In this document: piece by piece, positions 1 to 64,000 of the stretch
How the letters are laid out: each line of letters begins with the position of its first letter
Numbering within the stretch: the first letter of the stretch is position 1
Assembly: GCF_017368815.1 (NCBI RefSeq)
Contig: NZ_JAFNME010000001.1
Location: 124,001 to 188,000, forward strand
DNA from: Comamonas denitrificans
GTDB lineage: Bacteria > Pseudomonadota > Gammaproteobacteria > Burkholderiales > Burkholderiaceae_C
DNA: 64,000 nt
Direction: 5' to 3'
Program-made: the position numbers and the translations under genes
The notes under the pieces: generated by a model
The model's database searches: none
What the model was told of the DNA's origin: nothing
The model's input: the letters and a program-made list of their open reading frames with translations, nothing else

Positions 1-143
1 GAGGGGTGCAGGCCGGTTTTTTCACTGATTTCCTTCAGGGCAACGGGTTCTTCCTTGGCGGCCAGCACGTCGATGAGGGTGAACATGCGCTCCAATACTT
101 GGACGCTGGGTTTGTTGGGCGTTTCGTTGTCGTTTTTCTTCAT
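1..143 (-). CDS. IclR-family transcriptional regulator, N-terminal part (cut by window edge)
   Basis: The reading frame starts at an ATG at 143 and runs off the left edge; about 47 residues are visible. After a polar lead (MKKNDNETPNKPSVQVLERM) comes a segment with the pattern of the IclR winged-helix domain: VLERMFTLIDVLAAKEEP, then LKEISEKTGLHPS. The LKEISEKTGL part fits the recognition region that precedes the usual Ser/Thr-rich turn. IclR proteins usually bind next to catabolic operons and respond to small ligands. The ligand-binding half is outside the window, so the target is unknown. The family call is by motif and is fairly secure. Confidence 0.7.
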   Translation of the reverse strand, partial: MKKNDNETPNKPSVQVLERMFTLIDVLAAKEEPVALKEISEKTGLHP

Positions 144-201
144 GTGAAATAGAGAGGCAAATGGGCCGCATTCTAGCCCCGTGCTTGCCTTTGCCTTGCT
201 T

Positions 202-930
202 TCATTGCGGCTGGTGTGCTTGCCATTGTCCGTGGCGCAAAATTTCATGCGGATGAAAGTCTTGCTTGTAGCGCATCTTGGGGCTTTTTTCTATCCAGTA
301 GCCCAGGTACACATACGGCAGGTTCAGGCTGCGGGCCAGCTCGATTTGCCACAAGATGCCGTAGGTGCCGTAGCTGGCCTCAGGGTGGTCGGTTTCGTAG
401 AAGGTATAAACGGCAGAGAGGCCCTGGGTGAGCAGGTCAATGATGGAGACCATCACCAAAGCATTCTCGGCCCGGGGGTCGCGAAACTCGACCAGGCGGG
501 TTTCAATATGGCTATCCAGCAGAAACTGACGGTATTGCGCAACGCTGTCGTTGTCCATGCCGCCGCCGGGGTGGCGGGTTTTTTCATAGCGCTGGTACAG
601 GGCGTAATGCGCAGGGTTGTAGTGCAGCCGCTGGATGCTGGCCTCCAGGTGCCCGTGGCGCTGCCAAGTGCGGCGCTGGCTGCGGCTGGGCTGAAAGTGC
701 GCCACCACAACGCGCAGTGATTCGCATGCTTGGCACTGGGCGCAGTGCGGGCGGTAGGTGAAATTTCCGCTGCGGCGAAAGCCCTGCTCCATCAGGCTGG
801 AATAGACCGGGGTGGTAATCAGGTGATTGGGGGCAACGACCAGCGACCGGGCCTGCTGCGTGGGCAGGTAGCTGCAAGGGTATTCGGCGGTGGTGTACAG
901 CTGCAAGATGGGGTGAACAGGCTCAGTCAT
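202..930 (-). CDS. bpt: Aspartate/glutamate leucyltransferase (Bpt, arginyl-tRNA--protein transferase family)
   Basis: The product is 242 aa, the usual length for bacterial Bpt. It carries the family signatures: a Cys-rich N-terminal segment (YPCSYLP, then CAQCQACES) and a GNAT-like C-terminal half ([31 protein letters not shown]). Bpt transfers leucine from Leu-tRNA to N-terminal Asp or Glu, creating a degron for ClpS/ClpAP. The ATG at 930 overlaps the end of aat by 8 bases, so the two N-degron transferases are translationally coupled. The frame continues upstream of 930 but that part is the shadow of aat, so the MTEPVHP start is chosen. Confidence 0.95.
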
Positions 931-1681
931 AGGTGGGCAGGCCAAGCGTAGCCCATAAATGGGGCGAAAACTGCCAATGCATCGCGGGATAGGTTTGCTG
1001 GGCTTGGGCCACTTGCAAAAAATCATCCCGGGGCATTTCTGCTGCACCGAGCGAGGCCAGATGCCGGGTGGCTTGCTGGCAGTCGATTTGCACCACGCCT
1101 GCACTGCGGCACAGGGCCACCAGGGCTGCCAGGGCGATTTTGGAGGCATCGCGCTGGTGGGCGAACATGGATTCGCCATACACCGCCCGGCCCAGGGCGA
1201 CGCAGTACAAACCGCCGACCAGTTCCCCGCCAATCCAGGTTTCCACGCTGTGCGCCAAGCCTTGGGCGTGCAAGTCGCAATAGGCATCGATGATGCTGGG
1301 CACGATCCAGGTGCCGTCTTGCCCTGGGCGTGGGGTGGCGGCGCAGTGCTGCATGACTTGGCGAAAGCTGTGATCGATGCGAATGCTGCAGCGTGGGTTG
1401 CGCTGAAAATTTTTCAGCGTCTGGCGCAGTGAGCGGTGCAGGCGAAAGCGTTCTACCTGCAGCACCATGCGCGGGTCGGGCGACCACCACAGCGGTGGCT
1501 GGCCCGGGCTGAACCAGGGAAAAATACCTTGTTGGTAAGCCGCTTGCAGATGGGGTGCGTCCACCACAGCACCTGCCGCCAGCAGGCCGGGCAAGGGGCT
1601 GTCCTGGCCCCAAGCGGTGCTGACCGGGGGGAAGGGGTCGTGTGGGGTGAGCCAGGGCAGGGGGGGAGGTGCGGTCGTCAC
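923..1681 (-). CDS. aat: Leucyl/phenylalanyl-tRNA--protein transferase
   Basis: This is the second N-degron transferase. It adds Leu or Phe to proteins with N-terminal Lys or Arg for ClpS/ClpAP degradation. Family motifs are clear: [58 protein letters not shown] and IDCQQ. The first in-frame ATG (1717) lies inside the tRNA terminator hairpin, and the residues after it (MPICLAFFIIP) do not look like Aat. The GTG at 1681 (product starting [13 protein letters not shown], 252 aa) is therefore preferred, although no strong ribosome binding site supports it. The gene overlaps bpt by 8 bases. Confidence 0.93.
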
Positions 1682-1693
1682 GGCGGGAATAAT

Positions 1694-1726
1694 AAAAAAA
1701 GCCAGACAAATTGGCATCTGTCTGGC
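1694..1726 (-). terminator. Rho-independent terminator after the tRNA-Asn genes
   Basis: On the minus strand a perfect 8-bp stem (GCCAGACA / TGTCTGGC, 10-nt loop) is followed by seven T residues. It starts 8 bases after the CCA end of the proximal tRNA, as expected for the end of the tRNA transcript. It also sits across the upstream ATG of aat, arguing against that ATG as a start. Confidence 0.85.
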
Positions 1727-1733
1727 TTTATTT

Positions 1734-1809
1734 TGGCTCCCCGACCTGGGCTCGAACCAGGGACCTGCGGATTAACAGTCCGTCGCTCTACCGACTGAGC
1801 TATCAGGGA
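1734..1809 (-). tRNA. tRNA-Asn (GTT), copy 2
   Basis: A 76-nt cloverleaf on the minus strand begins TCCCTGATAGCTCAGTCGG and ends in encoded CCA. The anticodon loop CTGTTAA gives anticodon GTT (asparagine), and GGTTCGAGCC forms the T arm. It is identical to the copy 27 bases upstream in transcription, and a terminator follows it. Confidence 0.97.
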
Positions 1810-1836
1810 ATATTCGGTAACTATCTATTTAAATTT

Positions 1837-1912
1837 TGGCTCCCCGACCTGGGCTCGAACCAGGGACCTGCGGATTAACAGTCCGTCGCTCTACCGACTG
1901 AGCTATCAGGGA
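1837..1912 (-). tRNA. tRNA-Asn (GTT), copy 1
   Basis: A 76-nt tRNA identical in sequence to the gene at 1734-1809, with anticodon GTT and encoded CCA. The two are separated by a 27-nt AT-rich spacer (about 1810-1836) and are probably co-transcribed as a tandem pair. The promoter should lie around 1915-1960. Confidence 0.97.
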
Positions 1913-1968
1913 AGAGCCGCGATTATAGGCATGGAATTTTGGCTTTCGCAACAAAGTGGGGAAATTTT

Positions 1969-3051
1969 TTAATTTTTTGCGGTTGCTGTGGGTGGCTCGG
2001 GTCTGCGCCACAGCCACAGCAGCACGCCGGCCATGCAGCTGCTGGCCAGCATGGGGGCCCACCAGGGCTGGGCCAGCCACCACAAGATGGCGGCGCTCAA
2101 CGCCATGGTGATGGCCGCGCTGTATTTGGCGCGGCGGCTGACGTAGCCGCCGGCCTCCCAGTTGCGCAGCATGGGGCCAAACAGTTTGTGGCGGTGCAGC
2201 CAGGCATGGATGCGTGGGCTGCTGCGGGCGGCGGCCCAACTGGCCATCAAGATAAAGACGGTGGTGGGCAGGCCCGGCAGAAAGACACCGACAATGCCCA
2301 GGCCCAGGCACAGCAGTGCAAAAAAACGTAGCACCCACCGCATGATGGAGCTAGGGTGGTTGGTGCTAGCCGGTACAGATTGTTGTGGGGCTTGCGGTAA
2401 GCGCACTGTTTTTTTTGGGCGCGGCGGTTTGCTGGGGGGCAGCGGGGGCTGCTGCGCCTGCCAGGCGGGCAAGGCGGCGTGGATGAGCGCGGGGGCGTGG
2501 GCATCGTTGGCGGCGTAGCGCACTTGCGCCGGGCTGAGTGTTGGCGCGGCCCAGTTGCTGGTGCTGGTGCGTTTGGATTTGCTAAAGCTGCGCTGCAATA
2601 CGATGGCCATGGCGGCGCGCACGCCGGTGTTGTGGCCAAAGCCGTGGTGGCGAAAGACTTTGTCCAGGTCCAGCACGTTGGCCGGTTGTACGCCCAGGCG
2701 CTGGGGCAGGGTGCGCAAATCGTTGTCCAGGCCGAAGCCGACTTTGGTGATGTGGGGCGCGGCCAGTACCTCGCGGGCCAGCGCCAGGGCCTGGGGGTGG
2801 CGCAGTTGCAGCACCCAGGCCGCGCGGGGTGTGGCCAGTTGCACGATGTGGGGGCCATCGTCGTGCTGGTCGGCGCGGAAGATGGGCTTGCTCTCGGTAT
2901 CAAAGCCCAGGGCGCTGGCGGCGAGCAAGGCGGCGCGGGCTTGCGCCCATTCTGCGGCCGTGGCCGGCACCTGGATGGCGCTGTCTGGCAGGGGGGTCCA
3001 GGGCGGGAGCAGGGCGCTGTCGGCCTTGCTGGGGGCAGTGCGGCGCGGCAT
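1969..3051 (-). CDS. RNase D-like 3'-5' exonuclease domain fused to a DUF454 (YbaN-type) membrane domain
   Basis: The protein is 360 aa. Residues about 25-200 form a DEDDy exonuclease domain: GFDTES supplies the first Asp and Glu, GFGLDNDL the next Asp, and YAANDA the Tyr and Asp of motif III. A Pro/Lys-rich linker (about 205-235) leads to MRWVLRFFALLCLGLGIVG at about residue 237. From there the sequence matches DUF454 proteins (VGVFLPGLPTTVFILMA, then a second hydrophobic pair near the C terminus). No stop separates the two parts, and no Shine-Dalgarno precedes the internal ATG at 2343. A true fusion that anchors an exonuclease to the inner membrane is the simplest reading; internal initiation giving a separate DUF454 protein is possible. 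Confidence 0.8.
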   Translation of the reverse strand: MPRRTAPSKADSALLPPWTPLPDSAIQVPATAAEWAQARAALLAASALGFDTESKPIFRADQHDDGPHIVQLATPRAAWVLQLRHPQALALAREVLAAPHITKVGFGLDNDLRTLPQRLGVQPANVLDLDKVFRHHGFGHNTGVRAAMAIVLQRSFSKSKRTSTSNWAAPTLSPAQVRYAANDAHAPALIHAALPAWQAQQPPLPPSKPPRPKKTVRLPQAPQQSVPASTNHPSSIMRWVLRFFALLCLGLGIVGVFLPGLPTTVFILMASWAAARSSPRIHAWLHRHKLFGPMLRNWEAGGYVSRRAKYSAAITMALSAAILWWLAQPWWAPMLASSCMAGVLLWLWRRPEPPTATAKN

Positions 3052-3064
3052 GGGTTTCTTTGAT

Positions 3065-3092
3065 TCGATAGCTTCTAGCGCTTTTATTTATT
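3065..3092. repeat. AT-rich dispersed palindrome fragment (AGCTnnTAGCGCTT family)
   Basis: The 72-bp gap between rlhA and the exonuclease gene is AT-rich and contains GATAGCTTCTAGCGCTTTTA. This core recurs in variant form near 17944, 18018, 22450, 24030 and 27085. The copy here is a single arm followed by T-rich sequence. Confidence 0.5.
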
Positions 3093-3123
3093 GGACTTAT
3101 TGGGCTTTTGGCCTTTTTTCTAT

Positions 3124-6363
<3,240 letters not shown>

Positions 6364-6395
6364 TTTTTCAATGGCCTTTGGGCCTGCCCTCTACC

Positions 6396-7427
6396 GTGTC
6401 TTCTCACCATCCTGCCCACGATTCCCAGCATGGCCATGACCATGCGCATTCCCACCACCACCCCCAAGCGTGTGACTGCCCCCACCACCACCCCACGGGC
6501 ACACGGCATATTTATGTGTACGCACCGTCTGGGGTGATTCGTGACAAGGCCGCGTTTCGGCGCGGGGTGCGCCGCCTGGAGGCCATGGGCCATTGCGTTG
6601 AGGTGGATGCCGATGCCCTGGCCCGTGACCAACGCTTTGCCGGTGACGATGCCACGCGCCTGGCCGCCCTGCACCGTGCCGCCGCCAGTGGGGCCGACGT
6701 GGCGCTGATGGCCCGGGGCGGTTATGGCCTGACGCGCTTGTTGCCCGCCATTGATTACGCCGCCGTGGCCAAGGCCGTCAGCCAAGGCACGCAGTTTGTG
6801 GGCATGAGTGATTTCACCGCCTTGCAAAACGCCTTGTTGGCACAGACCGGGGCGGTGAGTTGGGCCGGGCCGCTGTTGTGCGCCGACTTTGGTGCCAAAG
6901 ATGGGGTGGATGAGATCTGCCAGGCCTTTTTTGAAGACCTGCTGTGCGGCCAGGGCGAGGGCGCAGGCTGGCGGCTGCCCAAAGAGCGCGGCGCGGCCAC
7001 GGCGCAGCCCGAGGGGGTGGACATTCCTGGTGCGGCGATTTTGTGGGGCAGCAATTTGGCGGTGCTGGTGTCCTTGCTGGGCACGCCTTACTTTCCGCAG
7101 ATTGACGGCGGGATTTTGTTCTTAGAAGACGTGGGCGAACACCCCTACCGCATCGAGCGCATGCTCACCCAGCTGCTGCATGCCGGGGTGCTGGCGCGGC
7201 AAAAGGCGATTGTGTTGGGCCAGTTCACCGACTACAGCCTGAGCCGCCACGATGCCGGTTTCAAGCTGCAAACCGTGGTGGACCGGCTGCGCGGACAAGT
7301 GGCCTGCCCGGTGCTGACTGGCCTGCCGTTTGGCCATGTGCCCACCAAGGTGCTGCTGCCGGTCGGGGCCACGGTGTCGCTGTCGGTTCAGGGGCGGGAG
7401 GCGCTGCTCTACTGGGGGCATGTGTAA
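6396..7427 (+). CDS. ldcA: LD-carboxypeptidase (muramoyltetrapeptide carboxypeptidase, S66 family) with His-rich N terminus
   Basis: The product is 343 aa from a GTG at 6396. The S66 fold is clear: HIYVYAPSGVI at the N terminus, ARGGYGLTRLLPAID, VGMSDFTALQ with the nucleophile Ser (about residue 138), GGILFLEDVGEHPYRIERM with the Glu, and GLPFGH with the His. It removes the terminal D-Ala from murein tetrapeptides during cytosolic peptidoglycan recycling. Before the catalytic domain sits an unusual stretch of about 30 residues rich in His, Asp and Cys (HDSQHGHDHAHSHHH, then CDCPHHH), suggesting metal binding. The GTG (MSSHHPAHD) is chosen because the upstream frame overlaps tadA. A solo transposon-like end sits right after the stop. 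Confidence 0.88.
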   Translation: MSSHHPAHDSQHGHDHAHSHHHPQACDCPHHHPTGTRHIYVYAPSGVIRDKAAFRRGVRRLEAMGHCVEVDADALARDQRFAGDDATRLAALHRAAASGADVALMARGGYGLTRLLPAIDYAAVAKAVSQGTQFVGMSDFTALQNALLAQTGAVSWAGPLLCADFGAKDGVDEICQAFFEDLLCGQGEGAGWRLPKERGAATAQPEGVDIPGAAILWGSNLAVLVSLLGTPYFPQIDGGILFLEDVGEHPYRIERMLTQLLHAGVLARQKAIVLGQFTDYSLSRHDAGFKLQTVVDRLRGQVACPVLTGLPFGHVPTKVLLPVGATVSLSVQGREALLYWGHV

Positions 7428-7447
7428 GATCATGAACACGTTCTAAG
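7427..7447. repeat. Solo terminal repeat of the element at 25372-25539
   Basis: The sequence AGATCATGAACACGTTCTAA(G) directly after the ldcA stop codon equals the right terminal repeat of the 168-bp element downstream of the PII gene, base for base. No left arm is visible here, so this is a lone end. The following 7448-7646 region is AT-rich leader and promoter sequence for the bcs operon; a TTGACG hexamer at 7543-7548 is a candidate -35 element, but no clear -10 was found. Confidence 0.65.
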
Positions 7448-7646
7448 CGGGTTTGTTGAAGGCAGCAGCATGCGTGGCCACGGTAAATTCATCATAGTTA
7501 ATATTTAATAGGCTTCCATTTTTAAAAAAAATTAACAATCTATTGACGCTTGCCAATGTTAGAGTTTTGTTACTTGCTGAAATGCAATGAAGTGGGCTTG
7601 GTGGTGTGCCCTTTCAGCGGTACAGAACAATGCATATAAAGCAAAA

Positions 7647-9956
7647 ATGGCTATGAAACAAAGAGATAGTTTGTGGGGGCTGCGCTTAGGTGTGGGGGCT
7701 GTGCTTGGCGCGTTATCGCTACAGACAGTGTCGCAAGAGGCCGTGCCGGTGTCCGATATTGGCGCTGCGCGGGTTCAACAGGCGGCGCAGGGGCAGCCGC
7801 CGCTGCCCGTCTCGCACTGGCGGCCACGGTTGCAGGATTTGGGGCTGGGCGGTGTGGTGCGCTTGCGCGGTACGCAAAGCGAGGTCAGCGTGGGCCTGGG
7901 TATTCGCCGCGATGAGCAGGTGGAGCTGGCCCGTTTGCGTTTGCAATTTACCCTCTCCCCGGCGCTGCTGGCCGATTTGTCGCACCTGAAGGTGTCGTTC
8001 AACGACCAGCTGATCCAGACCATTGTGTTGCCCAAAGAGCGCTTGGGCCTGATGCACCAGGTGGAGCTGGACATTCCCCCGGCCTACTTTGCCGATTACA
8101 ACCGTTTGCAGTTTCAGTTCATCGGGCACTACACCCTGGAATGTGAGGATCAGGAGCATTCCAGCCTGTGGGCCGAAATCAGTGGCCAAAGTCGGCTGGA
8201 TCTGACGCTGCGCCGCCTGCCCTTGAAAACGGACTTGGCCTTGCTGCCAGCACCGTTTTTTGATCCCCGTGATAGCCGCCCGGTGCAGGTGCCAATTGTG
8301 TACGCGGCCCGCCCCAACCAGGGCGAGCTCAAAGCCGCTGGCACCGTGGCGGGCTGGTTGGGGGCGTTGGCTGCGTACCGGGGCACCGAGCTGTCGGTGC
8401 TGGAAAATGAGTTGCCCCTGCGCTCGGCGATTGTGATTGCCACCAATGCCCACCGCCCTGACTTTTTGCACGACCTCCCGCCTGTAGAGCAGCCTACCTT
8501 GAGCATGGTGGATCACCCCCTGGTGCCGGGGACGCAACTGCTGCTGGTCTTGGGCAAGGATGAGGCGCAGGTGGAGCAAGCGGCCCAGGTGTTGGCGCTG
8601 GGCAAAGCCGCTTTGTCCGGGCGCAGTTTGCAGGTGACGCAATTTGAATTTCCTGCGCTGCGGGCAGCCTACGATGCCCCGCGCTGGATTTCCTCAAAGC
8701 GTGTGGTGCCGCTGGGGGAGTTGGTGGAGCGCCCTGAAGAGTTGCAATTGCGTGGCACCACCCTGTACGACACGATTCGCATTAACGCCCGCATGGCCCC
8801 AGACTTATTTACCTGGAATGCCAAAGGCGTGCCCCTGCAGTTGCAGTACCGGTACACGCCGACCCCGCTGTCGGATCGGGGAGCGTTGAATGTGGCACTC
8901 AATGACCAGTTTTTGCGCTCTTACCGCCTGTACGCCAGTGGGGACAGCCAGGGCAAGGTCAGCGCCCTGCTGCCCTTGGTGGAGGATTCCCCAGGCCAGA
9001 CCCGCTCGAATATGAAGATTCCGGCCTTCATGGTGGGTGGCGACAACCAAATGCAATTTACCTTTGCCATCCCGCCAGCAGACTTGGGGCGCTGCCGCGC
9101 CACCCAGCCGGTGGAATTGCGGGCGGCGCTGGATCCGCAATCGACCATCGACCTCACCGGGTTTGATCACTACATCGCCATGCCCAATTTGGCCGCGTTT
9201 GCCAATACCGGCTTTCCGTTTACCAAGTACGCCGATTTGGCCCAGACCGCAATTGTGCTGCCCAGCCAGCCCACGGTGGCCGATGTGCAAACCTACTTGG
9301 CCGCCGTGGCCCGCATGGCCGCTTCTACGGGCTATGCGGGAACGCGCTTTGCCTTGCTCTCCAGCGACAGCATTGACCAGGCCAAAGACCGCGATATTTT
9401 GCTGATCACCCATGGGGAGCAAGACAGCGTGTTGCAGCAATGGCAGGCCGATCTGCCTGCGCTGCTGGCAGCGGGCCAGCGCTCGGTGCAACCCCTGGCG
9501 CGGGGCTTGAACCGGTTTAATGAGCTGTTTCGCCTGGGGGAAGGAGCCCCCACAAAAGTGGCTGCTGGGATGACCACCCTGGAAGGCGATGGGCCATTGG
9601 CGGCGGTGGTTGGGCTGCAATCGCCCTTTACCAAAGGGCGCAGTGTGGTGGCCTTGACCGCGACGAATGCCCAGGCCATGGATTGGGTCGGCAAAGGGCT
9701 GACCGAGCGCGGCCGGTTGGAGCAGTTGCACGGTGATTTGAGCCTGCTGCGCGGCGATGTGGTCGAGAGCTTTCGCATCAACCCGGTGTATTACGTGGGG
9801 GATTTGCCTTGGTACAAATGGGCGTGGTTCCATCTGCACAGCCACCCCTTCTTATTGGCGGCGCTGGGTATTTTTGCCGGCTTGGTCGTCACCTTGATAG
9901 CCTACGGCAGCTTGCGGGCCATGGCCCGTCGCCGTCTGGAGCGTGATGATGCTTAA
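7647..9956 (+). CDS. bcsB: Cellulose synthase regulatory/periplasmic subunit BcsB
   Basis: About 769 aa with an N-terminal hydrophobic export signal, a long periplasmic region of alternating carbohydrate-binding-like and flavodoxin-like domains, and a single C-terminal membrane helix (HPFLLAALGIFAGLVVTLIA) followed by Arg-rich residues. Family hallmarks include LKVSFNDQLIQTI, LQFQFIGHYTLECED and GDNQMQFTFAIPP with the conserved Cys of LGRC. BcsB forms the inner-membrane synthase complex with BcsA and guides the glucan across the periplasm. It is first in the operon. ATGs at 7587, 7647 and 7653 are all possible; 7647 is an estimate, as no strong ribosome binding site decides it. Confidence 0.92.
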   Translation: MAMKQRDSLWGLRLGVGAVLGALSLQTVSQEAVPVSDIGAARVQQAAQGQPPLPVSHWRPRLQDLGLGGVVRLRGTQSEVSVGLGIRRDEQVELARLRLQFTLSPALLADLSHLKVSFNDQLIQTIVLPKERLGLMHQVELDIPPAYFADYNRLQFQFIGHYTLECEDQEHSSLWAEISGQSRLDLTLRRLPLKTDLALLPAPFFDPRDSRPVQVPIVYAARPNQGELKAAGTVAGWLGALAAYRGTELSVLENELPLRSAIVIATNAHRPDFLHDLPPVEQPTLSMVDHPLVPGTQLLLVLGKDEAQVEQAAQVLALGKAALSGRSLQVTQFEFPALRAAYDAPRWISSKRVVPLGELVERPEELQLRGTTLYDTIRINARMAPDLFTWNAKGVPLQLQYRYTPTPLSDRGALNVALNDQFLRSYRLYASGDSQGKVSALLPLVEDSPGQTRSNMKIPAFMVGGDNQMQFTFAIPPADLGRCRATQPVELRAALDPQSTIDLTGFDHYIAMPNLAAFANTGFPFTKYADLAQTAIVLPSQPTVADVQTYLAAVARMAASTGYAGTRFALLSSDSIDQAKDRDILLITHGEQDSVLQQWQADLPALLAAGQRSVQPLARGLNRFNELFRLGEGAPTKVAAGMTTLEGDGPLAAVVGLQSPFTKGRSVVALTATNAQAMDWVGKGLTERGRLEQLHGDLSLLRGDVVESFRINPVYYVGDLPWYKWAWFHLHSHPFLLAALGIFAGLVVTLIAYGSLRAMARRRLERDDA

Positions 9957-11133
9957 GACCGGGGCCCGCAGCCATCCATCGCGCCGTGTGCTGTTGCAAC
10001 ACACGCTATTGCTCAGTGCGCTGGGCTGGCCCGCCCTGGCTGGGGCCAGCCCCAAGCCATCCGCACAGCGGGCGGGGGCCTGGGCGGATTGGGACACCTT
10101 TGCCCAACGCTTTTTGCAACCCGATGGCCGGGTGCTGGCCAATGCGCAAGGGCAAACCCACTCTGAGGCGCAAAGCTACGCCTTGATGTTTGCCCTGATT
10201 GCCAATGACCGCCCCCGGTTCAAAAGCATCCTGCGCTGGACAGAAGACAACCTGTGCGCCGGGGATGTGACCACCCGCCTGCCTGCCTGGCTCTGGGGCC
10301 AACAAGACGATGGCCAGTGGGGCGTGCTGGACAGCAATGCCGCCTCGGATGCCGATGTCTGGATTGCTTACGCCTTGATTGAGGCTGGGCGGCTGTGGAA
10401 TGTGCGCCGCTACCGCGCGCTGGGCCGCAGCTTGGCGCAGCGCATTTTGGCCGAAGAAACCGCCGACCTGCCCGGCCTGGGCCACACCCTGTTACCCGGC
10501 CCCGTGGGTTTTGTGGTGGAGGCCGGGCAACGCTGGCGGCTCAACCCCAGCTACTTGCCGCTGCAGGCGCTGCGCCGCTTGGCCGCGGTGGCCCCAGCGC
10601 AGACGGCGGCGCAGTGGCAATCCTTGCTGCACAGCAGCCAGCGGGTGCTTATCGAATCCGCCCCCCGAGGGTTTGCACCCGATTGGGTGCTGTACGCCGC
10701 AGATCAGGGCTTTGTGCCCGACCACCAAGGCGAGCAGCAAGCCCTGGGCGCGTACAACGCCATCCGGGTGTATTTATGGGCCGGCATGCTGGCCCCGCAA
10801 GATCCGGCCCATGCGCCGCTGCTGCAAGCCTTGGCCCCCATGGTCGAGCGGGTCGCTGCCTTGGGCTACCCGCCAGAGATGGTCGATAGCGTCACCGGCG
10901 TGGTGCAAGGCGCTGGCGGTGGGGGCTTTGCCGCTGCTTTGCTGCCCTTGCTGCAGGCCGCGCAAGCGACGCAGGCGCTAGCGGCGCAGCAACAGTATGT
11001 GGCAGACCACCCGCCCCAGCCCGATGCCTATTACGGCGGCTGCCTCATGCTGTGGGGCCAAGGCTGGATGCAGGGCCGCTACCGCTTTGCTGCGGATGGC
11101 CAGCTGCTGGTGCCCTGGGGAGACCCCGCATGA
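9946..11133 (+). CDS. bcsZ: Endo-beta-1,4-glucanase BcsZ (GH8)
   Basis: About 395 aa with a signal peptide (RRVLLQHTLLLSALGWPALAGA). GH8 features follow: WADWDTFAQRF, a QTHSEAQSYALMFALI segment carrying the conserved Glu acid, LRWTEDNL, and SNAASDADVWIAYALIEAG with the Asp-rich motif. Periplasmic BcsZ trims cellulose and is needed for normal polymer export. The ATG overlaps the end of bcsB and the stop overlaps the bcsC start, so translation is coupled. ATGs at 9946 and 9949 are equivalent candidates. Confidence 0.92.
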   Translation: MMLKTGARSHPSRRVLLQHTLLLSALGWPALAGASPKPSAQRAGAWADWDTFAQRFLQPDGRVLANAQGQTHSEAQSYALMFALIANDRPRFKSILRWTEDNLCAGDVTTRLPAWLWGQQDDGQWGVLDSNAASDADVWIAYALIEAGRLWNVRRYRALGRSLAQRILAEETADLPGLGHTLLPGPVGFVVEAGQRWRLNPSYLPLQALRRLAAVAPAQTAAQWQSLLHSSQRVLIESAPRGFAPDWVLYAADQGFVPDHQGEQQALGAYNAIRVYLWAGMLAPQDPAHAPLLQALAPMVERVAALGYPPEMVDSVTGVVQGAGGGGFAAALLPLLQAAQATQALAAQQQYVADHPPQPDAYYGGCLMLWGQGWMQGRYRFAADGQLLVPWGDPA

Positions 11134-14100
11134 AACCGCAGCGTTTGCGCTGGACCCCCTTGGCCGTGTGCCTGGGGGCCTGGGGCCTGGGCGCGGTACA
11201 GGCCCAGGCCCAGCCCCCGCTGCCAGCAGTCAGCCCGGCCCCGCCGCTGCGCTTGGCCTCGGGTCTGGCCTTTAGCCTTGCGCTGGGCGAAGCCGCCGCC
11301 CCCAAGCGCCCGGGCCGCGCAGCGGCCGTGGCGCAGCAGGTGCGCTTGGCACCGTCGCCTGAGCTGGAGCAAAACCGGGGCAGTGCCGCTGCGGGCGTGG
11401 AGGATTTATTGCGCAATGCCCGCCGTTGGTTGGTTCAGGGGCGTGTGGATTTGGCCCGGCAGAACATTGAAAAACTCCTCTTGGCCAACCCCCAATCGCC
11501 TGCCGGTTGGGCCGAGCTGGGCAATATCGCACTGCTGGAGCAGCAACCCGAGGAAGCGCAAAAAATCCTCGATCGCCTGCGCCAGCAACACCCGCAAGCG
11601 CCGGCAACCCACGACCTGGCCGCCCTGGTGCGCGTGTACGGGGCCGAGCAAGAGGAATTGGCCCGCATGCGCCTGCTGGCCCGTGCCGGCCGGGAAAAAG
11701 AAGCGGCTGAAATTGCCCGCGCCTTGTTCCCGGATGGCCCGCCGCAAACGGGCACCTTGGGCACGGAGTACTACCGCATCGTTGCGCGCACCGATCTGGG
11801 GCCCCAAGCCAGCAGCGCCACGCGCCAGGCGGCGCAAAGCATGTACGAGCAGACGGGGGAGCTGGAATACCGCCTGATCGCCTTGGAGATTGACCAAGCC
11901 CAAGGCGCACCGGCGCTGCCCTTGGCGCAGGCCGTGGAACCACTGGCGGGCCAGCCCGGAATCGACCCCTACCGGCTGCGCGATGTATGGCGGCGCATTC
12001 TGGAGCGCCTGCCAGCCAGCGTGGCCGCCCAGCAGCGGCTCAAAGCCTACCTGCGGCGCTACCCCGACGATACGGCCGTGGCCGAGCTGCTCCAACAAGC
12101 CCAAGACCCCATCAACCTGAGCTTGGCTGCGGCCGAGCAAGCCTTGGAGGCGGACAACACGGCCCAGGCCGAAGCCTATCTGCACACCGTGCTCAAGCAG
12201 CGCCCCCAAGCGCCGCAGGCCCTGGGAATGCTGGGGCAAATCCGTTTTCGCCAATCGCGCTATGCCGAGGCGCAGCAATTGCTGGGCTTGGCAGCGCAGC
12301 ACTCCGACGAAGAAAAATGGCGCGATCTGTTGGCATCGGCCCGGTTCTGGGGGCTGTTGCAGCAAGCCGATACCGCCCAGGCCACCGGGCAGTTGGAGCA
12401 GGCTGCGGCCTGGGCCACCCAGGCGCTGCGCCTGCAGCCAACCAATGCCGAGGCGTTTGTCACCCTGGGCCAAATCCGCGCCGAGCAAGGCCAGGCCGAA
12501 GTGGCACGGCAGTTATTTCGCCAAGCCCTGGTGCTTGAGCCTGGGCACAGCGGTGCGTTGCGCAGTATGGTCGGCTTGTTGATTCGTGCTGGGCGCTTGG
12601 AAGCGGCCCAGGCGGCTTTGGACGAATATGGCCAATACGCCAACACCAGTGCGGACAGCCGTGCCTTGCGCAACGGGCTGCGGGCAACGGTGCTCAGTGC
12701 CCAGGCCGATCTGTTGGTGGCCAAAGCACAACCGGGGGCCGCTTTGCGCCTGTTGGAAGAAGCCGCCGATTTCACCCCCGCCGACCCGTGGCTGCGCCAC
12801 CGCATCGCCCGCATTTACCTGGAACTTGCCCAGCCGCACGAGGCGCTGCAAGTCATGGACGAAGGCATGGCCCACGATGACCGTTCGGTTGAAATGCGCT
12901 TTGCCCGGGCCTTGATCCGCAATGCCGCCAATGATTACGCCGGGGCGGTTCAAGATTTAGAGCATGTACCGCTTGCACAGCGTACAGATGCTATGCAATC
13001 ACTCCTTAAATCATCGACAGTGCAAGCGAAAATAGCTTCAATAAACAAAGCAGGGGCCAATGCAGCAGCCCTGCTGGCCGAGGCTGAAAACACCGCTGGC
13101 GATGATGACCGCCTGCTTTGGGCCGTGGCCAATGCCTGGTTTGACCAGGGCGAAGCGGCCCAGGCGGTGGCGGTGTTTGACCGCCTGGCCCAGCGCCTGG
13201 GCGGCCCAGACAAGCTGCCCCCCGCCGTGCGCTTAGACCATGCGGCCTTGTTCGCACGGGCGCGGCAGGCGGCGATGGATGAGCGCCTGGCCACGCTGTT
13301 GCCCGCCTTGCACGCCCTGCCGGGCTGGGAGGCCCCCGAAGCCCAACGCTTGGCCGAACTGACGCTGACCCACCGCGAACGCGCCGTGGAGGCCTTGGCC
13401 GCCGCAGGGCAACTGCCCCAGGCGCGTGCGCTGGCCAGCGCCCCCCTGTGGGGGCTGCAGCACCTGCCCCCTGGCCAGGCTGACTTGGGCCAAGGCCGCC
13501 TGCACCTGGCTGCCAACGATTGGGCCCAGGCCGAGCACGCCTTGCGCAAAGCCCAAGCCGCCTTGCCCGACAACCCCGAGGTGCGCCTGGCCCTGGGCGA
13601 TGCCTATGCCCGCCAAGGCCAGCGCCAGGCCGCGTATGCGCAAGCCCAGTGGCTGCAGGCGCATTTGCCCCAAAGCGCCACCACCGACCAATTGGCTTTG
13701 CTGCGCCTGCTGCAGCGCATTCCTGCGCTGGAGGCGGCCAACGCCCTGGCGCAAAAGCTGCTGGCCACCGCGCCCCAAGACATCCCCGTGCTGCTGCACG
13801 CCGCCCGCCTGGAGCGGGCGCAAGACCGCTACGCCCAGGCGCTGGGCCACTTCCAGACCGCGCAAAAACAAGAGCGCCAAACGCAGGAAGACAGTGCGTA
13901 CATCGCCGAAAACATTGCCGCCATTGAAGCGCGTCGCCAAGCCTGGATCGAGACCGGCGTGGTGCGGGTGGGCAAATCTTCGACCGAGGGCATCTCTTCT
14001 TTGCACGGCCACGAAATCCCCACCGTGGCCTGGTGGCCCAAAGGCTATGCGGGGCACTACTTTTTGCATGCCGACCGGGTGCAGCTCAATGCCGGGGGCT

Positions 14101-15065
14101 TGCCCTTGGCCCAAAGCGATGCCTTGGAATATGGCCAAGTGGCCGCCTGGCCCAGCAGCGCCTACCCCACCTCGCCCGGCACGCCGCGCGGCCATGGGAT
14201 GAACCTGGGTTTTGGCTACCGGGGCACGGGCCTGGAGTGGGATGTGGGCGTGATTGGCGCGGGCATGCCGGTGACCAACTTGGTGGGCGGTGTCTCGTAC
14301 GGGGAGTGGAATGAGGATTTCAACTACCGCGTTGAGCTATCGCGCCGCCCAATTACTGGCAGCCTGCTGTCCTACGCCGGGGCGCACGACCCGATCACCG
14401 GCAACACCTGGGGCGGGGTGGTCGCCACTGGCCTCAGTGGCCGGGTGGGCCGGCCGATGGGGCCGGTGAGCACCTCGCTGTCGGCCAGTTTTGCCGTGCT
14501 GCAAGGCAAAAACGTGCAAAACAACACCCGCTTGCAATTGCGGGCGGCCGCAGACCGCGATGTGTGGCAGGGAAAGTACAGCACGGTCAATGCCGGGCTG
14601 GCCCTGTCGTACTGGAGCTATGGCAAAGACCTGTCGGAGTACACCTGGGGCCATGGGGGCTACTACAGCCCGAAAAACTACCTTTCCCTGAGCCTGCCCA
14701 TCGAGTGGGGCGGGCGGCGCAACAAACTCACCTGGCTGGTGCGCGGGGCGCTGTCGTTCTCTAGCAGCTCCAGCCAGGCCAGCCCTTACTACCCCGGCAG
14801 TGCCGCACTGCAAGGGCAGGCCCAGGCGCAAGGCGTTTCCCCTTTCTTTGACGGGGGGCGCAGCAGTGGGCTAGGGCGCTCCTTGCGCAGCGTGGTGGAG
14901 TACCAAGTCACCCGCAATCTGGCCCTGGGGGCGCAGCTGTCGCTGGACCGCTCGGCGTACTACGCCCCCACCAATGCCCTGCTGTACATGCGCTGGCTCA
15001 TTGACCCGGTGCGCGCGCCCTTGGCGGACCGACCGCGCCCAGTGCAGCCCTATTCGGATTTTTGA
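11130..15065 (+). CDS. bcsC: Cellulose synthase outer-membrane/TPR subunit BcsC
   Basis: 1311 aa. A signal peptide is followed by a long alpha-helical array of TPR repeats (about residues 90-950; examples are WAELGNIALLEQQPEEA and AEAFVTLGQIRAEQGQAEVA). A C-terminal BcsC barrel domain runs from about residue 1000, with aromatic-rich beta strands and a final strand region ending QPYSDF. BcsC carries the glucan through the peptidoglycan and outer membrane. The ATG at 11130 overlaps the bcsZ stop in an ATGA, preceded by GGGGAGA. A less GC-rich stretch near 12955-13060 encodes an inter-repeat segment and may be a repeat-derived in-frame insertion. Confidence 0.93.
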   Translation: MKPQRLRWTPLAVCLGAWGLGAVQAQAQPPLPAVSPAPPLRLASGLAFSLALGEAAAPKRPGRAAAVAQQVRLAPSPELEQNRGSAAAGVEDLLRNARRWLVQGRVDLARQNIEKLLLANPQSPAGWAELGNIALLEQQPEEAQKILDRLRQQHPQAPATHDLAALVRVYGAEQEELARMRLLARAGREKEAAEIARALFPDGPPQTGTLGTEYYRIVARTDLGPQASSATRQAAQSMYEQTGELEYRLIALEIDQAQGAPALPLAQAVEPLAGQPGIDPYRLRDVWRRILERLPASVAAQQRLKAYLRRYPDDTAVAELLQQAQDPINLSLAAAEQALEADNTAQAEAYLHTVLKQRPQAPQALGMLGQIRFRQSRYAEAQQLLGLAAQHSDEEKWRDLLASARFWGLLQQADTAQATGQLEQAAAWATQALRLQPTNAEAFVTLGQIRAEQGQAEVARQLFRQALVLEPGHSGALRSMVGLLIRAGRLEAAQAALDEYGQYANTSADSRALRNGLRATVLSAQADLLVAKAQPGAALRLLEEAADFTPADPWLRHRIARIYLELAQPHEALQVMDEGMAHDDRSVEMRFARALIRNAANDYAGAVQDLEHVPLAQRTDAMQSLLKSSTVQAKIASINKAGANAAALLAEAENTAGDDDRLLWAVANAWFDQGEAAQAVAVFDRLAQRLGGPDKLPPAVRLDHAALFARARQAAMDERLATLLPALHALPGWEAPEAQRLAELTLTHRERAVEALAAAGQLPQARALASAPLWGLQHLPPGQADLGQGRLHLAANDWAQAEHALRKAQAALPDNPEVRLALGDAYARQGQRQAAYAQAQWLQAHLPQSATTDQLALLRLLQRIPALEAANALAQKLLATAPQDIPVLLHAARLERAQDRYAQALGHFQTAQKQERQTQEDSAYIAENIAAIEARRQAWIETGVVRVGKSSTEGISSLHGHEIPTVAWWPKGYAGHYFLHADRVQLNAGGLPLAQSDALEYGQVAAWPSSAYPTSPGTPRGHGMNLGFGYRGTGLEWDVGVIGAGMPVTNLVGGVSYGEWNEDFNYRVELSRRPITGSLLSYAGAHDPITGNTWGGVVATGLSGRVGRPMGPVSTSLSASFAVLQGKNVQNNTRLQLRAAADRDVWQGKYSTVNAGLALSYWSYGKDLSEYTWGHGGYYSPKNYLSLSLPIEWGGRRNKLTWLVRGALSFSSSSSQASPYYPGSAALQGQAQAQGVSPFFDGGRSSGLGRSLRSVVEYQVTRNLALGAQLSLDRSAYYAPTNALLYMRWLIDPVRAPLADRPRPVQPYSDF

Positions 15066-15066
15066 G

Positions 15067-16869
15067 ATGGCAAACACTATGACGGCAAGAAAAGACAGGC
15101 GCTCGTGGTGGCAGCGTTTTTGGCGGGTTGCGGCCCAACCGGCCCAGCCGGTGTCGGTGGGCATGGATGGCCTGCCCGCTGGGGTGGGGGTGCTGCCTGC
15201 GGGCGCGCCCGCTGTGCTGTTGGCCGCCGATGAAGCCAGCAGCCAAGTGTGGGGGCCCTTGGTGCTGCAAAGTTTGCTGGCCGCTGGCCCGGTGCTGGTG
15301 TTGGCGAGCAGCGCCCAGCAGGCCGATGCCCTGTGGCAGCACGCCCCTTTGCGCCAAGCCTATGCGGCGGGTCAGTTGCAAGTGATGCTGTTCCCGGCCA
15401 AGCAACAAGCCTTGCTGCGCCAAGAAAATTTGGGGGCCTGGGCCAGCGAAGTGCGCCGCGCGGGCTTAGCCGCTGGGGCGAGTCTGTGCGTTTTGGATGC
15501 CCGGGCCATGCTCTCGGGCGCATCGCAAGCGCAACTGCGCAGTTTGGGCGGGCAGCTGCGCCGCTTTGCCAAACGCCACGCCTGGCCCATCGTGCTGATG
15601 CTGCCCTTGGCCCCCCCAGCCAGTGCGGGGGGCGCTGCCCTGCAGGCCTCTTTGGCCGAGGCGGAACAGCTGGCCAGCGCGGCCCGTTCGGCCAGCCTGG
15701 GCCTGGGCCATGTGGCCACGCTGGAGCACACCGGCGACCATCCAGTGTTGGCCCTGCACAGTTGGGATGGCCCCCAGGGGATGGTGTTTCATATGCGCTA
15801 TGACCTGCAACTGCAGGCCGGGCGGTTGTGCTATGCGGGCAGCTACTCGCATGGCGAAGTGCCGGTGCTGGTGCAAGCGCCCGATCTGGAGGTGGTGTAC
15901 ACCACCACCGCCTGCGTGCCCCCGCCCATTGAGGTGCCCGCGCACTGGGTGGTGCTGCCCGACTGGGCCGCCTTAGAACACGCTGCCCAGCAGGCCAAGG
16001 GGGCCACGGTGCTGCTGGATGTGGGCGATCCGCAGGCCTTTGATGCCTTGTGCGCCCTGGTGTACCGCCTGCGCAGCCGCTTGGCCCCCAGCGTCAAAAT
16101 CATTGTGCGCGAGACCTCGGGCAAATTGCGCGCGCACAGCGAGCAGGCTTTGCTGCACTTGGGGGTCACGGCGGTGGCCTACCGCGAGCTGGGTTTTGCC
16201 CGCTTGCTGCGCATGATTGCCTCGGCACGCACCTTGGTCCACACCCAACCAGTGCAAGGCACGATGGAGCAGGTGCTGGGGGCCTTTGCCCCCGCCCATG
16301 TGCGCGGCTACCAAGCCCCGGCGGCGTTTGAACAAGCGGCCCGCCAGATGCTGCAGCGCAGCCGGGCGGTGGGGTTGGTCCATTCTCTGGTGCATTTGCA
16401 GCTGTTGCCCCGAATTGCCCATGTGGACGCACTCCAAGCCTGTCGCGTTTTGCGCAATGGGGACTTGGTCACCGCCGATGCCCAGGGGTTGCAGCTCTTT
16501 TTATTCGCCTGTACGCCTTCGGATGTGCCCTACGCCCTGAACAATATGTTTGCCCTGCCGCTGGAGCAATTGTTTGCGGCGCAAACGGTCGATAGCTCCG
16601 AGGTCGGCATTGCCCATGCCTTGCAGCAATTGCGCACCCAGGCCGCACGCTTGCCGGATTACACGGTGGCCTTGCAGGCGGCAGCCGCTGCGGTGGTCGA
16701 TCTTGCTGTTGAGCCTGCCGCAGCCCCTGTGGTGGCGGCAGCACCGGCGGCAATGACGCTGCTGCCGCCGATGGCCCCCCCGCCGCCCCAGACAGAGCGT
16801 GCCGCACAGCCTTGGCGTGCCCACCCGATTGGGCGGCGCAGCACAAAAATTTTGGAGTCCAGTGTATGA
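15067..16869 (+). CDS. bcsE: Cellulose biosynthesis c-di-GMP-binding protein BcsE
   Basis: 600 aa, cytosolic. It matches BcsE in layout: a degenerate ATPase-like N-terminal domain (about 20-230), then a GIL region. Near residue 470 the segment LRNGDLVTADAQG contains the RxGD motif that binds cyclic di-GMP in the GIL domain, by analogy with the GGDEF I-site. A preceding RETSGKLRAHSEQAL helix fits the REC*-like part. BcsE raises cellulose output and recruits BcsF and the synthase. The C-terminal 80 residues are Ala/Pro-rich and probably disordered. The start is 1 base after the bcsC stop codon; the stop overlaps bcsF. Confidence 0.88.
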   Translation: MANTMTARKDRRSWWQRFWRVAAQPAQPVSVGMDGLPAGVGVLPAGAPAVLLAADEASSQVWGPLVLQSLLAAGPVLVLASSAQQADALWQHAPLRQAYAAGQLQVMLFPAKQQALLRQENLGAWASEVRRAGLAAGASLCVLDARAMLSGASQAQLRSLGGQLRRFAKRHAWPIVLMLPLAPPASAGGAALQASLAEAEQLASAARSASLGLGHVATLEHTGDHPVLALHSWDGPQGMVFHMRYDLQLQAGRLCYAGSYSHGEVPVLVQAPDLEVVYTTTACVPPPIEVPAHWVVLPDWAALEHAAQQAKGATVLLDVGDPQAFDALCALVYRLRSRLAPSVKIIVRETSGKLRAHSEQALLHLGVTAVAYRELGFARLLRMIASARTLVHTQPVQGTMEQVLGAFAPAHVRGYQAPAAFEQAARQMLQRSRAVGLVHSLVHLQLLPRIAHVDALQACRVLRNGDLVTADAQGLQLFLFACTPSDVPYALNNMFALPLEQLFAAQTVDSSEVGIAHALQQLRTQAARLPDYTVALQAAAAAVVDLAVEPAAAPVVAAAPAAMTLLPPMAPPPPQTERAAQPWRAHPIGRRSTKILESSV

Positions 16870-17021
16870 GCGGTTGGTATTTGGCCCTGGGCCTAACCCT
16901 GGGAGCCGCGTTGGGCACCATCGCCTGGCGCCACGGTGGTTTGTCGGCCTTGTCCCGCAGGCCCCGGTATTTGCAACCCTACCGCATGCCTGCCGAGCGT
17001 GCGCCTGGGCAGCCGGAGTAA
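16866..17021 (+). CDS. bcsF: Small membrane protein BcsF
   Basis: A 51-aa protein overlapping the bcsE stop by ATGA. It has one N-terminal transmembrane helix (GWYLALGLTLGAALGTIAW) and a cationic tail containing RRPRYLQPYRMP. That tail resembles the KPRYVKP segment of enterobacterial BcsF. BcsF anchors BcsE to the membrane near BcsG and BcsA. Position between bcsE and bcsQ, size and topology all agree; the call rests on these rather than on strong sequence identity. Confidence 0.72.
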   Translation: MSGWYLALGLTLGAALGTIAWRHGGLSALSRRPRYLQPYRMPAERAPGQPE

Positions 17022-17024
17022 GCC

Positions 17025-17780
17025 ATGCGCACTGTGGCTTTTGTTTCGGCCCTGGGGGGCGTGGGGTGTACCACCTTGGTGGCGCACAGTGCGGCGTTGT
17101 TGGCCGAGCGCGGGCACCCCGTGGTGGCGCTGGAGTTGAGTGCGCAAAACACCCTGGGCCTGTACCTGGGCATGCGCGAGCAACCCCCAACGGGGTGGCA
17201 CAGCGCCGTGCAAGCCGGTGGCTGGTTGGGCGATGCGGCACTGGAAAATGCCGATGGCGTGCGCTTGCTTGCGCATGGCCCGTGCGCTGCCCCGCTGCTC
17301 CTGGCCGCCCCTTGGCTGGTGCAGCAATTGCAGGCGTTGGATGTGCCTGACCCCACGGTGGTTCTGCTGGACACCCCGCCCCTGCCCGCCCCCTTGGCGC
17401 AGCAAGCGCTGGCCTGTGCCGATGTGGTGCTGGTGGTGCTGGACGCGGCTTGGCGTGCCGTGTGCTTGCAAGCGTCTTTGCAGGCCTTGCTGGCCGGTTT
17501 GCAACCACACCAGCGCGTGGGGATGGTGGTCACCGGGGTGGACCCGCGCAGCCCCAGCCGCCGCGATGCCTTGGCCCAGTTGCGCTTGCAGTGGCCTGGG
17601 CAGCTGTTGCCCTACGTCCTGCACCAGGACGAACACCTGCCCCAGGCCCAGGCGCAGGGCCTGTGCGTGCATCAGATGACCCCCTACGCCCAATCCGCCC
17701 ACGACTTGCAAGGCATTGCCAACTGGCTGGAGCAGACCTTGGCCCAGCTGCCGCTGGTGCGGCCCCAAGGAGGTGTTTGA
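17025..17780 (+). CDS. bcsQ: MinD/ParA-like ATPase BcsQ
   Basis: 251 aa. The N terminus MRTVAFVSALGGVGCTTL is a P-loop of the MinD/ParA group in which both lysines are missing (KGGVGKT is expected): the signature Lys is replaced by Ala-Leu and the Walker A Lys by Cys. The same kind of divergence occurs in E. coli BcsQ, where BcsQ works as part of the BcsRQ complex at the synthase. VVLLDTPPLPAP fits Walker B and switch II. It starts 3 bases after bcsF; the stop overlaps the bcsA start. No bcsR is visible. Confidence 0.85.
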   Translation: MRTVAFVSALGGVGCTTLVAHSAALLAERGHPVVALELSAQNTLGLYLGMREQPPTGWHSAVQAGGWLGDAALENADGVRLLAHGPCAAPLLLAAPWLVQQLQALDVPDPTVVLLDTPPLPAPLAQQALACADVVLVVLDAAWRAVCLQASLQALLAGLQPHQRVGMVVTGVDPRSPSRRDALAQLRLQWPGQLLPYVLHQDEHLPQAQAQGLCVHQMTPYAQSAHDLQGIANWLEQTLAQLPLVRPQGGV

Positions 17781-20206
17781 TGGGCTTACGGTACGCCGTT
17801 GCATGGCTGCGCCAGGTGCTGGGGGTGCCACAGGCCGCCCCGTGGTGGCAGTGGGTGTGGCGGGCCTTGGTACTGCCCCCAGAGCAGCGCCCCCAGGGGT
17901 GGCCGTTGTTGGCCTGGCTGGGGCGGCATATTGCTACAGTATTAAGAGCTGTTTCCGTTGCTTTTAATTTGATTTTGGAGCCATTACGCATGACTTTGCG
18001 CGGATTGGATGCGCTAGCAGCTCTTATAAATAAGCCAAAAACCACGGCGCGGATCGAGCGCTCCGTGCAGCTGCTGATGCGGTATCCCAGCCTGCGCTGG
18101 CTGTCTTTGGGCCTGGCCATGGTGGCGGCGGTGATTGTGATGACGACACCGTTCAACTGGTTTGGCCAGCTGTTGTTTTTTATTTTTGCCTGGGCCTTGT
18201 CCTTGGTGGTGCGGCGTTTGCCGGGGCGCTTTCCCGCGCTGGCCCTGGCGGCCATCAGTTTGCTGGCCACCGGCCGCTATGCCTGGTGGCGCGTGACGAC
18301 GACGCTGGAGTTTGAGACCTTGGCGCAAGCCGTTTTGGGCTATGGCTTGCTGGCGGCCGAGGCCTACACCTGGCTGATCGTGGTGTTGGGTTTTATTCAG
18401 ACGGCGTGGCCGCTCAAGCGTGCGCCGGCCCCTTTGCAAGGCGCAGCCCAGTCCTGGCCCACCGTGGATGTGTTCATTCCCACTTACAACGAGCCGCTGT
18501 CCGTCGTGCGCCCGACGGTGCTGGCGGCCATGGCGTTGGATTGGCCGGCCGATCGCTTCAAGGTCTATCTCCTGGACGATGGTCGGCGCGAGGAATTTCG
18601 GGCGTTTGCGGCCGAAGTGGGGGTGCAGTACATCATCCGCCCGGACAACCACCACGCCAAGGCGGGCAACCTGAACCACGCCTTGCAGAAAACCGATGGG
18701 GAGCTGGTCGCCATTTTTGACTGCGACCACCTGCCCACGCGCTCGTTCTTGAAAACCGCCGTCGGCTGGTTTCAGCGCGATCCAAAATGCGCCATGCTGC
18801 AAACGCCGCACCATTTCTTCTCGCCCGACCCGTTTGAGCGCAACCTGGGCACCTTTCGGCGCGTGCCCAATGAAGGGGCCTTGTTTTATGGCCTGATTCA
18901 AGATGGCAACGATTTTTGGAATGCCACGTTTTTCTGCGGCTCGTGCGCCGTGATTCGCCGCGAGCCATTGATGGAAGTGGGCGGCATTGCCGTTGAAACC
19001 GTGACCGAAGATGCGCACACCGCCCTCAAGCTGCACCGCCGGGGCTACACCACGGCCTATATCAACGAAGCCCAGGCGGCGGGTCTGGCCACAGAAAGCC
19101 TGTCGGCCCACGTCGGCCAGCGCATTCGCTGGGCGCGGGGCATGGCACAGATTTTCCGCACCGACAACCCCCTGCTGGGCAAGGGACTGACGCTGTGGCA
19201 GCGCATTTGCTACAGCAATGCCATGCTGCACTTTTTCTTTGGGCTGCCGCGCTTGGTGTTTTTGACGGCCCCCATGGCGTATTTGTTTTTCCACATCTAC
19301 ATCATTCACGCGCATGCGTTTTTGCTGGCGCTGTATGTGCTGCCTTACATCGTGCAAGCCGGGGTGGCCAACGCCCACGTACAAGGCAAATACCGCCACA
19401 CCTTCTGGGCCGAGGTGTACGAGACGGTGCTGGCCTGGTACGTGGCCCTGCCCACCACCTTGGCCATCATCAACCCCAAGCTGGGCAAGTTCAACGTCAC
19501 GGCCAAGGGTGGGCTGGTGGAGCGCTCCTACTTTGACTGGACCACCTCCTTGCCCTACACCATCTTGATGGTGCTCAACATCGCCGCCTTTGGCGTGGGC
19601 CTGGTGCGCCTGTTTTGGTGGAACACCGACGAGACTTCCACGGTGGTGATGAACTTGATTTGGACCGCCTACAGCCTGTTCATGCTGGGGGCCGCCGTTG
19701 GCGTGGCCGCGGAAGCGCGCCAGGTGCGCAAAATGCACCGGGTCGCTGCCACCTTGCCCGCCACCTTGTACCTGCCCGATGGCCGCGTCCTGCACGCCAC
19801 GTGCACCGACTATTCCCTCAGTGGCCTGGGGCTGCAGCTGGAGCAATTGGATCTGGCACAGTGGCAGGCCTTGCCCGTGGGCAGCGAGGTGCATGTCGGC
19901 CTGTGGTGGGACGATTGCGAACACGCCTTCTCCGCCAAGGTCATGCTCGATCCGGGCCGGGGCACGCTGGGCGTGGAGTTTGAAAACCTCTCGAAAGAGC
20001 AGCAAATCGCCCTGGTGCAGTGCACCTTTGCCCGCCCCGACTCCTGGACGCACTGGAATGACAACCAGGAACCAGACCGCCCGCTGCTGGGGCTGCAGGA
20101 AATTACCCACCTGGGTGCCCAGGGCTACCACACCATTTGGACGGCCCTGAAAAACCAGCTGCGCGATCGCTTCGTGAAAAATCGCCCCGCCTCTGCGCCG
20201 GCTTGA
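17780..20206 (+). CDS. bcsA: Cellulose synthase catalytic subunit BcsA (UDP-forming)
   Basis: 808 aa. After N-terminal transmembrane helices comes the GT2 domain: LLDDGRREEF (about residue 265), FDCDHLPTR with DxD (about 313), VTEDAHT with the TED motif (about 408) and GQRIRWARG with QxxRW (about 446). More helices follow. The C-terminal PilZ domain has RKMHR (RxxxR, about 651) and DYSLSGLG (DxSxxG, about 677) for cyclic-di-GMP binding. The ATG overlaps the bcsQ stop and is preceded by AAGGAGG, the strongest ribosome binding site in the operon. The AT-rich stretch 17930-18040 encodes a segment between the N-terminal region and the first core helices and contains inverted repeats. Confidence 0.96.
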   Translation: MGLRYAVAWLRQVLGVPQAAPWWQWVWRALVLPPEQRPQGWPLLAWLGRHIATVLRAVSVAFNLILEPLRMTLRGLDALAALINKPKTTARIERSVQLLMRYPSLRWLSLGLAMVAAVIVMTTPFNWFGQLLFFIFAWALSLVVRRLPGRFPALALAAISLLATGRYAWWRVTTTLEFETLAQAVLGYGLLAAEAYTWLIVVLGFIQTAWPLKRAPAPLQGAAQSWPTVDVFIPTYNEPLSVVRPTVLAAMALDWPADRFKVYLLDDGRREEFRAFAAEVGVQYIIRPDNHHAKAGNLNHALQKTDGELVAIFDCDHLPTRSFLKTAVGWFQRDPKCAMLQTPHHFFSPDPFERNLGTFRRVPNEGALFYGLIQDGNDFWNATFFCGSCAVIRREPLMEVGGIAVETVTEDAHTALKLHRRGYTTAYINEAQAAGLATESLSAHVGQRIRWARGMAQIFRTDNPLLGKGLTLWQRICYSNAMLHFFFGLPRLVFLTAPMAYLFFHIYIIHAHAFLLALYVLPYIVQAGVANAHVQGKYRHTFWAEVYETVLAWYVALPTTLAIINPKLGKFNVTAKGGLVERSYFDWTTSLPYTILMVLNIAAFGVGLVRLFWWNTDETSTVVMNLIWTAYSLFMLGAAVGVAAEARQVRKMHRVAATLPATLYLPDGRVLHATCTDYSLSGLGLQLEQLDLAQWQALPVGSEVHVGLWWDDCEHAFSAKVMLDPGRGTLGVEFENLSKEQQIALVQCTFARPDSWTHWNDNQEPDRPLLGLQEITHLGAQGYHTIWTALKNQLRDRFVKNRPASAPA
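17944..18025. repeat. Palindromic AT-rich repeat lying in frame inside bcsA
   Basis: Inverted arms AAGAGCTG (17944-17951) and CAGCTCTT (18018-18025) flank about 66 bases of lower GC than the rest of bcsA. The right arm sits in GCGCTAGCAGCTCTTATAA, matching the dispersed repeat core. The insert keeps the frame and encodes a hydrophobic and basic segment. Confidence 0.5.
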
Positions 20207-20224
20207 CCCCAACCCACCCCCACC

Positions 20225-21802
20225 ATGCACCACTGGAGTTTTTATTTTTTGGCCAAGCTGGGCTTGTTCTATGCCGGGCGCATGAACTTTCATTGGCCAG
20301 CCAACCTGCTGCTGGCCCTGTGCTTGCTGTGGCCGCTGGCCCCCGGACGGGTGCGCACCGTGCGTGCCTGGGTGGCCTGGCCCCTGGCGCTGAGTTTGCT
20401 GTATTACGACTCTTACCTACCGGCGATCGGCCGGGTGCTGTCGCAAGTGACCGCCTTGGCGCAGTTTCGGCTGGATTATTTGGCCGAGCTGGTGCAGCGG
20501 GCGGTGGAGGTGCGCACGCTGGTGGCGGCCTTGGCGCTGGTGGTGGTGTATGGGCTGTTGGCGCGGCGCATTCGGTTTGCCACGGTGGTTTTTTTGGGGA
20601 TTTTCAGCGTGCCTGTGGCCGCACTGTGGAGCGCTGCCCCTGCGCCTGCCACCATTGCCTTGGTGCAGGCCGATGGGCAAACCCTGGTGCAAACCCCCGA
20701 TGCGCAGTTGCAAGCCTTTTATGCCAGCCAAGCCCAGCGCCAGCTCACCCCGGCCCCCCAGGCCGCCCCGCCTTTTGACATTGTGGTGCTGCAGGTGTGC
20801 TCCTTGTCGTGGGATGACATGGAGTTTGTCGGCCTGCGAGACCACCCTTTGCTGCAGCGTTTTGATGTGGTGTTCACCCAATTCAACAGCGCGGCCAGCT
20901 ACAGCGGCCCGGCGGCCTTGCGGCTGACGCGGGGTGCGTGCGGTCAAACTTCGCACCATGACCTGTACGAAGGTGGGGATGCCGCCTGTTACCTCTTCCC
21001 CAGCCTAGAGGCCTTGGGCTACACCGCCCAGGGCCTGCTCAACCACGATGGGGTGTTTGACGACTTTGCCAAGACACTGCAAGCGCGCGGTGGCCTGGCA
21101 GGGCGGCTGCAGAACCCGCAGGGCGTGCCCATTGCCATGCGCAATTTTGATGGCTCACCGATTTATGCCGACGGGGCCTTGCTCAGCCGGTGGTGGCAGC
21201 AACGCCAAACCCAAGGGCCGCAGCCGGTGGCGCTGTACTACAACACCGTGAGCCTGCATGACGGCAATCGCATCGAGGGGGTGGCCTCGCGCTCCAGCCT
21301 GGACACTTACAAACCCCGCCTGAGCAAATTGCTGGCCGACTTTGACCAGTTTCTGACCGAATTGGAACGCACCGGCCGCCCTGTGGCGGTGCTGCTCATG
21401 CCCGAGCATGGCGCTGCCTTGCGCGGGGATAAATACCAAATCTCGGGGATGCGCGAAATTCCGAACCCGCGCATCACCCTGGTGCCCGCCGCTTTAAAGC
21501 TGATTGGCCTGCCACCTGCGAATGCGCCCAAGGCACCCGATGCATCCGATGGACAAGCCAGCACACCGCTGACCGTGGAGGCCCCCGTCAGCTACTACGA
21601 TGTCAATCGCCTGGTGTTTGATCTGATTGAGCGCAGCCCGTTTGCGGCCGATGCCCCGCCCTGGGCCGAGCGCCTGCAAACGCTGACAACCACCGCGTTT
21701 GTCGCCGAAAACGACGATGTGGTGATGATGCGAGCGCCCGATGCGGGGGGCTACCTGATGCGCTCGGGCAAAAGTTCTGCCTGGGTGAACTATGCCCCGT
21801 GA
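20225..21802 (+). CDS. bcsG: Cellulose phosphoethanolamine transferase BcsG
   Basis: 525 aa. The first 140 residues hold about five transmembrane helices; the rest is a periplasmic alkaline-phosphatase-like domain. Zinc and active-site signatures match BcsG: VCSLSWDD (about 191), NSAASYSGPAALRL with the Ser nucleophile (about 221-234) and MPEHGAALRGDKY (about 392). BcsG moves phosphoethanolamine from phosphatidylethanolamine onto cellulose. It is the last bcs gene, 18 bases after bcsA, and its end overlaps the convergent DUF2889 gene by 13 bases. Its presence implies that the polymer made here is modified. Confidence 0.9.
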   Translation: MHHWSFYFLAKLGLFYAGRMNFHWPANLLLALCLLWPLAPGRVRTVRAWVAWPLALSLLYYDSYLPAIGRVLSQVTALAQFRLDYLAELVQRAVEVRTLVAALALVVVYGLLARRIRFATVVFLGIFSVPVAALWSAAPAPATIALVQADGQTLVQTPDAQLQAFYASQAQRQLTPAPQAAPPFDIVVLQVCSLSWDDMEFVGLRDHPLLQRFDVVFTQFNSAASYSGPAALRLTRGACGQTSHHDLYEGGDAACYLFPSLEALGYTAQGLLNHDGVFDDFAKTLQARGGLAGRLQNPQGVPIAMRNFDGSPIYADGALLSRWWQQRQTQGPQPVALYYNTVSLHDGNRIEGVASRSSLDTYKPRLSKLLADFDQFLTELERTGRPVAVLLMPEHGAALRGDKYQISGMREIPNPRITLVPAALKLIGLPPANAPKAPDASDGQASTPLTVEAPVSYYDVNRLVFDLIERSPFAADAPPWAERLQTLTTTAFVAENDDVVMMRAPDAGGYLMRSGKSSAWVNYAP

Positions 21803-22362
21803 GGGGGCTTGCCCGCTGGCTCCGGGCGCAGGTAGCCGATGAATTTCGGGAAGTGCTCGGCCACGGCTGGGCCATCGAATCTCCAGCCTTGGCATTCGCC
21901 TAAGAACAAAGGGGGGGTGTCGCCCCCAGTACTAAAGGCCGCGCCAATGCTTTGAAATGCGGCGGTGGCCATGTTCATCAGCAGCTCGCGCATATGGGTG
22001 CAACCGGCCACTTTTCCCAGATTGGCCTCAATCGCTTTGCGCCAGCCCTTGGCCATGCAGCAGCCGACCATGCGCTGCATGGCATCCAGGGCAGCGGGGC
22101 AGCCTTGGATGGGGTGGGCATCCATGGCCGCTTCAATGGCGTGGACGACCAAGCGCGTATCCACGGTCACGCGGATGTGCATGTGGTGAATGGGCTCACC
22201 GGCACGGAAGATGCCGCTGCCCAATCGGGGAACATCCATGGCCTTGGTGTCGATCAGCTCCCCTTCTACATCCCACAGGCCATCGCTGCGCTCAAAGCTT
22301 TGGTAGCGCACGCTGCGGATGTGGCGGGGTTGGCGGTCAATCGTCGGGGCAGATAAAGGCAT
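21790..22362 (-). CDS. DUF2889 domain-containing protein
   Basis: 190 aa from the ATG at 22360-22362. The sequence fits DUF2889: IDRQPRHIRSVRYQSFERSDG near the start, DVEGELIDTKAMDV, HHMHIRVTVDTRLVVHAIEAAMDA, and the Cys-containing GCTHMRELLMNMATAA. No catalytic role is established for the family. The His and Cys residues suggest a metal site but this is inference. A 63-bp upstream extension of the frame exists but looks unlike the family. The gene converges on bcsG. Confidence 0.8.
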   Translation of the reverse strand: MPLSAPTIDRQPRHIRSVRYQSFERSDGLWDVEGELIDTKAMDVPRLGSGIFRAGEPIHHMHIRVTVDTRLVVHAIEAAMDAHPIQGCPAALDAMQRMVGCCMAKGWRKAIEANLGKVAGCTHMRELLMNMATAAFQSIGAAFSTGGDTPPLFLGECQGWRFDGPAVAEHFPKFIGYLRPEPAGKPPHGA

Positions 22363-22447
22363 GGCAAGAAAATTCAGCAAAAAAACCGGCCGATTGTGCA
22401 AACCTTGGCCATGGTGTGCAGTCACTCTGGTATTGGCGTTTTTGGGA

Positions 22448-22497
22448 TGAAATAGCGCTTTTGCCTTTTATTTGTAAGCGCTTACAGCTATTGAATT
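22448..22497. repeat. AT-rich palindromic repeat upstream of ppa
   Basis: AATAGCGCTTTTG and AAGCGCTTACAGCTATT are facing arms separated by a short T-rich spacer. This is the same core (AGCTGnnAGCGCTT) as the other dispersed copies, with a deletion in the left arm. It lies between the DUF2889 start and the ppa leader and could affect transcripts in either direction. Confidence 0.5.
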
Positions 22498-22638
22498 TAA
22501 TTATTTTTAATGCAATCAGCGCCGCATTGCAAGCCTTGTGCAAGACAGCTGGGCCTAAAATGCGCGGTTTTCGTGCGGCATCCAGAGGCAGCAAGTCTTT
22601 CGGAAGCCGTGATTTTTCACTTCTCTTGTGTGATCAGC

Positions 22639-23166
22639 ATGTCTTTCGAAAAAGTCACCCCCGGCAAAAATGCCCCTGAAACCTTTAACGTGGTGATTGA
22701 AATTGCCGCCAATTCCGACCCTGTCAAGTACGAAGTCGATAAAGAAACCGGCTGCGTGTTTGTCGATCGCTTCATGGGCACCGCCATGCACTACCCCTGC
22801 AACTACGGGTATGTGCCCCAAACCCTGGCCGGTGACGGCGATCCGGTGGACGTGCTGGTGCTGACCCCCTTCCCCCTGCCCAGCGGCGTGGTCGTGCCCT
22901 GCCGCGCCATCGGCATCCTGGAGATGGAAGACGAGTCCGGCGTGGACGGCAAAGTGCTGGCCGTGCCCACCAAAAAAATCCTGCCCGCTTACGACAAAAT
23001 CGAAACCCTGGACGATGTGCACACGCTGACCTTGCAGCAAATTGCCCACTTCTTTGAGCACTACAAAGACCTGGAAAAAGGCAAATGGGTCAAAGTGCTG
23101 GGCTGGAAAGGCGTGGACGCAGCGCACAAAGAAATCGTTGATGGCATGGCCAACTACCAAGGCTAA
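22639..23166 (+). CDS. ppa: Inorganic pyrophosphatase (family I)
   Basis: 175 aa, the standard size. It hydrolyses pyrophosphate from biosynthetic reactions in the cytosol. The metal-binding signature [11 protein letters not shown] (DxDxxD) is intact, as are NYGYVPQT, the N-terminal [15 protein letters not shown] and KKILPAYDK. The ATG at 22639 (MSFEKVTPG) is chosen because the upstream frame extension is unlike the family. A strong terminator follows, indicating a single-gene transcript. Confidence 0.96.
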
Positions 23167-23220
23167 GCCGCTGGCGCTGCGGGCTTAAAGCCCAACACTG
23201 CCCACCAACGCCCACCACTA

Positions 23221-23244
23221 GGCAGTCTGCGGACTGCCTTTTTT
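23221..23244 (+). terminator. Rho-independent terminator after ppa
   Basis: A perfect 7-bp stem, GGCAGTC / GACTGCC, with a TGCG loop is followed by six T residues. It lies 54 bases downstream of the ppa stop. Confidence 0.9.
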
Positions 23245-23312
23245 GTGGGCGGCGCTGGCGTTGGGGCCTGAGCGCCGATAATCGCCGGTTTTGGTTTTAC
23301 AAAGGGGCAGCG

Positions 23313-25356
<2,044 letters not shown>

Positions 25357-25371
25357 GAACGTGTGCACGAT

Positions 25372-25539
25372 CTTAGAACGTGTTCACGATCTCCTCATGG
25401 GTGTGCGGGCGCGGCTTCGGGCGGTCTGCGTCGTTGCAAATCCTCGCAATAGCCAAGCTATTGCTGTGGTTTGCGCCTCGCAACCCATCCCGAACCGCAT
25501 CCCCCACACCTTCATTCGAGATCATGAACACGTTCTAAG
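25372..25539. mobile_element. 168-bp MITE-like hairpin element with 21-bp terminal inverted repeats
   Basis: The left end CTTAGAACGTGTTCACGATC(T) at 25372-25392 is the inverted copy of the right end at 25519-25539, with one mismatch. The interior is itself nearly palindromic (GCAAATCCTCGCAATAGC facing GCTATTGCTGTGGTTTGC), so the whole element can fold into one long hairpin. It has no coding capacity. A second, imperfect copy of the left end (AAGAACGTGTGCACGATC) lies directly before it, touching the PII stop codon. The right end alone recurs after ldcA at 7427. Confidence 0.75.
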
Positions 25540-25599
25540 CGCTGCAGGCGGGCGGTGGTTTGCGCTGTGCAGACCACCTCGGGTGGCGGGGCGTTATCG

Positions 25600-26058
25600 C
25601 TACTCCTGCCAGTGCGCACTCCAGCGCTCGCCCCAATTGCCGCTGTTGCGGGCCGTGTCCAAATCGCGGCGTTGGCGTTTGGTGGGGCGGCCTTGGCGTT
25701 GTTGGCTGATGGCGGCGGCCGGTTCGGGGGCCAGGCGGCGCTGCACAGTCAATTGCAGGCGCTGTTGCTGGCTTTCTTCGGTTTCGTAGTAGAGCAGTTG
25801 GGCCACAGTGGCAGGCCCGCGCATCGCCGATAGTGCCCGCACGATGACGGTTTTTGGCATATTGCCCTGGCGCAGGGCAATGGTGTCGCCCACGCGCACC
25901 TCGCGGGCGGCCTTGGCGGTGCTGCCATTGATGCTGACCCGGCCTTTGTGGATTTCTTCGGCCGCCAGGCTGCGGGTTTTAAAAAAGCGGGCCGCCCAGA
26001 GCCATTTGTCCAGGCGCACGCCGGTGCTGGGGGTGGAGTCGGGTTTTATTACAGACAT
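25600..26058 (-). CDS. hslR: S4-domain RNA-binding protein, Hsp15-type
   Basis: 152 aa. The S4 domain is at residues about 14-60: VRLDKWLWAARFFKTRSLA, GRVSINGSTAKAAREVRVGD. The basic C-terminal tail (QGRPTKRQRRDLD) is typical. Hsp15 binds 50S subunits carrying stalled nascent chains and helps recycle them. The ATG at 26058 lies inside the last codons of the P1 peptidase gene (10-base overlap), so the two are co-translated. Confidence 0.9.
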   Translation of the reverse strand: MSVIKPDSTPSTGVRLDKWLWAARFFKTRSLAAEEIHKGRVSINGSTAKAAREVRVGDTIALRQGNMPKTVIVRALSAMRGPATVAQLLYYETEESQQQRLQLTVQRRLAPEPAAAISQQRQGRPTKRQRRDLDTARNSGNWGERWSAHWQE

Positions 26059-27071
26059 GGTGGCATATCGGCCCAACTGGGGGCCGGGGTTTGGCCCGCC
26101 ACGGGCAAGGCGCGGGCCAGCAGCACGGCGCGGGCGGTGGCAATGGCCACGGCTTCGGCGGCCAGGGTGAATAAAGTCATTAAATCCAGCGCTTTGGGGG
26201 CTTGGCCGGTGCCCAGGGCAAACAAGGTGTCGCCATCGCTCATGGTGTGCACGGGATTGATAGCGCGGGCCAGGCCATCGTGGCCCACGGTGGCCAGGCG
26301 CTGGGCCTGGGCTTTGGTCAGTGCCATATCGGTGGCGACCACGCCAATGGTGGTGTTGCTACCGGCCAGCAAGGACTGGGGCGCATGGCCTTGCAGCAGG
26401 GCATCGCGGGCCCCCAAGAGCTGGCGGCCATCGCTGCTGCGGCAACCGGCCAGCAATTGCCCGCTGCGCGGGTGGTACACATCGCCCACGGCATTGCAGG
26501 CAATCAAGGCCCCCACGGTGACCCCATGCACGGTGAAGCTGGCCGTGCCAATGCCGCCTTGCATGGCGCGGTCAAAACCAAAAATTTTGCCCACCAAGGC
26601 CCCCGCTCCGGCACCGACGCTGCCCTCGGCCGGACGCTGGTGTGGGGCCGCCGCGCATGCGGCCTGGCAGGCGGCATACCCGGCCGCAGCATCGGGGCGG
26701 ATGCGCATATCGCCCACCGTCAGATCAAACAGCACGGCCGCCGGCACCAAGGGGAGGCGGCCTACGCCAATGTCCAGCCCCGCGCCGTGCTCTTCCAGCC
26801 AGCGGGCGGTGCCACTGGCGGCATCCAGCCCCCAGGCGCTGCCCCCGGCCAGGGTGATGCCATGGACGTGTTGCACCAAGTGGCTGGGGTGGAGCAAATC
26901 GGTCTCGCGCGTGCCGGGCGCTGCGCCGCGCACATCGACCCCGGCGGTGGCCCCTTGCGGGCACAGCACCACGCTGCAGCCGGTGGGGCGATCGGGGTGG
27001 GTGAAGTGGCCCACGTGCAGGCCCAGCACCTGGGCAAGGTGGCCGTTGTGGGCCAAAAGGTCGTCTGTCAT
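26049..27071 (-). CDS. P1 (S58, DmpA/NylC-like) family peptidase
   Basis: 340 aa Ntn-fold hydrolase that should self-cleave. The candidate cleavage site is Asn239-Thr240 in AGSNTTIGVVATD, matching the NylC-type site where the freed Thr is the nucleophile. Other family features are GITLAGGSAWGLDAASG, GVGRLPLVPAAVLFDL, GGIGTASF and VGALIACNAVGDV. Substrates in the family include beta-peptides, D-amino-acid amides and nylon oligomers; the one here is unknown. It overlaps hslR by 10 bases and forms a two-gene unit with it. A hairpin repeat separates it from DUF411. Confidence 0.85.
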   Translation of the reverse strand: MTDDLLAHNGHLAQVLGLHVGHFTHPDRPTGCSVVLCPQGATAGVDVRGAAPGTRETDLLHPSHLVQHVHGITLAGGSAWGLDAASGTARWLEEHGAGLDIGVGRLPLVPAAVLFDLTVGDMRIRPDAAAGYAACQAACAAAPHQRPAEGSVGAGAGALVGKIFGFDRAMQGGIGTASFTVHGVTVGALIACNAVGDVYHPRSGQLLAGCRSSDGRQLLGARDALLQGHAPQSLLAGSNTTIGVVATDMALTKAQAQRLATVGHDGLARAINPVHTMSDGDTLFALGTGQAPKALDLMTLFTLAAEAVAIATARAVLLARALPVAGQTPAPSWADMPPCL

Positions 27072-27079
27072 AACATCAA

Positions 27080-27129
27080 TAAAAAGAGCTGTTACCGCTT
27101 GCAGGATAAGCGAAAACAGCTCTTTTTAT
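27080..27129 (-). terminator. Palindromic repeat acting as a likely terminator after DUF411
   Basis: A long inverted repeat, AAAAAGAGCTGTTaCCGCTT facing AAGCGaAAACAGCTCTTTTT, has a 7-nt loop. On the minus strand it begins 8 bases after the DUF411 stop and ends in TTTTTAT, so it fits a rho-independent terminator. The core is the dispersed AGCTG...CGCTT palindrome, showing that this repeat family can serve as a terminator. Confidence 0.7.
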
Positions 27130-27137
27130 AGTAAAAA

Positions 27138-27653
27138 TTAGCCGGTTTTGTGGCGGTAGCTGGTAAACACGCTGGTGTTCACCCCGCTGCCCAGCATTTT
27201 TTTGGTGACCAGTAGCACGTCGTAGGGGTCTTGGCGGCCGTTGTAGGCGGGGGTGTCCATGCCGGGGCTGCCGATGACCATGCCAGGCACGGTCAGGCCC
27301 AGGGCCTTGGGCTTTTGTGCCAGCAGCTTGCGCACATCGCTGGCGGGAACGTGGCCTTCAATCACATACCCCCCAATCAAGGCGGTGTGGCACGAGCCCA
27401 GTTCTGGCGGCAGGCCCAGCTTGGCGCGTACGGCGGTGTTGCCGGTGTCGTGGGCGGTGACGGCAAAGCCGTTGTCCTGCATGTGCGTGATCCAGTCGTG
27501 GCAGCAGCCGCAGGTGGGGTCTTTCCACAGCTCTACCGGGATGGGCTGGGCGGTGGGGGCCGCAGCCCAGCTGGCCCCGCTGGTGGCGGCCACGGTGGCC
27601 AGGGCGGTTAGGTGCAAAAGGGCGCTGCGGCGCGAGGGGCGGTGCTGTGGCAT
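27138..27653 (-). CDS. DUF411 metal-binding periplasmic protein
   Basis: 171 aa with a twin-arginine-like or Sec signal (RRSALLHLTALATVAATSGA). The mature protein has the DUF411 hallmarks: LWKDPTCGCCHDWITHM near residue 50 and GLPPELGSCHTALIGGYVIEGHVPA. The conserved Cys pairs suggest copper or other soft-metal binding in the periplasm. The family is often found near copper-resistance genes; here a P-type ATPase lies 0.8 kb away. The start at 27653 fits the signal peptide; a longer frame upstream does not. Confidence 0.85.
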   Translation of the reverse strand: MPQHRPSRRSALLHLTALATVAATSGASWAAAPTAQPIPVELWKDPTCGCCHDWITHMQDNGFAVTAHDTGNTAVRAKLGLPPELGSCHTALIGGYVIEGHVPASDVRKLLAQKPKALGLTVPGMVIGSPGMDTPAYNGRQDPYDVLLVTKKMLGSGVNTSVFTSYRHKTG

Positions 27654-27757
27654 AAAAAACCTCAAAAGAAAAGACCTGTGATAGAGGGGGGCTGGGGCCT
27701 TGAAAGTTCCCGCTGCTGCGCTGGGGCTGATACCCGGTACCCGGTATCCGGTACGGC

Positions 27758-28414
27758 CTACACCACCACGTAGCGCCCTGGGCGGTGGTTCATGGACAGC
27801 ACCTGGTTGAGCACCACCCCGGCCAGAATCGACCACAGCGCCCGGTCAAGCTCCAGCAGGGCAAAGGCGCTGATCAGGATGAGGCCATCGAGCACCATTT
27901 GCACATGGCCCACGCGCCAGCCGTAGCGCTCTTGCAAATACAGGGCCGCAATGGCAATGCCGCCCAGGCTGCAGCGGTGGCGAAACATGATCAGCATGCC
28001 CACCCCCACCAAGGTGCCGCCCGCAATGGCGCTGTACGCCGGGTGGATGCTGTGCAGGGCTAGCCAATGCGGTTGCAGCTCGGTCATGAGCGACAGCAGC
28101 CCCACGGCGCAAAAAGTTTTCAGGGTGAAGGCCCAGCCCAGCTTGCGCACCGCCAGCCAGTAAAACGGCAAATTCAGCACAAACAACCACAGCCCCAAGC
28201 TGGTGTGGGTGCTGTAGTGCAGCACAAAGGCCAGCCCGGTGATGCCCCCAGTCAGCAGCCCCGCTTGTTTAAAAAACGCCACCCCCAAGGCCACCAGCAA
28301 AACACCGGTGGCAATGGCAGCGCCATCTTCTAGCAAGGTGTGGGCAGGGGCTTCGGGGGCAGAGGTGAGGATGGCCGGGGTGGCAGCATCACTGCGGGCA
28401 GAGGAGGGGGGCAT
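27758..28414 (-). CDS. YitT family membrane protein
   Basis: 218 aa with about six hydrophobic helices (GVLLVALGVAFFKQAGLLTGGITGLAF, LGLWLFVLNLPFYWLAV and later ones). Signatures of the YitT/DUF161 family include GLLTGGITG and MFRHRCSLGGIAI. The transported substrate is not known. The Ala/Pro-rich first 30 residues are unlikely to be conserved. It lies between the DUF411 gene and the P-type ATPase, all on one strand, with gaps of 104 and 61 bases. Confidence 0.85.
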   Translation of the reverse strand: MPPSSARSDAATPAILTSAPEAPAHTLLEDGAAIATGVLLVALGVAFFKQAGLLTGGITGLAFVLHYSTHTSLGLWLFVLNLPFYWLAVRKLGWAFTLKTFCAVGLLSLMTELQPHWLALHSIHPAYSAIAGGTLVGVGMLIMFRHRCSLGGIAIAALYLQERYGWRVGHVQMVLDGLILISAFALLELDRALWSILAGVVLNQVLSMNHRPGRYVVV

Positions 28415-28475
28415 GGTGTTTCAAGAAAAATCAGCGCGATTGTAGATTTGCGCTGATTTCCTGCGGCAAAGGGGT

Positions 28476-30494
28476 TTAAGCCTTCTGCCCTTTCCACCGG
28501 CGCAGCCGCAAGCCATTGGCCACCACCAGCAGGCTCACCCCCATATCGGCCAGCACCGCCAGCCACATGCTGGCGTGGCCGGTGAGGGCCAGGGCAAAGA
28601 ACACGAGTTTGATGCCCAGGGCCAGGGCGATGTTTTGCCACAGCACATTGCGGGTGCGGCGCGACAGGTGCACGGTGTCGGGGAGGCGGCGCAGATCGTC
28701 GTGCATGAGGACGACATCGGCGGTCTCTATTGCCATGTCCGTGCTGTGGGCACCGCCCATGGCAAAGCCAACATCGGCCTGGGCCAGGGCCGGGGCATCG
28801 TTCATGCCGTCGCCCACCATGGCAGTGGGGCCGCTGGTTTGTAAATCGGCCAGCAGGCGCAGTTTGTCCTCGGGCAGCAGGCCGCCTTGGGCGTGCGCAA
28901 TGCCCGCTTGGGTGGCCACGGCGTGGGCGGTGGCGGGGTGGTCACCGCTGAACAGGTGCACTTGCAGCCCCAGGGCGTGCAGTTGGGCGATAGCGGCCGG
29001 TGCTTCGGGGCGCAGGGTGTCGGCCACGGCAAACCAGGCCAGTACCTGCTGCGGTGTGGCCAGCAGGCTGATGCTGCGGCCCTGGGCGGCTTGGGCCTGC
29101 ACGATGGCGGCAAGCGCCGGGGTGGCCAGGCCCTGCTCTTGGGCCCAGCGCAGATTGACCAGAAAGAGGGGGTGGCCATCGGCCCGCTGGGCCTGCACGC
29201 CGCGCCCCGGCAGGGCGGTAATGTGCTGCACTGTGGGCAGGCTGGCCTGGACGATGCTGGCTTGCAACCCCTGGGCAATGGCTTGGGCGACGGGGTGCTC
29301 GGATTGGCTGGCGATGGCGTACGCGGTGCGTGCGCACTCTGCCGCATCAGCGGTAGCGCTGGCTTGGGCAGCGTTGTCTGCGCAGCCCAGAACTTGCCAG
29401 TCTTGCAAGCTGGGGCGGCCCGTGGTGAGGGTGCCGGTTTTGTCCAGGGCGATGTGGCGCAGGCGGTGGGCCGTTTCCAGCACGCTGCCGCCTTTGAGCA
29501 GCAGGCCCTGCCGTGCCGCCGCCGTCAGGCTGCTGACGATGGTGATTGGTGTGGACAGCACCAGGGCGCAGGGGCAGGCAATGACCAGCAAGGCCAGCGC
29601 TTGGTAGAGGGCATCGGTCGCGCTCCAGCCTAGCAGCCACGGGGCCAGCGCGGCCAGGGCGATGGCCAGCACCAGCACGATGGGGGTGTAGATGCGGGCA
29701 AATTGATCCACAAAGCGCTGGGTGGGCGCCTTGCGGGCCTGGGCCTGGGCGACCGCTTGCACGATGCGGCTCAGCAGGCTGTCGTGGCTGGCCTTGTCCA
29801 CGGTGATGAGCAGCAGGCCGTGCTGGTTGATGCTGCCCGCCCACACGGTATCGCCTGGGCCTTTGTCCGCCGGGGTGCTCTCGCCGGTGATGGGCGCTTG
29901 GTTGATGCTGCTGAAACCCTCGGTGATGGTGCCATCCAGCGGAATTTGCTCGCCCGGCAGCACGCGCACAATGGCGTGCAGCGGCACGGCCTCCAGTGCT
30001 GTGCTGGCGTAGCGGCCATCGGCCTGTTGCACTTGGGCGGTGCTGGGGGTGCTGGCCAGCAATTGCCCAAGGGCGTGGCGGGCGCGGTCCATGGCCTGGT
30101 CTTCCAGGCGCTCGGCGGCAACGTACAGGGCCATCACCATGGCCGCCTCGGGCCATTGGCCAATCAAAAAGGCCCCGGTCACGGCCACGGCCATCAGGGC
30201 ATGGATGCCCAGGTGCCGGTTTTTCAGATCGGTTAAGCCTTGGCGGTAAATGCCCAGGCCGGTTAAGGCAATGGCCACCACGGCCAGCGCCATGCCAAGG
30301 TAGTGCAGGGCGGGCCACTGGCTGTGCCCCCAGTGGGCGGCTTCGGCCCCCAAGGCCAAAATCAGCGCGGCGCTGATGCGCGGCCACGAGGGCAGAGCGC
30401 CATGGCTATGCCCGTGGTCGCCACCGCCAGGGTGTGCCCGTGGGGTGGAGGGGCTGCAGCCAGTGCAGCAGCTGGGGCTTGATGGATGTTTCAT
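28476..30494 (-). CDS. Heavy-metal P1B-type ATPase (Zn/Cd/Pb class)
   Basis: 672 aa. All P-type ATPase motifs are present: TGES in QAPITGESTPADKG, the metal motif CPC in LLVIACPCALVLSTP, DKTGTLTTG (phosphorylated Asp), HPVAQAI and GDGMNDAPALAQAD. The CPC motif with a C-terminal DMGxSLLVVxNGLRL helix fits the Zn/Cd/Pb exporters (ZntA/CadA). There is no N-terminal HMA domain; instead a short Cys/His stretch (SSPSCCTGCSPS, then GGGDHGHSHG) may bind the metal. It is a separate, core-genome relative of the cadA gene at 48371. A plain metal-responsive regulator is not adjacent. Confidence 0.9.
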   Translation of the reverse strand: MKHPSSPSCCTGCSPSTPRAHPGGGDHGHSHGALPSWPRISAALILALGAEAAHWGHSQWPALHYLGMALAVVAIALTGLGIYRQGLTDLKNRHLGIHALMAVAVTGAFLIGQWPEAAMVMALYVAAERLEDQAMDRARHALGQLLASTPSTAQVQQADGRYASTALEAVPLHAIVRVLPGEQIPLDGTITEGFSSINQAPITGESTPADKGPGDTVWAGSINQHGLLLITVDKASHDSLLSRIVQAVAQAQARKAPTQRFVDQFARIYTPIVLVLAIALAALAPWLLGWSATDALYQALALLVIACPCALVLSTPITIVSSLTAAARQGLLLKGGSVLETAHRLRHIALDKTGTLTTGRPSLQDWQVLGCADNAAQASATADAAECARTAYAIASQSEHPVAQAIAQGLQASIVQASLPTVQHITALPGRGVQAQRADGHPLFLVNLRWAQEQGLATPALAAIVQAQAAQGRSISLLATPQQVLAWFAVADTLRPEAPAAIAQLHALGLQVHLFSGDHPATAHAVATQAGIAHAQGGLLPEDKLRLLADLQTSGPTAMVGDGMNDAPALAQADVGFAMGGAHSTDMAIETADVVLMHDDLRRLPDTVHLSRRTRNVLWQNIALALGIKLVFFALALTGHASMWLAVLADMGVSLLVVANGLRLRRWKGQKA

Positions 30495-30553
30495 TTATTA
30501 GTAAAAAGCTCTAAAAACGTTGTATTTAAATCGGTTAAAGCTCTTATTTTTGA

Positions 30554-32026
30554 TTATTCAGGGCTGGGCGATGGGCGCTGAAACCGCAGCAGGGTGCGCG
30601 TGCGGGCCTGGGCGTGCTCGACGATGGGCTGGGGGTAATCCACCCCCAGGCGCAGCCCGCAGGCGGCCAGCTCGGTTGGTTTCATGGCGGCGGGAAAATG
30701 CAGGTGTTTGTCCGGTACGCGGGCCAGTTCGGGCAGGTAGCGGCGAATGAAGCGCCCCTGGGGATCGAATTTTTGCGATTGGAGGATGGGGTTGAAAATC
30801 CGAAAGTACGGCTGTGCATCGCACCCTGTCGAGGCGGCCCATTGCCAGCCGCCGTTGTTGGCGGCCAGGTCATAGTCGTTCAGGTGCTGGGCAAAAAAGC
30901 GCTCGCCCCGGCGCCAGTCAATCCCCAGGTGCTTGGTCAGAAAACTGGCCACCACCATGCGCAGGCGGTTGTGCATATAGCCCGTTTGCAGCAACTGCCG
31001 CATGGCCGCATCCACCAGGGGGTAGCCCGTGCGGGCTGCGCACCAGGCTTGCCACAGGTCGGGGGCCTCGTCCCATGGCACGTCGTCGTATTCGGGCTTG
31101 AAGGCGTGGGTGACCACCTGGGGGTGGTGGTACAAAATCATGAAATAAAAATCACGCCAGGCCAATTCAGCCAGCCAGGTTTGCGCCCCCTGGCAACCGG
31201 TCGCCGCCTGCTGGGCTGCCAGTGCGGCCAGCTGGCGGATGGAAATGGTGCCAAAGCGCAGATGCACCGACAAATACGAGACTCCTTTGCGCCCCGGAAA
31301 ATCGCGGGCCTCGTGGTAAGCGTGCAGGCGCGGCAGAAAGTCTTGCAGTAGTTGCTGGGCCCCGCTCATGCCCGTGGGCAGTGCCAGGGTGGGCAGGTTG
31401 GTGGGCGTAAAGCCCAGTGCTTCTAGCGTGGGCAGGGGGGTGCTGGGGCTGGGCAGCGCCGCCAAATGCTGTGCATAGCGTTGCACGGGGTAGGGCGTGC
31501 GTTGAAACGCATCGAGCTTTTGCAGCCAGGCGCGTTTGTAGGGGGTAAACACGCTGTAAGGCTGGCCTTGCTGGGTCAGCACCTCGTTTTTTTCTAGCAG
31601 CACCTGGTCTTTGTAATCGCTGAAGGCGATGCCTGCCGCGTGCAATGCCTGGGCGGCTTGCTGGTCCCGGGCGATGGCGGCCGGCTCATAGTCGCGGTTG
31701 GTCAGCACTTCTTGCACGCCCAGCTCTTGTGCCAGTTGCACGATGCACGGCACGGCCGGGCCGTGGCGCACGATCAGCCCGCCGCCGGGCACGCCATGCT
31801 CCCAGGCCAGCTGCTGCAAGCGCTGGTGCAGCTCCAGCACGCTGGCGTGGATGAACTCAACCCGCCGGTCACAGCGCGTGGGCAGGGCATCCAGGATGTC
31901 GGTATCAAAGACAAAGGCGCAATACACCCGAGGAAAACGGCGCAGTGCGTGGTAGAGGGCGCTATGGTCATCGCAGCGCAGATCGCGGCGCAGCCAGACA
32001 AGCGCGGCAGGAGGGGCGGAGGGCAT
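30554..32026 (-). CDS. phrB: Deoxyribodipyrimidine photolyase (class I CPD photolyase)
   Basis: 490 aa, usual length. The antenna-binding domain starts VWLRRDLRCDDHSALYHAL. The FAD domain shows GRKGVSYLSVHLRFGTIS, WLAELAWRDFYFMIL, GYPLVDAAMRQLLQTGYMHNR, and LAANNGGWQWAASTGCDAQPYFRIFNP. It repairs UV-induced cyclobutane dimers with light. The gene lies 29 bases downstream of xth on the same strand, forming a DNA-repair pair. Confidence 0.95.
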   Translation of the reverse strand: MPSAPPAALVWLRRDLRCDDHSALYHALRRFPRVYCAFVFDTDILDALPTRCDRRVEFIHASVLELHQRLQQLAWEHGVPGGGLIVRHGPAVPCIVQLAQELGVQEVLTNRDYEPAAIARDQQAAQALHAAGIAFSDYKDQVLLEKNEVLTQQGQPYSVFTPYKRAWLQKLDAFQRTPYPVQRYAQHLAALPSPSTPLPTLEALGFTPTNLPTLALPTGMSGAQQLLQDFLPRLHAYHEARDFPGRKGVSYLSVHLRFGTISIRQLAALAAQQAATGCQGAQTWLAELAWRDFYFMILYHHPQVVTHAFKPEYDDVPWDEAPDLWQAWCAARTGYPLVDAAMRQLLQTGYMHNRLRMVVASFLTKHLGIDWRRGERFFAQHLNDYDLAANNGGWQWAASTGCDAQPYFRIFNPILQSQKFDPQGRFIRRYLPELARVPDKHLHFPAAMKPTELAACGLRLGVDYPQPIVEHAQARTRTLLRFQRPSPSPE

Positions 32027-32055
32027 ACGAAGAGGGCAGTGTATGGGGGCGTTTT

Positions 32056-32835
32056 TTAGGAGGCCAAGGTCAAAACCACCGGCGTGTGGTCGCTGGGCTG
32101 CTTGTTCTTGCGGGGTGCGCGGTCAATGTGGCAGGCGCTGGCCTGCGGTTTGAGCGCATCGCTGATCAAGATGTGGTCGATGCGCAGGCCCCGGTTTTTC
32201 TGGAAACCCAGCATGCGGTAATCCCACCAAGAAAAACTTTTTTCCGGCTGCTCAAACAGGCGAAAACTGTCGTGCAGCCCCAGGGCCAGCAGCTGCTGAA
32301 AATGGGCACGCTCTTCGGGCGTATGGTGAATGGTGCCGGCCAGGCCAATGGGGTCAAACGTATCGCGGTCGTCCGGGGCAACGTTGAAGTCCCCCATCAG
32401 CACCAAACGCGGGTAGTGCGCCAATTGGCTGCGCACCCATTCGGTCAGCGCGGCCAGCCAGCGCAGCTTGTAGGCAAACTTGTCTGTGCCCGGCGCTTGG
32501 CCATTCACAAAATAAGCATTGATTAAGCGCAGGGGCCCCTGCGCCGTGGCCAGGGTGGCGGTGATGACGCGGGCCTGCTCATCGGCAAAATCGGGCAGGT
32601 TGCGCACCACTTCACTGATCGGCAGGCGCGAGACGATGGCCACGCCGTTGTAGGTCTTTTGCCCGTGGCTCACGCATTGGTAGCCCGCAGCCTCCAGCTC
32701 CAGGTGGGGGAATTTATCGTCGGTGAGCTTGAGCTCTTGCAGGCCGAGGGCATCGACCGGGTTGGCCTCCAGCCACTCGAGCACCTGGGGCAGGCGCACG
32801 GTAAGGGAATTGATGTTCCAGGTGGCAATTTTCAT
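32056..32835 (-). CDS. xth: Exodeoxyribonuclease III
   Basis: 259 aa. MKIATWNINSLTVRLPQV at the N terminus, LQELKL with the metal Glu, YNGVAIVSR, LMGDFNVAP and the C-terminal SDHTPVVL with the catalytic Asp-His mark the exonuclease III/AP endonuclease fold. It acts at abasic sites in base-excision repair. The product lies in an operon with phrB. The 94 bases upstream (32836-32929) are AT-rich with several AGCTAG tetramer repeats and mark the edge of the accessory island. Confidence 0.95.
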   Translation of the reverse strand: MKIATWNINSLTVRLPQVLEWLEANPVDALGLQELKLTDDKFPHLELEAAGYQCVSHGQKTYNGVAIVSRLPISEVVRNLPDFADEQARVITATLATAQGPLRLINAYFVNGQAPGTDKFAYKLRWLAALTEWVRSQLAHYPRLVLMGDFNVAPDDRDTFDPIGLAGTIHHTPEERAHFQQLLALGLHDSFRLFEQPEKSFSWWDYRMLGFQKNRGLRIDHILISDALKPQASACHIDRAPRKNKQPSDHTPVVLTLAS

Positions 32836-32929
32836 TTTTATAAAAACTCATTTATTTTCAATGAGTTAATTGATATTTTTTTGAATTTCTAGCTCTAGCT
32901 ACCCAGCTAGCTACCCAAAAAATAAATGT

Positions 32930-34303
32930 TTAAAAAGTTTGGTGCTTACTTCCTTCTATCGTATCAGTCGCTAAGTTTCCGCTGTGTGAGCGTGTTTTAA
33001 GAAAAGGGGGCTTAGTCCCTGTGCTGGAAGCAGTGGTGCGCAGCATGCCTTTGAGCACCAGCACATATTCGAACACCTGCAGCGCTGTATCAGTCGCCCA
33101 GCTGCTCACCTCAGCATGCTCAAGGCTTGACGGCATCCACAGCCCATCACACCAGCCACAGCTAACCTGCCACTTGGTGGCGCTGATCCTTTCAAACACA
33201 GGCGGCTGCAACTGTGCCGCTTTCCAGCGCCTGGCAATCTCTAGCTGCAACTGCGCTGACAGTGCGCCCTCCCCTTGCAGAACCAAGCCCAGCCCCAAAC
33301 CGATGCCCCAGCCTGCTTGCTGTAGCTGAATGATGGTCAAGTTGGGCCAAGCAGGTGCCGCACCGAAGGCCCTGGGTAGCTTGACGGTTAGCGTTGGCTG
33401 GCCTTTGCGCAGGTGCATCGCTAATGACAAAGGCAACGCGTCTATTCCACTGCCCACCTGCAGCGTTACCGTCGTGGCATTGTGCAATTGCGCTTTCAGC
33501 GTGCGCTTTACGCCCTGCCACCAATACAGCCTTAATGTGGGTGCGTCATCCAGCGCTTGAAACTGTCGTTCGTGCCACGCTATGCGCCTGGCCAAAGCCC
33601 TGGCACTCAACCCCATCGCTTCAGCCATTTCTTGCACTGCCAACATGAGGTGCCCATGCGCAGGCGCTTGCCCCAGCACTCGCCTTGCAAACTTCAGTAC
33701 CCAAGGCACATCACAGCGCCCATGATCTAGATGCCACAGCACAGCCCGAACTGTCTCGACGGGTTCCTCTCTGGCTTCTTGAGCAATCGACTGAACCTGC
33801 ACAGCTTCCCGCCATTGCAACCAGCTGGCCGCATCGGTAATGCCTTGGCCCTGCAGGAACACAGTGAGCCCACGCAAAATCCGAACAGCTTTGCGTGCCA
33901 TTCCTGCCTCTGAAACTTCACCTTGCCATAGCAATATCGCCAACTCTTCATCTTCAGAGGGCTCGTATTGCCTCAGTAGAGACACTAACCTGGCAAAGCT
34001 CACCAACCCTTGCTGGTGCACTGCATTGCGTGCGAATGCCTGCCATGCAGCAGTACGTTCGGGGATGGCCTCAACCACCTGCAATGCTGCATCAACCAGT
34101 TCCAACACCATGGCCGATTGCAGCTGTATGCATGGGCTTACTGTGTGCACATAGCGACCGGCCCCTGCATGGGAGTTGGAACAGCATGAGCACTGCCCAC
34201 TGCATGCATGCTGAGCTGGCGTTGCGCTATCTAAAGCTGGCAACGTCATCACCGCAGCCAACAAACGCCTGTAGCGAAAACTACTCAAGTGATAAGGATG
34301 CAT
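32930..34303 (-). CDS. Unassigned 457-aa protein, third gene of the C39-like peptidase operon
   Basis: The start at 34303 is preceded by GAAAGG. I do not recognise a family. The first 60 residues include a Cys cluster (HACSGQCSCCSNSH) after a weak hydrophobic stretch. The middle (about 60-230) is predicted helical with many Leu, Glu and Arg residues, including MAEAMGLSARALARRIAWHE, which could be an HTH-like helix pair. The C-terminal third is rich in aliphatic residues and Gly (GIGLGLGLVLQGEGALS) and may be beta. No transmembrane segment is certain. It lies 121 bases downstream of the peptidase gene on the same strand, and codon use is less GC-biased than in the core genes, consistent with transfer. 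Confidence 0.5.
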   Translation of the reverse strand: MHPYHLSSFRYRRLLAAVMTLPALDSATPAQHACSGQCSCCSNSHAGAGRYVHTVSPCIQLQSAMVLELVDAALQVVEAIPERTAAWQAFARNAVHQQGLVSFARLVSLLRQYEPSEDEELAILLWQGEVSEAGMARKAVRILRGLTVFLQGQGITDAASWLQWREAVQVQSIAQEAREEPVETVRAVLWHLDHGRCDVPWVLKFARRVLGQAPAHGHLMLAVQEMAEAMGLSARALARRIAWHERQFQALDDAPTLRLYWWQGVKRTLKAQLHNATTVTLQVGSGIDALPLSLAMHLRKGQPTLTVKLPRAFGAAPAWPNLTIIQLQQAGWGIGLGLGLVLQGEGALSAQLQLEIARRWKAAQLQPPVFERISATKWQVSCGWCDGLWMPSSLEHAEVSSWATDTALQVFEYVLVLKGMLRTTASSTGTKPPFLKTRSHSGNLATDTIEGSKHQTF

Positions 34304-34424
34304 GGCTGACCTTTCAAAAAAATCGGCACGCCGCAACCGCACCTGAATGCGGCTTCAACAGCCAGCACCAGGCACACAACGTGCACAAGAGGGAAAACAA
34401 GAAAAGAGAGAAGGAACCTGCTGC

Positions 34425-35048
34425 TCAAGGCAGCTGAATTGCCGTACCACGGCGGCTACGCAAACCGACTTGCACCACCGTCTCGACAGTGGCTTTTTCT
34501 GACCAGCGGGCGTTGGTGTTGCGCAGCTTTTTGCTGCCCCAATGCTCCAACAGCGCATTCCATGGGGTCAGGGGTATGCCTTCCATCAAGGGATCAAGAA
34601 CCAGCAGGGAATGCGGCTTGTCATCGGCATACATCAGCCCTACCGCCAGCACCCAATGTGTGTAGCTATCTGAGCTAAACCGAATCAGGCACACATGGTC
34701 TGATTCCAAGGCTTCGACCGTGCGAGCTGCCACGTCACGCTGAAGATGACGACATTGAACTTGATCGTCAAACGGAGCAATCTGCTCTTTAATGTGCGTT
34801 GTTGAGCACCCTGCAAAGTACCGCGTCTGCCCTCTCAGGCAAGTTTCCAGCAAGCGTTCATGCAGCTCAACTTCATGTAAGTCACCACGCGATATCACGC
34901 CAAGCAACATCAAAGCCATCAGCACACAGTGGTGGCCACAGGCCATGTCGTTGTCGCCCTGGCGCAGCAGCAGCTTGTTTTGATGGGCAATCGCACCTGA
35001 TCTGCCAAAGCTCAGTTGTGAGTGCAGTACGCAGCGCCGCCCCAGCAT
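34425..35048 (-). CDS. C39-like cysteine peptidase (putative)
   Basis: 207 aa. A papain-like Cys-His-Asp triad can be placed: RQGDNDMACGHHCVLMAL (Gln30, Cys37), YTHWVLAVG (His131) and LLVLDPLMEG (Asp152). This order and the CG motif after a Gln fit the C39 bacteriocin-processing peptidase fold, here as a stand-alone protein with no ABC transporter domain and no signal peptide. The ATG at 35048 shares its A with the upstream stop (TGATG) and follows CAGGAG. Possible roles are processing a peptide, modifying an element-encoded protein, or immunity; the sequence does not decide. Confidence 0.6.
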   Translation of the reverse strand: MLGRRCVLHSQLSFGRSGAIAHQNKLLLRQGDNDMACGHHCVLMALMLLGVISRGDLHEVELHERLLETCLRGQTRYFAGCSTTHIKEQIAPFDDQVQCRHLQRDVAARTVEALESDHVCLIRFSSDSYTHWVLAVGLMYADDKPHSLLVLDPLMEGIPLTPWNALLEHWGSKKLRNTNARWSEKATVETVVQVGLRSRRGTAIQLP

Positions 35049-35395
35049 CAGTACTCCTGAGGGAGCAATAGCGTGGTGCAACTGCGGTCAGCTTCCGTGA
35101 TGATCCACAACGTTTCAGTGGGGGTGATCGCATATACCGACATCAGCCGTGACCCATACTGCAAGGCATCAGCGTTCACCTGGCGATCTTCGGTACAGAT
35201 ATCGCCCCAATCGCCTACTACGTGGCGCTGAATGAACGACAACGGTGACAGCTGATAGGTTTGCAGCAGCTCCAAAGCGCCTGGCGTAGCTAACACCTGC
35301 CCCAAAGGGAACAGGGGCAAGCTAACACCTGCTTTTTGCGAAGAGGCAGAAGATGAATCGTTTGGGCATGCGGCGGCCTGACTTGTCTCTGTCAT
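35048..35395 (-). CDS. Plasmid/ICE-associated hypothetical protein (115 aa)
   Basis: The ATG at 35395 is preceded by TTGGAG. The C-terminal 80 residues follow a pattern I recall from proteins on plasmids and integrative elements: FPLGQVLATPGALELL, then SFIQRHVVGDWGDI, and the final LWIITEADRSCTTLLLPQEY. The N terminus is low-complexity (Ser/Ala). No function is established. It is the first gene of a three-gene unit with the C39-like peptidase, joined by a one-base TGATG overlap. Confidence 0.65.
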   Translation of the reverse strand: MTETSQAAACPNDSSSASSQKAGVSLPLFPLGQVLATPGALELLQTYQLSPLSFIQRHVVGDWGDICTEDRQVNADALQYGSRLMSVYAITPTETLWIITEADRSCTTLLLPQEY

Positions 35396-36049
35396 AGATA
35401 ACTCCAAAAAAGGGGGAATGGGAATGAAATGCTCAGGGATGCTTGCAGTCACCCCAGAATGCTGAACCGCCACATGACGGGCACAGCTACGCCGCACTGG
35501 CTTTTGCAAGCGAGCGCAGGTGACTCACCTGATCTATTCAGGCGAAACAGGTAATCAAGGGTGGATAGCTCAAGACACTGAGCGGGAAACCTAACTTGCA
35601 CTAGCGAGTGCACCGAGCAGCGAACGCTAGCATTTTTATAATATCATTTTCAAATAAAGAAATCAATACTTATAACGATTTTGAACGTTTGTATCAATTT
35701 AATTGGCTGGTTTTGAAGGTCAGTGGCGCAGGTTTGGCAAGCCCACCCCCTCGCTCAAGCGGGCCAGTGTATGTCCGCTGTGCAGCGATTGCTGCCGGTG
35801 GGGGCGGTCAGACGCACTCACGCTAACTGCCCCGAAGCGGTTGTTGGGCACGACGACTGGCGCTGGCCCGAGTGGCGGCTGTGCGAGGTACCGCAGTCAT
35901 AAGACTTCCGCGACCCTATTGGCACCGCGCTACCGACCGCTTCCCTATCACCTGGACTGGCGGTTTCGACCCGTTGCAGTCATTCAGCTGCCGATAACGC
36001 GAACGTGTTATCGCAGGCAAAAAATGGCCCCCAACTGGGGGCTCATAGC
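35396..36049. other. Gene-free stretch with an AT-rich block and IS-like debris
   Basis: No convincing gene is seen in these 654 bases. 35630-35705 is strongly AT-rich. 35750-36010 returns to high GC and looks like a degenerate non-coding end of an insertion element, but no terminal repeats could be paired. The promoter of the three-gene peptidase operon should lie in 35400-35650. Confidence 0.4.
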
Positions 36050-36268
36050 TCAATGTGCATTTCCAAAGGCTGGCCCAGGCCCTCGACCACGATGCGCATT
36101 GATACGTGCATAGATTGTTGAGGCTGGGATGCCTAAAAATTTCTCGATGGCTGGTACGTTATAGCCTTGGTCGTACAGCGTTTGCAGGATCTGGTTCTGA
36201 TCATGTCTGGGCTTACTGTTGAACATGGCTCTATTGAAATAGTCTTGGATTCCTGGACCAAAAAACAT
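36050..36268 (-). CDS. Small HTH-like protein (72 aa)
   Basis: A strong ribosome binding site (CCTAGGAGAAG) precedes the ATG at 36268, supporting a real gene. The segment ILQTLYDQGYNVPAIEKFLG followed by IPASTIYARI has the helix-turn-helix pattern of small resolvase-type or Mor-type DNA binders, where a fold such as YDQGYN-x-IEKFLGIPASTIYARI reads DNA. The last ten residues are Gly/Pro-rich. It may regulate nearby mobile genes; the target is unknown. 36269-36336 holds AT-rich leader sequence. Confidence 0.5.
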   Translation of the reverse strand: MFFGPGIQDYFNRAMFNSKPRHDQNQILQTLYDQGYNVPAIEKFLGIPASTIYARINAHRGRGPGPAFGNAH

Positions 36269-36336
36269 TTGCTTCTCCTAGGTAGTTAAGAAGAAGCAAT
36301 GTTAGCACGCTTAATTTAATTTTTAAAGCAAGCTAA

Positions 36337-36696
36337 TCATTGATCGACTGGTTGCCAGCTGACAGGAGCGCTGCAAACTTGGCTAACTCTTGATTGAGTC
36401 ACGTTGTAGTTTAGGGCGACATCGCGCCCACCAATGCCATTTTGGATATCGAGCTGGATCGCAATTTTGCGTAAGATGATGATCTGCTTCTGAAGAAGAT
36501 CTACATGATTCGCTTGCATTTGAGTCATCATTTGTGAGTGTGTTTGCATCCCATTTGTCCATGCAAGTCGGGTGACCATCAAACGCTTCTTCATCTCAGG
36601 GATAGCGGTTGCGAGTACCGCGATGGACTGTTCCATCGAACCCAGCATAAGCTCCAGGTTGTCCAAGTTGTCTTCATTTGTATTTACAAGCATCAT
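36337..36696 (-). CDS. Small coiled-coil plus HTH-like protein (119 aa)
   Basis: No family recognised. Residues about 10-75 are helical with repeated Met, Gln and Leu (LELMLGSMEQSIAVLATAIP, MMTQMQANHVDLLQKQIIIL), suggesting a coiled coil. The C-terminal GGRDVALNYNVTQSRVSQV looks like a helix-turn-helix. The layout fits a small element-encoded DNA-binding or partition-like protein. No strong ribosome binding site is seen; ATGs at 36696 and 36693 are both possible. It is on the same strand as the 72-aa HTH gene 68 bases downstream. Confidence 0.45.
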   Translation of the reverse strand: MMLVNTNEDNLDNLELMLGSMEQSIAVLATAIPEMKKRLMVTRLAWTNGMQTHSQMMTQMQANHVDLLQKQIIILRKIAIQLDIQNGIGGRDVALNYNVTQSRVSQVCSAPVSWQPVDQ

Positions 36697-37004
36697 GAAA
36701 TTTTATACGGTAGTTTGCTAATTTTTAGCATAAATCTTGACTTTTGACGCAGAACTACGTTGTGTTGCTTGTTCGGCTGTTATGGATTCCACGCGACGCC
36801 AACAGTATGAAAAATTGAACAGATCGCTTGCTGTAGGGACAACACTGCATATCGACACAATGTCTGCAATTGGCCGGAACTACGAGTTCGCGGCGACGCC
36901 CGGTAGCCCCTTCAGCACATGTGGACGCAAGCCCGGCTGGTATCTGGCAACAGGTGGGCTCGCGAGCGCATTCTGCAGGTCCCTCAACTCGATGGGAGAC
37001 CATC
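36697..37004. other. Leader region of the recombinase gene
   Basis: This 308-base stretch contains no gene I can support. A frame beginning MDSTRRQQYEKLNRSLAVGT at 36783 stays open, but it shows no family likeness and no ribosome binding site. The promoter of the recombinase should be here, on a sequence that changes from AT-rich to GC-rich near 36880. Confidence 0.35.
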
Positions 37005-37628
37005 ATGGAAAATGCAGACAACACCACTCATCGCGAGCCGTGGAACAAGGGCAAGATCGTCGGACAGAAGGCGCCGTTCAAGCTCAAGGACATCTGGGCG
37101 CTGCGTGTCCGTCTCGAGATGGAGGGCCGAGTGCGCGAACTCGCCCTGTTCAACCTGGGCATCGACAGCAAGCTGCGTGGCTGCGATCTTGTCGCCCTGA
37201 GGGTGCGGGACGTGTCTCATGGTGATAAGGTCGCCTCGCGCGCCATCGTCATGCAGCACAAGACCCAGCGCCCGGTACAGTTCGAGATCACCCAGGCCAC
37301 TCGCGATGCGTTGCAGGCGTGGATCAAGCGGGCTGGGCTGAAGCAGGAGGACTTCCTCTTCCCCAGCCGACTTCACGGTTCACCTCATCTGGGCACTCGC
37401 CAATACGCCCGGATCCTCGGGCACTGGGTCGACGAACTGGGGCTGGAGCGCGCCGACTACGGCACGCACTCGATGCGTAGGACCAAGGCGACGCTGATCT
37501 ACAGGCGCACCAAGAACCTGCGTGCCGTGCAATTGCTCCTGGGGCACTCCAAGCTAGAGTCGACCGTGCGATACCTCGGCATCGAGGTCGATGACGCCCT
37601 TGAGATCTCCGAACAGACGGAGATCTGA
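37005..37628 (+). CDS. Short tyrosine recombinase/integrase
   Basis: 207 aa from the ATG at 37005, with GGGAGA 7 bases upstream. The protein is essentially the catalytic domain without a core-binding N-terminal domain. Catalytic residues are all present: Arg in SKLRGCDL (about 57), Lys in QHKTQRP (about 86), HSMRR (about 155), LLGHSKLEST (about 180) and Tyr in VRYLGIE (about 189). Such short integrases are common on mobile elements of proteobacteria. Its location just upstream of the restriction-modification-like genes suggests that it moved or marks that island. A 12-bp inverted repeat follows the stop. Confidence 0.85.
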   Translation: MENADNTTHREPWNKGKIVGQKAPFKLKDIWALRVRLEMEGRVRELALFNLGIDSKLRGCDLVALRVRDVSHGDKVASRAIVMQHKTQRPVQFEITQATRDALQAWIKRAGLKQEDFLFPSRLHGSPHLGTRQYARILGHWVDELGLERADYGTHSMRRTKATLIYRRTKNLRAVQLLLGHSKLESTVRYLGIEVDDALEISEQTEI

Positions 37629-37637
37629 CGGGGCGGA

Positions 37638-37677
37638 AGTCCCGCCGCCCCGATCCGGGCGTTGAGGCGGCGGGACT
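37638..37677. terminator. 12-bp perfect inverted repeat after the recombinase gene
   Basis: AGTCCCGCCGCC (37638-37649) faces GGCGGCGGGACT (37666-37677) across a 16-nt loop. The stem is strong but no T-run follows, so it may be a weak terminator or a recombinase binding site. 37678-38125 then holds no supportable gene; it looks like non-coding flank of the mobile element. Confidence 0.5.
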
Positions 37678-38125
37678 CGAATGGCTGCTGACCGGCGCCC
37701 GGCCCAGCTCACACATTCGGCCAACAGCGGCCGCCCGGAGCGAGGCCGCGCACAGTAGGTTCAGGCTGATCTGAGTCGTTTGCGTTCGGCGGCTTGAGCG
37801 ACCGCTTGGGCCATGCCAGCCAATTGGAGGGCTGAGGCAAAGCTGCGTCGATGCCGTGAGCGCTGCACTTTTGCACAGACAATAAGCTGCTCCTTGGTGC
37901 AAGGTGGCTCTTGGTGCTGCTTACTCCGCCTTGCCCGCGATATCGCGATGCCGTCTGAAATGGAGTGCTCGGTGATGCGCTTGCAGCGTATCCCCAGACG
38001 CCTCTTGGGGGCTGAGTGGTGAAATTCGTTCGGCTCCAGTCCGCATGCGATGTCGACTCTAGTTTGGGCAGGGAACTCATGTTTTTATGTGGTTTAATCT
38101 CATTAAATCATTATTTCTCCACAGC

Positions 38126-38419
38126 GTGACCTACGAAGATTTTCTTGTTGAGCTGAACAAGGCTGGCCTCAGCGTCAAGCGTTTTGCTGACTTAATCGGC
38201 ATGCAGCCTAATTCGGTTTCCAACAACAAGAAGAGGGGCGAGGTCCCTGTCCATCTCGCACTGATCGCCACTCTCCTCGCTGAAATGTCCGCCCGTCAGA
38301 TTAATTACGAACCCGTCATGGCACGAGTGCAACCGCTCAAGAAACGGGCACGTGGTGCTGCAGTGGAGGGGCGGTTTGCAGGCGATAAGCAGACCACGCT
38401 GGGGTTCGTCAATGAATGA
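38126..38419 (+). CDS. XRE-like HTH regulator of the restriction-modification unit
   Basis: About 97 aa from a GTG at 38126 (MTYEDFLVELNKAG). The HTH is explicit: GLSVKRFADLIGMQPNSVSN, followed by NKKRGEVPVHLALIATLLAEM. The C terminus is basic and ends 51 bases before the methylase gene. Small HTH proteins of this kind act as control or repressor proteins for restriction-modification operons. An ATG at 38087 would add 13 hydrophobic residues (MWFNLIKSLFLHS), which is less likely. No Shine-Dalgarno clearly favours either start. Confidence 0.65.
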   Translation: MTYEDFLVELNKAGLSVKRFADLIGMQPNSVSNNKKRGEVPVHLALIATLLAEMSARQINYEPVMARVQPLKKRARGAAVEGRFAGDKQTTLGFVNE

Positions 38420-38470
38420 GCTTCCAAGCGAGCGCTCACTGAACCGCGCGAAGACCTCGGCACAACCCGG

Positions 38471-41400
38471 ATGGCACGGTTCATGAGTGCAGAGATCGAT
38501 TCCCGGTGGGTCAGCGCCCTGGCACTCGACCGGCGTCGGGTGCCCGAGTTCTATGCTGCGGGCAGCAGTGTCGGTGCAGGTGCGCATGCCGACGCGATCA
38601 ACTTTGTGCTGGACGAATTGGGGCTGTCGGCTGTCAGTTGCATCAACGGCGTTCCAACGATTGGATTTCTAAGCGATCCAAACGTTTCCGTGGAACATGT
38701 GAATAAGCTCCACCGAATCCTGTGGAACCAGGGCTTGATGAGCCTGCTGCTCGTCATTCGCGATGACGAGCTGACGGCATACTCACTGGTACAGCGGCCG
38801 TTGTACCGCGACGAGGGGCGTGGCAAGGATCCGCGGCTGGTCAAAACACTCAACCTGTTAACTGACGCACTTGCGCTGCGCGAACTGCTCGATGCTACGG
38901 AGTCTGGACGGTTCTGGTTCGAGAACGACGGTTACTTTAATCCAGACAACCGGGTCGACAACGTCCTGCTGGTCAATTTGCTCGCAGCGTTTCAAGGGCT
39001 CAAGGACGAACTGGGCGCAGAACCGGCCCAGGCGCTGTTGATGCAGACGATGTTCGTAGCCTACCTGGAAGACCGGCAGATCATCGGAGAGGCCGTCTTC
39101 CGTGTCGCGTCACAGGATCGCTATGGAAGTTTCCAGGAACTGCTCGACGCCGGAAAGCCTGCACCTTTTGAGAAACTGTTTGCTTGGTTGCATGAAGCAT
39201 TCAACGGTAACCTTTTCAAGGCGCCGTGTGCCTTCGAAACCGGGGACGGACTACCGCCAAAGCTGAATCCCGCTCATTTGGGCGTGCTCGCACGGTTTCG
39301 TCATGGCCGCGAGGACATGGCCACTCAGCAGCTTCGGTTTTGGGGCTATGACTTCCGATACATGTCGATCGGCCTGATCAGTGCGGTCTACGACCGATTT
39401 CTGAAGGAAGAGGCAGCCAAGAAGAACGCGGATGGAGCGTTCTACACCCCGATGTTCCTGGCCGACATCGTCGTCAACCAGCTCTGGTGCGAGCTGACCG
39501 ACGATCAGAAGGCCAATGGCATCTATTGCGATCCGGCATGCGGTTCCGGCATTTTCCTGGTGCGGTTGTTCCAGCGCTTGGTAGCGCATCACTGCCAAGT
39601 CAAAGGCAAGCGACATGCCACCTGGGCAGAGCTCAAGGGCGTCGCCAGTCGACTGCACGGCGGTGACATTAACTCGTCGGCAGTGCGTGTCGCAGCTTTT
39701 TCACTCTACATCGCGCTCCTTGAACTCTCTAGTCCTTCTGATCTGCCCAGACTCATCAAAGCCGGGAAATTGTTGCCACCGCTTTACGGCAAAACGCTGC
39801 ATCCCGGAGCGGACTTCTTCAGCGTCCAAGAGGTGCCAACGTATGATGTGATCATCGGAAATCCCCCTTGGAAGGGACGCGCAGGATTGGCGACGACCGC
39901 GCAGAACTGGACCATGACTAACGGGTATCTCCTACCCGCCAAAGACATCGCATGGGGGTTTGTGTGGAAAGCACTGGAAAGCGTAAAGGCCTCTGGGCTC
40001 ATAGCGTTCCTGCTACCCGCAATGGGAACCCTGCACAACACCGACAGCCAAGGCGCACGCAAGATGTTGCTGGAGCAGTCCAGAATTCGGCGGATCATCA
40101 ATCTGTCGGATCTGTGCTTCCAGCTATTCGATGGAGCGGCGCGGCCCACCGCCTTTGTACTTTACGGTCCGCAACAACAGAAGACCCCCTACCGATTTGA
40201 GTACTGGGTGCCCAAGGCTGACCTCAACCTTCGACTCAAACGACAGGTGACGCTCTCTCGGGCGGATCGCCTGACGCTCCGCTCCGACCTGGTCGCAAGC
40301 GATCCAACTGTGTTCAAGCGGCGGCTGTGGACGCGCGCTCCAGAAGAGCGGCTTCTGCAGTATCTCCGGACAATGCCTCCCTTGTCATCATTTGTTCATG
40401 TGTTCAAAGAGTTCAAGCGCGCCAAGTTGGAATTCAACCGCGACGAGCATTGGGTGATTGGGCAGGGCTTCCAACCAGCACAGGAGGATCGCCTGGATGA
40501 TGATGACTACCAGACGACTACGGCAGAGATCGTGACCCGTCTACCGTACTTGGACGCGAGCCAGTTTCAGGCCGTTGCACTTCCGAAGGTAGAGAGCGCG
40601 CCAAGGCGTGAGTCGCTCGTGCGTCGGGCCGGCTTCGAAGCCGGGTTCCGCGGACCTCACATCATCATTCCACAAGGGGTAGAGCGCGCTGTTGGGCGTG
40701 TGCGAGCAGCGTTCAGCAATCAAGACTTCGTGTTCCAGCATTCGCTTCAGGCGATGACAGTGCCACCTAGACAGGCGCACAGAGGGATGCTGCTCACAGC
40801 CGTCCTGAACAGCAGCCTAGCCGCTTGGTTCTATTTCCATGCCACCGCAAACCTCGGTGCCGATCGAGCGAAGGTTCATCAGGGTGAATTGCTCAAACTT
40901 CCATTCGATGTCCCCGAGAACATGCCGGATCCGGAGAAGGCACTGAAGGCGGAACGGGAACTCGTCGTACTGATCAAGCGCGAGATGGCGAACGCGCAGA
41001 AGTTGCTTGTCGCCCAAGATGACGTCTTGAGCAAGATTGACCACCTAGTGTTCGATTACTACGGTCTCGACGTCAGTGACGTGGCCATCGTCGAGGACAC
41101 GGTTAACGCCATCATCCCTGCCATGCAACCCAGGCGCAGCGCCGGGTTGCAACCCATCTGGGCTGCAGCTTCGCCAGTTCAGCGCGAGGCCTATGCGACC
41201 ATGCTGTGTGAAGCCCTCTCGCCACACTTCCGCGCGCCCGTCAGTGCATCGTTGGTGGCGCGCTCCACAGATGTTGCCGTGTTGAAGCTGATGATCGGTG
41301 ATGATGCGGTTGCGCCGTACGCAGAGAACACCGCTAGTGAGTTCAACGAATTCCTGCCACCGATCACCGCTAAGCTGTCTATGGAAATGCCAGGCAACGT

Positions 41401-41578
41401 GCAACTGATACCTGATCTGCGAATTGTGGATGGCCGCGACATGTATCTCGTGAAGCCCACCGCGGTTCGGCACTGGCTACGATCCACTGCACTGGCGGAC
41501 GCAGAGCAAATCGCCGCGGAGTTGGCGGCTGCTGCTGCCCGCCATGGAAAGGAAGGGGGGCTTCGTGCTCGCGGGTAG
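38471..41578 (+). CDS. N6-adenine DNA methylase, Eco57I/type IIG-like
   Basis: 1035 aa. The SAM-binding motif I is DPACGSGIFLVRLFQR (about 354), DINSSAVRVAAFSL fits motif II-III, and the catalytic motif IV is NPPWKGR (about 463), typical of N6-adenine methylases. The N-terminal 300 residues are a helical region with NPDNRVDNVLLVNLLAAFQ. The C-terminal 400 residues resemble a target-recognition domain (GFQPAQEDRLDDDDYQ, then VFQHSLQAMTVPPRQ). No PD-(D/E)XK motif is obvious in the N terminus, which differs from type IIG enzymes that also cut; a separate nuclease-like gene follows. ATGs at 38471 and 38483 are equivalent candidates. Confidence 0.85.
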   Translation: MARFMSAEIDSRWVSALALDRRRVPEFYAAGSSVGAGAHADAINFVLDELGLSAVSCINGVPTIGFLSDPNVSVEHVNKLHRILWNQGLMSLLLVIRDDELTAYSLVQRPLYRDEGRGKDPRLVKTLNLLTDALALRELLDATESGRFWFENDGYFNPDNRVDNVLLVNLLAAFQGLKDELGAEPAQALLMQTMFVAYLEDRQIIGEAVFRVASQDRYGSFQELLDAGKPAPFEKLFAWLHEAFNGNLFKAPCAFETGDGLPPKLNPAHLGVLARFRHGREDMATQQLRFWGYDFRYMSIGLISAVYDRFLKEEAAKKNADGAFYTPMFLADIVVNQLWCELTDDQKANGIYCDPACGSGIFLVRLFQRLVAHHCQVKGKRHATWAELKGVASRLHGGDINSSAVRVAAFSLYIALLELSSPSDLPRLIKAGKLLPPLYGKTLHPGADFFSVQEVPTYDVIIGNPPWKGRAGLATTAQNWTMTNGYLLPAKDIAWGFVWKALESVKASGLIAFLLPAMGTLHNTDSQGARKMLLEQSRIRRIINLSDLCFQLFDGAARPTAFVLYGPQQQKTPYRFEYWVPKADLNLRLKRQVTLSRADRLTLRSDLVASDPTVFKRRLWTRAPEERLLQYLRTMPPLSSFVHVFKEFKRAKLEFNRDEHWVIGQGFQPAQEDRLDDDDYQTTTAEIVTRLPYLDASQFQAVALPKVESAPRRESLVRRAGFEAGFRGPHIIIPQGVERAVGRVRAAFSNQDFVFQHSLQAMTVPPRQAHRGMLLTAVLNSSLAAWFYFHATANLGADRAKVHQGELLKLPFDVPENMPDPEKALKAERELVVLIKREMANAQKLLVAQDDVLSKIDHLVFDYYGLDVSDVAIVEDTVNAIIPAMQPRRSAGLQPIWAAASPVQREAYATMLCEALSPHFRAPVSASLVARSTDVAVLKLMIGDDAVAPYAENTASEFNEFLPPITAKLSMEMPGNVQLIPDLRIVDGRDMYLVKPTAVRHWLRSTALADAEQIAAELAAAAARHGKEGGLRARG

Positions 41579-42203
41579 CCCTGGAGTCTGGATCGCACAT
41601 TTCCGAGACCTTGGCGAGCAGATGGCCGAAGCGATTGAGGATGCATGGCCGGTCTGCATCAAGCCTTTGCAATCTAGGAAGGGCGCAATGACGCATGAGG
41701 ATCACATCACAGTGCATCTCGTAAAGGCTCTTAGAAGGTCCAAGAAAGTACCAGGCCGCATTGAGTACCAGTATTCCTTGCAAGAAGAGCACGCCGACGG
41801 CTACGTGACGACGCCAAGCAGCATTGACTTCGTATTAACCGTGGGGGACGATGAAGAAGTCTATTTGGCCTACGAATGCAAGCGACTGAATGTGATCTAT
41901 GGGACCCGAGTCCGCAACTATTGCGGGCCGTACGTTGACGACGGCCTGATGCGTTTTGTATCTGGTCAATACGCCAAAGGGCTTCCGATGGCGACGATGA
42001 TCGGCTATGTCATGAACGGCAATAACGCCACTGCGCGCCAAGGACTACGCCGGGTGATGAAGCTGCGCACTGTTGCCCTACGACTGACCGCTGAGCAAGA
42101 TCGTCTCTCAATAGCAGGGCGCCCCATGCGATTCGCTTCCACGCACGATTGCAGTTCCGGGCACAGTATGAGTGTCGAGCACCATCTCTTGCCCTGGCCG
42201 TAA
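41565..42203 (+). CDS. Putative PD-(D/E)XK restriction endonuclease
   Basis: About 212 aa. A nuclease-type motif can be read: SSIDFVLTVGDDEEVYLAYECKRLN. The Asp (about residue 88) sits on one strand and the ECK on the next, the usual D-x(n)-ExK spacing of PD-(D/E)XK enzymes. No other family feature is certain. The GTG at 41565 follows GGAAGGGGGG and lies inside the methylase end (14-base overlap); ATGs at 41544 and 41622 are alternatives. Its overlap with the methylase gene is the main support for a restriction partner. The last 20 residues look unlike the rest and may be read-through past an old end. Confidence 0.6.
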   Translation: MLAGSPGVWIAHFRDLGEQMAEAIEDAWPVCIKPLQSRKGAMTHEDHITVHLVKALRRSKKVPGRIEYQYSLQEEHADGYVTTPSSIDFVLTVGDDEEVYLAYECKRLNVIYGTRVRNYCGPYVDDGLMRFVSGQYAKGLPMATMIGYVMNGNNATARQGLRRVMKLRTVALRLTAEQDRLSIAGRPMRFASTHDCSSGHSMSVEHHLLPWP

Positions 42204-43042
42204 TAGTTCACTAGACCTTCGAATACAACCTGGGCGAATTTCATGGTTCTGTGATTCCCCTTACATAAATCTTGGCTGCGAAATCCAATGACTGCTTGGT
42301 GCGAGCTAGTGTGAGCTCGACCTTCAGACGCTAAGGACTGCAATCACAGCACAGGGCGCGCATTCATTGACGATGCTTGAATGGCGACATCGGGTCGATT
42401 GGCGACAGTCGCAAAAGGCCATGAGCAGACATCCGTAGTGCACCTCCGAACTACAGCTTCAGGTTGGGAGCTGCCGGCCGCTCGTACACCCATGAATGGA
42501 CGGCTGCCAAGAAGAGCGAGAGCGGCCATTCGAGCGCGGCCCGGCTCTCCGGTCAAATCTTAAGACCTTATTCAGCCAGCGTAGTCACTCATGGACAGTG
42601 GCGGCGAGAAGGCCCATCTTCATGACCTATTAAGTCCGCCCTGAACCGTACCGTTCTCAGCCGCAGGCCAGTCGGTGCTTGTGAAATTCAATGTCCCTCA
42701 CACTCAGTTGCTAAGGCCATTTTTCCGGAAGATTCCAAGCCTTTGAACCACTCTCTCTTCAAGGACTGCTTGACATCCTCGACCTTCAAAGAAGCTTTTT
42801 ATGTGTACGCTAGATCATCTATTCCACACCCACTTTATGCGCTTTGAGTACCCGATTCATGATCCCCTCATGGGAAATCTCATCGTAGTAGCCACGGCCA
42901 ACTTGAGCCTCATAAAGTGGCATTAGCTCATTAGCTGTCGCATCCCGGACGATTGCATAGATAAAAATCGCTATCCGCTGTTTATGGCGCGATCCGTGCT
43001 GCGGGAGTTGATAGAGTCCCTGCCATCAACCAGGAGCCTGTA
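42204..43042. other. 839-bp region without a supportable gene
   Basis: Both strands were read: no frame longer than about 70 codons shows family likeness or a ribosome binding site. The GC content is mixed (about 50-60%). It may be eroded mobile DNA between the restriction-modification unit and an IS481 remnant that begins at 43043. Confidence 0.4.
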
Positions 43043-43165
43043 ATGCAAATCTCTCTGCACAAGAATGCACGCACCACACCTGCCGTGCGCGCCGAGATCG
43101 CAGCCAGCAGTGAGTCAGCCCGTGTGCTGGACTTTTGGAGTCCTGCGAGGCATACAAGCGTATAG
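43043..43165 (+). pseudogene. N-terminal remnant of an IS481-type transposase
   Basis: The frame MQISLHKNARTTPAVRAEIA is the start of an IS481-family transposase, preceded by CAGGAG. Family likeness stops after about 29 residues (SSESARVL), and the frame ends at a TAG after 40 codons. Only the extreme 5' end of the gene remains, fused to unrelated sequence. Confidence 0.65.
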
Positions 43166-43190
43166 CTGTTTGAGGCAATTTTTCTTGCCA

Positions 43191-43229
43191 TTGCGACAAA
43201 ACATATGTCGCAAATCAAATATTGCGACA
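43191..43229. promoter_or_regulatory. Three TTGCGACA operator-like half sites
   Basis: TTGCGACA (43191-43198) faces TGTCGCAA (43206-43213) as a perfect 8-bp inverted repeat with a 7-nt spacer; a third TTGCGACA follows at 43222-43229. The array ends 11 bases before the ATG at 43241. It looks like an operator with an extra half site for a repressor. Confidence 0.5.
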
Positions 43230-43240
43230 CAATTAGCGTC

Positions 43241-43366
43241 ATGAATTACGACAAAGCCCAGTCAGAACTTGACCTATTAGCAAGCATCATTGACCGTCAC
43301 CCAGCAGGTATCTGCCATGGCAGCGGATGCGAGGGCATTGTTGCAGAAGCAGGTGCTCAAAAGTAG
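43241..43366 (+). CDS. Short peptide or truncated antitoxin-like gene (41 aa)
   Basis: The frame MNYDKAQSELDLLASIIDRH runs 41 codons to a TAG and sits right after the TTGCGACA array. The MNYxxAQ...L...IIDRHPAGI opening is reminiscent of small antitoxin or AbiEi-like starts, but the rest is missing. It is likely a 5' remnant whose operator survives. Low certainty. Confidence 0.3.
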   Translation: MNYDKAQSELDLLASIIDRHPAGICHGSGCEGIVAEAGAQK

Positions 43367-43513
43367 TTCGCGCCTGTCCCGCCCGGTGCGTCCGCTGCTC
43401 AGGATGCCCCGGCCCCCGGTCGTGTATCGTGTCAACTGTTCCCCCTACCTCTACTTTTGACTTACTCAGGAATCAAAGAGGGCACTTCAACGCTCTTCAA
43501 TGCCAGAAAAACC

Positions 43514-45151
43514 ATGCACGAAATCATTTGCCCTCATTGCAAGAAAGCGTTCAAGATCGACGAAGCTGGCTACGCAGATATTCAAAAACAGGTCCGTGAC
43601 AGTGAGTTCGACAAGCAGCGCGAAGAGCTGGAAAAGCAGTTGCACGAGCGGCTGCAACTGGCGGAGCAAGAGAAGCGCAACGCCGTCGCGCTGGAGCAAG
43701 CCAGGATGGCCGGTGAATTGACGAGCAGTGCTGCGAACAAGGATGCCGAAATACAGGATCTAAAAAACCAGTTAGAGGCCGCTGCGTTGGCCAACCGGTT
43801 GGCGTTGGCTCAGGCCCTTAGCGGGCTTGAAAAAGAGCGTGATGGGCTGCTCAATCAACTGACCCAGGCGCAGAGCGAGCAGCAAAGTGCCGAACAATTG
43901 GCCGCCACACGGCTACAGGCTGAACTGGAGAAAACCGCTGCAGCCAAGGATGCGGAAATCCAGAGACTCAAGGCCCAGCTCGACGGCGAAGCCGTTGCGC
44001 GCCAGTTGGCCGTAAACACCGCCGTCAGCGATGCACAAAAACAGCGCGACGAGCTGGCGCAACAGCTGCACCAGACCCTGCTTGAAAAAAAAGCCCAGGC
44101 CGATCTGGCGCAGGCCCGACTGGAAAGCGAACTGCAAAAGGCGGCGACCAGCAAAGAGCTGGAATTGCAAACTCTGAAATCTCAGCTGGACGCGACGTCA
44201 GTCAGCCACCAATTGGCGATCACCGAGGCCGTGGGCAAGGTGCAGCAAGAGCGTGACACGTTCAAAAACCACCTGGATCGCGCCGCGCTAGAGAAGGAGC
44301 TGGCCGAAAAATCGCTCAAGGACAAGTACGAAACCCAGTTGAAGGACCGCGACGAGGCTATTGAGCGCCTGCGCGACATGAAGGCCAAACTCTCGACCAA
44401 GATGGTGGGCGAGACGCTGGAGCAGCATTGCGAAATCGAGTTCAACCGCATTCGCGCCAGCGCTTTTCCGCGTGCTTATTTTGAAAAGGACAACGACGCC
44501 AGCAGCGGTAGCAAGGGCGACTTCATTTTCCGTGACAGCGACGATGCGCAGACCGAGATTGTCTCCATCATGTTCGAGATGAAAAACGAGAACGACCAGA
44601 CGGCCACCAAGAAAAAGAACGAAGACTTCTTCAAGGAACTGGACAAGGATCGCACGGAAAAAGGCTGTGAATACGCGGTGTTAGTCACGCTACTGGAACC
44701 TGACAACGAGCTCTACAACAGCGGTATCGTCGATGTCTCGCACCGCTACCCCAAGATGTACGTGGTACGACCGCAGTTTTTCATCCCCATGATCACATTG
44801 CTGCGCAATGCGGCCATGAACTCGCTGCACTACAAATCCGAGCTGGCCTTGGTGAAAGCACAGAACGTGGACATCACGCGCTTTGAGACCCAACTGGAAG
44901 ACTTCAAAACCTCTTTTGGCCGCAACTGGCGTCTTGCGTCCGACGGTTTCGAGGAAGCCATCAAGCGCATCGATGAAGCCATCAAGGATCTGGAAAAGAC
45001 TAAAGACGCGCTCTACAAGTCGGCCAACAATCTGCGCCTAGCCAATGACAAAGCCGAAGATCTCACCGTCAAGAAGCTGACACGTGGCAACCCGACCATG
45101 GCCACCAAGTTTGCTGAACTGAAGAACGAAGGCACCGCTGAGTCAAATTGA
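43514..45151 (+). CDS. DUF2130 protein with three 69-residue coiled-coil repeats
   Basis: 545 aa. A CPHCKKAF zinc-ribbon-like start leads into a long coiled coil. Within it three repeats share the phase KDAEIQ(D/R)LKxQL: they begin near residues 76, 145 and 214 ([36 protein letters not shown]), exactly 69 residues apart. The C-terminal DUF2130 domain begins at about residue 300: [51 protein letters not shown] and [16 protein letters not shown]. This has a nuclease-like D...E-x-K arrangement (GDFIFRD, FEMKNE). The last residues (ENEGTAESN-like tail) run into the truncated IS3 element. Role unknown; the domain is common in accessory regions and could be a defence or recombination protein. Confidence 0.8.
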
Positions 45152-45732
45152 CACGTAGTCGAAGGCCGGTAACAGACCAGTTGCGGCCGCTCGCGCCCAA
45201 TGTGCTGGAGCAGCAGTTCTCGGTGGAAATGCCCAACCAGGCGTGGGTGACGGACATTACCTACATCCGCACTCACGAAGGCTGGCTGTACCTGTCGGTG
45301 GTTATTGACCTGTTCTCGCGTCAGGTGGTGGGTTGGTCCATGGGCAACCGCATCGACACCCAGTTGGCCTTGGACGCCTTGCTGATGGCCGTCTGGCGGC
45401 GCAGGCCCAGCAAGACGGTGCTGGTTCATTCCGACCAGGGCTGCCAATTCACTAGCCGAGAGTGGCAGGACTTCCTCAAGAGCCACAAACTGCAGCCCAG
45501 CATGAGCCGACGGGGCAACTGCCATGACAACGCTGTCGCAGAGAGTTTCTTCCAGTTGCTCAAACGTGAGCGCATCCGCCGTAAAACCTATGCCACCCGG
45601 CAAGCTGCCCGCAGCGATGTCTTCAACTACATCGAAATGTTCTATAACCCCAAACGTCGTCATTCAAGTGCTGACGGCCTGCCGCCTGCCGAGTTTGAGC
45701 GGCGTCACTTCCTGAGGCTCCGAGGCGTCTAG
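45148..45732 (+). pseudogene. IS3-family transposase OrfB, 5'-truncated
   Basis: About 194 codons remain with the full DDE catalytic core: Asp in WVTDITYIRT, Asp in VLVHSDQGCQFTS and Glu in DNAVAESFFQLLK. Also present is HSSADGLPPAEFE near the end. The first 90 or so residues of OrfB and all of OrfA are absent, so it cannot transpose on its own. It opens with a non-ATG codon. Confidence 0.85.
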
Positions 45733-45750
45733 GAAACCATGGGCGATTCA
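45148..45750 (+). mobile_element. 3' remnant of an IS3-family element (IS51-like)
   Basis: It contains most of orfB. The left end is missing: DUF2130 sequence runs directly into it. The right end is recognised by the inverted complement of TGAATCGCCC (GGGCGATTCA at 45741-45750), a typical IS51-group tip, after which KfrA-like coding sequence resumes. Confidence 0.7.
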
Positions 45751-45751
45751 A

Positions 45752-45963
45752 GGTTGGCGGCAGAAGCAGCCGGTGCTCGCGCCTCCTTGGCCGAAATTAC
45801 CAGGGCGCACCAGGCGCAATCGGTCGAGCTACAGCAAGCTCTTCAGGCAGTTGCACAGCACAAGGCCGAAGCTGGCACCTTGCGTGAACTGGTGGAGCAG
45901 TTCAGACCGACGCAGAAATCTTTTCGTAAAAAGCGTGGTGGTGAAGCACCAGAGGTCAAGTGA
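45752..45963 (+). pseudogene. C-terminal remnant of a KfrA-like plasmid protein
   Basis: After the IS3 tip an Ala/Glu/Gln-rich coiled-coil frame runs to a TGA: LAAEAAGARASLAEITRAHQ, then QALQAVAQHKAEAG and TLRELVEQFRPTQ. This matches the tail of KfrA-type plasmid coiled-coil DNA-binding proteins in composition and ending. The N-terminal DNA-binding part is absent. The call rests on pattern likeness only. Confidence 0.45.
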
Positions 45964-46087
45964 GCAGGCCTCTGGCGAGTCAAGGGTGACGCGTCGATAC
46001 AAGAAGGAATAAATGATGATTCTTTAATAACCGAAAGGCTTATGAGTCAAAACTGGCCGTATCCTGGCTTGCCCTCATATAGAGGCG

Positions 46088-46696
46088 ATGAACGAGACCC
46101 TCGCATTTGCTCACTACGCAAGACGAGCCAGAAATGTGCTTAGATTCCTCAGGAAAAGTGCGCCAATCGATATTTTCGAGAGCATTTCCACTGACGATCA
46201 TCGGGCCCTGGCGCGAGTCAGCGATATCGTTGAGGGCAAGCTCTCCTATCCGCGTCAGAACGGACTGGCCGTTGCACTGCGCGAGCTGGGGCGCATTGAG
46301 CGCACGCTGTTCATACTGGATTGGCTGCAAAGCGTGGAGCTGCGCCGCCGCGTGCAGGCCGGACTCAACAAAGGCGAGGCGCGCAACGCGCTGGCCAGGG
46401 CGGTGTTCTTCAACCGACTGGGCGAAATCCGCGACCGCAGTTTTGAGCAACAACGCTACCGGGCCAGCGGCCTCAATCTGGTAACGGCGGCCATCGTGCT
46501 TTGGAACACGGCCTATCTGGAACGGGCAACCAATGCTTTGAACGGGCACGGCAAACCGGTAGACGAGACGCTGTTTCAATACCTGTCACCGCTGGGGTGG
46601 GAACACATCAATCTGACCGGCGATTACCTCTGGCGCAGCAGCACCAAGATCGGCGCGGGAAAATTCAGGCCATTGCGACCGCTGTCCCCGACTTAA
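46088..46696 (+). pseudogene. C-terminal fragment of a Tn3-family transposase (TnpA)
   Basis: About 200 residues of a Tn3-family TnpA tail: [72 protein letters not shown] and [18 protein letters not shown], ending at GKFRPLRPL. Full TnpA is about 1000 residues, so more than three quarters is missing. The mer genes begin directly after it on the other strand, indicating that it is the end of a mercury transposon. Confidence 0.85.
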
Positions 46697-46905
46697 CCGC
46701 AGCACCCACGCTGCTGCTGGATCGGCGGGCATGGCACCGATCCGAACGAACAGAACACGCAGCAATCGCCCGGCTTTGGACGCAGCAGCGTATGGCAGGC
46801 CGGGCACTCGTAGTAGAACTGGCAAGCGTCCGTGGGCATGGTTTCCTTTTGTGCGTGGCCGCAGTGCGGACAGGTCAGCACGGATTCGAGGATGACAGTG
46901 CTCAT
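46693..46905 (-). CDS. GDCCVxC-domain protein of the mer module
   Basis: 70 aa with a zinc-ribbon-like [18 protein letters not shown] and the signature [16 protein letters not shown] near the end. The family sits in mercury-resistance clusters, next to merP or merT; its function is unknown, but the Cys pairs suggest soft-metal binding. It is the last mer gene, 7 bases after merP. Its stop overlaps the tnpA fragment end. Confidence 0.88.
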
Positions 46906-46912
46906 CGTGGCG

Positions 46913-47188
46913 TCACTTCTGCACGGTGGACGGATAGCCTGCGTTCGTCGTGGCCTTGGTCAACGCCTCCGGCTGGGCCTTGTCGGCGTCATAGGTGACG
47001 ATGGCCGTTTTCCTGTCGAAATCGACCTTGACGGCGCTCACTCCGGGCACTTTCTCCAGCGACTTCTTGACTGTGATCGGGCATAGCTCGCAGGTCATGT
47101 TCTGCACGGCCAGCGTGACGGTTTTCGGGGTAGCGGCCAGCACGGTGAGCGGTATGGCTGCCAGCAGAGCAATCAGCAGTTTGCGCAT
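46913..47188 (-). CDS. merP: Periplasmic mercury-binding protein MerP
   Basis: 91 aa. A signal peptide (MRKLLIALLAAIPLTVLAA) is followed by a HMA fold with QNMTCELCPITVKKSL, the Hg(II)-binding Cys pair. MerP hands periplasmic Hg(II) to MerT. It lies 12 bases after merT and has GGAG upstream of its ATG. Confidence 0.95.
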   Translation of the reverse strand: MRKLLIALLAAIPLTVLAATPKTVTLAVQNMTCELCPITVKKSLEKVPGVSAVKVDFDRKTAIVTYDADKAQPEALTKATTNAGYPSTVQK

Positions 47189-47200
47189 GGGAGTCTCCTT

Positions 47201-47548
47201 TCAGTAGAACAATGGGGCGAACCACGGCACGGCCAACAGGCCAAGCAGCAGCACGGTGACGATCCAGAACGTCAGGCGCTGCCGCTGGCGTGTGCGCAGA
47301 TCAGCGCACGGCGTGCCGGGCGTGCAGACCTGCGGCACCAGATAGAGCTTGCGGAAGGCCAGTCCGAGAAACAGCAGCGTCATGCCGATGAAAAAGGGCC
47401 GGTACGGCTCCATCGCGGTCAGGCTGCCAACCCATGAGCCACCAATGCCAAGCGCCAGCAGGACAAGCGGCCCGACACAGCACACCGACGCGCCGATGGC
47501 GGCCAGTACGCTCGCGATCAACGAGCTTTTTTCAGTGAGTCGTGCCAT
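47201..47548 (-). CDS. merT: Mercuric transport protein MerT
   Basis: 115 aa, three hydrophobic helices. The first helix carries the Cys pair in GASVCCVGPLVLLALG, and the cytoplasmic loop the second pair (VCTPGTPCADLR). MerT carries Hg(II) from MerP into the cytosol, where MerA would normally reduce it. Here no merA follows. The ATG at 47548 is chosen; longer frames upstream cross the divergent promoter. Confidence 0.95.
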   Translation of the reverse strand: MARLTEKSSLIASVLAAIGASVCCVGPLVLLALGIGGSWVGSLTAMEPYRPFFIGMTLLFLGLAFRKLYLVPQVCTPGTPCADLRTRQRQRLTFWIVTVLLLGLLAVPWFAPLFY

Positions 47549-47581
47549 GTCGTTTTCCTTGAACCTGTTTGCCCAACTGTT

Positions 47582-47613
47582 ACTATAAATCCCGTACTTA
47601 AGTACGGAGTCAA
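47582..47613 (-). promoter_or_regulatory. MerR-controlled mer promoter and operator
   Basis: On the minus strand a -35 TTGACT (47608-47613) and -10 TATAGT (47582-47587) are 20 bases apart (or 19 with TTATAG), the stretched spacing of MerR promoters. Between them lies the perfect palindrome CCGTACTTAAGTACGG (47592-47607), the MerR operator. It drives merT-merP and overlaps the divergent merR promoter. Confidence 0.9.
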
Positions 47614-47623
47614 GGGGAGTGTG

Positions 47624-48022
47624 ATGGAAACAGTACTGACCATCGGCAAGCTGGCTGACGCTGCCGGTGTGAATATCGAGACGATTCGCTACTACCAGAG
47701 GCGCGGCCTGCTGGATGAGCCGCCCAAGCCACTCGGTGGGCATCGGCGCTATGCGCCTGAGCAGGCCAAGCGTGTGCGATTCATCAAGCGGGCACAGGCG
47801 CTCGGCTTCACGCTCGATGAGGTGGCCGCACTGCTGACCTTGGATGTGGCGCGCGCCTGCGGCGAGACTCAGGCGCTGGCCGGACGCAAGCTGGGTCTGA
47901 TCGAGCAGAAGATTGCTGACCTCGCGGCCATGCAGCGGGTGCTGGGGGAACTGGTACAGCAGTGCGACGTGAGGGACGGCCATACGACTTGTCCGATCAT
48001 CGACGTGCTGGCCAAGGATTGA
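47624..48022 (+). CDS. merR: Hg(II)-responsive regulator MerR
   Basis: 132 aa. HTH: LTIGKLADAAGVNIETIRYYQRRGL. The three Hg(II) ligands are in place: Cys in ARACGETQA, and the pair in QQCDVRDGHTTCPII. MerR represses without mercury and untwists the mer promoter with it. It is divergent from merT. An in-frame GTG three bases earlier is possible; the ATG at 47624 follows AGGGGAG. Confidence 0.94.
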   Translation: METVLTIGKLADAAGVNIETIRYYQRRGLLDEPPKPLGGHRRYAPEQAKRVRFIKRAQALGFTLDEVAALLTLDVARACGETQALAGRKLGLIEQKIADLAAMQRVLGELVQQCDVRDGHTTCPIIDVLAKD

Positions 48023-48091
48023 GCGGGCAGTTGAGGACATGCACGGCCGCTGCAAACCGCTTACCGTGCTTTATTTTCCGAATTCTGAGAC

Positions 48092-48307
48092 GACCCCGAA
48101 CAGGCGGGGCTGGACATTCAACGGGCGCGGGCGGACATCGCAGCCCCTGCATTGGACGCCGTGGTGCTGCAGGACGTGCGAGACCTGACCGACCTCAAGG
48201 TCGAAAAGACCCCGACCTTCTTTGTCAACGGGCGCCCGCTACCCAGCTTTGGCCACAAACAGCTGGCCGACCTTGTGGCGCAAGAGGTCTCCAAAACCAA
48301 GAAATGA
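48092..48307 (+). pseudogene. C-terminal fragment of a DsbA-family (thioredoxin-like) protein
   Basis: About 71 codons, opening after an in-frame stop. LTDLKVEKTPTFFVNGRPLP is the cis-Pro region of DsbA-like thiol oxidoreductases, and FGHKQLADLVAQEV the last helix. The Cys-x-x-Cys part is missing. DsbA-like genes are often carried with metal-resistance clusters. The rest of 48023-48370 holds no other gene. Confidence 0.7.
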
Positions 48308-48370
48308 AAGCGGGACATTCAGTAAGCGCTCCGCAAGCCCACCGTGGACTTGGCGCGCACTGACGAACGC

Positions 48371-50893
48371 TCAGTGGGAATGCGCATGCTCCTTGGTTTC
48401 TGAGCGGATTGGCTTGGCGGCTGGCTCCACCCGTGTACCGCGAAGCAGACGCAGCCCGTTGGCCACCACCAGCAAGCTCGCTCCCATGTCCGCGAAGACC
48501 GCCATCCACATGGTGGCCGTGCCAACGACCGCCATCACCAGGAAGACGCTCTTGATGCCCAGTGCCAGGGTGATGTTCTGCCAGAGAATGGCGTGGGTGC
48601 GCTTGGATAGACGCACTGTCTCGGCGACGCGCTGCAGGTCATCGTTCATGATGACTACATCGGCCGCTTCCATGGCCGTGTCGGTTCCCGCTGCACCCAT
48701 GGCAAAGCCAATGTCGGCCTGCGCCAGCGCCGGCGCATCGTTGATGCCGTCGCCGGTCATTCCGGTAGCGCCATAGCGCTCTTGCATTGCCTTGATGGCG
48801 TCGAGTTTGGCTTCGGGCAGCAGATCGCCACGGGCGTCATCAATGCCGGCCTGGGCAGCGATGGCCTTTGCGGTGGCCGCGTTGTCACCCGTCAGCATCA
48901 CCGGCGTCACTCCCAGCGCCTTGAGGTCGACGATGGCCTGTTTCGACGTCTCGCGAATGGTGTCCGCTACCGCAAACAGCGCCAGGACGCGCGATTCGTC
49001 CGCCAGGAGGGTGACCGTGCGGCCTTGTTTTTCTTGGATGGCCAGCTCCGCCTCCAACTCCGGACCGCACAGTCCTTGCTCATGGATCAGACGGTGATTG
49101 CCCAGCGTCAACCGCACACCATTGACCATGCCTTCGACACCGCGCCCAGGCAAGGCCTTGAAGCTTTCCGCTTCTGGGCCCTTTACGTCCAAGCCCTGGA
49201 CGATCGCCTTTGAAACCGGGTGATCGGAGCGAGCCGCCAGGCTGGCAGCCATTTGCTGGACTGCTGCCTCCTCACCGGCACCCCACACCTGCCACTTCAC
49301 CAGCTTGGGTTTGCCTTCGGTGATGGTGCCGGTCTTGTCCAGCGCCACCGCCTTCAGAAGCCGGGCATCTTCCAAATAGGTTCCGCCCTTGATCAGGATC
49401 CCGCGGCGCGCTCCTGCAGCCAATCCGCTGACCACCGTGACCGGCGTGGAAATGACCAGAGCGCACGGGCAGGCGATAACCAGCAGAACCAGGGCCTTAT
49501 AGAGTGCCTCCAGCCAGGTAAGGTCCATCAGGAAAGGAGTGAGCACCGCCACCGCCACGGCAATGGCAAAGACTGCCGGGGTGTAGATGGCTGCGAACCG
49601 GTCCACAAAGCGCTGCGTCGGAGCGCGCGTTCCTTGCGCTTGTTCGACGGCTTGGATGATTCTGGCCAAGGTGGTATTGCTCGACAAGGCCGTAACCTCG
49701 AACTCCAGTTCACCGGTCTCGTTGATCGTACCGGCGAACACTTGGTCGCCAGGTGCCTTGTCCACGGGGATGCTCTCTCCCGTGACGGGGGCCTGGTTTA
49801 TGGCCCCGTTGCCTTTGGTCACCTTACCGTCCAGCGGCACACGTTCGCCTGGTTTGATGCGCACGGTCGCGCCAATGGCCACCGAGGCGACCGGCGTGAC
49901 GGTCCATGCGCCGTCAGGGCCGAGCACCAGCGCTTCTTCCGGCGCCAGTTCCAGCAAACCCTTGATGGCGTTTCGGGCCCGGTCCACAGCCTTGGCTTCG
50001 ATCAGCTCGGCAATGGCGTACAGGGCCATCACCATGGCGGCCTCTGGCCACTGGCCAATGAGGAATGCGCCAGTGACGGCCACCGACATCAGGGCATTGA
50101 TGTTGAGCTTGCCGCGCAGCAGCGCTGCAACGCCCTTCTTGTAGGTGTCGATACCTGCCAGCCAGATAGCCAGCGCGGCAATGGCCATGCCTGCCACCTT
50201 CCAGGCCATTTGATCGGGTGCGAAGAAGGAGAGCACCTCCGCTCCCGTGGCGAATACAAGCGCGGCAACCAGGCGGGAAATGCCACCGGCAAACCCGTGT
50301 TGATGGTCATCGCCTTCGGCATGTCCCGCTGCCTGTCCTTCTTCGGATCGCGCAGCTGCAGCCACGGGCTGCGGATCGAAGCCCGCTTTGCGGATCGCCT
50401 CCAGGGCCAAGGGATACGCACTTTCTTGCGCATCGATCTTCAGCGTGCGCGCACCAAGCTGAAATCCCAAAGAGCGGATACCTTCCAGTGGCTCCAGCGC
50501 CCGGCGGATTTCCGCCTCCTCGGCGCTGCAGTCCATGGTCGCGATTTTGAAAAGCTTGCCCTGGCTGATTTGGGGGGCTGATGCCGTGGCCACGGGCTGC
50601 GGATCGAACCCCGCTTTGCGGATCGCCTCCAGGGCCAAGGGATACGCACTTTCTTGCGCATCGATCTTCAGCGTGCGCGCACCAAGCTGAAATCCCAAAG
50701 AGCGGATACCTTCCAGTGGCTCCAGCGCCCGGCGGATTTCCGCCTCCTCGGCGCTGCAGTCCATGGTCGCGATTTTGAAAAGCCTGGCCTGGCCAGAGAC
50801 GCTGGCGGTGACATTGCCAGGCGTGGCAGGACTTGAACGACCTGCGGAACAGCAGGAGTCAACGCTTGTGGAGGTGCTGGTTTCTGGTTTCAT
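48371..50893 (-). CDS. cadA: Cd/Zn/Pb P1B-type ATPase with duplicated HMA domain
   Basis: 840 aa. Two nearly identical 65-residue heavy-metal-associated domains lie in tandem (about 37-101 and 113-177), each with KIATMDCSAEEAEIRRALEP. A His/Gly-rich linker (HAEGDDHQHG) leads to the ATPase core: TGESIPVDK, IACPCALVISTPVTV, DKTGTITEGK, HPVSKAI and TGDGINDAPALAQAD. The C terminus is His-rich (KEHAHSH). It exports Cd(II), Zn(II) or Pb(II) to the periplasm. It is divergent from cadR and shares its operator. The duplication is an exact 228-bp period in the DNA. Confidence 0.93.
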   Translation of the reverse strand: MKPETSTSTSVDSCCSAGRSSPATPGNVTASVSGQARLFKIATMDCSAEEAEIRRALEPLEGIRSLGFQLGARTLKIDAQESAYPLALEAIRKAGFDPQPVATASAPQISQGKLFKIATMDCSAEEAEIRRALEPLEGIRSLGFQLGARTLKIDAQESAYPLALEAIRKAGFDPQPVAAAARSEEGQAAGHAEGDDHQHGFAGGISRLVAALVFATGAEVLSFFAPDQMAWKVAGMAIAALAIWLAGIDTYKKGVAALLRGKLNINALMSVAVTGAFLIGQWPEAAMVMALYAIAELIEAKAVDRARNAIKGLLELAPEEALVLGPDGAWTVTPVASVAIGATVRIKPGERVPLDGKVTKGNGAINQAPVTGESIPVDKAPGDQVFAGTINETGELEFEVTALSSNTTLARIIQAVEQAQGTRAPTQRFVDRFAAIYTPAVFAIAVAVAVLTPFLMDLTWLEALYKALVLLVIACPCALVISTPVTVVSGLAAGARRGILIKGGTYLEDARLLKAVALDKTGTITEGKPKLVKWQVWGAGEEAAVQQMAASLAARSDHPVSKAIVQGLDVKGPEAESFKALPGRGVEGMVNGVRLTLGNHRLIHEQGLCGPELEAELAIQEKQGRTVTLLADESRVLALFAVADTIRETSKQAIVDLKALGVTPVMLTGDNAATAKAIAAQAGIDDARGDLLPEAKLDAIKAMQERYGATGMTGDGINDAPALAQADIGFAMGAAGTDTAMEAADVVIMNDDLQRVAETVRLSKRTHAILWQNITLALGIKSVFLVMAVVGTATMWMAVFADMGASLLVVANGLRLLRGTRVEPAAKPIRSETKEHAHSH
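50361..50783. repeat. Tandem 228-bp duplication of the HMA domain in cadA
   Basis: 50361-50555 and 50589-50783 are 195-bp copies that differ at one base by eye (G versus C in GAAGCCC / GAACCCC). The period is 228 bp, exactly 76 codons, so the frame is kept. The near-identity in DNA shows that the duplication is recent. Confidence 0.93.
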
Positions 50894-50905
50894 GGCCTAA
50901 TTGGA

Positions 50906-50931
50906 AACCCTATAGTGACTTTAAAGTCAAG
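50906..50931. promoter_or_regulatory. cadR-cadA divergent operator
   Basis: Between cadA and cadR lies ACCCTATAGTGACTTTAAAG followed by TCAA. It includes the palindrome GACTTTAAAGTC (50917-50928) and, on the minus strand, TTGACT (50925-50930) as a -35 element. The ACCCTATAGT half matches MerR-family cadmium/lead operators. CadR should bind here and control both genes. Confidence 0.7.
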
Positions 50932-50992
50932 TGGTAGCACAGAAATGCATCGTGCGGCGTTCTACAGCAAGCTCATTTTTGAAAGCGGAGCA

Positions 50993-51490
50993 ATGAAAAT
51001 TGGCGAACTGGCCAAGGCCACCGGCACGCAGACAGAAACCATCCGCTACTACGAGCGGGTGCAACTGCTGCCGACAGCAAAGCGCACGGAAAGCAACTAC
51101 AGGGTGTACGACGGTAGCCACGTCGAGCGTCTGGCCTTCATCCGGCACTGTCGCAGCCTGGACATGACACTCGATGAGATCCGCGTGCTGCTGCATTTCA
51201 AAGACGCGCCCGGTGAGAACTGCGGCGCGGTGGACGCGCTGCTGCAGGCACATATCGGGCACGTGGTTGACCGTATTCGAGAACTTCAGGCGCTGGAAGC
51301 AGAGTTGCGCAGTTTGCAGCGGCAGTGTTCATCTGGTCATTTGGCCGGGGACTGCGGCATCTTGGGCGGTCTGGTAATTGCCGCGCGTCAACACAACCAC
51401 ATCCCACCAACCCCACCCATCGAGTCGCATCTGCCTGGAGTGCATCGCGAAATCGGTACCGGTACCAAACAGCGCGGCGTCAAGCACTGA
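50993..51490 (+). CDS. cadR: Cd(II)/Pb(II)-responsive MerR-family regulator
   Basis: 165 aa from the ATG at 50993 with GCGGAG upstream. HTH: MKIGELAKATGTQTETIRYY. Metal-site residues match the CadR/PbrR group: Cys in GENCGAVDALL, and CSSGHLAGDCGI near the end. The His-rich tail (ARQHNHIPP) is longer than in many relatives and continues for about 30 residues of uncertain origin (IESHLPGVHREIG). The gene is divergent from cadA and most likely its regulator. Confidence 0.88.
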   Translation: MKIGELAKATGTQTETIRYYERVQLLPTAKRTESNYRVYDGSHVERLAFIRHCRSLDMTLDEIRVLLHFKDAPGENCGAVDALLQAHIGHVVDRIRELQALEAELRSLQRQCSSGHLAGDCGILGGLVIAARQHNHIPPTPPIESHLPGVHREIGTGTKQRGVKH

Positions 51491-51596
51491 CTTACCAACC
51501 CTACCTTGACGCGCGCCGGCCGCCCGAGGGTGATGCACAGTCCGATTTTTTCGTGCCGCTGCTGTACGACGTGGCGACCAAAGATATCCAATGATG
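51485..51596 (+). pseudogene. Short fragment resembling a plasmid replication initiator
   Basis: In a frame different from cadR, about 35 codons read LTYQPYLDARRPPEGDAQSD and then FFVPLLYDVATKDIQ before a TGA. The FFVPxLYDVxTKD pattern is one I recall from plasmid replication initiator proteins of beta-proteobacteria. Too short for a firm call. Confidence 0.3.
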
Positions 51597-51641
51597 CCCC
51601 TCCCTGCTTGACAGCAACCCTCAGGCGCGGCGCGTGACCCC

Positions 51642-51974
51642 TTAGTTCCGGGTCAACGGGTTTTGCGCGACATACACGTTGAGCGACTTGCCCGTGAATC
51701 CGGCTGGCGCGATCTTTGCCAGGTCCACGGGCCGGCGATCGAGCCCGTTGAACGTCCACGAGAACTCCTTGCCTTCGCTGCGGAACGTGACCGTATCACC
51801 GTAGGCAACGTTCAGGTGCCGGGCGGTTGAGACATCCACGACTCGGGCTTTGGCGGCCTGCTGAGCGGGTTGACCGTAGAACGATTGACCGTTGGCAAAC
51901 GTGTCAGCTGCCATGGCAGACGCAGAGGCCATGCCGAAAATAATGGCCACCTGGATGAGGCGAGTCGAACGCAT
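51642..51974 (-). CDS. czcE: CzcE-family periplasmic metal-binding protein
   Basis: 110 aa. The signal peptide (MRSTRLIQVAIIFGMASASA) precedes a beta-rich mature part with VVDVSTARHLNVAYGDTVTF and EFSWTFNGLD, matching CzcE from metal-resistant Cupriavidus, a periplasmic copper-binding protein. The ATG at 51974 follows GAAGGAACT. A GATGAC-N6-GTCATC operator sits about 110 bases upstream and is shared with the DUF4148 genes, suggesting control by the nearby two-component system. Confidence 0.85.
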   Translation of the reverse strand: MRSTRLIQVAIIFGMASASAMAADTFANGQSFYGQPAQQAAKARVVDVSTARHLNVAYGDTVTFRSEGKEFSWTFNGLDRRPVDLAKIAPAGFTGKSLNVYVAQNPLTRN

Positions 51975-52082
51975 GTAGAGTTCCTTCTTAATGATGACCG
52001 CGCCGCCGATGTCGGCGCAGTGACGCCTTGGGGCGACATGAAGGACTCTAGCGATCCGTAACCAACAGATAGCGATCATCTG

Positions 52083-52100
52083 GATGACAAATTTGTCATC
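52083..52100. promoter_or_regulatory. 18-bp palindromic operator upstream of czcE
   Basis: GATGACAAATTTGTCATC is a perfect palindrome centred about 117 bases before the czcE start. The same motif recurs at 53353-53370 and 55597-55614. It is a candidate binding site for the CzcR/CopR-type response regulator. The rest of 51975-52309 holds no gene. Confidence 0.75.
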
Positions 52101-52315
52101 TGCAGCAGCGCGCAAGGTGCGTGTTTGTGCAGACCCAATGGGCTGAACTTCGCGGGCAGCTGGCTGCCTCATCGTCGGGCTATACGCATGTCTCGGTCAC
52201 TGTAAAACCTGTGAACTTGACTCTGCACCCGCTACAGGGTTTTCAATAGCATCGGATCACAAGAAGGAAGAGGCGCAGGGAACGCGCGCACCGACTCAAG
52301 GCTTTGTCGATCGAC

Positions 52316-52826
52316 GTGGGTGGCCGTGGAGATGACGCACCTGCCCATTGAGCGGCAGGCGCGCGTGATTGGGGCCGCCTGGCTGGACCAGCAGTTGATC
52401 GGCGCCGGTAAAGAGCTGAGCTAACTAGGGTTTGGCAGCGCGGCCAAGGAAGTACTACAGAAACGCGCCGACTTCCTGGCCGACTAGGGTCTGACCGAGC
52501 GGCGCGGGCAGCGCATCATCCTGACGCGCAATCTTCCGGCGACGCTGCGCAACCGCGAGCTGTCGCATGCCGCGAAGACATTGCCGCTGAAACCGGGCTG
52601 GAGCATCGGCCCCTCCCCGATAGGGAGCGCGTAGCGGGCATCTACCGGCGAAGCGTGATGCTCGCCAGCGGGCGCTACGCCATGCTCAATGACGGCCTGG
52701 GATTTTGCCTGGTGCCGTGGAAGCCGGTAATCGAGCAGCAGTTGGGAAAGCAGGTTGCCGCGACGGTGCGCGGCAGTGGGGTGGCATGGGAAATTGGGCG
52801 GCGGCCTGGGCTTTCCCGAGGTTAGT
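52316..52826 (+). pseudogene. Decayed DUF3363-type conjugative relaxase (C-terminal part)
   Basis: Relaxase sequence can be read through two in-frame stops (TAA at 52422, TAG at 52485) and one frame shift near 52585. Readable segments are VAVEMTHLPIERQARVIGAA, KEVLQKRADFLAD, RRGQRIILTRN, RERVAGIYRRSVMLASGRYA and GLGFCLVPWKPVIEQQLGK. This pattern belongs to the C-terminal half of TraI-like relaxases with a DUF3363 domain. The gene is dead and indicates a conjugative plasmid ancestry for this part of the island. Confidence 0.75.
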
Positions 52827-52893
52827 CAGGCCGACGCCAGAGATCTCAAAGGCTGGGTTCAGCATAATCCGCTGGAACCGCAACTGGGGGCGA

Positions 52894-53241
52894 TCAACCC
52901 GGATAGTAGAGACGCTGACGCGCGTCGCGTTCGGCAGGTGACTCGTTCAGCATTTCGTTGATCACTTCCTGACGAGTTTTCCCTGGGCCCACATTAGGCA
53001 CAGGCATTGGGTAGTTGCTCTCGCCATAAGACAGGAGTCCTTGCTGCATGGCAGCCTTGGTTTCCGCGATAACCTGCTCTCGCGTCTTATCGCTCTTCCA
53101 GTGTTCCGGGTGAACGATGATGCCCTTTTCATTGTTGGCAGGATGCTCGTATGCTGCCGAAGCCATCCCCGGTAGACCCAGGGTGACCACTGCGGCCACT
53201 GCTGCAATCATGGAAGAAGGGGAGAGACGACGTTGAGTCAT
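52894..53241 (-). CDS. DUF4148-like periplasmic protein
   Basis: 115 aa. The signal peptide MTQRRLSPSSMIAAVAAVV ends near ASA; the mature part has HPANNEKGIIVHPEHWKSDK, TREQVIAETKAAMQQGLLSY and GKTRQEVINEML. These resemble the DUF4148 repeat (TRAQVxAEL). A second protein of the type lies at 55721. Both flank the two-component genes, and both are preceded by the GATGAC-N6-GTCATC box. Proteins of this kind are often induced by metals, but no molecular role is known. Confidence 0.75.
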   Translation of the reverse strand: MTQRRLSPSSMIAAVAAVVTLGLPGMASAAYEHPANNEKGIIVHPEHWKSDKTREQVIAETKAAMQQGLLSYGESNYPMPVPNVGPGKTRQEVINEMLNESPAERDARQRLYYPG

Positions 53242-53352
53242 GGCTAAGGTCCTTGTAGAAGTCAATAAAACTTGCATCTCCCATGCCTTTGCTAGGCGAT
53301 GATGAGATGTGTTCATCGTAGAAACCCTGACCCAACAGAACGCGGACAGCAC

Positions 53353-53370
53353 GATGACTTTTCTGTCATC
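53353..53370. promoter_or_regulatory. Palindromic operator upstream of the first DUF4148 gene
   Basis: GATGACTTTTCTGTCATC has perfect 6-bp arms GATGAC/GTCATC. Its centre lies 120 bases before the ATG at 53241. No other feature was found in 53242-53542, which is otherwise non-coding. Confidence 0.7.
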
Positions 53371-53542
53371 TTTTGCTGTTTTTGACCTTATCGCGGTGAC
53401 AAGGTCCTACCATGAAGACATGGGAAAATATCCTGCATGGGAGTAAGTGCGATGGAGTCGCTTCGGTCAATTGCAGAAAATCCAACCCGAAAACACGAAC
53501 GCATCATGGATGCGTAAGTAGGATCACCGGCAACAGAGCCCC

Positions 53543-54880
53543 TTACAGAGCGCGGATTTTCATCCCGACAATCGTCACCCCGTTTTCTGACCATGCAACC
53601 GGCTCACCCTGGTGCATGCGAGCGATCGCGCCAACGATGGCCAAGCCGAGGCCATGGTTGCTTTGCCCATGGCTGCGAGCAGGATCGCCGCGGAAGAATC
53701 GATCAAACAGGTGCGGAAGTATTTCTGGATCGATGGTATCTCCGCAGTTAGTGACGCTGAGCAACACGCGGCCTCCATCAGAGGGCTTGAAGGTGACTTG
53801 GACGATCGAACCATTTTTTGCGTATCGGGTGGCGTTGCCCAGCAGGTTGGACAGTGCTCGGCGCAACAGCGGCACGTCAAAGGCGCCATGGGCATCGCCC
53901 ACCACCTTGGCGGTGAGGTCGGCCTCGGCCAGCGCCGCCTCGTGGTAGTCCAACACGTCTGCAGCCATCGATGCAAGGCTCGCAACGGGAACGCGGCGTG
54001 CGCCCACGCCCCGATCCGCCTGGGACAGGAACAGCATGTCGTTGACAATGCCGGTCAGGCGATGTAGTTCCTCCAGGTTGGAGGCTAGGACCTCTCGCAT
54101 GTCCGCCTGTTCAGGGCGCCTTAGCGCCAGCTCATTGTTGGCAATGAGCGTGGCCAGTGGCGTGCACAACTCGTGCGCTACGTCGGCATTGAAGCCCTCC
54201 ATCTGTGAGTAGGCCTTTTCGATGCGTTCCAGGAGCGCATTGAACTGGTCGATTAGGGGCACGAGTTCAAGGGGTTGTTCTGCGCCGTCGAGCCGGTGGT
54301 GCAGGTTGTCCGCCGACAACGCACGCGTCTGGCTGACCAGTCTTCGAACGGGCGCCAGGCCCAGGTTGACCAGGGAGAAGCCACCCAGCGAAACCACGAT
54401 GGCCCCTCCGATGGCTGCCACCAGCAAGGTAAGTGCAAGCCGGTGCAGCAGCTGGTTGTCCGTTTGGATGTCCAACGATAACCGGACGCGCAAAACCTTG
54501 GAGGGGGGCTGGCCCGCAGTCTGTGCAACCTCGAACTGCCGTTGACGCCACACCGTCTTCGCATTCTGGTTGCGGGCATGGGCATAGAGGACAAACCCAT
54601 CGGCCTGCGCTAATTCGAGCGACAGATCTCCGTGTCCCACCAGGAAATCGTCGAGCTTGTGAGCGAGATCTTCCGAATTCTTGTGCTCTTTACTATCCGC
54701 CAGTAGATGCCGAATGACGTTTTCCTTTTGCGCCAACGTGTCCTCTTGGCGATCACGAAAGTTGAACTCGGTCACCAGATACACGGCCAGGCAGACCAAG
54801 CCCAAGCCTGCAAAGCTTTGCAACGCCAACCACCACGACAGCCTCTGGCGCAGTGAGCGATGTTGGATCAGTGCATTCAT
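53543..54880 (-). CDS. Heavy-metal sensor histidine kinase (CzcS/CopS type)
   Basis: 445 aa. The first helix (RLSWWLALQSFAGLGLVCLAVYLV) and the second (LALTLLVAAIGGAIVVSLGG, about 148-168) flank a short periplasmic sensor. HAMP follows (LAPVRRLVSQTRALSADNLHHR), then the dimerisation segment with His236 in NADVAHELCTPLATL, N-box NLLGNATRYA and G-box HGLGLAIVGAI. The H-box reads HELCTPL where HELRTPL is usual; the effect is uncertain. It overlaps the response-regulator stop by four bases (ATGA). Probable role: sensing periplasmic Zn, Cd, Co or Cu and phosphorylating the adjacent regulator. Confidence 0.9.
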   Translation of the reverse strand: MNALIQHRSLRQRLSWWLALQSFAGLGLVCLAVYLVTEFNFRDRQEDTLAQKENVIRHLLADSKEHKNSEDLAHKLDDFLVGHGDLSLELAQADGFVLYAHARNQNAKTVWRQRQFEVAQTAGQPPSKVLRVRLSLDIQTDNQLLHRLALTLLVAAIGGAIVVSLGGFSLVNLGLAPVRRLVSQTRALSADNLHHRLDGAEQPLELVPLIDQFNALLERIEKAYSQMEGFNADVAHELCTPLATLIANNELALRRPEQADMREVLASNLEELHRLTGIVNDMLFLSQADRGVGARRVPVASLASMAADVLDYHEAALAEADLTAKVVGDAHGAFDVPLLRRALSNLLGNATRYAKNGSIVQVTFKPSDGGRVLLSVTNCGDTIDPEILPHLFDRFFRGDPARSHGQSNHGLGLAIVGAIARMHQGEPVAWSENGVTIVGMKIRAL

Positions 54881-55563
54881 TCGTTGCGCTCTTCCATGAT
54901 GTAACCCATACCCCGAACGGTGTGCAGCAGTGCCTTCTCGAAGGGCGCGTCGATCTTGTTGCGCAAGCGCCGGATGGCGACCTCCACCACGTTGGTGTTG
55001 CTGTCGAAATTCATGTCCCACACCTGCTCGGCAATCTCGGTGCGCGACAGTACCTCGCCGTTTCTTCGCAGGAACAGCGTCAGAAGCTGGAACTCCTTGG
55101 CGGTCAGCTCCAACTTCTGACCGCTGCGGAACGCCTTGCGCCGCACCAAGTCCACGTCGAGATCGGCAAGGCGCAGTTGCGTGGGCTCTGCCGCATCCCG
55201 TGTGCCATGCGTGCGCCTCAGGAGCACCTGGATGCGTGCGTTCAGTTCGGAAAACGCGAAGGGCTTAACCAGATAGTCGTCAGCACCTGTCTGCAGTCCC
55301 AGCACCCGGTCCTCGACGCTCACCCTCGCTGTCAACATCAAAACGGGTGTCTGCCTGGATTTGCGAAAAGCGGTGAGGAGGCTGAAACCGTCGATCCCTG
55401 GGAGCATCGCGTCCAGCACCAGCAGGTCGTACCCGCCTTCGAGGGCCATGTGTAGCCCATCCACGCCGTTGTGGGCCATGTCTACCACGTAGCCGACCTC
55501 TCCTAGTCCCTTGCGCAGGTACTCGGCAAGCTTGACTTCGTCTTCAATGAGCAAAATTTTCAT
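54877..55563 (-). CDS. OmpR-family response regulator (CzcR/CopR type)
   Basis: 228 aa. The receiver domain has acidic pocket IEDE (6-9), Asp51 in LLVLDAMLPG, and Lys100 in LVKPFAF. The winged-helix DNA-binding domain follows: LELTAKEFQLLTLFLRRNGE, RTEIAEQVWDMNFDSNTNVV, VHIRRLR-like EVAIRRLRNKID. It is translated with the kinase. A GATGAC-type palindrome lies 34 bases upstream of its start (55597-55614), suggesting autoregulation and control of the divergent DUF4148-czc genes. Confidence 0.93.
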   Translation of the reverse strand: MKILLIEDEVKLAEYLRKGLGEVGYVVDMAHNGVDGLHMALEGGYDLLVLDAMLPGIDGFSLLTAFRKSRQTPVLMLTARVSVEDRVLGLQTGADDYLVKPFAFSELNARIQVLLRRTHGTRDAAEPTQLRLADLDVDLVRRKAFRSGQKLELTAKEFQLLTLFLRRNGEVLSRTEIAEQVWDMNFDSNTNVVEVAIRRLRNKIDAPFEKALLHTVRGMGYIMEERNE

Positions 55564-55596
55564 GACGCCATTTTCGAAGCATGCGGGGTATTCAAA

Positions 55597-55614
55597 TATT
55601 ACGAATTTGTCATC
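55597..55614. promoter_or_regulatory. Operator between the response regulator and the czc-side DUF4148 gene
   Basis: TATTACGAATTTGTCATC matches GATGACAAATTTGTCATC at 15 of 18 positions, with the right arm intact. Its centre is 115 bases before the DUF4148 ATG at 55721, near the 117 and 120 seen at the other two sites. It lies in the divergent intergenic region and could control both directions. Confidence 0.65.
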
Positions 55615-55720
55615 TGGCTGTTGGTGTCTTGTCGCGGTTCGCTTTCTAAAGTTCATCTCGTGTCGCAAGGCATCGCCTAGGCAAATCGCCAAGGGCTTAC
55701 CTGAACCCAGAGAAAAAACC

Positions 55721-56125
55721 ATGATTGTTCGCAAACCCCTCGCGCTTTCCCTGATCGCCCTTGCCATCGGGGCTCCAGGTTTGGCGTCTGCATCCTCGCT
55801 GTACCATCCCGCCGACGGCGAAGTGGGCATGACCACCCATCCCGACCACATGCAGAGCACAATGTCCCGTGGCGATGTGCTTCAGGCTGTCGAAGTAGCG
55901 CGCCGGGATGGCACGCTGGCGACCCTTTCACGCGGGGGTGCGTTGCCCGTCAAAGCAACGGGCGCAACGAAGACCCGTGAGCAAGTTCAACAGGAATTTC
56001 TCAACATGTCGGCAAGTGAAAAGAAGGCTCTTCAGGACCTGAACGGCGTGCGCACGCTGATTTCTAAACTTAGCGCTCCTCAGCGGCCATCCACGCCCGA
56101 GCGCGCCCTTCATGACGCATGCTAG
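55721..56125 (+). CDS. DUF4148-like periplasmic protein, czc side
   Basis: 134 aa with a clear signal peptide (LALSLIALAIGAPGLASA). The mature part includes SLYHPADGEVGMTTHPDHMQ and TREQVQQEFLNM, similar to the gene at 52894. It is divergent from the response regulator and lies 9 bases before czcI, so it is likely the first gene of the czc transcript. It may bind metal or signal envelope metal stress; no biochemical role is known. Confidence 0.7.
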   Translation: MIVRKPLALSLIALAIGAPGLASASSLYHPADGEVGMTTHPDHMQSTMSRGDVLQAVEVARRDGTLATLSRGGALPVKATGATKTREQVQQEFLNMSASEKKALQDLNGVRTLISKLSAPQRPSTPERALHDAC

Positions 56126-56134
56126 ACTTCAAAA

Positions 56135-56494
56135 ATGCGCCGCTTGATCGCCGTTCTTATGCTTGTATTGCTTCCGTTCCAGTTCAGCTGGTCTGCGGTG
56201 GCTGCTTATTGCATGCATGAGAGCTCAACCTCGCAGTCGCAGCATTTGGGGCATCACGAACACCAGCATGAAGCCAAAGGCGGGAATGGTCAGGCCGAAA
56301 AGTCCAGCCAGGGAGCCGATGCATTTGATGTTGACTGTTCAGTTTGCCATGGCGCGGGTATCGGGGCCTTGAGCTGGTCAGATGCAAAGCCAGCCTTTTC
56401 CCATGACAGCCGTGTGGAGTGTTCCCCAGGCCAGCGCCTGCTGGCTGTAACGCCCACGCCCCCTGACCGCCCTCAGTGGTCCGTCCTCGCCTGA
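56135..56494 (+). CDS. czcI: CzcI-family small periplasmic protein
   Basis: 119 aa. The signal segment MRRLIAVLMLVLLPFQFSWS is typical of CzcI, followed by a His-rich stretch (HLGHHEHQHEAKGG) and Cys residues (DCSVCHGAG). CzcI precedes czcCBA in Cupriavidus and is thought to modulate induction of the efflux pump. The position between the DUF4148 gene and czcC agrees. A GC-rich gap of 157 bases separates it from czcC. Confidence 0.82.
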   Translation: MRRLIAVLMLVLLPFQFSWSAVAAYCMHESSTSQSQHLGHHEHQHEAKGGNGQAEKSSQGADAFDVDCSVCHGAGIGALSWSDAKPAFSHDSRVECSPGQRLLAVTPTPPDRPQWSVLA

Positions 56495-56651
56495 TCGGCG
56501 GGGGCATCTCACTTTTCTTTTTCAGTCTTGTCCGCCATCGCGGCGGAAGCAGTTGCGTGTGTTGCAGCTGAAGTGACTGACGAGTTGCCAGGCAGCTGCA
56601 CGGTTGCCAGCCCGCCGATTCCCTCGTGTTTTGAAATCACTGGAGAATCGG

Positions 56652-58007
56652 ATGTTCAAGGGTACTTACCTTCAAGAGATGCCGCACGCATGGCGCGGCG
56701 GTAGAAAGATCAAGCTCGCGGCAGGCGCCGCAGCTATATGGCTGAGCGCCTCGGGCGGTGCCTTTTCCCAGGGCCTGCCACCAGGGCCAGCCGTTGGCGA
56801 ACGAGCACCTCAGTCTGCTGCAGCGGCCGCAGCTGAGCCTTTGTCGCTGGCCAAGGCCATCGAACTGGCCCTGGAGGGAAATCCGGAGGTGGCTGCGGCA
56901 AAGCGCCAATGGGAGGCAACCGAAGGACAGGTTCTTCAAGGACGCTCGCGCCCCAATCCAGAGCTCGCGTACTCGCTGGAAGACACACGCTCCAAAACAC
57001 GTACGCAAAGCTGGCAACTCAATCTTCCCGTAGAACTGGGTGGAAAGCGTGCGGCACGCACTAAGGCGGCCGAAAAAACGCGCGAGCAAGCACAAGCCCA
57101 ACTCGCCGAGCTGCAAGCCACCGTGCGGGCCAATGTCGCTGCCGCTTACTTTGATGTTCTGACTGCGCAGGAACGATTGGTACTGGCCAGAGACAGCGCA
57201 GCGCTGGCCAAATCCTCAACGGATACCGTCTCAAAGCGTGTAGCCGCTGGCAAAGTATCCCCTGTGGAAGAGTCCAAGGCCCGGGTTGCAGAAGCCGGCG
57301 TTCGCGTCGAACTCGCCCAGGCCGCGAGCGAACAACGCAATGCTCTGTCCCGCCTGTTCGCGCTGTTGGGACGGATCGATGCGCCTTACACCGTGCTGGA
57401 CGGCAAGGCCGAGAACCTGCCCTCGGTCCCGAGCCTCGCCGATCTCCAGCCCTTGATTTCTTCTGCGCCAGGCGTGGTACTTGCGCGAATCGAGGTGGAT
57501 CGGCGCAAGGCATTGACCGCCCTGGAGCAAAGCAAGCGCGTGCCCGATGTCACCGTCAGCGTCGGCATGCAGCGCAGTAACGAAACGCAGCGCAACGTCC
57601 TTCTTTTCGGGGTCTCTGTGCCTCTTCCCATCTTCGACCGCAACCAAGGCAACCTCCTGGAGGCGCTGAAACTTGAGGACAAGGCCCGCGATGAGCTGCA
57701 AGCAGCCTCCGTGCGCCTGCACAGCGAAGTGGCGCAGGGACAAGAGCGCCTTTCCACGATCACCGCAGAGGTTCAGTCACTGCAGCAGGACGTTCTGCCC
57801 GGTGCGAAGTCGGCCTATGACGCCGCCACCATTGGTTTCGAGAACGGTAAGTTCAATTTCCTGGAAGTGCTCGATGCCCAACGCACTTACTTCACAGCCA
57901 AATCCCAGTACCTTAAAGCCCTTGGCGAAGCACACCGTGCAGCGGCTGATATCGACCGCCTGCTCGGGGCCAGCATGGTTCCCGGCCTGATCGCAACGCA
58001 ACACTGA
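56652..58007 (+). CDS. czcC: Outer-membrane efflux channel CzcC
   Basis: 451 aa, TolC-like. After a signal peptide the two-fold repeat of outer-membrane efflux proteins is visible: LSLAKAIELALEGNPEVAAA, SRPNPELAYSLEDT, and the second half LFGVSVPLPIFDRNQGNL, ENGKFNFLEVLDAQRTYF. It forms the exit channel for the CzcB-CzcA RND pump. The ATG at 56652 follows GGAGAATCG; an earlier ATG at 56604 in frame is less likely. It is 2 bases before czcB. Confidence 0.93.
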   Translation: MFKGTYLQEMPHAWRGGRKIKLAAGAAAIWLSASGGAFSQGLPPGPAVGERAPQSAAAAAAEPLSLAKAIELALEGNPEVAAAKRQWEATEGQVLQGRSRPNPELAYSLEDTRSKTRTQSWQLNLPVELGGKRAARTKAAEKTREQAQAQLAELQATVRANVAAAYFDVLTAQERLVLARDSAALAKSSTDTVSKRVAAGKVSPVEESKARVAEAGVRVELAQAASEQRNALSRLFALLGRIDAPYTVLDGKAENLPSVPSLADLQPLISSAPGVVLARIEVDRRKALTALEQSKRVPDVTVSVGMQRSNETQRNVLLFGVSVPLPIFDRNQGNLLEALKLEDKARDELQAASVRLHSEVAQGQERLSTITAEVQSLQQDVLPGAKSAYDAATIGFENGKFNFLEVLDAQRTYFTAKSQYLKALGEAHRAAADIDRLLGASMVPGLIATQH

Positions 58008-58009
58008 GC

Positions 58010-59626
58010 ATGACCATGAACACGAACTCCAGCAAATCCACCATCAGTAAAAAACACCTGATCGCCATTGCAGTAGTCCTCGCAATAGGGGTCGGCGCGG
58101 GAACCTTCATCTTGCAAGGTGGCGGCAAGCCCAGAGCCGCAGCCACCGAGGACGATGGCCACGGGCACGGCGGCCATACCGAGGCCAAGGGACACGGCGA
58201 CGGCGAGCACCATGGCAAGGGTAGCGAAAAGGGCCACGACGATGACAAGGGGCATGCCGATGGTGAACACCATGAAAAGAGCGAAGCCAAGGGACCACAT
58301 GGCGGTACCGTGTTCAAGGAAGGCGACTTCAGCTTGGAAGCATTGTTGTCTGAAGACGGTGGCGAGCCTCGACTGCGAATCTGGCTGTCCGACAAAGATA
58401 AACCGCTGCCCCTGAATGCTGCAACGGTCACGGCAACTGTGACCCGCCCGACAGATGAAAAGCAGAAACTGACGTTTGCCGCTGAAAAAGACAGTCTTGT
58501 CAGCCGAGAGATCGTTGCTGAACCCCATTCGTTCGACATCGAGATCATTGCGCAGACTGCCACAGAGCCTTTCATGTTCGTGATGAGCAAGGAAGAAGGA
58601 AAGATCGAACTGACCGATGCCCAGATTAAGGCTGCATCCATCAGCCTGGACAATGCGGTCAAAGCCAACATCAAGACGGCGTTGCTCCTTCCCGGGGAGA
58701 TACGCTTGAACGAAGATCGCACGTCTCACGTTGTTCCCCGGCTTGCGGGAGTCGTGGAAAGCGTCAATGCCAGCTTGGGCCAAGTGGTCAAGAAAGGACA
58801 AGTTTTGGCGGTGATCGCGAGCCCGACTGCTTCCGAGCAACGCAGCGAGCTGCAGACGGCCCAAAAGCGCTTAACGCTGGCAAAGACCACCTACGAGCGA
58901 GAAAAAAAGCTGTGGGAGCAGAAGGTGTCTGCCGAGCAGGACTACCTGCAGGCCAAGCAGGCCTTGAGCGAAGCAGAGGTCGCAGTAGCCAACGCCAATC
59001 AGAAACTGAGCGCGATGGGCCTGTCCGCCTCGTCGGTAGCAGGACTGAACCGTATCGAGTTGCGAGCGCCCTTTGATGGCATTGTCATCGAGAAGCACCT
59101 CAGTCTCGGCGAAGCCGTGAAGGAAGATACTGCGGTTTTCACCATCTCGGACCTTTCTCAGGTTTGGGCTGAGATCAACGTTCCGGCGAAGGATCTGCCA
59201 TCGGTGCGCGTGGGCGAAAAGGTCACGATCAAGGCCACAGCCTTTGACGCCTCGGCCACAGGCACTGTCGCTTTTGTAGGAGCGCTCATTGGCGAGCAAA
59301 CCCGCACGGCAAAAGCCCGCGTGGTTCTTGACAACCCCAAGGGCGCTTGGCGCCCCGGCCTGTTCGTCAATGTTGAGGTGGTGTCCGAAGAAACGGCAGC
59401 GCCTGTAACCATCTCGGCCGACGCCGTCCAAAACGTCGGGGAAAAGCCGGTGGTCTTCCTCAAGGTTGATGGAGGCTTTATCGCTCAACCCGTGAAGCTG
59501 GGCCGAAGCGATGGCAAGCGGGTCGAAGTCCTCTCGGGTCTCAAAGCCGGTATGCCCTACGCCTCGACCGGCAGCTTCGTCGTGAAGTCTGAACTCGGCA
59601 AGGGATCTGCCGAACACACGCACTGA
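58010..59626 (+). CDS. czcB: Periplasmic adaptor CzcB with a His/Asp/Gly-rich metal-binding insert
   Basis: 538 aa, longer than usual membrane-fusion proteins because of an N-terminal insert. A signal anchor (HLIAIAVVLAIGVGAGTFIL) is followed at about 48-92 by a His/Asp/Lys-rich segment (DDGHGHGGHTEAKGHGDGEH and similar), a likely Zn/Co/Cd-binding tail. A barrel follows (AKGPHGGTVFKEGDFSLEAL), then lipoyl and hairpin segments (VVPRLAGVVESVNASLGQVV, and LNRIELRAPFDGIVIEKHLS). It bridges CzcA to CzcC. The start overlaps nothing and sits 2 bases after czcC. Confidence 0.93.
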   Translation: MTMNTNSSKSTISKKHLIAIAVVLAIGVGAGTFILQGGGKPRAAATEDDGHGHGGHTEAKGHGDGEHHGKGSEKGHDDDKGHADGEHHEKSEAKGPHGGTVFKEGDFSLEALLSEDGGEPRLRIWLSDKDKPLPLNAATVTATVTRPTDEKQKLTFAAEKDSLVSREIVAEPHSFDIEIIAQTATEPFMFVMSKEEGKIELTDAQIKAASISLDNAVKANIKTALLLPGEIRLNEDRTSHVVPRLAGVVESVNASLGQVVKKGQVLAVIASPTASEQRSELQTAQKRLTLAKTTYEREKKLWEQKVSAEQDYLQAKQALSEAEVAVANANQKLSAMGLSASSVAGLNRIELRAPFDGIVIEKHLSLGEAVKEDTAVFTISDLSQVWAEINVPAKDLPSVRVGEKVTIKATAFDASATGTVAFVGALIGEQTRTAKARVVLDNPKGAWRPGLFVNVEVVSEETAAPVTISADAVQNVGEKPVVFLKVDGGFIAQPVKLGRSDGKRVEVLSGLKAGMPYASTGSFVVKSELGKGSAEHTH

Positions 59627-59641
59627 TCGCGGAGCGCATAC

Positions 59642-62600
59642 ATGTTTGAAAAACTCATTCGATTCTCGATCGAACAGCGATGGTTGGTGCTTCTAGCGGC
59701 CCTGGGCATGGCGGCGCTTGGCGTCTTCAGCTACCAAAAGCTGCCTATCGATGCGGTCCCTGACATCACGAACGTCCAGGTTCAGATCAACACCCAGGCC
59801 GCAGGCTACTCGCCTTTGGAGACTGAGCAGCGGGTTACATACCCCATCGAGACGGTCATGGCTGGCCTGCCAAACCTGGAGCAGACCAGGTCGCTTTCGC
59901 GGTACGGTCTGTCGCAGGTGACCGTCATTTTTAAAGACGGAACCGACATCTATTTTGCTCGGCAGCTCGTCAACGAGCGTATCCAGGAGGCGCGCGACAA
60001 GCTGCCTGCCGGCATCACGCCAGCGCTGGGGCCCATCTCGACCGGGCTGGGCGAAATCTATCTCTGGACTGTCGAAACCAAGGACGGGGCGAAGAAGCCC
60101 GACGGCTCGCCCTATACCGCGACAGACCTGCGCGAGATTCAGGACTGGATCATCAAGCCACAGCTGCGAAATGTTCCTGGCGTGACCGAGATCAATTCCA
60201 TTGGCGGCTTTGCCAAGGAATACCAGATCGCGCCCATCCCTGAACGCCTGGCTTCTCTGGGCGTGACACTGCAGGATGTGGTCACTGCGCTGGACCGCAA
60301 CAACGGCAATGTGGGCGCGGGCTATATCGAAAAGCGTGGCGAGCAGTATCTGATTCGTGCACCTGGTCAGGTGAAGTCGCTGGAAGACATCGGTAACGTG
60401 ATCCTCAGCAGCGCCAACGGTGTTCCTGTGCGCGTTCGCGACGTGGCAGAAGTTGGCATTGGCCGGGAACTGCGCACCGGTGCAGCAACCGATAACGGGC
60501 GCGAAGTGGTCCTCGGCACGGTGTTCATGCTGATCGGCGAGAACAGCCGGACTGTCTCGCAGGCGGTGGACAAGAAGATGTTGGAAGTCAACAAGAGCCT
60601 CCCAGAGGGGGTGCACGCGGTGACTGTCTACGACCGTACCGTGCTTGTTGACAAAGCCATCAGTACGGTGAAGAAGAACCTGCTGGAAGGCGCGGTTCTG
60701 GTGATCGTGATCCTGTTCCTCTTTCTGGGCAACATCCGTGCCGCCGTCATCACGGCAATGGTCATCCCCTTGTCGATGCTTTTTACCTTCACGGGTATGG
60801 TTCAGTACAAGGTGAGCGCCAACCTGATGAGCCTGGGAGCGTTGGACTTCGGCATCATCATCGACGGAGCGGTGGTGATCGTTGAGAACTGCGTACGGAG
60901 ACTTGCCCATGCACAAGCGCACCACGGTCGGCCACTGACGCGGGCTGAGCGCTTCCATGAGGTGTTTTTGGCATCCCAGGAGTCAAGGCGTCCATTGCTG
61001 TTCGGACAGCTCATCATCATGGTGGTGTACCTGCCCATCTTCGCGCTGACAGGCGTTGAAGGGAAGATGTTCCACCCCATGGCATTCACGGTGGTCGCGG
61101 CACTGCTGGGCGCCATGGTTCTGTCGGTGACATTCATCCCCGCAGCGGTGGCCCTGTTCATCGGCAATCGGGTCAGCGAGAAGGAAAACTTCCTGCTGGG
61201 CCATGCCAAGCGCTTGTATGGTCCACTGCTCGACCGTGTCATGGCCGCCAAGGCGGTCGTACTGACCGCAGCTGCAGTTGCGGTGATCTTGTGCGGGTTG
61301 ATCGCCACGCGTATGGGCAGCGAGTTTGTACCCAATCTCAATGAAGGCGACTTTGCGATCCAGGCGCTGCGCATCCCAGGCACCAGCCTTTCCCAGTCAG
61401 TCCAAATGCAGCAGCAGATTGAAAGGACCTTGAAAGAGAAATTCCCCGAGATCGAGCGCATCTTCGCCAGAACCGGTACTGCGGAGATTGCCTCGGACCC
61501 CATGCCGCCGAACATTTCGGACGGGTACATCATGCTCAAGCCAATGGCCGAATGGCCCGAACCTCGAAAAACCCGCGACGAATTACTCGCGGCGATTCAG
61601 GAAGTCATCGGGAAAATCCCGGGCAACAACTATGAGTTCTCCCAGCCCATTCAGCTGCGCTTTAACGAGCTGATCTCCGGGGTGCGCAGTGACGTAGCCG
61701 TGAAGATCTTCGGTGACGACATGGATGTCCTGAACAAGTCCGCAGAAGAAGTCTCCGCAATGCTGCAGAAGATTCAGGGCTCCTCTGAGGTGAAGGTTGA
61801 GCAGACGACGGGGCTTCCGATGCTCACCGTGAACATCGACCGCCAGAAGGCTGCTCGCTATGGTCTGAACGTTGCCGACATTCAAGACACCGTGGCCACC
61901 GCTATCGGTGGACGCGAGGCCGGCACTATGTTCGAGGGCGACCGCAGATTCGACATCCTGGTTCGTCTGCCTGAATCCCTGCGCAACGATCTCGAAGGGA
62001 TGAAGCGCCTTCCTATCCCGCTGCCGCGTTCTGCCAATGGGACAGAGGCCAAAACGAACTTCATCCCGCTGGGCGAGGTAGCAACATTCGAGCTTGCTCC
62101 TGGCCCCAACCAGGTGAGCCGAGAAAACGGCAAGCGCCGCATCGTCGTGAGCACCAACGTGCGCGGGCGCGATGTGGGCTCTTTCGTCGCAGAGGCTGAG
62201 CAAGGCCTGGCCCAGATCAAGATTCCTACCGGCTATTGGACGAGCTGGGGCGGAACCTTCGAGAACTTGCAGTCGGCCACGCAGCGCCTGCAGATCGTCG
62301 TGCCGGTGTCCCTGCTGCTGGTTTTCGTGCTGCTGTTCGCTATGTTCGGCAACGTCAAGGATGGTCTGCTGGTCTTCACTGGCATCCCATTCGCTTTGAC
62401 GGGGGGCATCCTGGCGCTTTGGCTTCGCGACATTCCGATGTCTATCTCTGCGGCTGTCGGCTTCATCGCGCTTTCTGGGGTGGCCGTGCTCAATGGTCTG
62501 GTGATGATTTCGTACATCCGCAGCTTGAGGGAAGGCGGCGTTGGTCTTGACGAAGCAATCCGTGACGGCGCGCTCACCCGGCTACGGCCGGTTCTGATGA

Positions 62601-62830
62601 CTGCCCTGGTGGCCTCGCTGGGCTTCATTCCCATGGCCATTGCGACAGGCACTGGCGCTGAAGTCCAGCGTCCCCTGGCCACCGTGGTGATCGGCGGAAT
62701 TCTCTCGTCCACGCTGCTCACGCTTCTCGTGCTGCCGATTCTTTACCGTCTGGCCCACCGGCCCGATGAGGAAGATGAGGACGTGTCCGCTGAGCCCTCG
62801 CATCCCCCAGACGTGTCCGCGTCCGCGTAG
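59642..62830 (+). CDS. czcA: Heavy-metal RND transporter CzcA
   Basis: 1062 aa, full length. The HME-RND hallmarks are present: VPDITNVQVQINTQAAGYSP, ERVTYPIETVMAGLP-type region, the transmembrane-4 segment LGALDFGIIIDGAVVIVENC with the Asp-Glu proton relay (DFGxxxDGAVVxVEN), and FxGVAVLNGLVMIS in TM10. It exports Co, Zn and Cd from periplasm or cytosol using proton influx, with CzcB and CzcC. The C-terminal tail is acidic (RPDEEDEDVSAEPSH). It starts 15 bases after czcB. Confidence 0.95.
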   Translation: MFEKLIRFSIEQRWLVLLAALGMAALGVFSYQKLPIDAVPDITNVQVQINTQAAGYSPLETEQRVTYPIETVMAGLPNLEQTRSLSRYGLSQVTVIFKDGTDIYFARQLVNERIQEARDKLPAGITPALGPISTGLGEIYLWTVETKDGAKKPDGSPYTATDLREIQDWIIKPQLRNVPGVTEINSIGGFAKEYQIAPIPERLASLGVTLQDVVTALDRNNGNVGAGYIEKRGEQYLIRAPGQVKSLEDIGNVILSSANGVPVRVRDVAEVGIGRELRTGAATDNGREVVLGTVFMLIGENSRTVSQAVDKKMLEVNKSLPEGVHAVTVYDRTVLVDKAISTVKKNLLEGAVLVIVILFLFLGNIRAAVITAMVIPLSMLFTFTGMVQYKVSANLMSLGALDFGIIIDGAVVIVENCVRRLAHAQAHHGRPLTRAERFHEVFLASQESRRPLLFGQLIIMVVYLPIFALTGVEGKMFHPMAFTVVAALLGAMVLSVTFIPAAVALFIGNRVSEKENFLLGHAKRLYGPLLDRVMAAKAVVLTAAAVAVILCGLIATRMGSEFVPNLNEGDFAIQALRIPGTSLSQSVQMQQQIERTLKEKFPEIERIFARTGTAEIASDPMPPNISDGYIMLKPMAEWPEPRKTRDELLAAIQEVIGKIPGNNYEFSQPIQLRFNELISGVRSDVAVKIFGDDMDVLNKSAEEVSAMLQKIQGSSEVKVEQTTGLPMLTVNIDRQKAARYGLNVADIQDTVATAIGGREAGTMFEGDRRFDILVRLPESLRNDLEGMKRLPIPLPRSANGTEAKTNFIPLGEVATFELAPGPNQVSRENGKRRIVVSTNVRGRDVGSFVAEAEQGLAQIKIPTGYWTSWGGTFENLQSATQRLQIVVPVSLLLVFVLLFAMFGNVKDGLLVFTGIPFALTGGILALWLRDIPMSISAAVGFIALSGVAVLNGLVMISYIRSLREGGVGLDEAIRDGALTRLRPVLMTALVASLGFIPMAIATGTGAEVQRPLATVVIGGILSSTLLTLLVLPILYRLAHRPDEEDEDVSAEPSHPPDVSASA

Positions 62831-62893
62831 TTGAAACGGTCCCGCTCGCTGATCGTGGGACCGTCCCTTTTCTCCAACCCCAAAGGAACTGTC

Positions 62894-63274
62894 ATGAAAC
62901 TCTCCCAACTCATTCTCGCCCTGTCAGTGTCGATCTCGGGCGCAGCCTTCGCTGCGGACAATCACGGTCACGACCTAAAGCCGATGCACGGTGGTGCTGT
63001 TGCAGAAGCCAAGGAGGTCGAGTACGAATTCGTTGCTAGCGCCGACAAACTGCAGCTCTATATGCGCGACCACGGGAAGCCCGTTGCTGTGACGGGGATG
63101 ACCGCCAAGGTCACTCTGTTGGCTGGCAGCGAGAAGCAGGAAGTTCAGCTCCAGGTCGGCGACGGCAAGCTGGAAGCGTCGGGCAGCTTCAAGGTTCCCG
63201 CAGGTACCAAAGCCGTCGTCGCCGTCTCGAAGGCCGGCAAGTCGGTTGCCTCCGTTCGCTTCACGCTGAAGTAG
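62894..63274 (+). CDS. Periplasmic protein of the czc operon (126 aa)
   Basis: The start at 62894 follows AAAGGAACT. A signal peptide (MKLSQLILALSVSISGAAFA) leads to NHGHDLKPMHGGAVAEA, then a beta-rich part with EYEFVASADKLQLYMRDHGK. The latter resembles the N-terminal barrel of CzcB (PHGGTVFKEGDFSLEAL). It may be a stand-alone metal-binding chaperone that feeds the pump. It lies 63 bases after czcA and is probably co-transcribed. Confidence 0.7.
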   Translation: MKLSQLILALSVSISGAAFAADNHGHDLKPMHGGAVAEAKEVEYEFVASADKLQLYMRDHGKPVAVTGMTAKVTLLAGSEKQEVQLQVGDGKLEASGSFKVPAGTKAVVAVSKAGKSVASVRFTLK

Positions 63275-63421
63275 TACACGAAGGCCGGCTGGGGGGGATC
63301 GCCTTCGCAACGCCTCCAGAAGTGATCCCACTTTCCGCAGTCCGTTCACGTCAAAGCAGCTGACGAGGTCGGACCGCCCATCGGCAACATGCCTGTGCTG
63401 GAGGCCAAAAAGGAGCGATCC

Positions 63422-63679
63422 ATGTCAATGCAGGCTGCACAGGTCGCGCTCTTTGCCAAGCTGTTCTGGATTTGGATCGGCTTGTTGATCTCCGTGTTTG
63501 TGTTTTGGAGGCTGCGGCGTATCTGGCTCAAACGCCACCCGCCAATGGCGGTGAGAGTCAAGTACAGCCGACGCTTGGCCAAGAGACTGAGGGATCGACA
63601 GGCAATGCGTTTGAAACACCGAAAAACACCGAAATCGCGACACCGCCATATGCAATCCAAGGCGGCAGACCGTGGGTGA
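63422..63679 (+). CDS. Small single-pass membrane protein with a basic tail (85 aa)
   Basis: The ATG at 63422 follows a good ribosome binding site (AAAAAGGAG). One transmembrane helix (LFAKLFWIWIGLLISVFVFW) is followed by a strongly basic cytosolic tail (RRLAKRLRDRQAMRLKHRKT). No family recognised. It lies downstream of the czc operon and may belong to its transcript. Confidence 0.5.
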   Translation: MSMQAAQVALFAKLFWIWIGLLISVFVFWRLRRIWLKRHPPMAVRVKYSRRLAKRLRDRQAMRLKHRKTPKSRHRHMQSKAADRG

Positions 63680-63746
63680 CGGTACCGGAGTCGCTGATGA
63701 AGCTTCAGGCAATACGCAACAACCTCCACAGCAAAAGAACAGATCC

Positions 63747-64000
63747 ATGACAAAAATACCTGCATATTCAGGCACCCGCCACCTCTGCGTGATCCTGACC
63801 TCTGTGCTGGCAGCTAGCCTGCTGGCGGGTTGTGCTACCTCTACTGGGGCCGATACCTCCGCCGAAGCGCCATACTGCTACAAGACCAGTAAGGGCAGAG
63901 TAGTCGCGTGCACTCGGGTGCCCGCCCCCAGCCTGAATGCCGACGCTCAGGCGAAGCGCTTTACTCCCGATCCGAATGCGCTCACCGTCTACGTCGTACG
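63747..64000 (+). CDS. Lipoprotein, partial (possible DUF2846)
   Basis: The ATG at 63747 opens a frame that runs to the window end; 84 residues are visible. A lipoprotein signal (VLAASLLAGC) ends at the lipid-accepting Cys. The mature part has CYKTSKGRVVACTRV and, last in view, KRFTPDPNALTVYVVR, which resembles the start of a DUF2846 domain. The remainder is outside the window. Confidence 0.6.
   Translation, partial: MTKIPAYSGTRHLCVILTSVLAASLLAGCATSTGADTSAEAPYCYKTSKGRVVACTRVPAPSLNADAQAKRFTPDPNALTVYVV

Follow-up and report, generated by a model that had tools for sequence, protein, structure and literature searches.

A conserved gene pair of a Type IIG-like methylase and a small predicted PD-(D/E)XK nuclease as a probable split, motor-less restriction-modification enzyme

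Exchange of the specificity region is a habit of restriction systems, and an HTH gene placed upstream is reminiscent of the controller proteins of such systems. In Type IIG enzymes, the nuclease (R) domain is part of the same chain and lies at its N terminus, according to reviews (PMC3874165, PMC4081073). At the locus analysed here, a methylase of comparable domain make-up is followed by a separate small protein, and we consider it probable, from sequence comparisons and structural models, that the two constitute a split, motor-less restriction-modification enzyme, in which a chain combining methylase and specificity functions (M~S chain) locates its target, methylates it and guides the separate nuclease. 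A literature search, which reached few subscription papers, retrieved no paper on such a pair of a methylase and a small nuclease.

The window, i.e. the whole stretch of 64,000 nucleotides of Comamonas denitrificans DNA that was analysed, carries three open reading frames (ORFs) at this locus, all on the + strand, as are the features within them. These are a small HTH-like regulator ORF (38126..38419, with a GTG start at 38126 and a frame open from ATG 38087); a gamma-class N6-adenine methylase of 1035 residues with a fused specificity domain, i.e. the M~S chain (38471..41578), assigned from Pfam, PADLOC and a structural model; and a downstream ORF with a D...ECK motif (41565..42203), which encodes the predicted PD-(D/E)XK nuclease subunit of 212 residues, assigned from its model, fold matches and conserved site. 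The start of the nuclease was placed at GTG 41565, which is backed by close relatives and gives an overlap of 14 nt with the methylase; a longer ORF from 41544 would encode 219 residues. The original prediction, which had been made from the letters and a list of ORFs, had described this three-gene layout, and all of its ORFs, the DPACGSG, NPPW and D...ECK motifs, and the overlap between methylase and nuclease are present.

The downstream protein was modelled with AlphaFold2 from 13 sequences (pLDDT 85.4, pTM 0.85), and the model displays a classic PD-(D/E)XK core consisting of helix 45–59, strands 65–71, 86–92 and 100–108, helix 120–132, and strand 142–149. This alpha-beta-beta-beta-alpha-beta arrangement bears the acidic residue on strand 2 and the (D/E)xK signature on strand 3 that are characteristic of the superfamily, as D88 of the PD motif (41826..41828) resides on the second core strand and E104 and K106 of the ExK motif (E104-C-K106; 41874..41882) on the third, with a further acidic residue, E45 (41697..41699), on the first core helix. 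E45, D88, E104, K106, Y123, F131, M145 and H206 are invariant in 47/47 aligned pairs, and when nine further plasmid copies were added and the set was realigned, all of these residues held in 56/56, except for Y123 (51/56). The D...ECK motif is thus beyond chance, the two acidic residues and the ExK pair being the same in all aligned relatives.

Fold comparison of this model using VIA-align gave OkrAI as the best match (Z 8.1, rmsd 4.0, 146 aligned residues), followed by rows starting at Z 6.8, and the rows also include MunI, PspGI, BglII and EcoRV. Most of the leading rows are PD-(D/E)XK enzymes, with a few exceptions such as Rep15; middling Z-scores are common with VIA-align, and the weight of the comparison rests on the pattern of rows plus the motif. 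A Foldseek search against the PDB and a viral library returned nothing at an E-value of 0.001, and its top two rows (E 0.03–0.05, low TM-score) were SfsA and SduA, both PD-(D/E)XK proteins. At the sequence level, the window protein had no match in Pfam, PADLOC or NCBIfam and no meaningful similarity to solved structures in the PDB, and 15 of its relatives had no match in Pfam or PADLOC at E 0.1; two PHROG families were touched at about E 0.07, by one relative each. An already-known nuclease family was discarded as an explanation because of the lack of matches in Pfam, PADLOC and NCBIfam. Taken together, the 212-residue protein is predicted to be a PD-(D/E)XK nuclease, and the original proposal of such a fold on a separate small protein agrees with both the AlphaFold2 model and the VIA-align matches.

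The methylase matched the Pfam families N6_Mtase (2.8e-17), Eco57I (5.7e-14) and MmeI_Mtase (1e-06). As in gamma-class N6-adenine methylases, the SAM-binding motif I (DPACGSG; 39530..39550) precedes the catalytic motif IV (NPPW, an instance of NPP(Y/F/W); 39860..39871), followed by a C-terminal recognition domain. The columns of D354, G358 and G360 of motif I, and of N464 and P466 of motif IV, are constant in 47/47 relatives, and that of P465 in 45/47. With the structural model (pLDDT 78.6, with residues 669–719 under 50), VIA-align produced matches to CamA (Z 28.1), MmeI (25.9), DrdV (23.6) and BrxX (23.1), most rows covering residues about 160–870, and the core also matched BpuSI and HsdM structures. 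PDLC03623 of PADLOC, a model that bears the name 'Type IIG restriction enzyme-methyltransferase', matched the window methylase at 1.9e-89 and 16/16 family methylases of alignment A4 (best E 0), and the family is thus already filed as Type IIG by a defence database. The best score of the window methylase against the NCBIfam BREX profile (PglX) was 45.7 bits versus a cut-off of 400, and that against MAD2 was 24.3 bits versus a cut-off of 720. The Pfam scan of the locus proteins revealed no helicase domain.

Alignment with DrdV begins at model residue 7 for structure 7lo5_C and at residue 160 for 7lvv_A, so that the first 150 residues of the methylase (38471..38920), which form an alpha/beta domain, stand at the place of the DrdV nuclease domain. 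Across residues 1–160 of the 47 relatives, no column is acidic in 70% of the sequences and none is lysine in 60%. A [DEQ]xK triplet within residues 1–150 is absent from 29/47 and present in 18/47, where it is scattered over no conserved column and occurs twice in one clade. An active nuclease within this domain was rejected for this lack of conserved residues in the 47 relatives, and its place relative to DrdV suggests a decayed nuclease domain. At the other end, the C-terminal domain (residues 870–1035; 41078..41575) lies outside the CamA match and contains conserved columns (R1000 in 47/47, A1011 in 46/47, W1002 in 44/47 and D1010 in 42/47), which makes it a candidate docking site for the nuclease. 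The original prediction would have lost ground if the methylase matched a characterised single-chain Type IIG enzyme: the match to the PADLOC label weighs against it, but a label is not a characterised enzyme, and the missing in-chain catalytic site weighs in its favour.

Conservation of the methylase–nuclease pair elsewhere was borne out in plasmids, genomes and viral contigs. The core set from these sources comprises 47 aligned pairs, of which 45 are distinct (L096–L098 are identical). Excluded from it were loci with a broken or partial methylase (L016, L017), a methylase in two ORFs (L055, L058), a nuclease cut by the contig end (L025), a start codon that was not found (L029), no nuclease (L023, L030, L031) or a contig ending within the methylase (L027), together with L052, which is the L006 contig; plasmid copies L114–L122 were added later and lie outside the set. 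The two genes overlap in 43 of the 47 pairs (28 by 4 nt, 10 by 14, 3 by 20, and one each by 8 and 1) and are 1–2 nt apart in the remaining four, with the start nearest a 4-nt overlap taken among the possible nuclease starts. The methylase lies directly upstream of the nuclease in 33/33 genome loci with flanks (L039–L044, L052–L058, L084–L103), the upstream methylase being split into two ORFs in L055 and L058. Five nuclease-positive genomes of the samples of the G506 and G672 families, and one of the window's genus, fall outside these 33. Open frames around the nuclease matches of the genome searches extend to 369 codons at most, and none is fused to a 1000-residue methylase. Finally, the divergences of methylase and nuclease are correlated (r 0.964 over 45 pairs, reached in 0/5000 permutations), a pattern that, as far as divergence can tell, shows co-inheritance and not contact.

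The distribution of the pair was assessed by several searches. A scan of GTDB contig proteins yielded five relatives of the small protein (56–73% identical). Plasmid records comprised three with a nuclease match and 89 with something methylase-like; 17 of the latter were examined, and a 214–249-residue ORF matching the nuclease profile was found behind the methylase in 17/17, that of L121 matching the widened profile only (1.7e-15). Among these 17 are conjugative plasmids of rhizobia and roseobacters, a Ti plasmid from Agrobacterium, and one plasmid of the IncP-1 group. Among viral contigs, three loci were found via the nuclease and 12 via the methylase; of the 12, 10 match the methylase profile and have downstream sequence, and 7 of these 10 carry the nuclease, which is absent at L023, L030 (588 nt left after the methylase) and the distant L031. 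Seven phage records gave distant methylase matches only. In genomes, counted at E 0.001 or better with the query genomes included and over samples that overlap, a single-protein query detected the nuclease in 3/369 of the class (two of the three weak), and an alignment query in 6/398 of the phylum, 9/385 of the class of G506, 20/298 of the family of G506, and 7/105 of the family of G672. L009, a weak single-protein match, contains 3.2 kb matching neither the methylase nor the nuclease profile. The window's genus contributed 2/53 genomes, namely that of the window and G1504, whose nuclease relative (L123) is distant (E 1.5e-10).

Some copies have features of their own. In pBel61 (L011:13066-17193), the pair is followed by a 1376-residue protein of the Eco57I type, which weakly matches HSDR_N and is a single-chain candidate beside the split one. 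The IncP-1 plasmid pRSB223 (L016:8836-12638) has its methylase frame broken into two ORFs and its nuclease ORF whole, whereas in the Ti plasmid pTi_CFBP2407 (L120:3853-7444) the pair is found near a SIR2 protein. A Sphingobium copy is annotated as 'type I endonuclease-methyltransferase fusion protein'.

The genes around the pair are less constant. The HTH-like protein of the window has no Pfam match, and relatives of it (61–81% identical) precede the pair in L002–L005 and L010; the label 'HTH regulator' thus draws mostly on resemblance and position. When the upstream proteins of four relatives were scanned, that of L024 touched HTH_31 at E 0.039 and those of L015 and L043, which are of another type, touched MerR_1. 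Over 48 loci, two profiles assigned an XRE-like upstream gene to 11 and a MerR-like one to 15, which left 22 with neither; the first two counts are lower bounds, as near relatives such as that of L012 fall just outside the profiles. As the upstream regulator varies, the fixed gene trio of the original prediction was given up in favour of the pair, which is the conserved unit.

The same prediction had the unit delivered by a short tyrosine recombinase of 207 residues (37005-37628; Phage_integrase, 3.7e-18). Searches by tblastn at 1e-5 detected no relatives of it in the flanks, of about 1–9 kb, of the 47 other loci, and DNA relatives of window positions 36962-37628 (72–83%) occur at many sites across the genus as well as on plasmids; the recombinase was therefore rejected as the delivery vehicle and is a dispersed element of its own. 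The sole co-occurrence with the pair that was seen is on plasmid pRSB223, which carries resistance genes plus a recombinase like that of the window near the pair. In a DNA search of the genus that scored five candidates per genome, 38087-42203 had no match outside the window's genome among the matches listed, a profile search being the better test of the presence of the nuclease. Just to the right of the pair, a sequence of about 200 bp (42932-43130) recurs at numerous sites in the genomes of this genus, and 43457-47188 encodes, in a row, a coiled-coil protein (DUF2130), fragments of IS3-type and Tn3 transposases, and a heavy-metal-binding protein (HMA). The stretch around the pair has the appearance of a patchwork of remnants of mobile DNA.

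Evidence on how the target is set came from close relatives. Among 64 pairs compared at a methylase identity of 0.65 or more, two stand out. Identity between the methylases of L004 and L005 is 0.91 over the whole length but drops as low as 0.40 within residues 661–730, where L004 still shares 0.82 with L010, a more distant relative; for L043 and L056, the overall value is 0.88 and the minimum, within residues 621–740, is 0.31. At the DNA level, identity in the swapped stretch goes down to 0.50 (L004/L005) and 0.45 (L043/L056), with flanks near 0.85–0.9. Column-weighted simulations reached the excess of L004/L005 or L043/L056 in 0/5000, and that of seven control pairs, which we chose ourselves, in 212 to 2782 of 5000. 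Other close pairs showed smaller methylase dips, which lie mostly at residues 811–860, with a few at 641–710, and were outside the simulations; no exchange was detected between the window copy and L002. The swapped stretch corresponds in the window to the section of the specificity domain that varies (about residues 640–727; 40388..40651), and its place in the fold suggests that it sets the target.

The nucleases of the swapped pairs are 0.87 (L004/L005) and 0.88 (L043/L056) identical and contain no such block. Their changes are mildly clustered in both pairs (a degree reached in 55 and 66 of 5000 simulations), with identity lowest in the tail, and this clustering would make a partial adaptation of the nuclease to its target possible. 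The simplest reading of an exchange without replacement of the nuclease would be that the methylase chain determines the target and the nuclease goes along with it.

Computation thus provided both genes, their coupling, a predicted nuclease fold with an invariant site, a methylase N terminus that lacks a conserved active site, and specificity exchange without nuclease replacement. In the mechanism that we propose, the specificity domain of the methylase would recognise a DNA site, whose adenine would be methylated by the M~S chain. On unmethylated foreign DNA, the chain would instead direct the PD-(D/E)XK subunit, which may have no specificity of its own and would form a complex with the methylase, to cut near the unmethylated sites. 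The N-terminal domain of the methylase may have been kept as a scaffold after its putative decay as a nuclease, and the DNA-binding protein encoded upstream, like controller proteins elsewhere, probably governs the timing of expression. The outcome would be protection against phages or incoming plasmids.

Other arrangements were weighed against this one. In an ordinary Type II system, the 212-residue protein would act on its own as a site-specific endonuclease and would itself read the sequence recognised by the methylase. Its size and fold fit Type IIP, with the five VIA-align rows named above, and the HTH gene upstream recalls controller proteins; but a single nuclease family remains paired with a single methylase family even where methylase identity is as low as 22–28%, and the nuclease is not displaced when specificity is exchanged, whereas an orthodox endonuclease would need to switch its target simultaneously. 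We therefore hold this arrangement to be unlikely. Similarly, though a shade less plausible, the pair could be a defence system like PglX/BREX or MADS, in which the methylase marks self and a nuclease effector acts otherwise than at a fixed place beside the recognition sequence, whether by nicking, by degrading replicating phage DNA or by causing cell suicide. The alignment of the methylase with BrxX at the above Z-score and, weakly, with the BREX and MAD2 models would be in keeping with this; however, its NCBIfam scores fall far below the cut-offs, and no gene named PglZ, Brx or MAD occurs in the 17 annotated plasmid stretches, for which the table is incomplete. Some of these stretches carry AAA ATPases. 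A solitary regulatory or plasmid-maintenance methylase accompanied by a repair or mobility nuclease, without restriction, appears very improbable: the best fold match is CamA, an orphan methylase, and many copies reside on plasmids, but the active site of the nuclease is invariant, its gene is coupled to the methylase in 47/47 pairs, and specificity exchange is typical of restriction systems.

The split restriction-modification enzyme is thus the reading that we retain. Of the two-component system with a separate nuclease that was originally put forward, the pair, the predicted fold and the conservation held, and the fixed trio and the delivery by the recombinase did not. On balance, and with caution, we favour the view that the pair represents a large class of two-subunit, ATP-independent restriction enzymes that has gone unrecognised in proteobacteria and their mobile DNA, with a dead nuclease-like N-terminal domain and the nuclease in trans, in which one swap in the specificity region changes methylation and cutting at once; such a class would in effect be a 'motor-less Type I' or a split Type IIG, a description to which we lean to the same degree. 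If true, a family filed as single-chain Type IIG is a two-subunit system whose nuclease is named by no library searched; genome surveys would miss the cutting half and misjudge such methylases. It would also offer a natural arrangement with a separate nuclease and no motor between Type I and Type IIG, with an easily reprogrammed specificity.

Compared with Type IIG enzymes (MmeI, DrdV, BpuSI, Eco57I), which cut at a fixed distance under stimulation by SAM, the pair has a methylase with the same gamma-class core and C-terminal specificity domain and likewise dispenses with an ATP-dependent motor. The differences are a nuclease that is encoded separately and translationally coupled to the methylase, and an N-terminal methylase domain without a conserved catalytic site. 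Since nuclease, methylase and specificity functions are not united in a single chain with an N-terminal nuclease, the pair is a new variant, like Type IIG in its domains, and not a member of Type IIG. With Type I systems (HsdR/HsdM/HsdS) it shares a methylase core resembling HsdM structures and, under the proposed reading, a separate restriction subunit that would depend on the methylase and specificity part. Unlike Type I, the M and S functions are in one chain, and instead of an HsdR with an ATP-dependent translocase the partner is a 212-residue nuclease with neither a motor nor a Pfam domain. The N6 methylase is akin to PglX/BrxX of BREX and MAD2 of MADS, with a fold match to BrxX and weak profile matches to both; the scores remain far below the cut-offs of the NCBIfam PglX and MAD2 equivalog models, and the coupled small nuclease sets the pair apart from these systems. 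Lastly, the 212-residue protein has the core fold and the E, D and ExK residues of small PD-(D/E)XK nucleases such as OkrAI, PspGI, NucC, McrC and SduA, from which it is distinguished by the lack of meaningful sequence similarity to solved structures and by an exchanged specificity region that sits in the partner methylase.
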